Positions 1-64,000 of a stretch of DNA of 64,000 bases are shown one piece after another; positions within the stretch are counted from its first letter, which is position 1; the number at the start of each line of letters is the position of its first letter. Under the pieces are notes generated by a model. It did not search any database and had not been told where the DNA came from. It worked only from the letters and a program-made list of their open reading frames with translations. Location: the NCBI GenBank assembly GCA_003024175.1, contig MDYQ01000150.1:1-64000 (forward strand), written 5' to 3'. The DNA comes from Planoprotostelium fungivorum (taxonomy: Eukaryota; Evosea; Variosea; Cavosteliida; Cavosteliaceae). Both the position numbers and the translations under genes were made by a program.

Positions 1-62
1 AAACCCTAAACCCTAAACCCTAAACCCTAAACCCTAAACCCTAAACCCTAAACCCTAAACCC
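1..62. repeat. Telomeric repeat tract (CCCTAAA)n
   Basis: Eight and a half perfect tandem copies of the heptamer CCCTAAA start at the first base and stop abruptly at about 62. The C-rich strand reads left to right, so the G-rich TTTAGGG strand ends at the left edge, as expected for a left chromosome end. This is the plant-type telomere heptamer, which also occurs in several protist lineages. The perfect phase and the terminal position argue for a true telomere rather than an interstitial copy. Confidence 0.95.
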
Positions 63-1212
63 GCCAAACTCACCAGCACGCACATCTATTGATGCCGAAA
101 GAGGAACAAGGACAAGACTTCGATCTCATCGTCCTATGTACAGATTGCCACAGACCATGTCGGCTGGACAGCATCCAAAAATCACTTTGCTCCTCGTGAC
201 GCCCGTTATCTCAGTAGCTAGCAGACAGTCATCACCACTACCTCTCGTGAGAGTAAGGATAATCAGAGAGAGAGGATCTTTATCGTTCAAAGAGATCCAT
301 CCAGGCCAGAGAGAGGCCATGACTCACTCAACGGCAATTTGAAGACCACATCGAAGAACGGAAATCTGTTCACATGCTGTTGAGGCCGAGCAAGTGTTCA
401 TCACGCTCGACGAAACTGACGTGATCCTTTTGTAGGACCTCTGCACTGAACTCTGAGGGATCATTGAAGATCATCATTCAAGAAGCATGGTGCTCACCTC
501 TTAAGGCCGTCTAACGGTCGACCCTGGAATAACAGCAATCATACATCTCACCTCTCCAATGAAAACATGGCGATCCACGCGTCTACGTGGACGAAAGTCT
601 ATGAGAATGTGTGACCAACTCCCCTCAAACGCTTTGGTCGATGGGTTAATCTCGCACCATGCGAAATACTCCGGGAATGAGAAATAAACAAACAGACAAA
701 CCATATCCTCTGCTTCTCTGAAATTGTTGCAATCGTGATGATGTGCAACGAGTTGTTTTCTTTGTGGTAAAAATTGGGCGTGACCCAAACCGGGAAGGTT
801 TTCGGATCCGCAAGGATAGAAGCCATCTCTTTGTAAGAAGAGAGCTCACAGTGCCCATCGGTCACACAGTTGCTGTCCCAAATCCAGGAACGGTGGAAGC
901 ATCCACCGATATTTTCTATTTCGGCATCATCGCCTACTGGCCATGTTAAGCAGTCGAGCATCAGTTTCGATTGTCCCTCCTTCGTTGGATCCGCTGGCGA
1001 ACAGTGGAAAATTGCCCACGATCAACCGATTGGGCACATCTGGCGATTTTCTTTCCGCTCGAGACAAACAACAAGACTTCCCATCTCCTCACGGAAACAA
1101 TGGTGGATTAACTCAGGTGAAATGACCTGCTTGTAACCTCAAATGACTGAATCAGCGGCGACGGGTCATTCAACCAATGAGTACCGCTCTGTTGCCACCG
1201 AATCAGACAGAG
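63..1212. other. Subtelomeric interval without a supported gene
   Basis: This stretch between the telomere and the first recognisable gene has the same base composition as the rest of the window and no tandem repeats. Short open frames exist on both strands. On the minus strand between about 960 and 400, intron-like GTGAG...AG segments separate short open stretches that could be exons of an unrecognised gene. I could not chain them into a protein with any family resemblance. Near 1144 a short open frame starts with ATG and could belong to an upstream exon of the cyclase gene, but it stops before the first usable donor. Confidence 0.4.
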
Positions 1213-3860
1213 ATGATCCCACAACTCAAGATGAATACTGAAACGGTGAGAGAATGCACAGATTCGACAGAGTGAGACATTGCAGGTTCCCTATCACGTA
1301 TTTATGGCAGCAGTCAAAGAGAGGGAGACGGCGGAGGTGAATGATGCGTTCGGTTCTCTCTGATGTTACGCAGGCGACAGCAGATAGATTTCGCTCTAAA
1401 TGCAAAGAACTGGAAGAGAAACTGTTCGATCTGAGTTCCACCAGCAGTTCAGAGATCCGAAAGGTAATCGCAGTCGATGTGCGACAGATCTGATCCTGGA
1501 GAAGCTCGAGACAACCATCTTTGACATCCAGACCCGAGCCCGATCCAACTTCAGCATCGAAAACAAGGACATGTCTCTGAGAACTGCACAAGCTGAGATG
1601 AAATCCAATGGACTCGAGGCAGACATCGTCCTCGAACGCAAGCACGTGGCTCTCCTCGAGCAAGATGTGAAGTCGATCATCATCAAGCAAGAGTGAAAAG
1701 AAGAAAGGTTCAAGAGTTAACGCAGACGGTTGAACAACTGCGGACTCAATTGGAAGCCTCTAGAAACGAATTGTCCTTAGCAAGGGAAGAAGCGATGGCC
1801 AAGTCCAGCAAGAAGATTCTCCTTGACATGTCAGCTGACCAGCACCAGCTGAAGCAGAAGATGGAAGACCTGACAGCCGATCTCCATCTGCTAAAGAGGT
1901 TGACCCACGAAGGAAGAGTCGAGAAGGACGACGCAACACAGATGATCACAGAGGAACACGTCAGGTGAGCGCTCTCGACGAAACTTCCTGACGCATTTAG
2001 TTTCGTGTTGGACCCACTGACGCACCGTATTGTGGCCCAGACGGCACCCACGGGGAACATCACCCTGGTCTTCTCTGATGTCATGAGCTCCACTTCTCTC
2101 TGGGAGCAGAATCCCTCTGCAATGTCACAAGCATTGGCCGTGCACAACGATGTCATCGTGAGTTGCGTGTGTGGAATCACAGTTCACATCCAACAGAGGA
2201 GATCGATTGCAAGACACGGAGGATACGAAGTGAAGACAGAGGGGGACAGTTTCATGGTCTCTTTCGGCGATTCTCTCAGCGCCTTCCGCTTCTGCGTTCA
2301 ATCGCAGGAGGATCTGCAGGGTGCTCCCGGCCTGAAGAGTTTCTCCACACTCCAAATCCAGCGTACCGTCTGAATGACCCAGAAGGTGAGAGTGTAGAGG
2401 AGAGAGGGAACGAACGAGAACAGGGCAGTGCAGGGGTCTCAGAGTGAGGATGGGGATCCACTCGGGTACACCGATCTGTCAAGTAGATCCCACGACGCAC
2501 AGAATGGATTATTTCGGTCGGATGGTCAACAAGGCGGCCAGAATATCAGGCGTTGCTTGTGGAGGACAGATCATTGGTGAGTCACATCTCTGAATCTAAC
2601 CCCGCATCTTCACATCTAAACCCTCGCATCTCTCTTCTCCTCTCACCCTGGACAGCCTCTACGACATCGGTGAATCAGACGATCAGAGATCACATGATGG
2701 AGACGACGACTTGGATGGAACTGGGATGTCATCCACTGAAGGGACTGAGCAGTCCAGTGGAGGTGAAGAGAATGAGAGAGAAGGAATGATGGGAACAGAT
2801 GATGCAAGTGACACCAAAGAGTCTGGGAAGGAGAATCTTTCCCGTCATCGGTTCACACGAGCAGTTGAATCAGATGCCTAAATTGATCTTCTCAGACGTA
2901 GAAAAATTGATCGTGACGAATCAAGAGCTGCAGAATCAGGTGAGCAACTCTCTCTGGGCTGAAATCAATTGACTCTCTCAGGTCTCCACGCTGGAGAATA
3001 AATTATCTCATCTGAACCAAGATTCAGAAGAGTTTGAACATAAACTCGAAGAGATTGGAGATGTCTTGGGTGAGAGATCGATGCTCCACTGGATCTCACT
3101 CGAATGTCAGGATCCAACGAGTCTCAGGCCATTCTTCAGTTGTACGATCAGTACGCATTGTTATTGGAGAGTAAAGAGACCATCAGTGGTTCGATATCAG
3201 ATCTGAAGGTGAAAGAGGAATGACCTGAATCCATCGTGACGTGAGACAGTCGAAAGATTTAGAGGCGAAGATCAAGCAGTTGGAAGATCGACTCGCGTCT
3301 GTGATGAGCGTTGAAGGTGAAGAGGAAGAGAACTCACATCGCTGAATGTTGGTCAGAGGAGAAGACTTCAACTGTATCGCAACCGAAATCGAAGCCAGAC
3401 AAGAAGACGAAGGAGAAAGAGAGGGAGAACCTCAAATTGCAGAAGAGAATCGCAGAGAAGGAGAAGGATAAGATGTTCAAGTCTCTCAAGGAGGCCATGG
3501 AGAGGATATCTGGCCTGGAGAGGACACAACAGCTGCAGATGTCGCGTCATCAGACGACGGTGCACGGTTTGGACATCAAGATCAAGGTATTCGATCCATT
3601 CTATCTCATTCTAACCGAAACAGCACCTCGAACTGCAGAACCAAAAGTTGAGAGGAAGGGAGGTGGAGGAGACATCAGAGAGCAAATTAGCGGCCGAATT
3701 GGCCAAAGCGAAACAAGACTTGGAGGTGTTACGGGAGTTTGTGATGAACAACCTGGACCGAAAGGCGACGGAGCAGACAATGAGGGTGGAGGGGAAGTCC
3801 ATCGTGAACCATTCTGTCTCTGATTCTAGGATCGCCTCTTTTTCCAGTATGACGCTGTAG
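1213..3860 (+). CDS. Coiled-coil protein with class III adenylate/guanylate cyclase domain
   Basis: The protein is about 620 residues from many short exons. The N-terminal third (1376-1970) is Glu/Lys/Gln-rich heptad coiled coil. A class III nucleotidyl cyclase domain follows (about 2005-2790). Visible blocks are [15 protein letters not shown], which carries the metal-binding aspartate, [25 protein letters not shown] and [14 protein letters not shown], then a [11 protein letters not shown] segment. The last third (2806-3860) returns to coiled coil in several exons. The cyclase would make cAMP or cGMP from ATP or GTP. The arrangement resembles bacterial-type soluble cyclases that are common in amoebae. 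I see no membrane segment. The start at 1213 is the most upstream ATG that splices in frame into the coiled coil; an in-frame ATG lies at 1231. Exon borders around 1460-1700 are not settled. Confidence 0.75.
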
Positions 3861-4033
3861 AACCTCACGGAGGGTGTAACGAACGGTTGTGTAAGATAAA
3901 GAATGAGTGGTGAATGGATTCAGTGGTATACAACGCCGCAGCTTATTTTGCGACATGTGTCAGCACATGCGACTCGGTCGCAGGGGGGAGTCGGGAATCG
4001 GAGTCAGCAGAGGATAGAGAGCACCACAGGAAG

Positions 4034-5191
4034 ATGCCACAGATCCCTCAGATCAAGAAGAGATGGCTCATAATCACTGCGATTTCGCTCATAGTCGCCT
4101 ACTCCCTGTCTGTGATGAATCTCAACGTGAGTGATGTGATAGTCTTGCATTGTTCTTATCTGTATAAGATGTTGTTCAGCAGTTCAGCGTGTGTGAATGA
4201 GGGCCAAAACTCTGGAATCGACTTTCAATCTATGATTGAACGGTCTCCACAGCGAACATTACTGATAGGAATCTTCACCAGTGCTGCACGATGGCATAAG
4301 AGGTGCGTACCATCCTGCTGTTCAATCATTGTGACCAAACCATGTAGAGCTCTGATTCGGAGTACATATGCCTCTGTATCCAATCCACACACCGATGTAA
4401 AATTTGTGATAGGATTACCCTCAGAAGCGGACAAACCACTGATCGAAGTCGAGAATCGTACTCATGGTGATATCTTTGTCCTTCCCATCCAGGTGCCACC
4501 GACATCATCTACATCCAATGACTGAACCACACGGCAGGAAAACATGAACAACGGAAAGACGTTGCAATACTTTCAATCGGCCAGAGAAAACTACGGACCC
4601 ACTGGAAAGAGTGAAGTCAGATACGATTGGATCATGAAATGTGACGAGGACTCGTGGGTTGCACTCAACAATCTCACTCGATGGATCCGTTCCCTTCCAA
4701 AGGTCAAAGGCTTCGCCGGGTTACAACTAGGTAGGCTCAGAAGATCGATGAGACGATCACAAGTTGACGATCCGATGATCCAAAGATGAATCATTCACAT
4801 TGACCTTTGACAGAGTACGAGAAACACGCTTACATGCAAGGAAGAGGGTACTTGATGACGATGGACCTGGTAGAATACATCTCGGACGATAAGTGGGTGG
4901 AGGAGCACAAGAGAGAATGGCCAGAAGACATCCAGACGGGCATCTGGGTCACCCACCACGATGAGACACATCCCACCAACAAGGTCAGTTCTTCATCGTC
5001 TTCTCCCTTCTCACCTCTGTCAGACGACATGGCACAGCACGAGGTTGTTCGCTCAAGTGGGTAAGTGGGATTACGATGGACACGAGGCCACCCACTCGAG
5101 AGACACCATGCTCGTTCACGGACTCAAGACGAGTGATCTGTGGTACTCCACCATACACAACATGCGAGACTTCTGGCATTTCAAGGGATAA
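4034..5191 (+). CDS. Type II membrane galactosyltransferase-like protein (GT31)
   Basis: After a short cytoplasmic start and a basic KKR stretch there is a single hydrophobic segment (LIITAISLIVAYSLSV), as in Golgi type II glycosyltransferases. The luminal part has the GT31 (beta-1,3-galactosyltransferase) pattern. A TLLIGIFTSA strand is followed by an R-containing helix, KFVIGLP, then the acidic metal-binding motif in YDWIMKCDEDSWVALNNL, and later HAYMQGRGYLMTMDLVEYI. About five introns of 40-55 bp interrupt the gene. GT31 enzymes add beta-1,3-linked sugars to glycans; the acceptor cannot be told from sequence. The start at 4034 places the membrane anchor within the first 30 residues; an in-frame ATG at 3914 would give a longer tail. 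A poly(A) signal AATAAA lies about 20 bp after the stop. Confidence 0.75.
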
Positions 5192-5310
5192 GAGAATCGC
5201 TCGTGTACAATAAACAGAAGAGAGATGATGTTCAGAGAGAAGAAGAGAAGAGAGGGAGAGAAGAAGAGAAAGAGAGCAGATAGGTAAATAACATTTATCA
5301 AAGAACGAGT

Positions 5311-6413
5311 CTAGTTCTTGAACATGATGGGTCTGACGGCAGAGGTGGCGACAGTGCTGGGGCACACCTTCAGCTGAGCACAGGCAGTGGCGGGGGTCTC
5401 GCTGTTGGCAACCTTGAGGGCCTGCTCCAATCCTTGCTGGACGAAGGCGTCGCACTGTTTTACCATCAGTTCAAGCTCGTGTGATGAACATCAAGTGATG
5501 GAGATGAGAGATGACGCACAGTGGCAGTGAAGGCAGAGGGGAGTTGGTTGCAGAAGAGAGCGTCAACCTTGGCAGCGACCTGCTTGAGGGTGTTTCCGTT
5601 GAGGAGGTACTGCTCGGCAGTGGAGACGGCAACCTGGCAAGCCTCGCAAGCGATGTCGTTGAAGGAGACCAGGGGTCTCATGTTGGAGGTGGAGGTGGGG
5701 GCAGCAACGGAGCAGGCCTTCAGCTTCTGGCAGACGACAGTGCTGTTCTCAGTCTCGACCCACTTGAGGACGTTCTGGACCTTCACATCGTCAGCTCATG
5801 GTCTGTGAGACGGTCTATACTCACTCCGGCATCGACGATCTGGTCGCATGCAGTCTGGAAGGAGGGGACGTACGAGCAGAGCTGCTCGAGCTGCTTCTCA
5901 ACGCTGGCGGGGTTGGCAGCGGAGAGGACGTAAGCCTCCAGGGCGGAGACGAGGTACTGGCAGCCGACGCATTGGTAGCTCTCCTGGAAGAAGACCTGGG
6001 GTCTGGCTACGACGGAAGTCTGAGTGGCAGTGGCAGTGGCGGGGGTGGAGCACAGACCGATCTGCTTGCAGACCTTCACACGGTTAGATGGATCGATCCA
6101 AATGGATGGATCCGAAATGTACCTTGTCGGGGGTCTCGTTCTGGACGTAGGCAACAAAGTAAGGGAGTCCGTAAGCGACGATGGTCTCGCACTGGATGAT
6201 TTAGAGGATGAAAAGATGGAATGGACTCACGGCGGTGGAGAAGGCAGGGACCTGCTCGCAGACAGCGTCGAACTTCTGCTGGAGCTCAGCGAGGGTGGAG
6301 TTGCTCTCAATCCAGCTCTCAACGGTCTGGACGACGAAGGTGCACTCGGCGCACTGGTATTGAGCGTTGGCGATGGCAAAGAGGGCCAGAAGGGCGAAGA
6401 AGAACTTCATCAT
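5311..6413 (-). CDS. Secreted protein with three saposin B domains
   Basis: The N-terminus MMKFFFALLALFAIANAQ is a classical signal peptide. Three saposin-B-like domains follow, each with paired cysteines in the C..C / C / C..C spacing (for example CAECTFVVQTVESWI, CVGCQYLVSALEAYVL, CEACQVAVSTAEQYL). Short Ala/Thr/Ser-rich linkers separate the repeats. At least four introns of about 45-65 bp split the gene, one inside each domain. Saposin-like proteins bind and extract membrane lipids in lysosomes, or form pores (amoebapores). With three tandem domains and no proteolytic domain, a prosaposin-type lysosomal precursor or a pore-former used against engulfed prey are both possible. The ATG at 6413 is followed directly by the signal peptide. 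A poly(A)-like AATAAC/ATAAAT stretch lies just past the stop. Confidence 0.85.
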
Positions 6414-6922
6414 CTTTCGTTCTCAGTTTGTGTTGTTTGTGTGGTTCTCACCTTTTCTAACTTTGTTTCTGGGGGTTTGGGGCTTGTTGTGTGGTTGTAG
6501 AGAGCATAAAAAAGGTGGCGTTCAGGTCGCTTTTTCTCCCTCACGAGAAACACCTTTACTTCGGTTACTTACTCTTTGCTGAGAAACACCGGACTTCTTG
6601 ACAAACCTATTCTTCGATAGATGTATCTATCACTAAGCCGTCAGGACTCCTCTCTCTGTTTATCTTTGGAACTCCAGAATCTCTGCGACCCGTGGACCTC
6701 ATCAGTCGTTGAGCTGTGCATCGGCTCAGAAGTAAGATCCATTCCAACTGTTGTCGATGCCAACTAACACATACAGACGTTATCTATAGAGCGATCTATC
6801 ATCGAGTCAAATGGTCCACGGGTAATTTCCTCCATAGAAATACACTGCGACACTTTCTCGTCGGGTCTATGGAGGAAATTACCCGACCTGTCTACAAATG
6901 AACAGAGCCTGATCAGAGGTGC
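6414..6922. promoter_or_regulatory. Divergent intergenic region with a perfect inverted repeat
   Basis: This 509 bp interval separates two genes transcribed away from each other, the saposin protein on the minus strand and the coiled-coil protein on the plus strand, so it should hold both promoters. An A-rich stretch (cataaaaaagg) near 6506-6516 could serve the minus-strand gene. The right part carries a 20 bp perfect inverted repeat (separate entry). No further coding signal was found. Confidence 0.5.
6819..6885. repeat. 20-bp perfect inverted repeat, 27-bp spacer
   Basis: The arms are 6819-6838 and 6866-6885 and are exact reverse complements over 20 bases, with core GGGTAATTTCCTCCATA. The spacer is 27 bp. 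It sits about 40 bp upstream of the start codon of the next gene, so it could form a hairpin in the 5' leader or act as a paired protein-binding site. It is not flanked by obvious target-site duplications. Confidence 0.85.
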
Positions 6923-8190
6923 ATGATGGAGGATAGCTTGAGCTTAATATGGACGCTGAACGCTTCGCTGTGTCAGATAGCACAGCGAATCGATGCTCAT
7001 CTGTTGGATCTTGAGCGGATGTCCTCTCACGCATACCTCCTCCTTCACCCTAAAAAGAAGAAGAAAGAAACGCCTCAATCAGTTTCTAAACCCATCGTAT
7101 CACAAGAGCCTGAACATGTCGAGGAGAAGAACACACGAACAGATGATCTGAAGAGCTTATTATCTCAGATGGACGCACTTCTGAACAAATCTTGGAAAGT
7201 AAGAGGAGAGACGGCTCAACATCTACCTTCACATTCTTCAATGGAGGCCGGTAAGAGAGAAGAGAAGGTCAACAAGGGAAAACCCATCACGAAGCCCAAG
7301 GAGAGAGAGGAACCACCGAAATCGACATCTTCATTGGAGTACCCTGAATCATTCAAGAGGCAGTTGAAGGAGTATCACCAGCTCGAATCAACACGAGAGG
7401 AAAACGCTTGGAGTGAGCAGAGCATGGAGCGATTTCGCAAGAGGCTGAGCCCGAGAGAGGCGGGGAAAGAAGAGGACACAATGACTCCGTGGCTTGTCAT
7501 GTACAAGAGATACCAGTCACTCCACTCAGTTGTAACCTCGCTACCCAGAGAGTATTCTCACGGTGAAGAGATGAATGGGATGTGAAGAGAAGGTCTGACG
7601 AACCGATGAAGGAGGTATGAGCCTCACCGACGTCTACCGATCTTGGTGCATCAGTCAGATGGCCCTCCAAACGAATTCGCAACTGTTGAAAGAGTATCAT
7701 AAGACCCAACGAAAGACAACGGAGGAACATGACACGGACTATGCAGCTCACCTCTCACGATGTCTGAAGAAGATGACCATCCCAGCAACGAGCAAGACGA
7801 AAGAGACGAAGAAAGAGAAGAAGAGAGACAAAGATGGAACTCTGTGGCTGAGAGAAGACGTGATGAGAGATGTGACAGAGAAGCCGATCGTCACCCCTGC
7901 AGGGACCAAGAGACACTTTACGTTCAAGAACAGAAAGGAGTTGATCGACGTGGTCCGATGGAGGCACAGAGTGCAGTGGGAGATCTTGAGATTGCACCTT
8001 CTCAACCACCTGTCTAAGATCCAATCACAACTGAGCGAGGAATGGGAGGGAGAAGGAGGGAGGGAGAGGTGAGTGCCTCGTGATTCGAGTGGTGAAAGAG
8101 GCAAGGGATCTGTTGGTGCTGCACGACACTGTCATCAAATGCATGGAGAGACATTCTTTCTTCCTGGCCGTTCCAGAAGAGGAAGAGTGA
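6923..8190 (+). CDS. Unknown coiled-coil protein
   Basis: I do not recognise the family. The first exon (6923-7561) begins MMEDSLSLIWTLNASLCQIA and contains a KKKKK patch and a charged, Ser-rich region. A 49 bp intron follows and the reading resumes near 7611 with MSLTDVYRSWCISQMALQT. The C-terminal half is rich in Arg, Lys and Glu and is predicted helical, with Trp-containing segments (DGTLWLREDVMRDV, DVVRWRHRVQWEIL). A short last exon ends in an EEEE tail at 8190. Length is about 390 residues. No signal peptide or membrane segment is visible. Long charged helices with scattered tryptophans would fit a cytoskeletal or centrosomal role, but that is only a guess. Confidence 0.65.
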
Positions 8191-8350
8191 AACATTTCCG
8201 CGATAAAGAACCAAACTGCGTGGATAGAATTTTACTCGTCTCGGTCAACGATGAACACATGAAGAACGAAATATAGACAAGGACTTTTACTCTTCATTCA
8301 CATCCAACGATAGACCTTTGAGAAAGCATTGGATAAACACCTCGAACAGA

Positions 8351-10540
8351 TCATCGATTGAGCATCATTGAATTGATCAATTCGATCAACTGACCGATCT
8401 CTGGATCATCTCTGAATTGAGAGATGGCCATGGGGTTACTCATCATCTGCTGCAACTATTCTCCTTCAGACTCCACGCAGTGAACGTCTTCTCACCTTGG
8501 CCATGGTCGATGGATTCTGAAGTGCTTGCATCAACCGAGGGTTCGCTGCAATTCGGTTCATGACATCAGGAGGTAGACCTTCTCTATTCAGCTCTCTCTT
8601 CTCTCCGATGTCTTTCACCTCCAATACCGGGGATGTTGGGCATGGATGGGAAGGCGGAGGGTGTCTCTGTCTGCACGGGAGCTGCCTTCTTCTCTTCTGG
8701 TTTCCTCGGTACTGTTGTGATGTCAGGTTTCACGTCTCTCATCATTTGTGATGGTGGTGATCACATGAGCCATCATGATGGCTCATGATCACGGATGAGA
8801 AGACACCCACAAGTTCCAGTGAAGATGAGTTGTAATTCCTTTAGAGCTTCTGTGACCTTAGGGGTGGCGGGTGCAAAAGAGGCGAGGTTGGATGCCAGAG
8901 CCTTGTCCTTCCACACTTCAGCACAGAGGAATGTGCTGTCTGATGGGTCGGAGAGCAATTCACCGAGGGATACCACCGTTCTCAGCTGCGTCTCTTCGTC
9001 TTTCTCTGCACTCAGTTTGTTCAGCAATCTCTCGATCACTTTCTTCTTCTGTGACGCCTGTCCCTTCTCTTGGTGGAAGTAGATCGAGAAGCTGCTTTAC
9101 ATGAATCTCTTGCATTCTGACACACTCTCTCTTCGATTCGTATGTATATGTATGAGATGGTATCGCTCCTCTCACTTGAATAAGACAGTGACTGCAGGCA
9201 GACGAACTTGTTCCTTCTCGTGAGACTTGAGCGAATCGATGGCGACCAATATCTGTCACAGTCATTCTTCTGTTCATCGTACATTGGAAATCCATCGAAG
9301 AAGGGAGAGAGATGAGTGAGATCTACGCACCGAATCCAATTGAGAAGTGACGGACTGACGCAGAGAAGTGAATTTGAACGAATTGCAGACGAAACGGAGG
9401 ACCATCGTGTGGGATTGCCAGGGAAGCTCTGTTCCCTCTCAGATGAAACACTCTCCTCTCTCTCACCCTTCTGATGCAGCAGAGACAATAGATCCAAGTG
9501 TCCTTGTTCAGCAAAGAGTTGAGAGGCGTCAGGGTGAAGGATGAGCAACCTGCGGCAGTCAGATGTCTTCCCTCAGAAGAAGGAAGATACCTCAACAGAT
9601 CCAGGGCGGGGAAGCGGTCTTCTGGTTGCCACAGCAACATCTTTGAAAAAACGTTGACCTGTGTCCTCGTGATCTTTGAGACGTGATACTGCGACGTGTT
9701 CTTCAACACGGTGCTGATCTCCTTCAGGATCTTCTTCTCACTCTCACTCAGCGATCGATTGTCCTGCGTCTATCACCCCCGTGTCATCGAATGGACTCAC
9801 CCCGTTGTACTTGTTGTTCAATTCGATCAATTTGTCCACGATCTGATCTGTCTTTCCCGTTTCAAAGTAGGTGTATGAGTTCTGTCGGACGCTCAATCAT
9901 GATTGAGTCATCATCATCGTGCTCACGTTGGGGAAATATTTGAACGAATGAGCGGGCTTCGCTGATGGTGTGGGTTGGATGGATGGGGCTGCAGAGGGTG
10001 TGGTGGAGGGTGTGGGAGTCGGCTGCGTTGGAGTGATGGACTCTGACTTGTTCGATGGTTCGGTGATGATCTGTCCGGAGGTGGCTTGCTGGATGAAAGA
10101 TCTGAGGCCCTCTGGGTTGGCTCCCTTCATCTCCTGTGCTTTCTGTCCTCTCAAGAAGACTAAGAACGTTGGCATCGCTCTCACTCCATGCTTCTCCGCC
10201 GAAGTCTGGGGTGATTGAGTATGAGACATCGATGGATGATTCACCCTCAACACATCGACGTTTACGCGTAAGAAGATGGCATTGCTATGTTTGACGCTCA
10301 GTTCCGTAAAGAGCGGTGCGATCTGCTTGCAAGGACCTTCAAGTTATCATGAGAAGAGATGAGACGTAAGACTCCACTCACCACACCAGTCTGCGTAGAA
10401 ATCAACGATGACCGGCGTTTCCTCAGCCGTCAGAATCAGAGTTTCAAACTCTTCATCGCTCTGCGAGAACGTGTCAGAAGACGAAGTATGGAGGTCTGTA
10501 CCTCTACAGTGTGGACGTTACCATGTGGGTCCAAAGACAT
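8351..10540 (-). CDS. Thioredoxin-PUL domain protein with C-terminal STI1-like segment
   Basis: The N-terminus is a thioredoxin domain. VIVDFYADWCG/PCKQIAP, split by an intron at the active site, carries the redox CxxC, followed by NAIFLRVNVD and GVRAMPTFLVFLRG. A Pro/Thr-rich linker (about 10080-9970) leads to a PUL domain (about 9930-8820). Diagnostic pieces are the FKYFPN entry, DQIVDKLIELNNKY, PEDRFPALDLLRYL and LRTVVSLGELLSDPSDS. PUL is an Armadillo-like fold that binds Cdc48/p97 in PLAA/Ufd3. A final pair of exons (about 8745-8351) reads GLPPDVMNRIAANPRLMQAL and LQQMMSNPMAISQF, typical of STI1/ubiquilin-type chaperone-binding repeats. I join it through an intron of about 75 bp that contains a palindrome; it could instead be a separate small gene. 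The likely role is ubiquitin, p97 or chaperone handling. Confidence 0.75.
8757..8792. repeat. 22-bp perfect palindrome inside a larger near-palindrome
   Basis: Bases 8765-8786 are a perfect palindrome around CATCATGATG. The flanks extend the symmetry with GTGATCAC on the left and GATCAC on the right, broken by a two-base difference. It lies in the proposed intron, or short gap, between the PUL and STI1 parts of the minus-strand gene. Confidence 0.8.
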
Positions 10541-10629
10541 CGTGACTGATTTGTTGTTGTGATCATTTTTGAAATTCTCACGTGAGCAAACAACGAGGCA
10601 TTGGCAATTTGACACCAGCCAGAGGAGAG

Positions 10630-12377
10630 ATGAGCATCAATTTGGGATTAGAGAGGATCACCAAGCTGTTGGCAAGTTTTGGTCATCCTCAAGACACTTA
10701 TCCTGTGATACATGTTGCAGGAACAAATGGGAAAGGTGAATGCATTATCAGCAGGTACCTGAATCACTGACTGTTGGCAGGATCTGTCTGTGCGTTCATA
10801 TCAACTGTTTTGTCCATCACTCCTTCGGTGTCTCATGATGGAACTCTGAGGGTAAGTTCTCAACATCGGCAAACCTGTCTATGGTGAAGATAGATAGGTA
10901 GGGAGATTCACATCACCCTTTCTGAGAGAACCTCGAGATTCCATATGCGTCAATGGTGTGGCGACGTCGGCTGAATTATACAAGGAGATGCAGGAGCTGA
11001 TCGACGTAGAGTGTGAAAAGGTGAGAGGAAAGAGTCCTCACATCACCGATTGAGATCAGATCTTTGGTTCCATCCGTTCAACCTGGCCTTCATCTTTCGA
11101 AAAGTTGACCGCAACAGCCTTTCTCATCTTCCAAAGAGAAAAGGTGTCATCAGAGTCTATTTCATCATCTCACATGATGCAGGTCGATGTCGCCGTCATC
11201 GAAGTGGGATTGGGTGGCACTCTCGATGCAACCAATGTCATCTCAAGACCCATCTTGTGCATATTCACTTCGATCGGTCTGGATCACGTCGAATTCTTAG
11301 GTCATTCCTCTCATCTTCATCCGTTGACGTTGATGGTCCAAAAGGAAACGACGTGTCGTCCATCGCGGCTCACAAGGCGGGAATCACAAAGGAGGGTGCT
11401 CTCGTCGTCATCGGTCCACAGAAATACGAAGAAGCGAAGAACATCTTTTTAGAAAAGGCAAAGCAGGTGAGACACAGAAAGATTCTACTCCACTCACCGT
11501 GACAGATGAGAGTAGAGAGAGTTCACGTGGTGACACAGATGGCAAAGAGAAATAAAGAAGGTGAGAGGAGAATCGTGCGATCGATTCAAGGACAGAAGGA
11601 ACACACTACGAGATGGACACTCTCGACGGAGGAGGAAAGATCCAATTCACCATTCCCCTCCTGGGTCCTTGTGGTGTAGAGAACGGAACGACGGCAGTGA
11701 CCTCTCTCCTCCTCTTATCTTCCCACATCGATGCATTCAGCAAGTTGACTCACGACATCCTCTCGAGGGGCATGGCTGACACGAGGTGATAGAGGATGAA
11801 GAGAGGAGAATGAAGGGAGCAGGTGGCCGGGAAGAGCAGAGTGGGTGATGGTGAAGAACAGGAAGGGAGAACAAGTGAAGATGTTGATCGACGGGGCTCA
11901 CAATGTAGACGGTGCCGTTCACCTCGCCCACTTGGTGGAACAACTGAGGGTAGAGGGAGGGAGAGAGGGAAGAGAGAGAAAGGTGAGGAGAGGGAGAGGA
12001 GAGAGACAGAAGGAGGACAGGTCCATTGGATCTACGGGTGTACGAAGGGAAAGAAGATGAAGGACATCCTCAACCTCCTCATCAAGCCCGGAGATCACGT
12101 GACCACCACACCCTTCCCCGCCCCCGTGGACATGCCTTGGATCCAATCGTACACGAACGCAGAAGTGAGAGAGGTCTTAGAGGCTGAGTATCGACACGAT
12201 ATCACCACACAATTGGTCGACTCGGTATCAGATGCCATAGATGATCTACCGGTGTGTCCTTCTCTTTAGGATGAAATTCAAGGTGAACAGGAGAAGAGGG
12301 AAGGGGAGTTGTTCGTGTTGACGGGATCACTTTATCTCATAGCGGATCTATACAAGAGAGGAGAGGTCACGGGATGA
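10630..12377 (+). CDS. Dihydrofolate synthase / folylpolyglutamate synthase
   Basis: The Mur-ligase-like folate enzyme adds glutamate to dihydropteroate or to folates, using ATP. The N-terminus MSINLGLERITKLL matches the yeast Fol3 type closely. Next come the P-loop HVAGTNGKG, FTSPFLREPRDSICVNG, the metal-site region VAVIEVGLGGTLDATNVI, and TSIGLDHVEFLG. The C-terminal domain has LIDGAHNVDGA. About eight introns of 30-60 bp interrupt the frame. I chose the ATG at 10630 because it starts exactly at the conserved MSINLGL and no ATG precedes it in frame. A Gly/Arg/Glu-rich insert of low complexity (about 11945-12020) is unusual in this family. Upstream, only 89 bp separate it from the divergent thioredoxin-PUL gene. 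Downstream, its stop codon is one base from that of the convergent gene. Confidence 0.85.
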
Positions 12378-12378
12378 T

Positions 12379-13039
12379 CTACATCTTCATGAAGGGAATA
12401 AACATGGGTGTCTTCTTTGAATAGAAAACGTATTCTTCTCTCTTCGATCCTCTCAGGATAAACTCTTCTTCCGTCTTGGCTGTGTACGTGTAGATGCACA
12501 CCATCAGCACAGGGAACATGAGCTGTGGATGTTTAGAGAGAGTCGAGAGAGGCACACACTTGAAGCCAAGAATCGGTGGCCAAGGATGTCGCCGTCCATT
12601 TGAGGAGGTAAGAGAAGTAGACGGGATGTCTGCACAGTGAGAATGGTCCATCGACGTGGATGAGAGAGGGAAAAGATTCTGAGAAGCAGGCTGCGAGTGG
12701 ACGCTTGGAGGGTGCGTTGGTATACAGAAGAACCCTTACATGGTCACACGGGGTGATGCGATTGCGATCGATTCACCAGAGGAAGAGGGCGACAGAGGCG
12801 ATGTTACAAGTCGTGGCAGCGATCAGACGTGAGGGAGATTCTGTCTGATGTTTTGTGATGTTGAAATAGGTAGAGATGGTTCCCAATATCCAAATGAAGC
12901 CGACTGCACCTGTTCGCCAGTCCTTTCTGGGCCTTCTGAACGATTTGTTGGATAACAAGTAGAAACAACAGAAAGTTAATCCTTCAACCACCTTGCACAG
13001 CGTGGACTCCATGACCGAGGAAATTCTATAATCTCGCAT
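12379..13039 (-). CDS. Isoprenylcysteine carboxyl methyltransferase-like membrane protein
   Basis: The protein is about 185 residues with several hydrophobic segments (GLTFCCFYLL, AVGFIWILGTISTYF, CNIASVALFLW, MFPVLMVCIYTYTA). The C-terminal half carries the ICMT/PEMT-type signature: a VDGPF entry, CRHPVYFSYLLKW with the RHPxY motif, an EEEF acidic pair and the terminal TPMFIPFM. Enzymes of this fold use S-adenosylmethionine to methylate prenylated cysteine or phospholipids in the ER membrane. The gene is shorter than animal ICMT, so the exact substrate is open. The start at 13039 is the first ATG; a second in-frame ATG lies at the MESTLCK segment. Three introns of 37-60 bp are visible. Confidence 0.65.
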
Positions 13040-13127
13040 CACATCGTCACATCTCGTGCTGTCCCTGTCTACAGCCGAAGAATAAATATTCGGGCATCAC
13101 ATCACCACACGCGAGAGGACATCAGTG

Positions 13128-13814
13128 ATGGCTCTTCCATATCTAACCACTATTCTGAAGTATGTGCCATATGTTACACAGCAGATGTCTTGTCCGTATG
13201 ATCAGCTGATAGACAAGATCGAACAACTCGATTCTACAGGAAAAGTGAGATCACATACGACTCATTAGTCTTTACATTACCCAGAGGTTGACGATATCAC
13301 AAAAGAAGGAACAGAAGGTGATGATGATGATCGCCAGGGAAGACTGACATTGCAACAGTACGCACAACAATTGAAGGAAATCCTTCAAAGGATCGCAGAG
13401 AGTGATGTACAGTACCATGAAGCCTGCATCGTCTTAGGTGTCACTCTACCCTCTCCCCATCAAGTCCTCTGGTTCGTCCAAGAAGACATCACCTGCACCG
13501 ACAAACAATTGAGGTCGATGATGATGCAACTGGTATCTGTAGATGCACTGAACGAGAGGATGCCACCACTGAAGTTATCTCTTCTTCTCAAATGCAAGAG
13601 ACAAGATGCAGAACGGTTTGAGAAGAATGGATTGATACCGAGAGAATTCAATCCAACGAAAGGAAAGAAAGGGCGGAAGACGATCGAGATCAGAATGGGT
13701 GACAATGTGATGGTGGAAGAGAGGGAGGTACAAGTTGGATCAGAATATCATCTGGAAGAAGATTCTGTATGGTGCCAGATGGGAGATTCAATACAAGGCT
13801 ATAAGCCGTCTTGA
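13128..13814 (+). CDS. Conserved-looking hypothetical protein
   Basis: The first exon begins MALPYLTTILKYVPYVTQQM and a 40-odd bp intron follows DSTGK. The second exon is a long open frame through 13814. The middle part is helical (LTLQQYAQQLKEILQRIAE, DKQLRSMMMQLVSVDALNERM). A basic stretch (NPTKGKKGRK) precedes a strand-rich C-terminus. About 215 residues, no membrane segments. I do not recognise the family. It starts only about 90 bp from the divergent methyltransferase-like gene, so the two probably share a promoter region. Confidence 0.65.
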
Positions 13815-13924
13815 AGATGTTCTGTTCGTGAGGTAGATGTTCTGAGATGATTGTAGGATGACCCGAAACTGAGGGTAAGAGTCTGAATGAAAGACGGATG
13901 AGAATATGGAGGGAGAAAAGTATA

Positions 13925-14155
13925 TTATGAGTCTTGACCAACCATCTTCTTCCCGAAAGCATAGGCAGTGGCCCCGACCTCTCTGATCGCCTCCATTCCG
14001 ATGAATCCAGGCGCTGTCTTCTCCTTTGGATGAGCCTCCAATTGTGGCTCCAACTCTGCCTTTGCTCTCTCCATATCCCTCCGCGTCTCTTCATCGGGTG
14101 TGAATTGTTTGTGATCGTCCAGATTGTCCATAGGATTGTTCGTCTCCTCGCTCAT
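13925..14155 (-). CDS. Small hydrophilic protein, unknown
   Basis: A single uninterrupted exon encodes about 76 residues beginning MSEETNNPMDNLDDH. The composition is charged (DEETRRDMERAKAELEPQLEA), followed by a short Gly/Ala-rich end (GFIGMEAIREVGATAYAFGKK). It has no signal peptide. The start is a good ATG, 162 bp from the divergent BCKDH E2 gene. I do not know the family; a small cytosolic or mitochondrial-associated protein would fit. Confidence 0.55.
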   Translation of the reverse strand: MSEETNNPMDNLDDHKQFTPDEETRRDMERAKAELEPQLEAHPKEKTAPGFIGMEAIREVGATAYAFGKKMVGQDS

Positions 14156-14317
14156 CGTTGGTAATGGGTGATGCTGTCGTGGGTGTGGGGAACGGCAGAA
14201 ATTCGAGGGTACAAAGGAATGAGCCACTGTAGAAAAACAAAGTGTCTACGTTTCAGAAATACAAACTCAGTGTCATCGGAAACGCGATCAGGCAGAAACC
14301 GAGAAGGAGACGACATC

Positions 14318-16448
14318 ATGCAGTCGATCCGAAGAGTTATCACATCCACAAGGAGAGTTGGTAAAGTAACACTCTCACACAATGGCAACTATAACAGAGT
14401 GAGGGACATGATTAAGAACAAATGATGACGGAAGAATGATTCAAGTGATATTGATTCTTGTGAAGATCCCCTCTGTCAAGTTGAACCAAGTTTGTGTCAG
14501 ACCTCTCGTCACTCCCTTCCGATTCAACCGAGCTCTCCACACTACCCGTGTCATGTGTGCAGCTCAGCAACAAAGTAACACACCAGGTATGTTTCTCCGA
14601 CATCATTCATCACTCTCAAAATGGAGGAGCGATTCACAGAAAGGAAACTGAAGTAGATCAGATGCCAATGGAGTCATCCCTTTCATTTTGTCTGACCCTG
14701 GAGAGGGTGAGATCGTTTCCTTTTTTTCTTGGTTGCTGAAAAGTGTCCTGTAGGAATCGCAGAGTGTGAGGTGCTGAAGTGGTCGGTGAAAGAGGGAGAC
14801 AAAGTATCTCAATTCGATATGCTGTGCGAGATCCAATCAGACAAAGCGGTTGCTGAGATCACCTCCCGATTCGATGGTATCATCAAAAAGATCCATTACC
14901 AGAAGGGTCAGATGGCTCAGGTCCGTATGCGTCACAGATGCATTTTCACCTCATTCACTTCATCTTATCATCTTACGTCATTCAACTCGCAACGACACAT
15001 CATATCATTCAATTCAATTGAAAGAGAATAGGTGGGAACACCATTGGTGGATATCTACGTTGGTGGTGGAACGGTAGGAGAGACCATCTCCTCGGGTGAC
15101 AATCTCTCTCCATCTACTGTTCCCATGGGATCTCCAGATATGGGTCTGGGAGGTGCCAAGCAGCCCATCATCCAGGTACCTTCATCAACATGAACATCCT
15201 CTTCCCTCTCTTCATCTTCACACATGTACAAGATTGACACAGAAGAAAGGTAGAAGGACACGTCAACAGCGGAAAGAGTGGGTCAGAAGAAGTCTTAGCC
15301 AGAGACGACCAGAAGGCCATGGCCAGCCCCGCCGTTCGTCACATCGCAAAGAAGTATGGAATCGCATTACACAAGATCAAGGTGAACGCTCTTCCTTCTA
15401 TAGTGACTGACAGGAACAAAGCCCAGTGGAAAGGAGGGAAGGATCACGAAGGAGGACATCATGAACTACATCAATCGACCGATGGCAGAGGAGAAGGTGG
15501 AGAAGGTGGCAAGCAGCCCCGCAGGAAGGGTCGTAGAGGTGGCGGAGGCATTCAAGAGCAGCAGCGCCAGCGTGGGAATCACGGAGGACCGAGTGGTTCC
15601 TCTCTCGGGTTACAGTCGAATCATGGCCAAGACGATGACGCAATCTCTCACCATTCCTCACTTTGGTCTGTGTGATGAGATCATCGCTGATGGTATGATC
15701 AAGTTACGTTCTCAACTCAAGGTATGTCACTCTTGTCGTCATCATCATCTGATCATCATATCTCATCATATCTCATCATATCTCATCATCTCTCGATCGA
15801 AAGGAAGAGAGGAAGACTGAAAGGGAGCAGAAAACGGCAGAGGAGCAGGGAGTCAAATTGACTTACATGCCCATCATCCTCAAGGCCACATCCATGGCCC
15901 TGTCACGATACCCCCAACTCAACGCTTCCTTCAACGAGGGATCCCTCGTCACCATCCAAAAGTCATCCCACAACATCGGTGTGGCCATGAACACACCCAA
16001 CGGCCTCGTCGTGCCCAACATCAAGGACGTTCAGAGGAAATCCATCTTGGACATCGCCAGGGAGCTCAACCGTCTGCAGGCTGCCGCCAATGGAGCCGGC
16101 CTGGGAAGAGAAGATCTGTCGGGGGGAACGATATCCATCAGCAACATCGGCACGATCGGTGGAACGTACGCTTCCCCCGTCATTGTAGCACCTGAGGTGG
16201 CCATTGGGGCCGTTGGTAAGATTCAGAAGGTGCCCAGATATGACTCTCACGGTGCCGTTGTGCCCGTACACATCTTCAACATCAGGTGCGTGCCGTTGTA
16301 TTCGTGTGGTTGTATTTCGTGTGGACTGAGCGCCTCCAGCTGGTCGGCCGATCATCGGGTGATCGATGGAGCGACGATGGCCAACTTCTCGAACGCGTGG
16401 AAGGAGTATCTGGAGAACCCCAGCGCCATGTTGTTTGAGATGAAGTAA
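14318..16448 (+). CDS. DBT: Branched-chain 2-oxoacid dehydrogenase E2 (lipoamide acyltransferase)
   Basis: This is the dihydrolipoyl transacylase core of the mitochondrial BCKDH complex, which degrades leucine, isoleucine and valine. The N-terminus MQSIRRVITSTRR plus the RALHTTRVM segment form an Arg-rich mitochondrial presequence spread over two exons. The lipoyl domain reads FILSDPGEGIAECEVL with the lipoyl lysine in EIQSDKAVAEITS. The E1/E3-binding domain is ASPAVRHIAKKYGI through GRITKEDIMNYI. The catalytic domain includes IPHFGLCDEI, NASFNEG, IGVAMNTPNGLVVPNI and the active-site SADHRVIDGA. The SDKA form of the lipoyl motif and the overall match favour BCKDH E2 over PDH E2. About seven introns. 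A poly(A) signal lies near 16527. Confidence 0.9.
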
Positions 16449-16585
16449 AGAATCGAATGTCACAAGGGTGTCTTCTTTCATCGACAATTGTTCTTCATTT
16501 TGATGATTTATGTCAAATGTAGACGGAGAATAAATGGGGGCTCATCACAGAATATCGTCATCATCGCTTCACAAAAAGATCAGCG

Positions 16586-17267
16586 ATGAGTGAACATGCA
16601 ATTGTTTCAGAAATGAAGAGAGGTGATATCGCCGTGGACGGTCTACCCTTTTTCATGTCCGGTGAGGTCATTCGTGGTTTCGGAAGAGGATCGAAACAGT
16701 TGGGGTGTCCTACTGGTGAGTAGTAGGAAATTCATCTACCGATCGAGTTGATGATTTGCAGCCAATCTACCCATTGAAGGATACAATGATACGATCAACA
16801 CTTTCCCCAATGGTGTCTATTACGGTATGTTCTTTCGTCATTTCACGCTCACCTATTCTATCATCTTGACACCGATGTTCAGGTTGGGCACAAATCGAAG
16901 GAGGGACAGTATACAAGATGGCTATGAACATAGGATGGAGTCCGTACTTTGGAAACAAAGACAAGACTTTGGTGAATCAGACAGGACTCATGTGATGCAG
17001 TTCTGACAATGGAACAGGAGATTCATGTTATTCATCAATTTCCAGAAGATTTTTATGGTAAACAGATGAAGGCAATTGCACTGGGCTACATTCGTGGAGA
17101 AGCCAATTTTGGGTCGTTGGAGGATCTGATTCAGGCCATACAAGATGACATCTCATGGACGAAAACAACACTAGAAGAGGTGAACTACCATCTGAGATGT
17201 CTGTGACTCATTCCAACAGGAGCCTTATCGTACGTTCAAGGATAATGTATTTTTCACGCCAAAGTAG
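16586..17267 (+). CDS. RFK: Riboflavin kinase
   Basis: Riboflavin kinase phosphorylates riboflavin to FMN with ATP. The short single-domain protein (about 175 residues) has the family landmarks in order: PFFMSGEVIRGFGRGSKQLG, the GCPTANLP motif whose threonine and asparagine bind the metal-nucleotide, GVYYGWAQIEG, MNIGWSPYFGNK, and EDFYGKQMKAIALGYIRGE with the catalytic glutamate region. It ends DNVFFTPK at 17265. Four short introns interrupt it. No FAD synthetase domain is attached, so it is the eukaryotic monofunctional type. It lies head-to-tail 137 bp after the BCKDH E2 gene, and both are flavin or lipoate-linked metabolism, though this is probably coincidental. Confidence 0.9.
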
Positions 17268-17563
17268 TCGAGATGAACGTCTTTGGATAAAGTTTTAGTT
17301 CATCTGTACAGTGAACCGGTATAATCGGTCCATGTTTATTGCTTGATAAGGTGAAATAGAGACTTCTACTCTCAGTCAACTGAAGTGCTGTGCAGCGGTC
17401 GCTCATCATTTTGAAGGTTTTGAATCGAACATGTCCGTACGAAACGAAAATGAACCGTCTACACTGCAAAGATGAAATTTCCGTCAGTTCCATGCAAGTT
17501 GGGAATTACAGAGCGACGAAACTACGAGCACCAGCAACACTAACGCTAAGACACAGAAGAAAC

Positions 17564-20069
17564 ATGCCCCCCACAGATCGTAAAGTCGAGGAGATCATCA
17601 CGGAGAGAGCCAAGGCTAGAGAGGCAGGAGAAGATCTTCCTCCAGTCGTCGCAGAGAAGGTGGCAGAGAAGGTGACGGAAGTGGCCTCTCACCTTGCAGA
17701 ACAAGCGAAAGAGGTGAGTGGGTGTAATCGTTTGTTGCATTCTGAAGATATCAAGGTCGCGTCACACACGGCAGAAGTTGCAAAGGAGAAGTTGTATCAA
17801 GGAAAGGAACAGGCGAAAGAGGTGAGGTGACGACGTTCGTTCATACTGATCTGAAAAGGTGATCGGCCAACTGAGTGATAAAGCCAATGAAGGAATCCAC
17901 TATCTCACCCAACCCGGCACTGGACCGGTAGAGATCGCTGCCTCCAAAGCGACTGGTGAGCATCATTCCGACGCGCGAGAATGACCCAGACAGAGGTGGT
18001 GTTACAACAGGGCAAGACGGCAGTAGACTACGCTCAACAAAGAGTGGAGGAAGCGAAGAAGTACCTGTCAGAGACAAGCACGGAAGAGATGAGACAACAA
18101 GCCATCACGCAGTTGAATCAAGCTAGAGAAGCCCTTCAACACGCACAGGTGATGCCCTCCTTATCCTTCTCACGCGACGGTCACCGATCACCTTGAACAT
18201 GATGAGCTGATGTGAAGCAGGCACAAGCATCAGAGATCTATTCTGCGACGAGAGACAACCTCAAAGAGGCATCCCAACAAGCCGGCGCCCTCTTGAAAGA
18301 AGCACAGAGCGGTGCTCAACAAGTGAAGGAATACGTCGGACAGAGATCCTCTGCCGCTGGAGAAGGTGAGAGAGGAAAGGAAGAGTGAATATGAACGAGG
18401 GACAGGTATCCGTGAACTGAAGAAGATGACGGACGACAGCACGACCATGGTGAAAGAGTTTGCCTCGAACGTCTCCGACAAGGCCCAGCAAGCGGGAGCC
18501 GTGAGCGTTCACTTGTTCTTCCTTTCACTCGATGCATCAGACGTGAGAACTGAAGGAGGATAGGTTGTGGTGGAGAAGGTGCAAAAGGCATCGGATGTGG
18601 CATCCACGGCAGTGAAGGAAGTGAAGGAGAAGGGTCAGGCTGTGGTGGACACAGGAAGAAGTGTCGTGGAAGAAGGAAAGAAGAAGGTGGAGGAGGGAGT
18701 GAAGAAGGTGCGAGAGGTGAAGGAACAAGTGGAGGAAGAGAGCAGAGAGGCAGTACAGAAGGGAAAGGAGGTCATTCAAGAGGGGAAGAAGAGAGTGGAG
18801 GAGGGAAAGAAGAAGGTGGAGGATGTCAAAGAGGACGTGAAGGAGAAGACGAAGAAGGTGGAGGATGTCAAAGAGGACGTGAAGGAGAAGACGAAGAAGG
18901 TGGCAGAGAAGGGAAAGGAGGCAGTGGAAGAGGGAAAGAAGAAGGGAGAGGAAGTGAAGGAGGGAGTGAAAGAGAAGGCGAAGAAGGTGGCAGAGAAGGG
19001 AGAAGAGATCGTAGAGGGAGGAAAGAAGAAGGTGGAGGAGGGAAAGAAGAAGGCAGAGGAAGTGAAAGAAGAGGCCAAGGACAAGACGAAGAAGGTGGCA
19101 GAGAAGGGGAAAGAGGTCGTAGAGGAAGGAAAGAAGAAGGCAGAGAACGTCAAGGAGGAAGGAAAGAAGAAGGTGGAAGAGGGAAAGAAGAAGGCAGAGA
19201 ACCTCAAGGAAGAAGGAAAGAAGAAGGTGGAAGAAGTGAAAGAAGGAGCAGAGGAGAAGACAAAGAAGGTGGCAGAGAAAGGAAAGGAGGCTGTGAAGAA
19301 GGGAAAGAAGAAGGCAGAGGAAGTAGAAGAAGAGGCGGAAGAGAAGACAAAGAAGGTGGCAGAGAAGGGAAAGGAGAAGGTGGAGGAAGGAAAGGAGGCT
19401 GTGAAGAAGGGAAAGAAGAAGGCAGAGGAAGTAGAAGAAGAGGCAGAAGAGAAGACAAAGAAGGTGGCGGAGAAAGGAAAAGAGAAGGCAGAGGAACTGA
19501 AGGAGAAGGGAAAGAAGAAGCTGGAAGGAGGGAAGAAGACAGAGGAGGAAGAGGAAGAGCACACGAAGAAGGGAAAGGCAACCAAGGAGGAGGAAGAGAC
19601 CAAGAAGAAGGGCAAGGAAAGCAAAGAGAAGGAGGAAGAGGAAGAAGAGGAGGACGAAGAGCAGAAGATAGAGAAGAAGAAGGAGAAGAAGAAGGGAGAG
19701 GAAGAGGAGGAGAAGGAGGAGAAGAAAGACAAGAAGGAGAAGAAGAAGGGAGAGGAAGAGCAGAATAAGGAGGAGAAGAAAGAGAAGAAAGAAGGCAAGA
19801 AAGAGAAGAAGGGAGAGGAAGAGGAGGAGGAGAAGACAGAGGAGAAGGAACACAAGAAGGAGAAGACGAAGAAGGGAGAGGAAGAGGAAGGCAAGGAAGA
19901 CAAGAAAGGAGAGGAAGAGGAAAAGAACGAAGAGGAGGAAAAACTGAAGGCAGACAAGAAGAGTGATGCTGTATATAACTTATCAAAAGAGGTGAGTCAC
20001 AATCCACTGCACCTTTCGTCTGATTCCCTTCAGCACATCAAAGAGACAGCCATCAAATCCAAATTGTAA
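17564..20069 (+). CDS. Lys/Glu-rich amphipathic repeat protein (LEA/apolipoprotein-like)
   Basis: The N-terminal part (17564-18560, six small exons) is an Ala/Glu/Lys-rich helix with motifs such as EKVAEKVTEVASHLAEQ and QQGKTAVDYAQQRVEEAKK, recalling apolipoprotein or LEA group 3 repeats. A single exon from 18567 to about 19990 then encodes tandem, imperfect repeats built from KKVAEKGKEAVEEGKKK and KKAEEVKEE (18660-19540). It ends in an almost pure Glu/Lys run with occasional Thr (19540-19960). A final small exon after a 44 bp intron ends at 20069. Such sequences form extended charged helices, often in desiccation tolerance, lipid-droplet coating or cytoskeletal spacing. Very high purine content on this strand makes the opposite strand appear as a long Leu/Ser frame, which is an artefact. 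Confidence 0.75.
18660..19960. repeat. Coding tandem repeats, purine-rich
   Basis: Units of about 33-54 bp recur within the Lys/Glu-rich gene. For example, a block encoding VEDVKEDVKEKTKK is immediately duplicated at about 18817-18897, and a longer block around EEVEEEAEEKTKKVAEKGKE recurs at about 19315-19370 and 19425-19480. The near-identity of neighbouring copies shows recent unequal exchange or slippage, so copy number may vary between strains. Confidence 0.8.
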
Positions 20070-20251
20070 TAGATCGCTTCTTCTTCTGTTTTCTTTATGT
20101 CGTTCATCAGAGATGTTCATGACGGTTCGCTTTTGTGCGAGAAACCTGAAAGAAGGCCGAGGCGAAAAAAAGAAAAAAAGGAATTTATTTTTGAACATTC
20201 AAAGAAGTGCGACTCATCTCATCTCCATCTAAGCACACCACACACACAGCC

Positions 20252-21156
20252 ATGATGCAAAATATGGACGTAGAGGATCAGCCAGCTCAAGCTGAACCAA
20301 CCAAAATGAATACGCTCGACGAACCTGTCCTGTCCACATTGGTGTGTCAATCATCTTCTATACAGCTGATCTCTTCAAATAGTGGAGGGATATATCACGT
20401 GTTGGATACAAATTGTTTCACGTTCTGATTCCAAGAGGTTACTCTGAAAAAGCCCTTCGTGATTGTGAGAGATTTCCACGGCGATCCTCTTCGAAATGAG
20501 AGTTCATCGAGTTGACGTGAAACAGGGGATTTATGGGGTCCTCTCGTTTTTTGTCTCGCCCTTGCTCTGTGAGAATCATCCATATCATCGATCGTCTTTA
20601 ATCATTTCTTCAGAGTCTTGGGTGGAGATCTCGCTGTTCAGGTCTTCATCATCGTTGCCTTAGGTTCCATCGTCATCACATTGAACTCCATCCTCTTGGG
20701 AGGCAAAGTGTAAGCTCGCTTCATCCTCCTCCCTCTCATCTCTGCAGTTCCTTCTTCCAATCAGTCTGTCTGGTCGGCTATTGCATCTTTCCCATCCTCC
20801 TTGCTGCCATCATCTGCACCTTTGTCAACATCCCCCTGGGCAGCAAGTCATGGGCTATCTTCTTCAACATCGGTTTCGCTGCCGGTGGCTTCGTCTGGTC
20901 TGTCTGGGGTGAACCATCGTCATCACCATCAGCATCATCTGAAGAGTCCACAGCCTCTGTTGGGTTCTTATCTGCTGCCGTTCCTGATCACAGGAGACTG
21001 CTGGCGATCTATCCCGTCATCCTCTTCTACGCCGCTCTGTCTTGGCTGGTACTCATCAGCTACAAACAGACGGGAGGAAGAGGAACGATCGGAGGCTCTA
21101 GTTCAAGTGGAAACTCCACCACACCAACGAACGGCACCCTCTCGAATGGTTTATAA
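20252..21156 (+). CDS. YIPF6: Yip1-domain Golgi membrane protein, YIPF6-like
   Basis: Assembled over six short exons, the protein matches the YIPF6 branch of the Yip1 family, multi-pass Golgi/ER proteins that bind Rab GTPases and help vesicle formation. Landmarks: an acidic N-terminus; VLIPRGYSEKALRDWDLWGP, in which the RDWDLWGP motif is rebuilt exactly across an intron at 20465; VFIIVALGSIVITLNSILLGG; SFFQSVCLVGYCIFPIL; and the final hydrophobic pair including LLAIYPVILFYAALSWLVL. Four to five membrane segments are evident. The C-terminal tail is Gly/Ser/Thr-rich and ends at 21154. The two adjacent ATGs at 20252 and 20255 both fit as starts. Confidence 0.85.
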
Positions 21157-21663
21157 TACATCTCCTTCTCTCCTTGTATCTGTTCGTCTTCCCTCCGACG
21201 CGTGAGGCTTCTGGTGAGGGAGAAGATGGAGGGTAACGACTGTGTAGTAAAGAGATAGAGAAGGTAGTGTGTGGGCAGCAATTGAAGCTGCGGGATGTCG
21301 AACTGAAAGTGTCAACGGAGATTTCGGTGAACTGCGACATGTTACGGTCCATACATCACACATCAACAAACAAAAGCCTTCAAACAGCCCTCTGTGTGTA
21401 TTCTGACTTCTTCTTTTCCTCTCTTCCATGAATCTATCGTATTTTTCATCTCTTGACATCTAAATCTTCGACTTGCGATATCACACTGTCCACACATATA
21501 TTGAAGAGAATCGGTCGTTGCATCTATCCTTATCGTCATCACAACTTTTCGATTGATGAATCATATGCAGCCGCCACACTACCGACGACCGCCAAACGGT
21601 GAGCCCATCCGTGATATCATTTCCATCTTATGCATCTAGTATCACCACCACCCGTAACACCTG
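21157..21663. other. Intergenic interval, no supported gene
   Basis: This interval holds the 3' flank of the YIPF6-like gene and the leader of the RNA-binding gene. A minus-strand open frame (about 21459-21151) exists but has an implausible composition and partly overlaps the end of YIPF6. An ATG at 21555, followed by a GTGAG intron, could be an upstream leader exon of the RNA-binding gene, but it runs into a stop in both possible junctions I tried. Confidence 0.4.
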
Positions 21664-23593
21664 ATGGAACATAACATCAACAACAATGTCTCCTCCACTC
21701 TCTTCCTAGCTGAACTTCCCTTCGACATCACACAAGAAGATCTCGTCTCCATCTTCGAGGTGTACGATGGATTTCAATCTGCCCGCATCAGGAAAGACAA
21801 GAACAACAAGTGAGCCATGATCTCATCTACAACCTCTCAGCCCTTCAGCTTGGTCGCTTTCTTGGAATTCTCTGACGCCGACGCGGCTGCTACGGCCAAA
21901 TCCAATGCACAGGGAATCAAATTTGGTATCACCGATAAGTTATTAGGTGCGTACGTCACCACGATCATCTTCTCATGACAACAGTGGTACAATTTGCCTA
22001 CAAGGGCAGCAGATCCAGATCTCGCTGCTCGGACATCAACCTTTCTTACAACGAAGGTGAGAACATGCACGGAGAGGGTGTTGATCTATTCTTAGCCTTC
22101 AGAGATTCCGCTGGTCTCAACAGCTCCATGGGAAGCCTCAATCTCAGTGGAGGTGAGAATCCGAGGAGTTTTCTGTGATGACGTAATCAGGGATCCCCTA
22201 TTCTCCATCTCACTACCACACGACCACCACACCATCCCCCCAGACCAATCATTTGGGCCGCCAGCCCTTCAACGGCATCGATTACATGGACCAAATCAAA
22301 TCTTCCTTTCCCGATCAACCCCAGGTGAAGTGTCCCTTCCTCCCCTTTCTCATTCGAATGAGAAGATCTACAACGCCTTTGTGGACATCATGACGGAGGT
22401 CAGACTGCATCAATTGGACCCTGCAGCAGGGCTGACTGCCATGTGCGACCTCTTCAAAGAACGAGAGGAACTGATGTCAGGTCTCAACTCCCTCTTCCCA
22501 GGCTACCGCGTAGACAGAAATCCCAACGGAGAGTGTCTCGTTGTAGTTGTCCCAGGTGATCTCCATCTTCCCTCCCAGCTGAATCGAACAGAAGGAAACA
22601 CCATCCCCCCCGCCTTCCTGGGTAAGGGTGTACAGACAGTTCAGCCCATCACCCCAGGGATGAACATACCATCGCTATTTAACAACGGACAGAACACTCT
22701 CTCCAGCAGCCCCAACTATCTCCCCAACTCTTCCTTCCTTCCCTTCGATGCCGGTAGTCCCTTTCACTTCTCCACTCCTCCCTTTGGTAATGGAGTCTTC
22801 CTGGGAACTCCTCCCTCCTCGCTCAATCCTCAAATCCATCCCTTCCCCAGCCCTTCTCTGCCGGTGAGATGTCGTCATGAATGATCATCGTGGGACGTCA
22901 TCATAACACGTCATCACGACATGTGATCGTGAGATGATGATGAGATGTCGTGCATCTCTTGTCGATCTTGTGTGATGGAGGGTTGATGGGATGACAGCCA
23001 CACCTCCGCAGTCGTGGGATGCAGAGCAGTGGACAGGACCTTCCGCTCTCTTCCTCCCTCCCTCCCTTCTATTCCACCGGCCCCTCCTCCTTCAACTATG
23101 TGATTCCCTCATCATCATCTCCTCTCACCTCTCCACAGCCACAGTCACAACAGATCCCCGAAGAGGCCTCCTCCACTCTATACGTAGAAGGTCTACCCTT
23201 AGACGCCACCGAGAGAGAGGTGAATAACGAGTGAAATGATCATTCAAGTTGAACGGAATAGGTGGCCCACATCTTCAGACAGTGGCCGGGCTATCAATCT
23301 TTGCGCATCCTTCAGAAGGACGGAAAGTTATTCACCGGACGCACTTACAACCTGTGCTTCGTCGAGTTTGATAACAAGCACCAAGCCACTCTCGCCATGC
23401 AGCACATTCAAGGTTACAGGTGATCATCGACATCCACATGATGAGATGATGTGATGATGTGATGCTGACGGAGGAAAGGATCGACAAGAACGACAACAAG
23501 GGCATCGTGATCACTTACGCCAAGACCGAACGTAAAGAGAGGAGAAAAACCATCAGCAGCCTTCCCATGCCCGTGCCCAGCCTCACCATCTAG
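21664..23593 (+). CDS. RRM-PAH-RRM fusion: RNA-binding protein with a Sin3-type paired amphipathic helix domain
   Basis: Three domains read in one frame across about eight introns. RRM1 (about 21690-22000) starts STLFLAELPFDITQEDLVSIF and continues FSLVAFLEFSDADAAATA. A Ser/Thr/Pro-rich spacer follows. The middle domain (about 22270-22530) is a paired amphipathic helix: GIDYMDQIKSSFPDQPQ, then IYNAFVDIMTEVR, LDPAAGLTAMCDLFK and LMSGLNSLFPGYRV, the canonical Sin3 PAH order. A long Pro/Ser/Asn-rich linker leads to RRM2 (about 23160-23560) with LYVEGLPLDATEREV (RNP2) and YNLCFVEFDN (RNP1). PAH domains recruit short helical motifs of repressors to the Sin3/HDAC complex; RRMs bind single-stranded RNA. 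I checked phase at every junction between the three domains and it is consistent. A link between RNA binding and transcriptional repression is inferred. Confidence 0.82.
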
Positions 23594-24135
23594 TTCTGTT
23601 CGATCGTCCCAGAGACAATAAACCCACACCGCCTCTTGACTCTCGCCGCTCTTCGTTGCAGAAGCCTGGTCGGTCTAAATCCTCATGAGCAGAGCCGGCT
23701 TTGGTTGTCACCCCTGACGTCAAGAGCCTGTCAAATGAGTCACCAGAGATCTCGGGTGTCTGTTTGTTCGCTTATCTTCGATTTGAGTGTCGTTGAGCTT
23801 CTCTACATGGCCTGGCTCTGTGGGTGGTATGGACGGCCTTGAACCTGCCTCGCTTGCACTTCCTCTGCTGTACCGTCATGATGGTTGTATTTCTACTTTT
23901 GACGTGAGATCTCTGGCGGAGTAGCGGAAGCGAAGGCCCTGTCCTAAATTCGGACTTAAGGCGAGTCCCTAGGAATGGCGGTGACAGACGGTTGTGGGGG
24001 GCAACGTCACCTGTAGTCAAGATTAAAGCTGCTTCTCTTCACATTGCGAATTTGTCAAGTCTGCCACATTCCTCGCGGTATGGCGTTAGAGAGGACTGCT
24101 GTGGTCTCAGTAAGATACAGACGTATACACAGGGG
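23594..24135. other. Intergenic interval, nothing recognised
   Basis: About 540 bp between two plus-strand genes. A poly(A) signal (AATAAA) at about 23615 belongs to the RNA-binding gene. I looked for tRNA or small RNA hallmarks in the GC-rich part (23900-24000) and found no A/B box pair. One TGACGTCA octamer lies at 23715-23722. Confidence 0.4.
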
Positions 24136-27100
24136 ATGGCCCTCTTCGGATTGGCGTTGCTTCTTGCAGCCGCCGTCTTGTGTACCGCACAGACATCAAC
24201 TGAGCTCGTTGCATTGCAGAGACAAGCTTTGATCGATCTGTATCATTCTACGAATGGTGAGACGGGTGAAAAGTTCAATGTTCACATATAACATCAGGAG
24301 ATAATTGGAGGACGAATACCCACTGGCTGAATGACACGCTCGGCTTCTGCGAATGGTCCGGCGTTTCATGTTATTCACAGGATAGAACTATAACCAACCT
24401 GAACCTGGTGAACATTGAACTCAGTTCCATGCTGATTCATCCAGCAAGAGAATAATCTCAATGGGACATTGCCGAATAACATTGGAGACTTGGGTTACAC
24501 CGTAGGGACCTTCCAATTAGACAACAACCCGTTGTTGACGGGAATACTCCCACCATCGATGGCCAACTTTGTCAATGTCTGGCTCTTCGGTCTCGCTGGG
24601 ACAAATCTACAGGGCCCCCCACCTCTTCTCTACCGTTATGCCCAATTAACAACCTTCGTCATCTCTGTGCGTATCATGATGTAATCTGTCCTCATTTTCC
24701 TCAGGGCAGTAATTTCTCGGGACCCTTTCCGATCAGTCTCTGCTCTCTTCCTCAAATGAGAGAGATTCAAATAGAAAGGAATCATTTCACTGGCCCCATC
24801 CCCTCCTGCGTCAGCAATTTCACCAAGGTATGTCCACCCATCTCCGTCTTCTCATCGGCATCAGCTCAATCTCTTCCATCTGAACGACAATCTCTTCAAC
24901 GGGACCATCCCCCAGTCCCTGTGCAACTCGCCCACTTTAAGAGAGATCTACCTGTGGGTCTTCATGATGTTCTCGTGTTACACGGGTGACACTCTTCAGA
25001 CAAAACAACCAATTCGAAGGACAGATCCCACCGTGTATCGGAAACCTCACCTCGCTCAAACAACTCTTCCTCCAGGGAAATCGTCTGTCGGGTGAGCTGA
25101 GAGGAGTTGAGAAGTTGAGCGTTCATAGGCAGTATACCCTCCTCTCTCAGTGGCCTCACATCGATCGATACGATCTATCTGTACAGCAATCGACTGACTG
25201 GCTCCATTCCCCACTTAAATTCAACTCTGCTTCGCAATGTAGAGGTGAGTCGAGATGAGATGACGAGGTGATGGAGAGATGACCTTAGATAGGTTCAGGA
25301 CAATCGATTGAGTGGGGATCTACCTGATCTAAGCGGCTGTACGATACTCGAAACCCTACGATTCGAAAGTGAGAGGAGAGGAGAGGAATGTCACTGAATA
25401 AGAGCAGATAACATGATCACGGGAATCGTCCCCAATTGGACGAAACAATTGAGAACCATCACTGCACAGAATACCTATATCCACGGTAGGAATTCATTTG
25501 TTCATCAACGGGATCTGAAAGAGGACAGGCATCAACGTCACACAGTCTGATTCTCCACTGTGGAGCAATTGCGGATTTAACGACAATTACATTCCCTGCC
25601 CCATCACATCGACTCTCCTCCTCAATCAATGTCACCTATCCCCCACAGACTGCATCTCCCCTCCTTACATCTTCACCCTCTACACCGATGACTTCCTCTT
25701 CGGTGATCTCATCTTCCCATCCCCTCACTCATTCGTGTTCAGAACTTGGAAAGATCGCCGCCCAGGACTTCCCCAATGTCGTGATCACGTTCACCGGGGG
25801 TGATTATCCTGGCTTCACCTTCAACCTTCCCAATTCAGATGTGACATTCATCTTCGATGCCAATGTGGACGTCAGGTTCAACGGTTCGATCTCCATCAAC
25901 GTGAAGACCCTCCAGACCGTCCGCTCCTTTTCCATCTACAACGCTCAGAGTGACGTCTTATTGGATGTGACGGCTACTTCGGTGAATGTGACTGGACTCT
26001 ACATGACGAATTGCGCGGCCACCCGCGGTATCAATCTCAAGGTGGATACTGTTGCCATGGATACCGTAGTCATCCTTCACAATCGACTCTCCTGTGAGTG
26101 GATTCCACATTTTCTCTTCTCATTCTCTTCAGCCGTGTTAGGCATGGTCAGCACCTCCAATTTCAGCATGTCAAACAGCAGAATGGAGGACAATGGAGGA
26201 AATAGCACCATCTCTCTATCTGCCGGTGACGTCGATCAATTTCTACTGGAGAACATCACTTTCTCCGGACAGAAGAGAGGTCTGTACATGTCAACGAACA
26301 CCATCTCATCCCTTTTCTTGGACAACCTGATAGCGAACCGTCACAATGGGGGTGAGTATCTCACCTCTGCTTCTTCTCATGGATACAGGTGCCATCATCG
26401 TTCAGACTCAAACGTTAGATGTTTTATCTGTACGAAACGCAAATTTCTCTACCAATTCCATATCCAATAACGGTGCTGCTATGTCCATCAACGCTACCAC
26501 CTACCTGGGAGACATCCGCGTAGATTCAACCACCATCAGTGGTCATCAAGCCATCCAAGGAGGAGCCGTATACATCACATCACCTTCCATCGCATCCATC
26601 ACCCTCTCCTCTTCATCCCTCTCCCAAAATCGAGCCCTCTACCACGGTGGTGCCATCCACGTAGAGACGAGACAGAACATGAACTGGAACGTGATGGACA
26701 GCAGTTTCACGAACAACCAAGGAAGTGGAGGATCAGGAGGAGCCATCTATCTGAAGACGGATGGAAATGTCACCTTCTCTCTCCTTGGATCATCTTTGAA
26801 TGGAAACCAAGCGGTGGGAGGTGGTGCCATCTACTTGAATTCCTCCCTGGGTCTCTTGAACCAGTTGAACCTGGTGGATGTGAAGGTGGAAGACAATCAA
26901 GCCTCTGGATCGGGTGGTGCCTTCTATTTGGAAGCGAAGGGTGATGATCTGATGATGGATCCATGGACTGACCGGTGATGATCAGGCATCGAGAACGTCA
27001 CGTTGAACGGCGTACATTTTTCGAATAATTCGGGTGGCAGTGGAGGTGCATTCAGCCTCGTGGCGAGACAGGGAGTGGAACAGTTATCCTTGTCATCTGT

Positions 27101-29624
27101 CAATGCAACATCCAACACCGCAGCTCAACGAGGTGGTTTCTTACAAGTGTCCGCACAAACAGGGACGATGAGCGTCATCTCCTCTCAATTCACATCGAAT
27201 CGTGGTGGTACGGATGGAGGTGCATTCTACCTGGGAGGCCTAATCGATCTATCCGTATCATCGGGTACATTCCAATCGAACACGGCTGATGTGAGAACTC
27301 ATCGTCAGTGTGGCACATCTCATCGAGGAATTGATATATGGATAGAGAGGAGGAGGTGTGTACGGTCAGTTCATGAGGAACTTGATCGTCTACAACAACA
27401 CCCTCTTCCGTGACAACAGAGGAGGACAGGGTGGGGGCATGTTCGTCGGAACGATGAGTACGGGGAGCGTCACGAACATGTCCATTTCCTTCTTCGAATC
27501 CAATTCGGCCACATCGGGAGGGGCTCTATTGGTGAGTATCAGAGGATGTGACAAGAATGACACCTGTCAGTTGATGATGGGAGATTATTCGGTCGTCGCT
27601 CCGGCCAAGCAGAAGAGAGATAACTCCGTAGTCTATATGAATAAGATGACGTTCACGAACAACAACGCCACTTTTGGTGGTGCCCTACTCCTCTATGGAT
27701 ATGCTGAGATATCTGAGACCACCTTCTCAGTCAATACCGCACAGTACGGTGAGTTATTTTGAGATGAACCCTTTGTAATCTGATCATGTTCAGGTTCAGC
27801 CGTGGCCCTGATGAACAACAGTGTTATGGCCATTCAATCGGTAGGATTCGATCAAAACAGCGTCTATCTCTCCAACTCTCGCATCCTGTCTAGCTCAGGT
27901 GATTCCATCAAGAGAAAAGATCTCATCTGACCAGGTGTCTTTGTTGTTGTGGTCTGTTCTCAAGGTCAATCTGCGTCGAATAATGGTTATCTCTATTGTC
28001 CTCAGGATAATTCCACCAACTCGAATGACACCAACAACACTGTCACCAATACAACCTCCTCCATAGCTCCTGCAGCAGGTGAATGATGACCAATGATAAA
28101 GCGATGATAACGTGTGTACAGATGGAGGCGCACCCAGCTGGATCATCATTGTAGCTGTGGTGGTGGCAGTGGCTGTATTAGCCTTGATGATCAGCATCAT
28201 TGTCGTCGTACTCAAGAGACGAAGGGAAGCAAGTGAGCCGGACTCCGAGGCTGTTCCCATGCAACTGACCAGTCTATCTGGAAACAACGTCATCTACTAC
28301 CGAGATCTAGATAAGATGGTACAGATCCTCACGACACTCATCTTCTGATCCATCACAGACACAAGTGGGAAGAGGTGCCTTCGGTGTTGTCTATCGGGTG
28401 TGTTGTACTTCTATTTTATTGTTCCTCTGTTTTCGAGGGAGAACTGAACGAGAGAAGGCCGAATGGAGAGAGATCCAAGTGGCAGTGAAACAACTGCTGG
28501 ACATGCAGCACGTGGAGGCCAGTCAGCTCGACGAATTCTCCCGTGAAGTGGCCCTCCTTCAGAGCCTGAAGCATCATCCGGTGAGTCTTGCTCGGGTGTG
28601 ATGAACTGATCGATTTAGAATCTGGTCATGTTCATCGGTATCTCTGTCAGCCCCGATCCCATCTCTCTCATCACTGAATTCTGTGTCGGTGGCAATCTCC
28701 TCGATTTCTTGAGGACCAACAAGGTTAGAGTCACACATTTATATCGTTTCATTCTACTGCAGGGTGACATCAAGTTGGAGATGAAGCAAAAGTTGATCTT
28801 GGGAATTGCATCAGGGATGCTCCACCTCCACACGGAGAACATCGTGCATCGTGATCTGGCCGCGAGAAACGTGAGTTCATCGACGATGTCATCTCATCGA
28901 TGACGGTGGACAGGTACTCCTCTCCGATAACTTTGTACCGAAGATTTCTGATTTCGGTCTATCGAGAAAGATCGACTCTGTGGATGACACGCAGAAGACA
29001 AAGAGTACAATTGGTCCACTGAAATGGATGGCACCTGAAGGTGAGGAGATGTCACGGATTCCATGTTGAACCACGTACAGCCATCGTCAAGAAAGAGTAT
29101 TCGAGTAAATCAGACGTCTATTCCTTCTCCATGACCATGTGAGTCTCTCTCCTCTTCTCTCCTCTTCTCTCCTCTTCTTCCCTCTTCTCTCCTCTTCTCT
29201 CTTCTTCTCTCCTCTTCTCTCTTCTTCTTTTCTCCTCTTCTCTCCTCTGAATGATCCAGGTGGGAGATCTTAACTGAGGGAGTCGATCTGTACGCAGAAT
29301 TATCTCCCGTCAACACGGCCATCGCTGTGACCACTGAAGGGCTCAGACCCATTGTCTCTCCCGAAGTAGAAGCCATATCTCCACGTTTGGTCTCCATCAT
29401 GAAGAGTGAGTGGATGTCCAGGACCTAGTGATGATGTGAACGCAGGGTGTTGGCATACCCTTCCGGGAGAGAGGCCGACGTTCGGAGCCATCTGTAAGTG
29501 GCTGAAGGAGGATCAGAGTCATTTGACACCGGTGGCGGTGGTGTCTGAGATCGATGTGGAGGATAGGAAGGATGGGGTCTATCAACAGATCTCTTCACTC
29601 GAAGTGGGGATGAAATCACCTTGA
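24136..29624 (+). CDS. Receptor kinase: LRR + right-handed beta-helix ectodomain, TM, tyrosine-kinase-like domain
   Basis: The signal peptide MALFGLALLLAAAVLCTAQ is followed by a plant-like LRR N-cap (LYHSTNGDNW) and about eight leucine-rich repeats (NNLNGTLPNNIGDL, NHFTGPIPSCVSNFT, NRLSGSIPSSL). A very long stretch (about 25700-27900) of Gly-Gly-Ala repeats (GGAIYLKT, GGAFYLEA, GGALLLYG) forms a right-handed beta-helix of the polymorphic outer-membrane/pectin-lyase type with many N-glycosylation sites. One membrane segment (WIIIVAVVVAVAVLALMISIIV) and a KRRR stop-transfer follow. The cytoplasmic kinase is complete: GRGAFGVVYR, VAVKQLL, HRDLAARN, DFGLSRK, KWMAPEA, SDVYSFSMTMWEI, CWHTLPGERP. 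The HRDLAARN loop is typical of tyrosine kinases. About 1450-1500 residues, more than 20 introns. It probably senses extracellular matrix, prey or kin at the cell surface. Confidence 0.88.
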
Positions 29625-29942
29625 ATCCAGTGGACATGACGGAAATCAATTGTATGAATAGATCGATATGGTTATGCGGTGGTTTCGTGAATCTCTCTCG
29701 CATTCATAGAAGATCAATCATCATTCGTTCACGTACATTTATATACATCGGGTTGGCCGACACGGGCAGCCCAGGAATAGAAGAAGGAAGCAGTGGTTCC
29801 TGTGAAGATTCAGAAGCAATGGACACTGACGGTGCCAAGCAAGCCGGAGGACGTGCGTCTCTGTGACAGATTCTTACAAGAAAATGGAAACCGTTGTAGT
29901 TCGAACCCTCATTTTGGATTCGCGAACAAAAGACATCACATC
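29625..29942. promoter_or_regulatory. Intergenic interval with AT-rich TATA-like site
   Basis: About 320 bp between two plus-strand genes. The only feature is a TATA-like stretch (catttatatacatc, about 29738-29751), roughly 200 bp upstream of the glutaminyl cyclase start. No coding region of its own is convincing. Confidence 0.35.
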
Positions 29943-31235
29943 ATGTGGAGGTTGTTCCTCCTCGTCACTTATCTTATACACGTCAATGGAAGACTCGCTG
30001 ACGGACCTCTTTGGACATACACAGTGGTCCAGAGTTATCCTCACGATGCAAAAGCATTCACTCAGGTGAAGTCGTCCATTCTCACAAGACTGTCGAACAT
30101 TTGTTCATGATTCACAGGGATTGTATTGGGATCACGAAGACGATTCGTTATATGAAGGAACTGGATTGCACGGATCATCTTGGCTGAGGAAAGTAGAATT
30201 ACAGACGGGGAAGGTGAAAGAATCGCCACATCTGCCACGTGCTGAAATGAGCATAGGTTCTGAAGGAGAAGTCAATCGAACATGAATACTTTGGAGAAGG
30301 CATTGTTCGATTCAAAGAGAAGATTTATCAATTGACTTGGCAGAATCGTCAGATCCTAATCTACGACCGAAACTTCAATCGTCTATCCATCGAGCGATGG
30401 AACTACGAGGTACACTCACTCCCCACTCCTCCATCCATTTCTCACGTATCAACAGGGTTGGGGCATCACTCATGATAATGAAGATCTGATCGTCAGTGAT
30501 GGAACGGATGCCATTCGCTTTTTAGACCCCACTCATCTCAACGTAGATCCATTCTCTTCTCTTCCTCTCTGATCCTCTCTCAGATTAAAAAGACGATCCG
30601 TGTGACTCACAATGGCATCAAAATCGAGAGGCTCAACGAATTAGAATACATCAACGGTACCATCTGGGCCAACGTATGGATGACGGACTACATCATACAG
30701 ATCGACCCCGAGACGGGTACCTCTTCATCATCATCACGTTCGTGACATCATACAGGTGTCGTGACGGGTGTCTTAGACTTGCATGGAATGAGACCGAGGA
30801 AACATGGAGAGGACGTTCTCAATGGAATCGCTTACAACGAGAAGACGAACCAGATCTACGTGACGGGCAAGCTGTGGGCGGAGCTGTACGAGGTGAAGGG
30901 AGGGCGTGAATCAATGTCGACCGTGGAAACAGGTTACGTTTCAACCCAAAGTGGTGTCGACAAAGACGAAAGATGTGACGCCACCCACGAGGAAAGAACC
31001 AAAGTCGTACACGAGAGTGGAGAGAGACAACGTGAGCATGATGACATGTCCATGTGATGACGATCGACAGACACCCGATTCTTCTAACGGAGTGACATCG
31101 AGAGCTCTAGTCCTGGGTGTGACCGTGTTCCTCATCGCCATCGTGACGGGCATCTACTTCTGCATCCAAAAGAGGCGAGTCCATCAGCCGACAGGCTGTT
31201 CCATCTCTTTTGTTCTAGGAGAGGAGAGAGTGTGA
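29943..31235 (+). CDS. Glutaminyl-peptide cyclotransferase, plant/bacterial type, membrane-anchored
   Basis: The N-terminus MWRLFLLVTYLIHVNG is a signal peptide. The catalytic part is a five-bladed propeller of the glutamine cyclotransferase family (papaya/bacterial type, unrelated to animal QC): VVQSYPHDAKAFTQGLYW, LYEGTGLHGSSWLRKVEL, YFGEGIVRFKEKIYQLTWQ, EGWGITHDNEDLIVSDGTD, RLNELEYINGTIWANVWMTD, VLNGIAYNEKTNQIYVTGKLW. The family converts N-terminal glutamine to pyroglutamate. Unusually, a C-terminal membrane segment (ALVLGVTVFLIAIVTGIYF) followed by KRR is present, so the enzyme would be anchored with its propeller outside or luminal. About seven introns of 40-60 bp. Confidence 0.85.
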
Positions 31236-31494
31236 GTTAATGGGAGTCAGGAGGGAGAGGATGAAAAAGTTTGACTTGGGCTCTGCTTTTTGGTTGTGAC
31301 GCAGTGCTCGTTTTGAAGGCTTTCGTGGACAGTTCCTGACGGGTACAGCAGAGAGGCAAGAGGCAAGAGGGAGAGGGATGCTGGGGAGGAGAGAGGAAGA
31401 GGAAGGAAGAAGAAGAGATAAAGACTTTCTGTGCCTGTGAGATGTAAAGTTGTAGTTGTTTTCCTTCTTTGTCGGGCACAAATTGACAAACATC

Positions 31495-34329
31495 ATGCGG
31501 GTAGTCGACCGGTTGAGCTTCGGGCTGATCCTTCTCCTCCTCCATCATGTTGCTTCGGATGAAGAGAAGAGGCAGTTTCCATCCATGTCTCTGACCAACT
31601 GGTTGGATCTTGCTATCACGTGGTCAGGGCCGAGGTCAGTACCTCTTCTTTCGATCTCCTGACAGAAATTTGTAGAGATATTCCATCAGGTCCACCAATC
31701 AGAGCACCTGGCATCACTTCATTTCGATTAGGAGATGATTTCTCCGCCTCATGTCTGTCTCTCGACTCATTCTCCTTACAATTGGTGGATGATGGTACAC
31801 ATGTTCGTTCTGTCACCTTCTCACCCAATCAGCTGGAACCCATTTATACACAAACTCAACATTGTTCGACGGACCAGTGGATTTCAAACCGAAAGAGGGA
31901 GCTTTCATCCATAATCTCAGCAATTATGATGGAACACCCCTGCCATTCAATCTCAGTCGAACAATATACCTACCCCCCAAAGAGCAGTTCTATCTGATAC
32001 GATACGATGTCAAGATACCTGAGGGAGGAAATCCATCGACAGTGAGAGTGAGTCTAGATGTCCATCTGCATCAGGTGATGATGTGTCACCACAGTTATTG
32101 GATTACGTCGGTAGCACACAACCCAGCAATTGGGGAAAGAACTTGTACGCATGGAATGACAACACCAACGATCTCTGGATGGTGGACCTCCGATCGGCCG
32201 GAGGTGATTCGATGATGCAATCTCTGTCACTCACATCGACAGGTTTCTACTTTGGTACCTCCTATTATCCATCAGATACTGATGCTCAATTCCAAGTAGA
32301 AGCTGCCTCTACTGGCCCCTACAACGGTATAAAAACTCCCTGGAGTCAGTTCTCAGACAACGGAACCATCGTCAATTCTACCACTGCCTACCAAGACCAA
32401 CAGGTGATATGGTACGTACGATACGTATCGACGATGACAGGTGTCGATCGGTCAGTTGGGTTCAGTGACATTATCTCCCGGTGGAGAAGTCTCCTTGTAC
32501 TTCTTCAGAATATTACAAACTGATTGGTGAGTCTCATCGTGATGATCGTGATGATGGTGATGATGGTGATCATGAGACATGTACAGGAAGGGTGTCACGG
32601 ATGTTGCCAAACGAATTAGAGGAAATGGACCGAAATATTGGGTACAAAAGACAGCGGAGAGATACGTGGAGTTCCTTCAGAAGGGAAAACAACCAAAGGG
32701 CCTGTCCCCCGCCGCTCAAAATTTCTACGAGAATTCGATACTCTTCATGAAGCATTCGCAGAATCCAGTCTTGGGAACTTTCGTGGCATCTTTCCATCCG
32801 GGTGAGTCCATCTCATTCGAGTGAATACGAATCGATGAATGAATGTGATGACGAATGATGATGATGAACACAGTCTACGGATTTAAAGTTTGGGCCCGCG
32901 ACGCCAGCTTCAGTGCTATGATCATGGACTCTGCAGGATACCACGAAGAAGCTGCCCTCTATCTACAATGGATGTCCAAAGCTGAATTGCGCAGAGGCTC
33001 TCAGAACGGTACGTAACTCGAAATATCTCCGGAAATTCAAACTCTATGTAGAAGTATTGGGCTTTCACACTTGCTACGATTGGTGGACGGGCCAACCTGT
33101 CGGTTTCGTCGAACCACAATACGACAACGCCGGTGCCTTCATCGTGAGCTCTACAACGCTGTAGATCTCCCTCACCTCATAACAGATGGCCGTCCTCTAT
33201 CACTACAAGTTGACCAACGACACTTCGTTCCTGCGTAAAACCATGAAGCAGGTACTCTCGCAGTGGTGATACATCTCACCCACAATCACAGGTCAGAAAC
33301 ATCGAAAAATTCTTCGAGAAGAACGTTGGGCTGTACGGACTCGCTCCCTCTGATTACTCCATCTGGGAAGAGAGCTCGGACCCCATTACAGGTACCCCCC
33401 TTCCCACCGCCTATTTCTCCTTCACTCAGGTATGCACGAAAGAACGACCTCAACCCATAGATGACAGGGTATGTCCTACGGTGGACTCATCAGCGCCTCC
33501 ATCTTAGAAGATATCGTCAAGAACGATAAAAACGCGAGAAAATGTGAAGAGAGAGCAAGAGAGATCAAGTCGGCAGTTCTCGATCACATGTGGGTGAAGG
33601 AAGGTGATTCAGGTTATTTTGCGAGGTCGATATGGAGCGACACCCACGAGATCGACACGAGGTGACTCTTTGGTTTGAAGAGAATCGAGCTGAAGAGAAT
33701 CGAGCTGAAGACATCAGGGTCGATTCTGGCAGCTTGTCCCTCCTCTTCACCGGATTGGTGGACGATGTATCACAGAGGAAGTCACACCTGTCAAAGGTCA
33801 ACCAGAACCTCACCCGACTCGATTACGGCGTGGGAAGGTGAGTCCACCACCACAGGTGATCAAGTCATGACACGTCACAGATACTGGGGCGACGTGTTCT
33901 TCTATAAGTCAAAGTGGAACCCAGGCCATGTGGCCGAAGTAGGAGATGCTACTCCTCCTTGGGGTGTTGTCACCATGGTGAGCATTACATTCTTCTCTCC
34001 TTCTCACGGTCAAAGTTTCTCGCCTGGGCGGAGCTGATGGAGGGAACGAACATCAACAATCGACTCCAGGTGAATGTCATTGTCGACGTCGACGAGACTG
34101 AAGTATGTGATAGTGGATGTTGGACCACAGTGCAGATGGCTTACCCGTGGGAGAGGCCATCGATGGTGTCAGCGGACAATTTGTCATGTCCTCCTGTCCT
34201 GATCTGTGAGCTCATTTGGTGAACGATTTCGATTCTGACGATGAAAGGTACGAATACGCGGGTGTTTACGTTTGGACTGTTCTCATGAGTCAAGGCCTCG
34301 CAGGCTTCCCCAATCCACAGACGTGGTGA
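31495..34329 (+). CDS. Secreted glucoamylase-like glycoside hydrolase (GH15)
   Basis: MRVVDRLSFGLILLLLHHVAS is a signal peptide. The N-terminal half is strand-rich, with GPVDFKPKEGAFIHNLSNY and VDLRSAGG, and looks like the N-terminal sandwich of bacterial-type glucoamylases. The catalytic (alpha/alpha)6 barrel begins near 32590, with FKVWARDASFSAMIMDSAGY and EEAALYLQWMSKA, then YSIWEESSDP and MSYGGLISASI. The end is EYAGVYVWTVLMSQGLAGF. The WARD and WEE positions fit the substrate and general-acid residues of GH15. The enzyme would release glucose from alpha-glucans in food vacuoles or outside the cell. The splice pattern of the first 500 bp after the signal peptide is uncertain because two frames overlap there. 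One intron (33665-33718) holds a tandem 17 bp duplication. Confidence 0.7.
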
Positions 34330-34337
34330 CGATAAAG

Positions 34338-35681
34338 AGATGCACGATTCGATTGTGATTCGTATTTGCAAAGAGGAAGATGAGGACAGGCGGATGAGAG
34401 TCGCACCCGACAAGTTCGTGGGAAAAGTTTTTCCGTTCTTCATTTTCTCAGGGAAGCACATCATCGGGCCAGTTTCAACTCGAATCTCGCTCGTGGACAA
34501 TGGGAAACTCGTTGAGCTTGCTGACGAATTGTCTACCACAAGACAGAGAGGAGGAGGGTGTTCCACACGATAATGTCTCACCACCATCGGCGTTGAAAAA
34601 TCCTCTCGAACAGAAGAAAGCATTGGCACCGAAGCCATTGAACGAAGAAGAAGAGGGTATGTCACTTTTTCAACATCAAATCGCTGACTCATGCAGGCTC
34701 TGATTGGGAAGCTTTTGAAGACAACTTTGGCTCAATACCCGATGGAACCGTAGACCCAAGAAAATCGACGAGACACGTCAAGTCTACTCCAGTCAATTCT
34801 TCTAGAGATAACATTTCTCCATTATCAACTCTGTCCGTCTCACCATCGAAGTCGACCGTCAATCCAAAAGAGGTAGAGATAATCGTGAACGAACGTGAAC
34901 GATCTGAAACGCTCAAATAGAATTTCCTGAGGGACAGCGCTTCAAGCGAGAACAAGAGCAGGTGATGTGATGATACGATGATTGTTTACTGAGATGGGAA
35001 AGCCGCACAAATAGTATAACGAAACCTTCAGTGCCGACTAAACCTCTCCCTCCTGCTGCCGAAGACATGGTGATTCGAATCACCTATCACAAGACATCCA
35101 TCTCTGATCATCTTTCAGAGCAAAGAGGAAGCCGACTTCCTCTCTGATATGGCTGTTCAATACGTTCCTCCCAAAAGAGCCGAACCAGTGGGTCGACATG
35201 CTTCAGGTGACTTATTGCAAGACAATCTTCATTTTATTCAATTCCGCCACGCTGCTCTCGATCATCCTCATCATCGTTCTGATTCGCACAGCACCTGTCG
35301 TGATGCAACCAACAGGACAAGAGTTACCTCCGGTGAAAGCTCTGTCCCCCAAGACAGCTCCTGTATCACCAAAGACGACACCTCCACCCACTAAATCAAG
35401 AACGCCAGACATGAGCACACCCAGCGAGGAGAACATGGCCATCACATCGCCATCGCGATTGAAGAGCATCAGTTTTCTGGAAGATGAGAACGAAGCGGAA
35501 GAAGTCAGTGCGACGGGAGATCTTGGAAGTGGAGGTATGTCTTCGAAAATGGGAGCTGGAGATTGAATGATCGAAAGGTTGGGGAGATGATGATTTCGAG
35601 ATGGATCTTGACGATGAACCGAAAGAACCCGTCGTGAAACTGGGTACCCGAGGCAGCATCGACTATACAAAGACCCGATGA
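34338..35681 (+). CDS. Disordered acidic protein with SCY1-like-tail motifs
   Basis: The exon chain reads a low-complexity Ser/Pro/Lys/Glu-rich protein. It includes PLNEEEEG, DWEAFEDNFGSIPDG, SKEEADFLSDMAVQYVPPK and GWGDDDFEMDLDDEP. The EADF-S/A-DM and W-D/E-rich motifs are like those in the C-terminal tails of SCYL1-type pseudokinases, which bind COPI and other coats. No kinase or HEAT region is found upstream; a glucoamylase gene ends 9 bp before. It may be a stand-alone adaptor with clathrin/COPI-binding short motifs. The ATG at 34338 is the first after the preceding stop, but the first exon-intron border is unclear and the ATG near 34500 is an alternative. The last exon ends at 35681. Confidence 0.5.
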
Positions 35682-35948
35682 TTTCACTCGCAACGATCTC
35701 TCGCACCATCGAACATACGACTGTATGGACTATCGCACGGACACAAGTCCCTCGAATAAAGAATCGCCAGTGTCTCACCTCGAAGTGATTGACTCTGATT
35801 GTTGTGCGATGTGACAGCTATAGTCGACGAAAATTAGATGAGGAAAGGAAAAGTAAGATATCTTACTTTGGGGAAAGACAGAGGATCGAGCCTTTCGCAG
35901 CTGGATATCCGTCATTAGGTTGGATCAGTCCGTCAGCCATCCACCAAG

Positions 35949-36812
35949 ATGCCGCACGCTAAAGCCCTTGTCAACAGTGAGTGCATCCATCGACACCCTC
36001 TATCATCCGATATAGAGGTTTCTTGATCATCTGATTCCATCGATGTGAAATGATGTAATGTGTTTGTGATGGGGGTAGAAGTCAAAGTTTAATCGATATA
36101 CGGAGACAACATATGGATATACTCTGTAAGAGACAACGTATCTGATGTGATGATCGATAGAGTCCAAGACATACCACACCCCCAGACGTCCTTTTGAGAA
36201 GGAACGTCTCGACCAAGAGCTCAAGCTCGTGGGAGAGTTCGGTCTGAGAAACAAGAGAGAGGTCTGGAGAGTTCAGCAGACCGTATCTCACATCCGTGCT
36301 GCCGCCAGAGAGTTGCTCACCATGGATGAGACCGATCCCAAGAGGTACATTTCTTTTGTCATCCTCACGGAATCACATACACATTTCACATCTCGAAACA
36401 ACCCACGTCACACCCCCGTACTGACGAACGAAACAGACTTTTCGATGGATCCGCTCTCCTGAGAAGACTCCACCGCTACGGAGTTCTCCCCGAGGAGCAG
36501 AACAAGCTCGATTTCGTCCTTGCCCTCAAGGTTCAGGACTTTTTGGAGAGACGTCTGCAGACCGTTGTCTTCAAGAACGGATTTGCCAAGTCTATCCACC
36601 ACGCCCGTGTCCTCATCCGCCAGAGACACATCCGCGTCGGAAAGCAGGTCGTCAACGTCCCCTCCTTTTTGGTCCGTGTGGAGTCCCAGAAGCACATCGA
36701 CTTTGCTCTCAACTCCCCCTTTGGAAACGGAAGACCCGGCAGACAGAAGAGGAAGAAGCAGAAGGCTAAGGATGCCCCCAAGGATGCCGAAGAGGCAGAG
36801 GACGACTCATAA
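35949..36812 (+). CDS. RPS9: Small-subunit ribosomal protein S9 (uS4)
   Basis: A first mini-exon encodes [10 protein letters not shown] long intron follows, and the frame resumes with [20 protein letters not shown]. The complete protein is the eukaryotic S9: [39 protein letters not shown], and the S4 RNA-binding domain [40 protein letters not shown]. The C-terminus is a [19 protein letters not shown] tail. S9 is one of the first proteins to bind 18S rRNA and helps set decoding accuracy. The first intron (about 35970-36160, 190 bp) is far longer than any neighbour's. Confidence 0.95.
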
Positions 36813-36975
36813 ACTGAATCACGTCTCTGATATCACCATACATGGGGGAAGGGTTCTACTTCTTGGTGATATAGCTTTACCCACTAATCGTGCGCTGACA
36901 TAAAACGGATTACCTCTACTTCTCTTTCCTCTTCTTTCCTTTTCTAACATCACTGACTTGACTCTCACACTGACT

Positions 36976-37115
36976 ATCTATTCTTCATCACATCATCTAT
37001 TCTTCATCACATCATCTATTCTTCATCACATCAATCTATTCTTCATCACATCAATCTATTCTTCATCACATCAATCTATTCTTCATCACATCAATCTATT
37101 CTTCATCACATCATC
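36976..37115. repeat. Minisatellite of 19-20 bp units
   Basis: About seven head-to-tail copies of ATCTATTCTTCATCACATC, in 19 bp and 20 bp (one extra A) versions, run from 36976 to 37115. Copies are nearly identical. The array lies between the convergent RPS9 and SBP2-like genes and reaches the stop codon of the latter, so it is transcribed into at least one 3' UTR. Confidence 0.9.
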
Positions 37116-38763
37116 TATTTCGATCCCGGTGTAAACTCTCTCGCAGTTGCTTTCATCGTTGACACTGGTGGTGTCTGTATCGTAGGTTCTACACTCCCTT
37201 GTGTGGGTACGTACTCGTTTGCCTTTGGATCCATCCTCTTCTTCCCTTCCTCTCTCTCTTCCCTCCCTTCCTCTCTCTCTTCCCTCCCTTCTCTCTCTTC
37301 CCTCCCTTCCTCTCTCTCTTCCCTCCCTTCCTCTCTTCTCTTCTCTTCATCCCCTCTCTTCTCTTCCTCCCCTCTCTTCTTTTCCTCTCTTCTCTTCTCT
37401 TCATCCTCTCTCTTCTCTTCCTCCCCTCTCTTCTTCTCTTCCTTCCTGCTCTTCTCCTTTTCTTTCTTCTCATTCTCCATCCATCTTATCCTTCCCTCCT
37501 TGGCCAACAGTAACATCTACCCTCACCATCATGACGATGCACCGATGATGACACACACCTTCTCGAATTGTTCTCTGACGTTCTCGTAGTTCAACAACCC
37601 CACAGAGGCTATGGGAACTCTCTTCCCAAGAGCAAACCCCAAATCATACTTTTTCATGGCAAAGACAACAGGTACCTGCTGTCGACTGCACAACCTCATG
37701 ATGTCTTTCACCATCTCATCCAATCCCCCTGTCTCTCTTCACTCTCTTCTTCTCTCTTCTCGCTTCACCTTCCGTTTCACTCTTCTGGATGTTGGTGGCT
37801 AACAAGACACAGACGATCTTCTTTCTGTCTAATGCGGCGAGGATCTCTCTCATTCCACTGAGGTATCTCCTCTTCTTCACTCTCAGCGTTGGATTGGCTG
37901 TCTTCTCTTTCATCTGCTTCTGCAGGCGGTTCAGCCCGGAGAGCAGCTCTGCGACCGCAGATTTCAGTTCGGGGGTGACCACCTGTTGGATTGAGTGTGG
38001 CTCGTTGTAGTGGACGACTCACTTGGTTGCAGTACGATCTCGGCCCCACCTCTCCAATGTGTGGAATCTTCTCTAGCTCGCGAAATTTCACCGAATCTTC
38101 TGACGTCGACGCTGGTACAGCCTCAGTAGGCGTTTCTTCTCTCTTTGTTGCTTCTAAAGTGTCTCCACTGTCTTCTTCTTCTTGTGGTATGTCGACGTAG
38201 CCGTTAGGTACTGTCTCCGACCAAAATGTCTCAACGGAAGCCGTGGCTTCTGATTGGGATGCATCTGTTTTCCTCTCGGCCAGCCAACGGATATACATCT
38301 CTTCCCTCTCTTTCAGTAAGATCTGATGGGATCAGATGGTGGAAGATGGATGGATCTAAGTCACACCTTTTTGAGTTTCGAGTACTTCTTCTGTTTCTTC
38401 TCCTTGATCTTTCCGATGGGTGCTGGGCCTTTCGTGACCTGATCTCACGTCAGATGCGATTCGATCACGATGGACTCACCGCAGTGCCTTTCTTCTGTGC
38501 AGATTCATAGATCGTTGATGGTAGTGAGTATGTCGACAGATGTTTCTTCTTCTCCAGATGTTTCAGAAAATCAGAGAGCACCAACGTTGTCTTATTATTC
38601 TTGGATAGAATCTTATTGTGGCTCCTGGAATCATCGTGCTGTTGCGAGGTCACAAACACCGCCCATCTCCTCATTCTCCCACCTGATGTTTCTTCTGAAG
38701 GGTAGAATCTCGTGAATGCTGAGGTGATGTGTTGTGTTTGTCCGTCGTGGGCTGTGTGCTCAT
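37115..38763 (-). CDS. SECISBP2: SECIS-binding protein 2-like protein (L7Ae RNA-binding domain)
   Basis: The conserved core is split over two exons: RYLSGMREILAALDRKKIVCVLLATNIQKSE, read in two parts, and LDEMVKDIMRLCSRQQVPVV / FAMKKYDLGFALGKRVP / IASVGLLNYENVREQFEKV. This is the L7Ae-type domain in the SBP2/SBP2L arrangement, including the GLDEM-like loop and VVFAMKK, and it differs from ribosomal L30 or L7Ae. Upstream is the Lys-rich region that corresponds to the SECIS-incorporation domain. SBP2 binds SECIS elements in selenoprotein mRNAs and recruits the Sec-specific factor. The N-terminus MSTQPTTDKHNTSP is disordered. The C-terminus (37480-37230) is an unusual Arg/Glu/Lys run of tandem EEKRREE/GREEREE repeats, then a neutral tail ending at 37115. 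Confidence 0.75.
37230..37480. repeat. Polypyrimidine/polypurine tandem tract inside the SBP2-like gene
   Basis: On the plus strand this is nearly pure C/T with units such as CTTCCCTCCCTTCCTCTCT repeated. On the minus strand the same bases encode the Arg/Glu/Lys-rich tail of the SBP2-like protein. Mirror-symmetric purine tracts of this kind can form triplex DNA and are slippage-prone. Confidence 0.85.
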
Positions 38764-38872
38764 CGTAATGGAACAGTGGTGATGTGTTACGTAGTAGTTG
38801 TAGATGGTGGGGCGTACTCGGAAAATATGATACTTTAGGTCTAATTATAGTGGCCTACCATTTCAAAGAGGC

Positions 38873-40080
38873 ATGACATCAAAGATGAACGCCGTGTTAG
38901 AGGATCACTATCCAGCGGGATATACCGGCAAGCGGCTGAACGCCACCCTCACGGCACATTACAAGAATCAGGCTACTCGTGAGTTGAAGTATCGTCTAGA
39001 TGAGATGTCTAAAGGACGAAAGAATACCAAGAGGATGAGAAAACACCATCCAGACCGGTGACACCTTGGATCAACTCATATCAGTCGGCCGTGGTGAGAA
39101 ACAACAGCAGCACACTGCTGCAGGAAGAGACATACAAACCTGCTGGATACTCTGGACACATCGCTCAATCGCAAGAGCATTTTGGTAAGACGGTGGGACA
39201 GGTGGTTAGGTGAGGGTGTCAACTGTGGTGCCGTGTCTGATGGTACCAGGGAGTCTCACCGAGAAACGGAAGACCTTCGCACGTTTCGAGCCGATGAACT
39301 GCAAAATAAACAGGAGCTGGGGAGGACATCACAACTGACGGACGAGCACGCCGTTCGGAGAGAAGCAGGGAAGGACAAGTGAGGACGATGAGAGGACGAG
39401 AACTTCCGTACTGACGGTGAAGAAGGGACGATTACAGACCATCTGATACAGGTCACATTCCCGGATATCAGTGAGTGACTCTTTTCATGACCGAAGAATC
39501 TCACGACATAAAGAGGACACATCAACACGTACCGAGATGTCTTTGGAAAATCATACACGCAGGCCACTCAGACCGTGAGTGTCCATCATCTGTTCTTCAT
39601 CGATCGACATGATGTGAACGTCTCTGCAGTCCCCCATCTTACAGAAGAGCTTGAGATCGCGTCCCACTACGGCTACTTCGAGGAACACCGATGGCAGTCA
39701 GATGGACCGAGTTTACAACGAACGCGATGAAGATGACACTGCCGCCAATCACTTCCGTACTACAAACAAAGACAGCCACAACCGAAAGGTGGTCGTCTCT
39801 CATCATCATCACATTGACCATGATCAGGTGTTGGTGACACCCGACAGTTTCCTGCCGAAAGAAGGAAGGATCCCCGGCTACACTGGATTTCAACCGGGTG
39901 AGTCATCATGTCCATTCCATTCTGACCGTATCAGTCTCACCGGTGATCGCGAAGCCGGCCTCACCTAAACCCGGCCCCAAAGCACCACCTCTCACCATCG
40001 AAACAACGACACCCATCGAATTTGCTGTGGGATACACGGGCTATCTCCCCCAAAAGAAATTCTCTTTCGGGAAGAAATAA
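38873..40080 (+). CDS. CIMIP2/FAM166-like ciliary microtubule inner protein
   Basis: The protein carries four short repeats of the PxGYTGxxP type: YPAGYTGKRL near the start, YKPAGYSGHI followed by HFGKTVG, RIPGYTGFQP, and AVGYTGYLPQKKFSFGKK at the very end. Each is followed by a segment with an FG pair (FGKTVG, VFGKSY, FSFG). This arrangement characterises the FAM166/CIMIP2 group, proteins found in the lumen of axonemal doublet microtubules. Between the motifs the sequence is basic and low in complexity. About six introns. A poly(A) hexamer overlaps the stop codon (40076-40081). Function in a flagellated stage is inferred from the family. Family assignment rests on the motifs only. Confidence 0.5.
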
Positions 40081-40126
40081 AATTTGTACATCTCTTTCGA
40101 TTCACTCTTTTATTCACAAGCCTCAT

Positions 40127-42274
40127 TCACGATTTCCCGGCGAGAGCGGCCAGTAGAGACTGGCCCAACCTCTTTCTAGACACGTCGTCTCTCCCTCTAC
40201 CTGCCTCTAACGCCAAGGCATCGATGTCCCCCGTCGTGCTGCTCTTCTTCTGTCTCCGCAGCAGGTTATGGAGGTTGATGAACTTTCCGGGGCCCCAAGA
40301 CATTCGATTAGACTCTTGCTGGTGCTCTACGCAGCAGTTGGCGGCACAGGCCACACAGGTCCTGCCCCTTCGATTGTTCGGTGAGTGGATGTCGAAGGGT
40401 TGAGGCGACGTAATTGGGGTGTTGTAGCTGACTTTGGCTTTACCCTGTGGAACCAGCGGCCGGGCGGGGGGTGACGGTGTCGTGTGGGAACGGGGGCGGG
40501 TGGCTGCAGGTCTTCAGGTCTCAAAGTAGGGAGATTTCTGCGAGATTCACCTCCTTCGGAGATGCACTGGTAGATGTTGCGGGAGGTAGCAGGACTGACC
40601 GACCGAGGCAGTTGGTTTTCAACCAAATCTACCAACACAGAAAAGTCCACCGACTTTGCGAAGTCACGCAGGAGGGGTGAGCTGTCGATCAAGTGTGGGT
40701 TGTTCACCAGTTCTTCACCCAGCATCATCCTGCAGGTGTCTGTGCATCATCAGACGACTGTCTATGCATGTGACTGACCTTCTATGACGGTTACCGATCT
40801 TCTGGATGGAACGCGATATTTTGCCACCTCTAAAGGTGTCCTGCCTTCCTTGTTCACGGCAGAGAAGGGTGGATTGTGCTTGACTAAGAGAGATACGATG
40901 GAGTCGTTACCCCAATAGGCCGCCACGTGGAGCGGCGTGTCTCCCGACTGTTTGATATTTGAATTTGAATTTCGGCGGGAAAATCACCTTGTCGGTGGCT
41001 TCGATCGCTCTCGACGTGTTGGAGAATTGGATCTGTGGAACCGCCTGAAATTTCCCTCGAATTCCCGCTTCGTGAACGGCTGAAGACATCCATGACTCCT
41101 CACTAGCTTCGTCACTCTACAACCCACCAATCCTCTCACCTGATGGTTGATGCATCATCCTTCATCTCTTCTTTGTCGGTTCCACACGACAAATTCGATT
41201 GGTTCAAATCGTCCGTGGTATGTGAGATCATCACCACCGGTGAAGTTTCGGCGCGAGAATATTCCAATAAGAGTTGAACTACAACGGGGCAACCGCGCTG
41301 GCACGCCTCGTGTAAAGGAGTTCTTCCTTTCTCGTTCACTGCATTCAACCTCGCTCCGTTCTGTAACAGCAGTCTCGTCACTTCTGAATGGGGTGCGGAC
41401 AAGTGCAAGGAGCTGTTCAACTCTGCTGCCGTCAACAATAAAATGAAATAAAAGGGTCACCAGAGTCCACGTCGTCCACGTCTGCCATGTTCTCCAAGAG
41501 GAGACGAACGACGTTGGCGTGACCTTCTTTTGCAGCGACGAGGAGAGCCGTCTCATTATCGAGATTTCGTAAGTGAATCGATGCACCGAATCCAAGGAGG
41601 ATGCGAACCACTTCAGAATGTCCCCACACTGTAGATGTCAATCGGTGGATGGTGATTGGATGATGTGGATGAGATGATATGCGCACTGGCTGCAACGTGG
41701 AGAGCAGAATGACGGTCGGGTTCTAAAGAAGAGTCGATGAAACCGGTTCGAAAGACGGAGCGGAGGATGTCCAACAGCCCCTCGACATCGTTCTTCTTCG
41801 AACATTCTAATAATGCATACAGATCTCTCTTTGTTCGAATGGCAAGTGAATCTACTTGTGATATCTGAAGGTGGTCAACTCTGATGTCACACAAAATACC
41901 ATGTCAGTCAGATATCCAATCATCACTGTTGATTTCGAATGCATTGAACGTGAAAAGGATGTGCACCTGTCCGTATGTCTTGACTCGAGGTGAATTGAGT
42001 TGTGCCTTTCCAATATCTGGAGTCCCATTGTTACTACCCACTCTCGAGAAGAGGCTGATCGAGCTCTTCATGCTCCTCTGCTGTCTTATTCTTAGACTAA
42101 AGGGGGAGCCGAGGAAAGATGACGCGCTCGACACACTGAAGGGCGGTGATGACGGAGAGTCATAATCACGATCATTCTATACATAGTGAGGTGCTGAACC
42201 ATCAGGCTCTGTGACATCACCTGCCCCTCTGAAGAAAAGCTCGTCGTTGATGGTGTGTTCTCCGGCAGCGCCAT
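40127..42274 (-). CDS. Ankyrin-repeat protein
   Basis: Starting at MALPENTPSTTSFSSEG, the exons give about six to seven ankyrin repeats between about 41890 and 40790. Clear copies are SEVVRILLGFGASIHLRNLD, NETALLVAAKEGHANVVRLL, SEVTRLLLQNGARLNAVNEK, GRTPLHEACQRGCPVVVQLL and AVNKEGRTPLEVAKY. The C-terminal region (40730-40127) is Pro-rich and then Cys/His-containing (RTCVACAANCCVEHQQES). A small zinc-binding module is possible but I cannot name it. It ends LLAALAGKS. About eight introns. Ankyrin repeats mediate protein binding; no catalytic domain was seen. It converges on the CIMIP2-like gene with 46 bp between the stops. Confidence 0.75.
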
Positions 42275-43238
42275 TGCATGCGCTTCTATATTCGAACCTC
42301 AATTCTGTCGTCTATTTCGTGCCTGTGTGTCCTCTGTGCTGTGATGCGTGCTGTCTCGGTATTTCTCAAATAATGAAATAAAATGAACCCCAAAACGGAT
42401 TCTGTTGACCTCTTGGAACGTGTGCTTCTTTGGTTCCCTTTCTGGACCCTCTTAAAAACCTTTAATCTTCCAAGTTAGAGTCAACGGAATTCTCAGTTCG
42501 CAAAGGGCTCCTTGTGGTCTATCGTGTCGGGGCTGAAGAAATCTTCACCGATAGATGGGAGAGTGGAAGGAATCACGTCTGAACGATAGCCCCTTTGGTG
42601 GGTCTTCTTTAGGATCTATCACAAAAAGAAGAGAAGAGGCCCAAAAATCGGGAATAAAAAGTCCCTGTGCGTAAATAGGGGACAGCGATCTGCATCACAA
42701 TGTGGCTTCGTACATATGTAAATCGTCCAAAGTAGAACCGACAGCAACATCTTGTAGATCCCCTCGCTCGTGGTCCGGATGACAAGGGTTCGGATGCTTG
42801 TCAGACGCATGCATAACCTGTTCCGCGAGAATTTAGTCTTCCACCTCTTCTTTCAGACTGATTCTGTATTCTCGTTTGTGTGCGAGACCCACAGCCAACT
42901 ACTTCATCGTTGTCTCAGGATCATCGAACCATGCACGGTCAAATAGGACATGATATGCACCAATTCGAAACCCTCTAACAAGTGGAATAGATTCTACTGC
43001 GTCATGTGCTTGCGTCACCCCCCAGTTGGAGTTCTGGTCCTTGTCAAGTGTCACGCCGTGCGGCAGACGTAAGTTTTCACGAATTCCACCAGCTATTCTC
43101 GCGTGTGTGCTGGCTTACTTGCGCTCAGGTGAAGCTGCCGAGCGCTGCACGGTAGGCCTACACGGAAGCGGCACAGTCACGTGGTGCACGCTGACCATTG
43201 GAGGGGAAATACAAACAAGAACAACAACACAAGACGAA
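42275..43238. other. Longest intergenic interval, nothing coding recognised
   Basis: About 960 bp separate the divergent ankyrin and catalase genes. AATAAA-like and AAAATGAA stretches (42370-42400) and A-rich tracts (42620-42660) are present. A minus-strand open frame at 42810-42619 has a hydrophobic stretch but no family match. A plus-strand open frame from 43026 overlaps the catalase start in another frame and is not credible. The size of the interval suggests large regulatory regions for one or both genes. Confidence 0.4.
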
Positions 43239-45012
43239 ATGGCTATGAACGCAGCGAAAGCAGCCCTCCAATCCGTAACGGATACGGTAAAGACATCTCA
43301 TCCATCCATCTTCGGATGCATCCTCTTTACGTGTCTCTGATGCATCCTCTCAGATTACGGGACAGAATTCCAACACGATGACTCGCCAGACGGGTGAGCC
43401 CATCGGTGAGAACAAGAACTCCCTCACGGCCGGCCCCACTGGCCCAGTCATCTTCCAAGACAGAGTTCTGTATGAGAAGATCGTCACCTTCAATCGCGAA
43501 CAACAACCCTTGAGAAACGTCCACGCCCTCGGTACCGGTGCTAGAGGAACGTTCGTCGCAGAGAACGACGTGAGCCAGTATTCCAGAGCTCAAGTCTTCG
43601 TACCCGGCACGAAGACCGAGATCGCCGTACGATTCTCCGGCACTTTCACCGAGAGGGGAGATCCAGACACGACCCGTGATTTAAGAGGTGAGAATCATCA
43701 TCGTGGCGTCCGTGATGTCCACGTCATCTCACATGCGTCATCAGGTTTTGCCATCAAGTTTTACACGACCGAAGGAAACTGGGATCTGATGGCCATCAAC
43801 ACGCCCGTCTTCAACGTAAGAGACATGAAGTCCGGTCCCGACGCCGTCCACGCCTTCAAGCGTAACCCCATCACCGGTGACTGGGATCCCAACCAGAGCT
43901 GGGACTACGTTGCCACCCACCCCGAGGGTCTCCACCAGGTCCTCATGATCTGGACCGATCGCATCGGAACACCCGCATCGTTCAGAGCCATGAACGCTTT
44001 CGGTTGCAACACCTTCTCCTTCATCAACTCGCAGAACAAGAGATGCTGGGTCAAGTTTCACATCGTCGCCGAGCTGGGATGGAAGGGTCTGTCTGTCGTC
44101 GATGCGAAGATTTTGGCGGGAGAGAACGCCGAATTCTTGTCGCAGGATCTGAGAGATGCGATCGCGGCCGGTAACTACCCCAAGTACAAGCTGTCCTTCC
44201 AGGTCATGCCCGAAGAAGAAGGCTACACCCACAACTACACCTTCGATTGCACAAAGGTGATCGCATCGTCATCATCGTCGATCTTGTCACAGTAATATTC
44301 ACATTCTGAATAGGTCTGGCCCCACGACAAATTCCCTCTCATTCCATTGGGAACCCTCACCCTCGACCGCAATCCCGACGATCACTTCACCGAAGTGGAG
44401 AGCATCGCTTTCTCTCCCATGAACGTCGTCCCTGGTATCAGCTTCTCCCCCGACAAGCTTCTCCAGGGCAGACTCATCGTCTACGACGACACTCAGACCC
44501 ACAGACTCGGTGCCGCCTTCAAGCAGCTCCCCATCAACTGCCCACACGCCACCCGAGTCAACAACAACGTCTACCAAGGTAGAGGTGGTAGACAGGCTCA
44601 CGGTGTTAAATTCCCCCACTACTGGCCTTCTTCGTTCGGTGGACCACAACCCGACCCTTCTTACCGCGAGCCACCCATGAGAGTCGACGGACCGGTCGAC
44701 CACTACGACTATCCCGGAGAAGGCACGGACGAGGACTACTACTCGCAGTGCACCGACTTCTACAACAGTCTGCCTCAGGGAGAGAAGATGGCTCTGGCAA
44801 AGAATCTCGCGGCGACGTTCTTCAAGATGAGCCCGCCCCTCGTGGCGGCGGCGATGAAGCACTTGTATAAGGTGTCGTCGAATCTGGGGGATGCCATCAA
44901 GAACAAGTTGGAAGAGGGAAGGAAGACGGATATGACCAAGGAGGAGATCAGGGCGGGAGAGCTGTATGCCATGATGCAAGGACTCGCTCCCGAGAAGATC
45001 ATCTCCAAGTAG
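43239..45012 (+). CDS. Catalase
   Basis: A short first exon (MAMNAAKAALQSVTDT) splices in frame over a 60-odd bp intron into ITGQNSNTMTRQTGEP, so the true start is at 43239 rather than the ATG at 43378. The heme catalase core is clear. The distal histidine is in RNVHALGTGARGTF, the asparagine in NTPVFNVRD, GFAIKFYTTEGNWDL matches the core, and the proximal heme tyrosine lies in GRLIVYDDTQTHRLG. HPEGLHQVLMIW and FGCNTFSFINS follow the family order. It breaks hydrogen peroxide into water and oxygen. Departures from the usual sequence include RNVHALG for R-V-V-H-A-(K/R)-G and a changed serine loop (RFSGTFTERGD). The C-terminal extension is helical. No SKL-type peroxisomal end; the last residues are KIISK. 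Confidence 0.9.
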
Positions 45013-45223
45013 AGAGATGTGAATAAACACACGGAAGTGAATGTGGTTCTGTAAAGTGGGAGAATCTTTAAACGATGGATGGATGATCATCTCGATGACA
45101 ATGATCATGCATGAGAAGAGAAGAGATGGTTCGGTGAATGAATTTATTCGAAATTTCGTCGTTGTAAATGGATTGAACAATTTTTCGGTCAGAAAACAGT
45201 CACGATACGATCCACACAACAGG

Positions 45224-46083
45224 ATGCAGAAGTTGAAGGCACTTCAGAAAGCAAAGGCGGAGGCTCAGGCTACGGCAGGTGTGTTTCCACTCTAATCGAA
45301 ACTATCATCGATTGATCTCAAGCCCATTCTAATGATACTCCCAGCCGCCCCAGCTGCAGAGACTACAACAACTACCACCGAGTCTAACACAACCGAAACA
45401 CAAAATGGAGCCGCTCCGGCCAAGACATCCTCGACGGGGAATGTCTTCAGTCTGAAGAAGTCCAGCGTAGGAGCGAAGAAGAGCAAGACTAACGCTGCCC
45501 AACTGAGAGTTCAGAAGGACATGTCAGAAATGGACGAGATCCCAGGCACAAAGATCAGAATACCTGATCAAGAGAACCTGATGAAATTTGAAGTGGATAT
45601 TACACCCACAGACGGTCTGTACAGAGGTGCTTGCTTTCAATTCAACGTGGACATCCCCAACTCATACCCTTATGACCCACCAAAGGTCCTCTGCAACACT
45701 CCCGTAAGTCACCTCTCACCTTCTCATCCATTCGAGAATCATCCGTCTCCACATGATTTCCATCTTCTCAGCCTCCGTAGGTATATCATCCCAACATCGA
45801 CAATGAAGGAAAGGTCTGTCTGAACATCTTGAGACAAGAGTGGTTCCCCGTTCTCTCCCTCGGTTCAGTCATCTTTGGTCTCATGACCCTCTTCTTAGAG
45901 CCCAACCCAGATGATCCCCTCAACAAGGGTGAGACGACACTCTCTCACTTTGTGATCGATGGTGACACATGAGCAGAGGCAGCACAGTTGATGGTGGAGA
46001 AACCGAAAGAGTTTGAGAGGAACGTGAGGGATGCCCTTCGAGGTGGCAACGTCGCCGGTCGTAAGTTTCCCAAGCTTCTCTAA
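45224..46083 (+). CDS. UBE2M: NEDD8-conjugating enzyme UBC12 (UBE2M)
   Basis: The N-terminal extension is Ala/Thr/Glu-rich. The E2 core follows: [53 protein letters not shown], then across a 76 bp intron [20 protein letters not shown] with the catalytic cysteine in [27 protein letters not shown] and the DPLNKEAAQLM helix complete it. UBC12 transfers NEDD8 to cullins. The first residues [14 protein letters not shown] are shorter than but comparable to the E1-docking tail of UBC12, and VYHPNID plus [15 protein letters not shown] distinguish it from ubiquitin E2s. It ends GRKFPKLL at 46083. Confidence 0.88.
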
Positions 46084-46470
46084 ATGAACACTCTACGTCG
46101 TTGATCTCTTCTCATCGATGTGTGGAAGATGTGCATGTGAGAACTATTCGAAGGAGTGAAGACAATCGTAGTGTGATGTGATGGATGAAGAGGAGGAGGA
46201 GTGAGGAAGATGATGGATGATGGGGCTTGTGATGTGGTCGTACTCTGTAGAAATCCGGGAACAAGATGTGTGATTCTACAACGAACCTTGCTGGTGTGAT
46301 GAGAGCATTTGTGATGCTTGCCATTCTTAACACGTGGCTGTAACCTTTTTCTTAGACCCTTAAGAGGTGAAGATTCGTTGCATTATCCACGTCGAAGAGG
46401 TCTGTCAGAATGATGCGGATATACGCATGCTAAACGCATTGCACCGTGTTCTATATCTCTGTCAAGCAAA
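46084..46470. other. Intergenic interval, nothing recognised
   Basis: About 390 bp between two plus-strand genes. A minus-strand open frame (46333-46112) is low complexity (Ser/Leu/Ile) and is likely noise. A T-rich stretch (ccttttttcttag-like, about 46345) and the hexamer region before 46471 could be promoter or leader; I see no defined element. Confidence 0.35.
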
Positions 46471-47444
46471 ATGAAACGAAACACGACTTCGCTGACATTC
46501 CAATCAGTGTCCTTATCTTCGCACCTTAAAATTTCAGAAACAAAGACGATACTCCCTCTAGAGGGTCCGATAGAAGAGACAATGACAGAGTCACAGAGCA
46601 GGTGTGTGATAGACTTCTACTACGTTTCTGACACATCCGCAGAACCTCTTCTACCATTAAACTATTGGCTGCAGGAACACTTTTGTGTGTACTGATACTC
46701 TCCATCTTTTTCATCGATGGACACGCGCTGAGAGACAACATTGCATCCATCATCACTTGGATGCAATCGTTGGGCACCATAGCTCCTTTCATCTATTATG
46801 TTTTACACACCACGGCGGTTATCCGTGAGTCTTTCACATCATATCACATCAATCTCATCCTCTACAGTCTGCTTTCCTGGCACTTGGTTCCTCGAAATTG
46901 GCGCAGGAATTGTATTTGGCTTCTGGGGTGTTCCTTTGGTCATGCTCTCAAAGACATCGGGTGCTTGCATCAGCTTCCTCCTAGGTAGAACTCTTCTCCA
47001 CGATTGGATCTGGAACAAATTGAAAGACAACGAGAGATTCCAGAACATCTACCACAACGTAGGCAGAGACTCATGGAAGGTGAGAACGCACGAACGATAA
47101 CCCTCCAAAATCAACAATAAACGATTTTAATTCTGAATATCGTACAGGTTGCCTTCCTCCTCCGAATATCACCGGTTCCCTCTTGGATCAACAATTACGG
47201 CTTATCACTCACGTCGATTCAATTCCTTCCTTACATGGTCGCCACCGCAGTCGGAGCCCTTCCCATGATCATCCAAAACATTTACATGGGCACGGTCGTC
47301 TCATCGGTGGCCTCATTAGACGGGCAGGGGTCGGGAGGCTGGGTCAAGAATGTATCCATGGTCGTCGGGCTGATCGCCACGGCGTTGATATCGAGGATGT
47401 TGATGAAATACGCCCAGAATAATCAGCCAGCGAAAGATCAATAA
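46471..47444 (+). CDS. VTT/DedA-family membrane protein (TMEM64/TVP38-like)
   Basis: After a hydrophilic start (MKRNTTSLTFQSVSL) the frame continues with AAGTLLCVLILSIFFIDG, then the VTT core. This comprises GTIAPFIYYVLHTTAVI, the re-entrant GTWFLEIGAGIVFGFWG, SKTSGACISFLLGRTL, RISPVPSWINNYGLSLTSI and FLPYMVATAVGALPMIIQN. A final segment (VVGLIATALISRML) precedes the NNQPAKDQ end. Family members (TMEM41, VMP1, Tvp38, DedA) sit in ER or Golgi membranes and act in lipid scrambling, autophagosome formation or ion homeostasis. The short protein (about 250 residues) resembles TVP38/TMEM64 more than VMP1. The poly(A) hexamer AATAAA (47440-47445) overlaps the stop codon. Confidence 0.8.
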
Positions 47445-47547
47445 AGACGAGAGAAAGAATAGAGTTACAATTGTATTGGAGCTCCTGTACATACGTTCAT
47501 CCTAGGCTCCAATGGTGGGTCGAGTTGGTGTGAGAAGACGGTCGCTT

Positions 47548-48819
47548 TCACTTTTTTCCGTTCGTGATGGGTTTCTTTGCTTCTTGCTGTTGTCTGTGTA
47601 TGGTCTTATCGTATTCTTTCAATATCTCTGTCGTTTCTGTCAATCTCTCGCTCATTGAGAGTTCACTTCACCTTGCATCGTGGCCAATTGGGTTCCGATT
47701 CGATCCAATTTCGAGATGAGAGCGATCTTACTCGAATTGACAAACTTTTGTTTGCTCCTGGCGTAGATGTTGGTCACCGCCAGTTTGACCTCTCCAATTT
47801 CCGAATTCTGCGGCGCGTCAGCTATGACAAGAGACGAAACGTCTCACCTTCATCTTGTGTGAGAGTTCGGATTCGTATGCATTCTGTTCGGTGAGAGAAT
47901 AGCCCGATCGAGCTTGTTCGTACAGGTGCTTCAACTGCGTGATGCTGCTATTCAGCACGAGAGTTTCGTTCTGGTAGGCCTGTTGTACGATTACGACTCC
48001 CTGTTGTGTACCCATTCGTCTCTCACCTTTGCGGCTTGTCCAATGGTGTGCCTCAATTGATCTACTCCCGTTTCGTTCGACTTGACAGAATTTTGAAGAT
48101 CCGTGGTGATCATGGACAGAGTGTCGTATCTTGCTAACAGATCCGCCACGCTCTCGAATGTGTCTTGACTGGCCACGACTACTTTCTCTAACAATTTCTC
48201 AAATCTACGATTGTCCCCTGAAGTCGTCAGAATGATCCATCACGTGCAAAGGCTCACTGAGGCTGCTGAGACAGATCTTGGTGCGAGTCCTCAACTCGTC
48301 GATTTCTATCTTCAATTTGACGATCTCTTCTTCCTGTGTCGTGTGATGAAGTGAACGATCACCAGACGCTCACCATCTTCTCTCCTTCCTTTTGCTCTTC
48401 GTGAGCTCTTCTCACGGCTCTGTTCCTCTGCTGTTCATTGTCGTTCATAAACCTCTCGAATTTGGCCTTGTGATTCTCGTATTCAATTCTCTGAAGATCG
48501 TCAGCATCATCAGGCGCATATATTGCCTGTATAGAACTCACCCTCTCTCCCAATTCCTTCTCCTGGAACTCGCACTTTTTGATCCTCTGAAAATAGTTCA
48601 CCCTAGCCTGCTTCAACATCTCTTGCAGCTCATTGCTCTCTTGACTCTTCTTGATCAATAGCGTGGACAGCGACTCTTGTCCTTCTTCCAGGAACTCCTG
48701 TCTGCGGTTGGTAATCACCACACTCGAGATCGCACCTCTTCAAAAATGCCATCCTGCCAGTCTTTCGGCAGCTTCGCCCGTTGCGTTAAGAATGTCACTT
48801 CATCTCCTGCGATGGGCAT
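47548..48819 (-). CDS. CFAP73/CCDC42-type coiled-coil ciliary protein (DUF4200)
   Basis: Exons joined on the minus strand give MPIAGDEVTFLTQRAKLPKD, then long coiled coil. The block EFLEEGQESLSTLLIKKSQE / SNELQEMLKQARVNYFQRIK and LQRIEYENHKAKFERFMNDNE has the DUF4200 pattern of CCDC42/CFAP73 proteins: a conserved N-terminal K-rich heptad region followed by K(x)F(x)KF(x)xxN. Further heptads run to the C-terminal ITNGKK at 47548. CFAP73 (MIA2) belongs to the modifier-of-inner-arms complex on flagellar doublets; CCDC42 is needed for sperm tails. Five introns. The start shares a 128 bp divergent promoter region with VPS51. The family is assigned by pattern, and other coiled-coil ciliary proteins remain possible. 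Confidence 0.6.
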
Positions 48820-48947
48820 GGCTTGGTGGTAACGACCTGGTGCTCTAAAAACATCATCTATCTACAACGGTCCCACGGCTCACATCATCATCGGCATTTT
48901 TCACATCACTTCATCCTCCCGAATCGGACAACGACAGTCGTATAGAC

Positions 48948-51900
48948 ATGTCAGAGAATACTGCGGCTGATGTACGAGCAGCGGCGGCGAAGGCTCTTGA
49001 ACACAAGAAATTGAATCAGTCAGATGGTGACGGAGGAAAGAAGAAGAAGAAGGAGCGCACCAGGCGTGCTCACGAAGACCTTCTCGCCAGGTAAATTTCA
49101 AGATCTGGAAACGATCCCCTAAGCAAAAATGATAGTTATATGCAAGCCCACGGAGTCGTTGGAGAGACAGAAGTAATGGTGGATACCACGATCGACGGAG
49201 AGCAATTCGATGCCAACAAGCATTTTCACAAATTGTTAAAGGAGAAGACTTTGACAGAGCTTCTACAGACCGATCAACAGTTGAATGGAGAGGTACATCT
49301 CTCGAGATAGAACGCACACTGACGAACTCGTCAGGTCAAGAAACTAGACTCTGATATGAAGACACTGGTGTACGAAAACTACAACAAATTTATCTCGGCT
49401 ACCGACACCATTCGAAAGGTGCCCTCTTTGACTCCTTGATGATGGACGATGACACATTCACAGATGAAAACCAATGTGGAGAACATGGAAGAAGAGATGA
49501 GAAGACTCAGTGGTACCATGGACATGATATCACTCAATTCGGACCGCATCAACGGCACCCTCTCGAATCGTAGAGAGAAGATCATGCAATTGGGAGGCGT
49601 CCACAACCTCCTCAACAAACTTCAATTCTTGGTCGACCTCCCTCATCGACTCCGAAAATGCATCCAGGTGAATATTTCAATCTTAACATCCAAAAGACTA
49701 GAACATCTGATCATCATCGAACCCCATACATCGAAATTATCCTAAACCCAATTCAATGTTAAAGCCTATTCGATGTTAACATCCTATTCAAAATTTAAAC
49801 CCTAATCCCAAAAGGTCGAAGCGTACAACCAAGCCGTACAGGCCTACAAGCAATCTACCGCAGTTCTACGCAAATATGAACACTTACCCTCCTTCGGGGC
49901 CATCTACAAAGAGTGTCAGTCCATCATCAATGAATTGAGGATCGTCCTACAGAACAAATTGAGAGATCCCCTCATGAACCCCCACGCCACGAAAGAATGC
50001 ATGCAGCTACTTCGCCAGATCGACGTAGTTTCTCTTCATCTTTCTCTCATCCATCATCCATCATCCATCATCATCCATAATCCATCATCCATCATCCATC
50101 ATCATCCATCATCATCCATCATCATCATCCATCATCATCCATCACCTCCAGCTGAACCATTCTCAGGAGAAGGTAGAACAGATGAGAAGTGACTTCCTGC
50201 AATCGAGAAGAGTGTATTTGGAGAGACAATTGGACTCCTTTCCCTCCGAACTACCCGATGTCACGCTGACAGATCACATCAAACAATTGAACCAAGAGTT
50301 CCTAGTACCTTTCGGCACCTTCTCCAGGACCTTCAGGGAGAGTTTTATCGATCAGCAGCAGGAGGGAAATCGCGAGTCGGGCCGCGAATGCAATCGCGCC
50401 CTCGAAGAGTTTGCCAGGGGACTCCTCAACAAGTATTTCTCACTCGTACAGAACATCGCCGACTTGGTGAAGAAGAAGAAGACGTGACGTGCGGCTGACG
50501 ATGCGACAGAAGAAGAACAAAAACGAGATGTATCCCGGTATAGAACACTTGTACACAGAACTCATCGAAATCCACTCCCGCCTGCCGGGTCTCTCCATTG
50601 GTGACAGGCTGTCAGATAACATGGGACAGATGGTTCACAAGTACATCGAGAGGCTCTTCGAATCCCTCCACGCCTTCTCTCTCTCTCGCATCAACCACAT
50701 CCGTGAAGACATATCAAAGGAAAATCCCAATCTGGGGACCTTGGCCAAGGTGAGAAAAAGAGGCGGGGAGTGGGGATCGAACTCGTTGTAGGTCATCACG
50801 AACGACATCGTGGCCCAGATATTAGAGGTGTTTGAGCAGATGAAACCCTTCTTCCACATCGCTGCGGGTGGGGGTGCTGCCGTACAAGACAGCAGGAGAA
50901 TGGCCTCTACTGCCAACACTCAATTCCTCTCCAAGAATGCGAATAACTTCATCGCCAGGATCTACGTCAAGGTGAGAGGATGAAATTTCCAAGAAATTCT
51001 GACGTCGACAGGTACAACAGTTGTTCTTGTTCATCGGAATTACGTTCCAAAACTTTTACGAAGACGAAGAAAATTCGACGAGAGAGCCAGACGAGAAGAA
51101 GGTAAAAATAGGCGGGGAACGGGACTCGAACCGACGCACTCTAGGTCTCTTCTCTGTTGGTCATGGCAAAGATGTGCATTCACTTGGACGTGAACGGTGC
51201 TTCCACTGTGGTCCAGTCGCTGACGCAGCTGAAAGACTTGGCCATCAAACAGATCGCCATCGGTATCAATAACCTGGAAGTCAACGTGAGTTGCCTCGTG
51301 ATGATCTATCTCATCCAGTGCCTCATTCATTTTCACAGCTAGAAGTGGAAACCATCAGGAAACAGTTCCGTGCATCAGCCAAGGTGAGAGACATTCGAAC
51401 CCATTCAAAAAGAAAATCAAATCGAAAACAAATCCATCAGCTGACACGGATAGAACCTCATCACGACTTACGTCCGACTACAATGCCTCAAATTGAGCAT
51501 GATGTTTTACAAGAGCATCGACACACCCAACTGGTCCAGCTTCAAAGAACCAAAAGCACCCAGGGCTGTCATCGAGATGATCATAGAAGATATCATTGCA
51601 CAGGAGAAGGAGATCGATCAGGTATGGTCTCGTTGTAGATGGGGCCGCAGGTTGACTAAAAATAGATCTTCGACGAGCCGGTGCAGAGTGAAGTGGCCAG
51701 CCCCATCAGTCGCCACGGAAGAGTACCCAGTATGTCCGTGGTAAATAACATAACCTACTCGAAGACCAACAGCAAGCGTGAGCCGAAAGTCGATCGGAAT
51801 AAGTTATTGACCCGTAGAAAAGGTGGACAAGCGGAGACGAAGCTCAAGTTTGGACCGATGAACGAACTATCGAAGGACAACATTGTCATGGAAATGATCA

Positions 51901-52363
51901 AGATATCATTCAAGGTGGGAGGTTTTGGCGGGTTGTAGATTGACATTGTCAGTCGCTGATCGAGTACATCCGTACGAAGACATTCAACAAGTATGGATTC
52001 CAGCAGATCCAGTTGGACACTGCTTTCATCAAGACCATTCTAACAGAGTACATACCCAACGTAGGACCTCTGTGAGTGATGGACATGATGGAGAGGGAGA
52101 GCTGACATGATGCAGGTTGAAGTTGGTCTTAGAAGAGGTGATGGTATCGTGTTCCGATAGATGTCTAGACCCCATCATCATGGATCACATTGTGAGTCTT
52201 CCATCATTCACCTCGATCATGGCTAAAGGTGAAATAGTTGGTGGCAAGAGCTTGCGAAGACAAGGCCAACAAGATGAGAGATGCAAAGTTGAACCAAGTG
52301 AACGCCGCACCCGCATCGACGGAGACGTCATCCATCGATAAGACGGAACACAAAGAACAATGA
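48948..52363 (+). CDS. VPS51: VPS51, GARP/EARP tethering complex subunit
   Basis: The N-terminus is basic ([20 protein letters not shown]), followed by the signature [40 protein letters not shown] and [41 protein letters not shown] and [20 protein letters not shown] complete the conserved coiled-coil region. This is the CATCHR-type Vps51 of the Golgi-associated retrograde protein complex, which tethers endosome-derived vesicles at the trans-Golgi. The rest (50180-52360) is helical rod with about sixteen introns, most 38-60 bp. The end is [15 protein letters not shown]. One intron (50030-50148) is full of CATC repeats, and two introns carry tRNA-3'-like sequence. The stop at 52363 is only 47 bp before the next start. 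Confidence 0.9.
50046..50146. repeat. CATC/ATCCATC microsatellite in a VPS51 intron
   Basis: The intron near 50030-50148 consists mostly of CATCCATCATC units in imperfect array, with one AATCC interruption. It is much longer than the neighbouring introns and looks like a slippage expansion of a short intron. Confidence 0.9.
50750..50791 (-). other. VPS51 intron with antisense tRNA-3'-end-like sequence
   Basis: The 42 bp intron read on the minus strand is CTACAACGAGTTCGATCC, then CCACTCCCCGCC, then CTTTTT. It contains a Pol III B-box-like GTTCGATCC, a C-rich acceptor-like end and a run of T. It aligns with the intron at 51102-51144 over the AGGCGGGGA...TCGAAC part. No 5' tRNA half is present, so it is not a functional tRNA gene. 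Confidence 0.5.
51102..51144 (-). other. Second VPS51 intron with antisense tRNA-3'-end-like sequence
   Basis: On the minus strand the 43 bp intron reads a perfect B-box match (GGTTCGAGTCC) followed at normal tRNA spacing by GTTCCCCGCC and then TATTTTT. The T-arm would pair only partly, and no D-arm, A-box or anticodon arm precedes it, since the exon lies there. It resembles a tRNA 3' half or the tail of a tRNA-derived element. Confidence 0.5.
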
Positions 52364-52410
52364 AAAAGTGTCGGCGATTTGAAGTCTGTTTCATTTTCTA
52401 TCGGAACAAC

Positions 52411-54961
52411 ATGAGCGAAGACAACAAGATCTTGCAGTATCAACCCTTCTCGACCAGCGTCAGCGTCGACTTTTGGTTCGAGTTGACAAAGAAGAAGTTG
52501 GAGGAATACAAGTTATCAGAGGCACCCGTTTACATTAGAGGACAATATAATGCCTCTCAATTCGCAGCTCTGCAAGAGACACAGGCCGCAGAGGGAAAGG
52601 CACAACTACCTGCTGTTTTTCAGATCGATTCGGAATCATTACATCACGAGAAGCCAGCACAAGGAGTTCAGTTCTCATGCGTCAGTCCAGGAGTTCTTCA
52701 CAACACCAACACTAGCGAGACATTTGCATCTTTAGACAAAGTTGTTCTCCTTGACAAAGTCGCAGCACAGGTGAGATACCTCACGATTAGAAGCACAGAA
52801 TCATTATATCTCTCCAACAGCTACGACAGACTCCATATGCGGATTGATGACGTCGACAGATATGGAGTGATATTGAGAGTGGAAAAGCGATAGAGGACAG
52901 TTCCAGATTGAACCGTTTCCTCTTGTTGACCTTCGCCGATCTTAAGAAGCACCATTTTTATTATTGGTTCGCCTTCCCCGCCCTCCAACTCAATCCTGCA
53001 GCCACGGCAACACCTTCCATCCCTGCAGATCAGGTCTCGAACATCTCCCTCCATCATACAATCTTTCGACTCACATCAATGATAGGCATTGGGTGCCGAT
53101 CGCATCGACTCCATCAGAGAACAGTTGTCTTCTCAATCCTCCGTCGAACCCTTCTTTCTCATCCACCTCGGAGGTGAATCATCTTCCTCCTCCATCGACT
53201 CATTCGTCACAGACAGACCAACGGTGAAGAAGATCAGCGAATACAACGCCGAAGGAGAGGTACATCTCTCGCATGTACCATGTCCATCTGATCGTGATGC
53301 AGACAGTCTTCGCCTTTCTGGACCCTTGTTATCTCACTCCTCACCCCGGTTGGCCCCTACGAAACTTTCTCACTCTCATCTCTCAGAAATTCCAATTGAA
53401 GAGCTGCAAGATTCTCTGTTACAGAGAGCATCATGCGGTGGGTTGCATGATGATGATGAAGAAGATGATAGTGACGATGTACAGGAGCGCTCGAGTATCG
53501 TCATTGATGTCACCCTACCATCTACAACGAGCCAGAACCAACCCAAGGCCGTGGGTTGGGAGAAGAAGGCGAATTTCGTGAACCTGAGCAAGCAGATGGA
53601 TCCCGCCAAGCTGATGTCAGCCTCCGTTGATCTCAATCTGAAGCTGATGCAGTGGAGGCTGATGCCCTCCCTACAGCTGCAGAAGATCTTCAACACAAAG
53701 TGTCTATTATTAGGCGCTGGAACTCTAGGCTGTAACGTCGCACGAGCTCTCATGGTGAGTGAAACTACGTACGACATCACACCATCCCACCGAGATGTCT
53801 CCGTCGACATTTCACTGAATGTCGACAGTCGTGGGGTGTTCGTCACGTGACCTTGGTGGACAACGGTAAAGTGTCCTACTCGAATCCAACGAGACAATCT
53901 CTCTTCGAATTCAGCGACTGCCGCGGCAGCAACAAAGCCGAAGCCGCGGCGGCCAGACTGCGCCAGATCTTTCCCGGAATGGTGAGTGAAATTTCCTTGA
54001 ATATCTCACCGACTTTTCCAGGAATCTCGCGGGGTGGTGATGAGCATTCCCATGCCGGGTCACCCCATCAGCACAGGAGAAGAGAAGAACACGAGAGATT
54101 CAGTTCAACTATTAGACCAACTCATCGCAGAACACGATGCCGTCTTCATTCTGACCGATTCAAGAGAGAGTCGATGGTTACCCACCCTCCTCTGTGCTCA
54201 CAGGGGGTGAATCCATCTACAACGAGCCACGACGTCTCCTCACTCTCTGCAGGAAGATCGCCATCAACGCGGCGCTCGGCTTCGATTCGTATCTAGTCAT
54301 GAGGCACGGATTAGGCAGACGCGAAGAGGCAGACGTTTATTCTCCCCAATTAGGGTGTTACTACTGCAACGACGTCGTCGCACCGCAGAACGTGAGGAAG
54401 TCGAGTTGAATGGAGGCTGAAACGAGAGATAGTCCCTGAGAGATCGAACACTGGATCAGCAGTGCACTGTCACTCGCCCGGGGCTGTCACAGATGGCATC
54501 CGCTCTCGCCGTCGAACTCCTCGTCAGCATCTTACACCACCCCCTGGGGTGAGTCATGAAGAGATGACTTCTCATCTCATCATGACTTCTCATCTCATCA
54601 TGACTCAGGGGTCACGCTCCCGCCGATGCAGCGAGAGATCTCAATGAGAAGACGACCATGGAATTAGGCATCCTACCTCATTCGATACGTGGCTTCCTCG
54701 CTCACTTCTCTACGATCCTGCTCGAGTGCCCTTCCTATTCAAAGTGCACGGCCTGCTCTCCCGTGGTGAGTGTGATGACGTGGTGTGACGTCATCGTGAC
54801 GTGTGCAGGTGGTGGAGGAGTATTCGAAGAGGGGGTTCGATATGATTAAGGATGCGATGAACACACCTTCTTACCTGGAAGATCTGACTGGTCTGACGGA
54901 GATGAAGAAGGAAGCAGAACAAGTGTCGTGGGAAGTAGAAGAAGCAGACGATGACTTTTAG
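52411..54961 (+). CDS. ATG7: ATG7, E1-like enzyme of autophagy
   Basis: ATG7 activates ATG8 and ATG12 with ATP and passes them to ATG3 and ATG10. The N-terminal domain reads [37 protein letters not shown] and [20 protein letters not shown], all characteristic. The adenylation domain has [20 protein letters not shown], the nucleotide-binding [53 protein letters not shown] and [16 protein letters not shown]. The catalytic cysteine is in [24 protein letters not shown] and a later KCTACSP provide the zinc-binding pairs. The C-terminus is the acidic [10 protein letters not shown] that binds ATG8. About eleven introns. The ATG at 52411 gives [13 protein letters not shown]; an upstream in-frame ATG would overlap the VPS51 stop. 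Confidence 0.95.
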
Positions 54962-55072
54962 ATAAAGATCCGATGTTCCTCTCTTTATGAAAGATACAGT
55001 GGCCTCGATCACCGACAGCTCACTCGCTCGTGGTGTGACACGTTCACGTACAATGGATGGGCTGAGACGTCT

Positions 55073-57479
55073 TCAGTCCTCTTCTTCATCTTCTTGGTCG
55101 ATTCTACCCCATTCACCATCCTCCACAAACTATGTTCTCCTTTAGACACGGATCATCATCATGATGTGATCTGATTGCATTTCATCACCGTCTCACCTCA
55201 TCGTCTATGAAAGTGCCTTCTCTCGTCTGTCCGTTGATCTGCATGTATCCTTGTCCGTGCTTCCTTCCGTTATCAAACTCTCCCTCATAAGTATCTCCGT
55301 TGGCGTACACCAAGTACCCCTGTCCGTGCATTCTTCTCCCCAAAAATTCTCCCTCATATACATCGTTATTGAAGAAACGCATCTTTCCGCTGTGATCATG
55401 ATGAGATGATGCTGACGATCGTGTAATGCATCGTCACCTTCCAAATGAACCATCTCTCTTCACGTGGCCCTCAAAGACATTGCCGTTCTCAAAGGTAAAC
55501 TTTCCTTTTCCGTCGATCTCTCCGTTTTGAAACTCTCCCTGATATCTGTTTCCATTCTCATAATAGAGTATCCCCTGTCCTTGCATCTTCCCCGATCTGA
55601 CATCACAGCATCAGAATTGAAATTATTCATTCTTCCTCTCACCTGAATTGTCCCTCATAGCGGTTGTTCTTGTGTACAAATACACCCCTTCCGTGTCTCT
55701 TTCCTTGGACATAATCTCCCACGTACGTCATCTTCTGATCGGCCGACGTGAATTTTCCCTTTCCATGCTTCTCTCCATTCAAAAAGTCTCCCTCGTAGAC
55801 ATCTCCAGTGGCGTACGTGTAGATGCCGAATCCCTTTCTCTCTCCGCATTCAAACTCTCCCTCGTATTTATCCCCGTTCTCGGCATCGGTGAAAGATCCT
55901 ACGGAGTTGAGACCGAGAGAGACGTACCGTACTTACCCTTCCCGTCGTACATGTCGTCTTTGAAATGTCCGACGTATGTGTCACCGTTTTTGGCCACAAA
56001 TTTCCCGTGACCGTGGAACTTACCCGAATCAAACGATCCCTCGTAGCAGTCTCCGTTGTCAAATTGGTACTTTCCATCTCCGTGCAGCTGCCCCCTCAAA
56101 TTGAACGTCCCAATGTACTTGTCCCCATTATCGAAGACTTTCGTCTTCACGACCAACTTTGTCTTTGGAGTCTGTTCCCACGGCTTCTCCATGGATGATT
56201 TCGGTGTGTGATCTTGCGGTCTCTGAAGCAAGGTCGACATTCAGATCCTACAGTATCTCACCTCATCCGAAGATACTCTCTTGAGGTCCACTAAGATGAC
56301 GGGTGTGACGATGGTCGGTGGTGATCGTGGTTTCGCCTGTTCAGAGGCTGGTGGTGCTGCCGCCGTGTCTGTGGGTGACACGGGTCGTAAATCTTCTGTC
56401 GTGGTGGTTTCTTTAGCGGGATCAGTTGGCTCGACGACCTCGATGGGTGTTTCCGCTGGAGTTTTTCCGGGTGTAGGCTGAGTCTTTCAGCTTCGAACAG
56501 AGAAAGAGATGTAAGTCATCTCACCTCAGGCTGTGGTGGTGTCGGTGTTTCGTCCACTGGTGGTGGTGGCGCGTACTGGACGTTATCTGAGATCGAAACG
56601 GCTTTTGGCCGCGGTGAACTGGTGCTACCCTGCCTTCGTTCAGTCGAATGACTTGAGATGATCGCTCACTGCTGACAGAGTCGTCGAATCTTTTCGAATG
56701 AAAGTCCGTTCTACTTTCATCACCACAGGAGAATCCACAGCTGAAGCTGCTGGTTTGTGCGGAGACCGAGGTGTGGCTGAAGTATCCGTTTCAATTTCCT
56801 CCATCTCGTTGGGAGGTAAGAGCTACAGTTCGTAAATCATTCGGAGGAGCATTCGAAAAATCACATTTTCGGCCTCTTGTCGAAGTAGCCAATCGTAAAA
56901 ACCATCGATGCGCTGACTCAGTGTGACGATGCGGGCGACATCAGCTTTGAGACGAGCCACACGACTCTGGTCCTTTGACAATGTGGGTTCACCGTGCGTG
57001 CTGTTTGAACCGACTCACCTCGAACGTCTGTTGTGTAGAAGTTACGATGGATGTGTTGGCCAATCGCAATTGGTCCACAGTCTGACGGACCTCCTCCCTT
57101 CGGTGATCTCTCATGTAGGGACTGCTCAGCATCACGGTCCCTTTTCGAATTTTTTTCACAGCGGCATGTTGCAATCTCTTTGCGGTGCGAATGGCTTCGA
57201 GGCGATCTTCGATGATGTCACGGTGGTGAGATGACAAACCGAGACCTCACCTGGCTCAGTCTCATTATAATCTTCTTCGTCGTCTCCAAAATCATCTTCT
57301 TCAGGCACTCTCCCGCTGTTCAACTGTGCCTGTGCTTCTGTTCGGCTGAGCGTCCTATAGCCAGCCTCTAAACACTGCAAGATGAATGGATCGAGAGACC
57401 CATACGGTGTCTCCTTGGGCTCTGTCGCTGCGTGCTTCTCGAATGGTTCTACGGCGACTTTTGCTGAGCCGCAGCCCAT
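55073..57479 (-). CDS. Predicted N-myristoylated MORN-repeat protein
   Basis: The first residues MGCGSAKVAVEPFEK form a myristoylation signal (Gly2, Ser/Ala at 5-6) with a neighbouring palmitoylatable Cys3. An acidic stretch (EEDDFGDDEEDYNETEPG) leads to a coiled coil with VDQLRLANTSIV, then a long Pro/Thr-rich region with TPTPPQPE and PTPGKTPAETP. The C-terminal 330 residues are about eleven MORN repeats (YIGTFNLRGQLHGDGKYQFDNGD, shown here in parts: YIGTFNLRGQLHGDGKY, CYEGSFDSGKFHGHGKF, VYEGDFLNGEKHGKGKF, YEGEFDNGRKHGQGYM). A final exon ends DQEDEEED. MORN arrays bind membranes or act as scaffolds in cytokinesis and at cell edges; with the acyl signal, plasma-membrane tethering is likely. 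I joined the N-terminal and MORN parts because junction phases agree. Confidence 0.75.
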
Positions 57480-57929
57480 GATGATGGAAGACTGAAAATG
57501 TCTCCGAGTGATGAGCCACGAACCCCAGTGGGATACTCAAGGAAAAATCTTCCTTCAGATTACTATAAATAGCTGTATTATTCGGTCCTATTTTTGTGGT
57601 CAGTCAGCCAGCTGCCAACTCTGGGGTTTGATTCTATTACCATAGAGATAAACAGTTACAATCACAATCTATCCAACTTGATTCAATCACGAGCCAGAGA
57701 TAGACAACGAGAGTTGAATGTCGAATGATGGAGATGATAATTTATGGTTCGTGTTCCTCTGTCTCCCTCAACGCCGAGATGTACATCACGGTTGACCACT
57801 CTCACTGGTGCGGTGTTGTCCAACCATGATGAAGTGAACTCAACCGCCACAAACGATCGTTTGACAAGGTGGGTTCCGTTGTAGACCTCGGCCGAGGACG
57901 CAAGCGCAAAGACAACAACCCCAAGACCA
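57480..57929. promoter_or_regulatory. Divergent promoter region with TATA-like box
   Basis: This 450 bp separates the minus-strand MORN gene from the plus-strand dehydrogenase. TATAAATA at 57564-57571 reads TATTTATA on the minus strand and lies about 85 bp before the MORN start codon, a plausible TATA box for that gene. The remaining sequence has no defined element. Confidence 0.45.
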
Positions 57930-59150
57930 ATGTGGCTCATACTCCTCCTCACTATCGTCATCCTCTACACACTCTCTCAGTACTTCTCTCGTTATGGACC
58001 TACCAAGTCATTTCAGGGAAAGACTGTCGTTATCACTGGTGCTTCTTCTGGCATTGGAAAAGCGTTGGCTCTTCGTTACGCCCAGTTAGGCTCGAAGTGA
58101 GATCACCAAAGGATGTTTAATCTGAAGACGACGGATAGGATGGTATTGGCCGCTCGACGCAGAGATCTGTTAGATGACGTTGTCAAAGCATGCATCTCAC
58201 AGGGAACAGATGCCATTGCAGTCACAGTCGACGTCACGAAGGAAGATGATTGCAAGTGAGATCCAACACCTCAATTGACAACTGATGTCGCTCAGAAAAC
58301 TGATCGAAGAGGCTCTAGCCAAGTTTGGTTCCATCGATCTATTGGTAATCGTCAGCTCTGATCGCAACGTTCTCACACCATCGCAGATCTTGAATGCAGG
58401 AAGAGGAACTCTGATGCCTCTAAGACATGTCAAACCTTTCGAGCTGGACTTTATGAAATCACTCACCGAGATCAACTATTACGGCTGCATCTACCCCACA
58501 GTCCAAGCTCTGCCTCACATCAGATCATCCAAGGGAAACATTGCCGTCATCTCATCTCTGTCAGGTGCACCGTACATCTCTTATAGCGACGTCCTCGACA
58601 CAATCATCGTTCATATCATCTTCCATCTGATGCATCACAGCCAAAGTCCCTTCAGAGGGTAGAGCCTTCTATGCAGCTACGAAGGCAGCCATCAACTCCT
58701 TCTACAGTTGTCTGCGCGTGGAGGAGCCAGACATCACCGTCACGCTCATTAACCCAGGTGATTCGACAGATGTAATGTCAAATGAGATGACCTCTAAATG
58801 CAGGATTTGTTAGCACAGAGATCAACGACCACTCTTTCAAACCGAAAGGATTCAAGAGGCACATGTGAGATGGATGTTCATATCATCATGCTGATGCATG
58901 TGGACAGGGAGGAGTCCTCCAAGATGACCGCTGCGAGGTGTGCAGAGTTGTGTGAGGGATATATCTCTCGTGGTGTGATCGATGAAGTCATGACACCTCT
59001 GTGAGTTGCATCTGCATCTGCATCTCATGTGATCTGATGTGAGATGATAGGGGCAAATTTGGATATTTCATGGCTTACTTCTTTCCTGGTCTCGTGGACA
59101 TCATCTCCAGACAGAAGTCGAAACAGATCTCGGCTCTCATCCCCGAATAA
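57930..59150 (+). CDS. Membrane-anchored short-chain dehydrogenase/reductase
   Basis: The N-terminal MWLILLLTIVILYTLSQYF is a membrane anchor, as in DHRS7/HSD11B-like or KDSR-like ER enzymes. The Rossmann domain shows TVVITGASSGIGKALALRY (nucleotide-binding TGxxxGIG), the cofactor-selecting AARRR (basic, NADPH preference), VTVDVTKEDD and EINYYGCIYPTVQALPHI. NIAVISSLSG supplies the serine, and the catalytic YAATK follows after an intron in RAFYAATKAAINSF. The C-terminal KFGYFMAYFFPGLVDIISR is membrane-associated. Insertions around VSSDRNVLTPSQILNAGRG replace the usual NNAG strand, which is unusual. Substrate not known. About six introns. The poly(A) hexamer overlaps the stop (59146-59151). Confidence 0.8.
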
Positions 59151-59387
59151 AGAAGAGGGATTGATTGAAGAGCATTGCCCTGTGCGAGAGGACAGAGTTG
59201 ATTCGTCTCCTTTGTCTCAAACATCATGCAATCATCGATCGACGTTCTGAAATTCGAAATGCAAGCTGAAACATCACATCTCATGATTCTATGGCACATG
59301 CACATTATAGGGAGATGAGAGAACAGTCTTTACAAAGAAGCAATTTACATGTTCGTCTCTCGTCTTTATGCAAATATAGAAAACAGT

Positions 59388-59603
59388 TTAGTGGGTAGCC
59401 TTCTGCTTGTAAGCCTCGGCCTTGGCGTCGTGGCTCGACTCGTCCATCTTGTCCTTGGCAGCGTCGATGCCGGCGTTGAGACGAGTGCCGATGCTCTGGT
59501 CGGAGTCCTTGGCGACCTCCTTGTTGGCCTCCTTCGAGCCGGTGGCGAAGGTTGACTGGACGGACTCTGAGACGTAGTTGGCGGCGTTCTTGATGGTTTC
59601 CAT
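59388..59603 (-). CDS. Grg1/CCG-1-like small hydrophilic stress protein
   Basis: A single exon encodes 71 residues starting METIKNAANYVSESVQ and ending DESSHDAKAEAYKQKATH. It closely resembles the fungal glucose-repressible/clock-controlled protein family (Grg1/Ccg-1), including the KEANKEVAKDSDQSIGTRLN middle. Such proteins are very abundant, hydrophilic and induced by starvation or during sporulation; the biochemical role is unknown. No intron is visible, in contrast to nearly all neighbours. The 5' flank on the minus strand is 390 bp long. The family is best known from filamentous fungi, so presence in a protist is notable. Whether it is inherited or acquired cannot be told here. Confidence 0.85.
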   Translation of the reverse strand: METIKNAANYVSESVQSTFATGSKEANKEVAKDSDQSIGTRLNAGIDAAKDKMDESSHDAKAEAYKQKATH

Positions 59604-59991
59604 TGTTCTTTGTGTGTTGTTCTGTTGTTTGTGTGGTTGAGGCTGAACTGAAATGGTATGCGTAAAATGAAATTTCGGTGCAATTCTACCCGAATGGGAA
59701 ATACGGCGTGGAACACGGAGAATACACGAAGAGGCTTCGTTACGTAGATGAGGAGATTTCGGTCTAATCCACGCACTGCGATGTTGGTCATTACCTCTTT
59801 CGGAACTGCAAATGAAAAGCTGGAGTGTTATTCGGTGAGGTTCTGAAGTCTGGCGCTTTCTTAGAGTGTATTGTAATTTCTGTTGTTCGATCGTAGTGGT
59901 AGCATGCATCAGACATCCTGAGACCCGGAACGAAACACGCGGTGAAGAAGAAAACAAACAGACGACAGAAGCTGAACAGCAGGTAGTTTCG
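59604..59991. other. Upstream region of the Grg1-like gene
   Basis: About 390 bp without a credible gene. Because it is the 5' side of a probably strongly expressed small gene, it likely holds the promoter and leader. The first 40 bp (gttctttgtgtgttgttctgttgtttgtg and following, described only by type) are T/G-rich, giving a CA-rich leader on the mRNA. No TATA box stands out. Confidence 0.35.
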
Positions 59992-60207
59992 ATGATGGCT
60001 CGAAGCGACCACATCTTCTACAGCGATGACGAGGACATCAAATTTGTTACCGAACGCATCATTGAGGATTCTATTGGTCTTCTAGATGAAATACCATCCA
60101 TCTCACCATCAAGATTCGAGATGAAAAGACCGATCATGCAATTTGTCTTTATCAATTCTCTTGGTGGGCCATCAAGGAAGAATAAAAGTCGGTGGCATTC
60201 TCCGTGA
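59992..60207 (+). CDS. Possible small acidic protein, converging on RalGAP-beta
   Basis: An open frame of about 71 residues starts MMARSDHIFYSDDEDIKFVT and continues RIIEDSIGLLDEIPSISPSRF. Two adjacent ATGs mark the start. The first 50 residues look protein-like (acidic N-terminus, helical middle), but the last part overlaps the end of the RalGAP-beta gene on the other strand. I do not recognise it. It may be a real short gene whose true end is earlier through an intron, or chance. Confidence 0.3.
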   Translation: MMARSDHIFYSDDEDIKFVTERIIEDSIGLLDEIPSISPSRFEMKRPIMQFVFINSLGGPSRKNKSRWHSP

Positions 60208-63200
60208 CTCTGTGCTTGTGGATGAACTGGCTGAGGGCATCCTTTCTCAACATGAGAGGTTCCACCTTACTTCCGAGCAACCTCGCTGCGTTGATGGCTG
60301 TCTCTCTCAGCAGGACGGGAAGACGGAGGGGTGTGACAGCCATGTTATCCACCAGGGGTCCGATGAGTGGAAGGTTCTGATCGTCATTCAGCATCGTGAT
60401 GTTGGTGATCGTCACATCACGTCTGTGATGATGATCATGTGATGATGGTGATGACAATCGGATGATGATGATGGCAATGTGACGATGGAGATGATGATGT
60501 CACCTGTTCTTCGGTGTGGATGCGAACGAAGACGAGTTTGCTGTTGAGAGGAGAGAGTAAGATGTGGACGCTGGCGTCCAGCGCTGGATCCGGTCTGTAC
60601 TGCTCCAAATCTTCCACCCACGTGATCAACACCTTCGACTGTCGCAGGAAACTGAATTTCGTTCAGATCTCCGCGAGTTTTCTCTCAATTTCACCTCAAT
60701 CGAGTCTCTTGAGGAGAAGATTCCTGGAAAAACATGCCTACGCCGAATATGACCTCGGTGTCTGCGTGACGTCACCCTCGCATTCGCAGATTTGAGACGA
60801 CTCACCGAAGTTGGCGTAGTAAGGAGCCTGCGTTCCCGCCTCTTTCGTGAGATTTCCCTTGAATCCACGGTGCTCGTCCAATTTGACCTGATCGAGGTCA
60901 GTCCGGAAAGTGAAACAATAAAATGAAATAAAATATCACCAGCCAGCCGAGGTGTTGCACGAGGTGTCTGAAGCCTTCAGACGAGCCTCTGTTATCTAAA
61001 ATGTGAGGCAACTCTGTCTGTTCTCTATTGACAAACAAGACACCAATCTGGTAGGTCTCCCTCCTATGCCACGTCATCCACTGTCGTTACGACAAGATCG
61101 ACTCACTCTGGCATCTGGTCGAGATATCTCAAGTCCTCCTCCAGCCCATCAGGGTTTACCGCGTAGAAATCTTCCTTGTAATTCGATCCACGGTACCCTG
61201 TGACGTCAGATGACGTCATCGTTGTAGACGGACTCACCCAAATGATGTACGAGGAGGCGAACGGTCGTGCTATCGGTACCATCACCCAGACTCAGAGGAG
61301 GTGTCGGCCTCTTCAACTTGAGATCCCTGAAATTTCTCAGAAAATTCGACTCGATGTACAACGTACGGTTCTCTCAAACTCTCGGCTACTTCTCTGTACT
61401 GCTGGACGATCCTTCTCGTTCCCTTCAGAACCCTCTCGTATAGTTCGTACTGTGAATCCGACAGTGCCTCTGATGAGGTCAGATGACGTCATCACACATC
61501 ATCACCTTTGGCGCTCTGGATGAGCGGCTCATCGTCTTCCACTGGTGGCCATTTGTACGGTTTGAACGGAGAGAAAGGTAAGTTGGAGCTGGCGGGCTCG
61601 CGGTAGCTGTCCTTCTCGTACTCCATCTCCGAATTCCACACGAATTTTCCCGCCATCGATCGCAGGATGAGGGTCACCTTCTGGCGTGTACCTGAGTTTT
61701 CCGTGAGTTTTCAGTGAGAAGTCGGTGGATCACCTTCTCTGCGGTCGTGCTTGATGATAGAGAGGAGGGTGTGACCATCCACGATAAAGTGTTTGACGTC
61801 GCTCTTCTTCAGAGAATACATCTTCAAGATGTCGGACTCGTTGTAGAGGGACGATATTCTGGAAGGTCCCAAATCCGTTACCGGGAAATTGTCGATGTGG
61901 TTCATGATCTTCTCGTAGGCAACCAGGGCGACGTTCTGTTTCACCCCTTTAGGTACGTACGGTTACGTAAGAGCTCACTTGAATGGGCATGGTGACGATG
62001 TGACGGAGGGTACTCTTGGAGTGAGAGATGGAGGGGCTAGAAGTTTTGGGACTCTGCATGGGAGGAGTTCTCGGGTTGTGGCCGATGCCGAGAGCTAACA
62101 CGGATAAGACCTGAAATTTCCGTGAGATTTCGAGGAAGATTCGATGAATGATCACGTGATGGATGAGAGTCTGTTGGTTGAGGATCCAAGGACCTGACAT
62201 GACCCTGACGGGTGTCAGAGAACAAATTTTCCCGCCAAAATTCTCACCAGTCGAGGAGGGTGTGGAGGGCTCGCACGATGATATTTTCCGCGACTTTTCC
62301 GTTCTGCAGGGCCGTTTCGATGAAACCCGTCAGAATCGTCACCGATTTTACGGCGTTCTACAACGAGTCAATCCATCCGTCTACAACGACGTTCCATCCC
62401 AATATTTCACCTTTTGTGGTTGATATTGTAACAATCTCGACAATTGGGACAAGAGGCTCAAACTCGCCATGACATCATCCGTCGTCCAGATATTTTCCGT
62501 GATTTTTCTTCCCAAGTAAGACATCACATACGACATCGTACTCACGTCAGAACAAAAGTGACGATGGACTCTGAGAAAGTCTGAACGACTTGAACGTTGG
62601 GTAAATTCTCCAGCAAGTAAGATTGGATGATCCACAGAAGCAGCTGTCGATTCTGAGAGTTGTCTTCTGTCTGAAGTCCATCCATGAGAACCTCGTTGAA
62701 GGTAGAGTGGATCTGTAGAGTCAGTGACGATGATGTCGCTGTCGTTCACCTCGTTGAATTTGATGGTAGGGAAGTCCTGCGCAGATTTCAGATTCGTGCG
62801 AAGAGTGATGACGTCATCTCACGTCGTTATTTGCGATGGCCAGATCGGTGAAGTGTGAAGGGAAAGACAAGAGGGAACACAGGACTCTCAATGCACTCTC
62901 TCTCAAGCTACTGAAGGGTACGGAGATTCCTGTGAAATTTCAGTACGAAGGGGTGGATCACGTGACACACGATCGAATTTCGTGGCGACCATGATGCAAC
63001 GGATGGCCTCCAGGTAGTAAGGCATGAGGACTCTGCTGCCCTCTAATTCCTTCTTGAACAGATCGACGCTGTTGCTGATGACCACAGACATCAAGTAATT
63101 GTTGTGACGGATGATCTACAACGAGTCAATCTACGTCTGATGACGTCAAGGTGACGTGGTATGATATCGTGATGACGTGGAAGAGTGATGACCTTCTGTG

Positions 63201-64000
63201 CGGTGTAGTAATAAGCGGCGAGGTGTCTCCTCTCGAATTTTGTTGTAGAATTCTTGCTGATGATGACCTTGGTAGCTGTGATGAACGCCTGAGCTTTTCC
63301 CTTGTCGAACGCCCTGTCACCGAATTTCAGACGAAATTTCGAGTTACGCTCACCCCTTGTCGTCCTCTGTGATGTGTGCACTGATGCAATCGAACAAGAA
63401 CATTTCGGTCAATTCGAATATGGTGTTACCCTCTGGCGGCTAAATTGATTCAGCCGTCGGAAGAATGCGGAAGAATATCACCTGCAGGGTAGCACCCTTT
63501 GTTCCGATGTTGAGGAATTGTTCGACCACTTGGTGCACACCTCTCAGTGCTTCCAAGTGATTGTTGGGAACTGAAATTCCGTTGACATTTCCCAATAGAT
63601 CTGACAGTCAAAGACAAATAAGAAGATGAAAGGGAAGAGAGGATACACAAAAATTTGTGCCAGAAGAAGTAAGTCAATTCTTCGTCCAATTCAAACACTT
63701 CACCCTCACTGTCCCAATTGAGTCCCAATCCTCGAAATCTCACTCACTATTCGTTGATCTGCAGTGTGGGAGAGCCTTCCTCTCCTCCGTACAACTGATG
63801 GATGACTTTGGCCGTGAAACCAGCACACATGTTGCTCCACTGGTACATCAGTGGTAGTCTGTGTCTCCATCTTCTCGATAGCTTAGCCAAGTGTGACCAC
63901 AGGTACTCGTCCGTCGTCTTTGATCTCATCCAAATACCAAATAGAACCTAGGATTCAGTGAAACGGGGTCGTTATTCTACATGATGATGGGGTAGATCAT
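60152..64000 (-). CDS. RALGAPB: Ral GTPase-activating protein subunit beta (RALGAPB), 5' end beyond window
   Basis: The catalytic partner RalGAP-alpha needs this subunit, and together they form a TSC2/TSC1-like GAP for Ral/Rheb-type GTPases. The C-terminal Rap-GAP-like domain is clear: LDEHRGFKGNLTKEAGTQAP, YYANF, VLITWVEDLEQYRPDP, LLSPLNSKLVFVRIHTEEQ, PLIGPLVDNMAVTPLRLPVL, RETAINAARLL and ATDFYSSLM. Upstream exons include VTLILRSMAGKFVWNSEMEY. At the right edge WRHRLPLMYQWSNMCAGFT corresponds to the WRHH...QWSKV helix near the N-terminus of the animal protein. The reading enters from beyond 64000, so the N-terminus is missing. More than twenty introns, many with GATGACGTCATC-like sequence. 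The stop is at 60152. Confidence 0.85.

Follow-up and report, generated by a model that had tools for sequence, protein, structure and literature searches.

A predicted Sin3-type PAH domain between the two RRMs of an NSR-like protein from Planoprotostelium fungivorum

The stretch of DNA analysed here (the window) comprises 64,000 nucleotides from Planoprotostelium fungivorum and contains, on its plus strand, what is by its sequence a real, single gene encoding a protein with two RRMs and one paired amphipathic helix (PAH) domain. The features of this locus are as follows:

21664–23593, plus strand: whole gene, ATG to TAG, with a 499-aa open frame after splicing at junctions placed from sequence and homology
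21664–21809, 21849–21946, 21985–22056, 22096–22152, 22191–22324, 22366–22863, 22998–23219, 23262–23419 and 23479–23593, plus strand: exons of the gene
21691–22010, plus strand: RRM1, with two introns inside and approximate ends (Pfam RRM_1, 46.7 bits)
22271–22324, plus strand: first part of the PAH (NGIDYMDQIKSSFPDQPQ), which aligns with helix 1 of Sin3 PAH1
22325–22365, plus strand: phase-0 intron that splits the PAH at the codon boundary where the Sin3 gene of the same genome has its PAH1 intron (G000:C12:20906-20869)
22366–22555, plus strand: second part of the PAH (IYNAFVDIM...GYRVDRNPNGECLVVVVP) and its tail, helices 2–4 by homology
22556–22591, plus strand: possible additional 36-nt phase-1 intron (GTGATC...ACAG), near the phase-1 intron of Sin3
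22592–22863, plus strand: Pro/Ser/Asn-rich linker
22998–23168, plus strand: remaining linker with a PPFYS motif that is present in P0001 too (SELPPFYSVGP)
23169–23524, plus strand: RRM2, with two introns inside and approximate ends (Pfam RRM_1, 48.6 bits)
23617–23622, plus strand: AATAAA, starting 24 nt past the last base of the stop codon

Splicing of the nine exons removes eight GT-AG introns, seven of 38–59 nt and one of 134 nt, and gives an ATG-to-TAG frame without internal stops that encodes RRM1, PAH and RRM2 in this order; the remaining two frames of the spliced mRNA contain 13 and 12 stops. One plus-strand gene with all three domains in consistent phase had already been proposed in a preliminary description made from the letters of the window, and this reading held, with both RRMs and the PAH scoring above their Pfam cut-offs. 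The intron within the PAH ends in a doubled acceptor (GAG/AAG/), with AG at 22362 or at 22365: use of the former adds one extra Lys, and since this residue interrupts the alignment to Sin3 we set the first acceptor aside and chose the later one, which gives PDQPQ/IYNAF without the extra Lys. This is the junction written in the preliminary description, and it fits the Sin3 alignment. The frame is open both when the possible 36-nt intron is removed (487 aa) and when it is retained (499 aa). As exon 22366–22863 has phase 0-0, its skipping would keep the frame and leave a two-RRM protein of 333 aa, so that a splice switch is possible; were the 36-nt intron real, such a switch would require the skipping of two exons. 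Downstream of RRM2, the AATAAA at 23617–23622 is the sole copy of this motif on the plus strand in 21500–24200. Counted on both strands of the window (1–64000), AATAAA occurs 30 times, against 13.3 copies expected from shuffles (maximum of 100: 27), which suggests that the motif acts as a polyadenylation signal here.

When submitted as separate 95-aa pieces, each of the two RRMs scored above the cut-off of the RRM_1 model (PF00076; 20.7 bits), and the top protein match, P0001, is 57% identical to RRM1 at 21688–21948 and 72% identical to RRM2 at 23256–23438. A homologue search that scored the 7993 candidates sharing most words, limited by protein length, found 55 homologues of 275–425 aa. RRM_1 is matched by all 55 of these proteins and PAH by none, leaving our query as the only PAH match among the 56 sequences; the two RRMs are 50–191 aa apart in the homologues as compared to 306 aa here, measured on the alignment. 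Read column-wise over all 56 rows, query included, the RRM1 columns L13, F14, F31, G36, R41 and D45 as well as the RRM2 columns are conserved in at least 90% of the rows, and hence RRM1 and RRM2 are parts of a single protein in this family. We therefore provisionally rejected an arrangement of two or three separate genes, against which also speak the 16 homologue sequences examined and the position of the sole AATAAA (21500–24200, plus strand) past RRM2. The PPFYS motif ahead of RRM2 is common to P0001, which places the extra piece between RRM1 and PPFYS. In this genome, which comprises 36.9 Mb in 471 contigs, the P0001 query returned three pieces, all from this locus, and no second gene of the two-RRM family was found.

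Judged by homology along both RRMs, the protein is a member of the two-RRM NSR-like family: one of the homologues carries the name "nuclear speckle RNA-binding protein A-like", and NSR-like proteins such as P0021 of Balamuthia and P0001 have their RRM1 and RRM2 regions arranged as here, P0001 also sharing the RRM2 core and the PPFYS linker motif. They differ from the protein described here in their closer spacing of the RRM regions and in the absence of a PAH match from all 55 that were found. Plant NSR proteins, to which the present gene is linked by name, are reported to have a role in alternative splicing (PMC7073835; PMC6111844), and a KRPR nuclear localization motif and an angiosperm motif have been described for the plant family (PMC7073835). 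RRM2 also resembles the RRMs of MEC-8 (E 3.8e-9) and RBPMS (7.4e-7) in the PDB, with Sex-lethal (2.5e-8) and U1A (2.8e-8) matching about as well. The RBPMS/couch potato (CPO)/MEC-8 group is reported to share a homodimer motif, D-x-K-x-R-E-L-Y-L-L-F, with an essential Leu (PMC4150794). By eye, this motif is partly present in RRM2 (DATEREVAHIF) and in RRM1 (DITQEDLVSIF); the essential Leu (L49, the first Leu of YLLF in the numbering used here) is replaced by His in RRM2 and Ser in RRM1, and on this ground we do not place the protein in the RBPMS/CPO/MEC-8 subfamily. From their family, the RRMs are expected to bind RNA.

PAH domains are best known from the Sin3 corepressor, where they serve as sockets. 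The candidate PAH is clearly identified against Sin3 chains and marginally in Pfam: on PF02671 the exon alone scores 25 bits, the domain stretch 25.3 bits and the stretch with one extra Lys 23.5 bits, and in the whole protein the corrected splice scores 21.6 bits and the splice with the extra Lys 20.6 bits, at a cut-off of 21.3; PAH1 of the Sin3 from the same genome reaches 72.3 bits. Against PDB sequences, the best match was the Sin3b chain 8bpa (E 5.6e-16, two PAHs summed), within which the PAH1 stretch contributes 38.8 bits and the PAH2 stretch 19.1 bits, followed by the SIN3 chain 8kc7 (E 2.1e-13) and the Sin3a PAH1 chain 2rmr (E 4.9e-11). The comparison with PF02671 and PF00076 that the preliminary description had proposed has thus returned one PAH and two RRMs, and a protein devoid of a significant PAH match, which was raised there as one way in which the fusion could fail, is excluded by the Pfam score and by the match to Sin3b. 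There was no match of the candidate stretch to PAH_ZNF598 (PF23202) up to E 1; the Sin3 PAH1 of the same genome scores 14.4 bits on this model, below its cut-off of 25, and the open-access literature searched contained no paper joining "PAH domain" with ZNF598.

Conservation within the domain was read against 60 aligned PAH1s, 58 of which were picked by similarity to the PAH1 of this genome, so that the statistics lean towards that sequence: at columns conserved in at least 80% of these PAH1s, the candidate keeps a hydrophobic residue at 24 of 25 hydrophobic positions and the identical residue at 19 of 46. Of the 27 columns that differ, 12 are not hydrophobic positions and 15 are, the latter with 14 swaps within the class and a single change from Val to Gly. 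When the candidate is shifted by 1–6 columns in either direction (12 registers), only 3–11 of the 25 hydrophobic positions are kept. Such a pattern would be expected of a domain that has diverged but still folds. The Thr-Pro-Gly-Val stretch of PAH1 reads Pro-Ala-Ala-Gly in the candidate, and two positions at which mutation of Sin3A is reported to matter are altered by alignment: Ala126, whose change to Val weakens ligand binding, is Gly here, and Lys155, whose change to Glu weakens the binding of Tet1 and SAP25, is Arg (PMC13068551). With these changes, the ligand preference of the candidate PAH may differ from that of Sin3 PAH1.

In order to trace the source of the domain, we compared it with the other PAHs of the genome, in which six matches were obtained at E 0.001: three on contig C12, two on contig C458 and one at this locus. 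C12 carries a Sin3 with a Sin3_corepress match. A second Sin3-like gene lies at G000:C458:78859-80100 (L010), with two PAH matches and a third PAH-like stretch seen by eye; the genome search for Sin3_corepress at E 0.001 matched C12 alone and gave none on C458, which may be a paralogue without this region or one in which introns split the region. Nearest to the candidate is C12 PAH1 (33% identity over 73 residues, 59 bits), followed by PAH1, PAH2 and PAH3 of C458 with 38, 32 and 15 bits, respectively, while no match was reported for C12 PAH2 and PAH3. In C12 PAH1, a phase-0 intron of 38 nt separates AEQPK from VYNQF, and in the candidate PAH one of 41 nt, likewise phase 0, separates PDQPQ from IYNAF: both interrupt the aligned stretch after nucleotide 54, and this donor position holds whichever acceptor is used. 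An intron at this site is absent from C12 PAH2 and PAH3 and from all three PAHs of C458, in which the frames read through. The two aligned stretches contain 10 and 9 proto-splice-like MAG sites in 250 and 244 nucleotides, from which we roughly estimate that the odds of sharing the intron by coincidence lie between one in ten and one in 250. Sin3 has a second, phase-1 intron past the PAH (after ITTPS), and the candidate has a donor-like site, also in phase 1, after VVVP, at which the possible 36-nt intron would start.

In the tree, the candidate stands beside C12 PAH1 and P0060 with support of 68/76, within a wider fork of seven PAH1-type rows (97/92); these support values are unsure because the candidate sits on a long branch (2.72). 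AU tests rejected none of the alternatives, namely grouping with PAH2 (p 0.41), grouping with PAH3 (p 0.46) and a PAH1 clade from which the candidate is excluded (p 0.45). The tree alone leaves the origin unsettled, and it is the pairwise scores and the intron that favour PAH1. Since C12 PAH1 is the best match and has its intron at the common codon boundary, we propose that a coding piece of Sin3 PAH1 was probably copied, intron included, into an existing NSR-like RNA-binding gene.

The order of a PAH between two RRMs, singled out as unusual in the preliminary description, had no counterpart within the limits of our protein searches: length-limited searches found no RRM-PAH-RRM order in a second species. 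Among proteins of about 275–875 aa, the search for relatives of the PAH region gave 18 candidates, none of them at E 0.01, and with the Sin3 PAH1 of this genome as query against proteins of about 241–768 aa, precomputed domains placed PF00076 in none of the 120 matches listed (of 532). The same protein database contains two proteins that closely match the own Sin3, P0060 (91% identity over 91% of the PAH1 stretch) and P0093 (96% over 66%), and hence relatives are sampled at least in part. That the fusion is missing among them is mild evidence against a wide spread, or else reflects gene calling, since a gene of this kind would probably escape prediction in metagenome DNA rich in introns. We know of no RRM-PAH protein that has been described. 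In the open-access literature searched, no paper named PF02671 and PF00076 together, and among the matches listed no title or start of an abstract described an RRM with a PAH in connection with Sin3, amoebae or protists; RRM and RNA-binding are likewise absent from the main text of a review of such domains (PMC7948954). A PAH outside Sin3 and fused to unrelated domains is reported for AtWRKY19, given as PAH-WRKY-WRKY-NB ARC with a kinase domain (PMC4350883); its context is DNA binding and an immune receptor, as opposed to RNA binding here. Taken by its sequence, the protein is a real and unusual combination of known parts in a new order, for which a function is plausible.

For the function of the PAH, its counterpart in Sin3 offers a guide. 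A Sin3 PAH is described as a hydrophobic cleft or pocket for short amphipathic helices of transcription factors and adaptors (PMC6168491), with SAP25, Tet1 and REST among the reported ligands of PAH1 (PMC6168491; PMC13068551), whilst HDAC is held by a separate region of Sin3, the HDAC interaction domain with Sin3_corepress (PMC8143632). Sin3 PAH1, as seen in the Sin3a, Sin3b and SIN3 chains of the PDB and in C12, is homologous to the candidate and has the same hydrophobic pattern and, within this genome, the internal intron in common with it. Sin3 as a whole possesses several PAHs and Sin3_corepress, however, whereas the candidate is flanked by RRMs and has a single PAH stretch (the own-genome PAH search gave one match at this locus) and no Pfam match to Sin3_corepress (PF08295) or the HDAC interaction region. 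We therefore rejected the protein as a Sin3 scaffold, also because the Sin3_corepress match of this genome (E 0.001) lies on C12 alone. As Pfam matched no HDAC-binding region, the expected partners are the ligands of Sin3 PAH1 and not Sin3 or HDAC themselves. Of the suggestion in the preliminary description that Sin3/HDAC-type partners could be brought to RNA, the PAH as a socket for Sin3-type ligands stands, and HDAC falls away with the region that would hold it.

The explanation that we favour, and consider reasonably probable, is that of a two-RRM protein from a single gene with an inserted Sin3 PAH1 module, whose cleft would bind PAH1-type helices on RNA. The module would have entered the linker between the RRMs by duplication of genomic DNA, intron included; the PAH is predicted by homology and by its retained hydrophobic positions to fold as a four-helix bundle with a hydrophobic cleft, which would accept short amphipathic helices from proteins whose usual docking site is Sin3 PAH1. 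Target RNA could in this way tether such repressors or adaptors, or share them with Sin3. The likely role would be recruitment of ligands of the Sin3 PAH1 type to RNA or competition with Sin3 for these ligands. If this is true, a PAH that moved with its intron into an RNA-binding protein represents a traceable case of exon shuffling and links RNA recognition to the network of Sin3 partners. Two predictions follow from the favoured explanation: the inserted PAH and Sin3 PAH1 should have ligands in common, and splicing may act as a switch. The case also illustrates that a PAH annotation by itself does not imply HDAC recruitment.

Other explanations have to be weighed against this. The PAH could fold and yet no longer bind Sin3-type helices, acting instead as a spacer, in self-association or as a socket for ligands of another kind. 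The candidate differs at 27 of the 46 positions conserved in PAH1, changes that could alter the shape of the cleft, and its branch in the tree is long, both in line with such a loss; hydrophobic character is nevertheless retained at 24 of 25 positions, and the residue aligned with Sin3A Lys155 is an Arg, as opposed to the Glu reported to weaken binding (PMC13068551), so that we hold this explanation to be unlikely, if worth keeping in mind. Somewhat more doubtful is a protein that acts as a competitor and holds the ligands of Sin3 PAH1 away from Sin3, with the RNA bound by the RRMs setting the amount of free ligand: the protein has a PAH1-like domain but no match to Sin3_corepress, and the genome encodes a Sin3 that does match it, which would suit this role, and the likely origin from the own Sin3 PAH1 suggests overlapping ligands, but the shared ligands and the relative amounts of both proteins are assumptions of this reading. 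In a bolder version of the favoured explanation, the exon-shuffled copy of the own Sin3 PAH1 would have converted a splicing-type RNA-binding protein into an RNA-tethered receptor for Sin3 ligands that alternative splicing could switch on and off, coupling RNA processing to chromatin repression; such switching could occur because most of the PAH lies in the phase 0-0 exon, and we put this version forward as speculative and of rather low probability.

The fusion could also be largely absent as a protein, with the PAH exon mostly skipped or the locus giving separate transcripts. Skipping of exon 22366–22863 would leave a frame whose 333 aa fall within the 275–425 aa of the homologues. This fits poorly, however, with a PAH that keeps its frame and its hydrophobic positions and with the lack of an AATAAA between the domains; moreover, helix 1 of the PAH is encoded in another exon and would be left behind, and two exons would need to be skipped if the 36-nt intron exists. 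We consider this outcome improbable. That the PAH match is a chance likeness of an amphipathic stretch is rejected as extremely improbable, for although the whole-protein Pfam score lies near the cut-off (20.6–21.6 bits), the E-value against Sin3b, the homologous intron position and the hydrophobic positions kept all contradict it.

Several further open frames were observed in the surrounding sequence. Upstream of the gene, a long Lys/Glu-rich repetitive frame occupies 18564–20069 on the plus strand, with long low-complexity frames on the opposite strand overlapping it, and it looks like a repeat or an LEA-like protein. The open frame at 15753–16448 presumably corresponds to the catalytic domain of a 2-oxo acid dehydrogenase E2, and two frames within 43291–45012 to a catalase and its C-terminal part; the frame at 53086–53850 has an end stretch that we assume to be like that of the E1-type enzyme ATG7. 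Downstream, at 24130–24600, lies what looks to us like a signal peptide followed by the start of an LRR-receptor-like protein (TELVALQRQALIDLYHSTNG).
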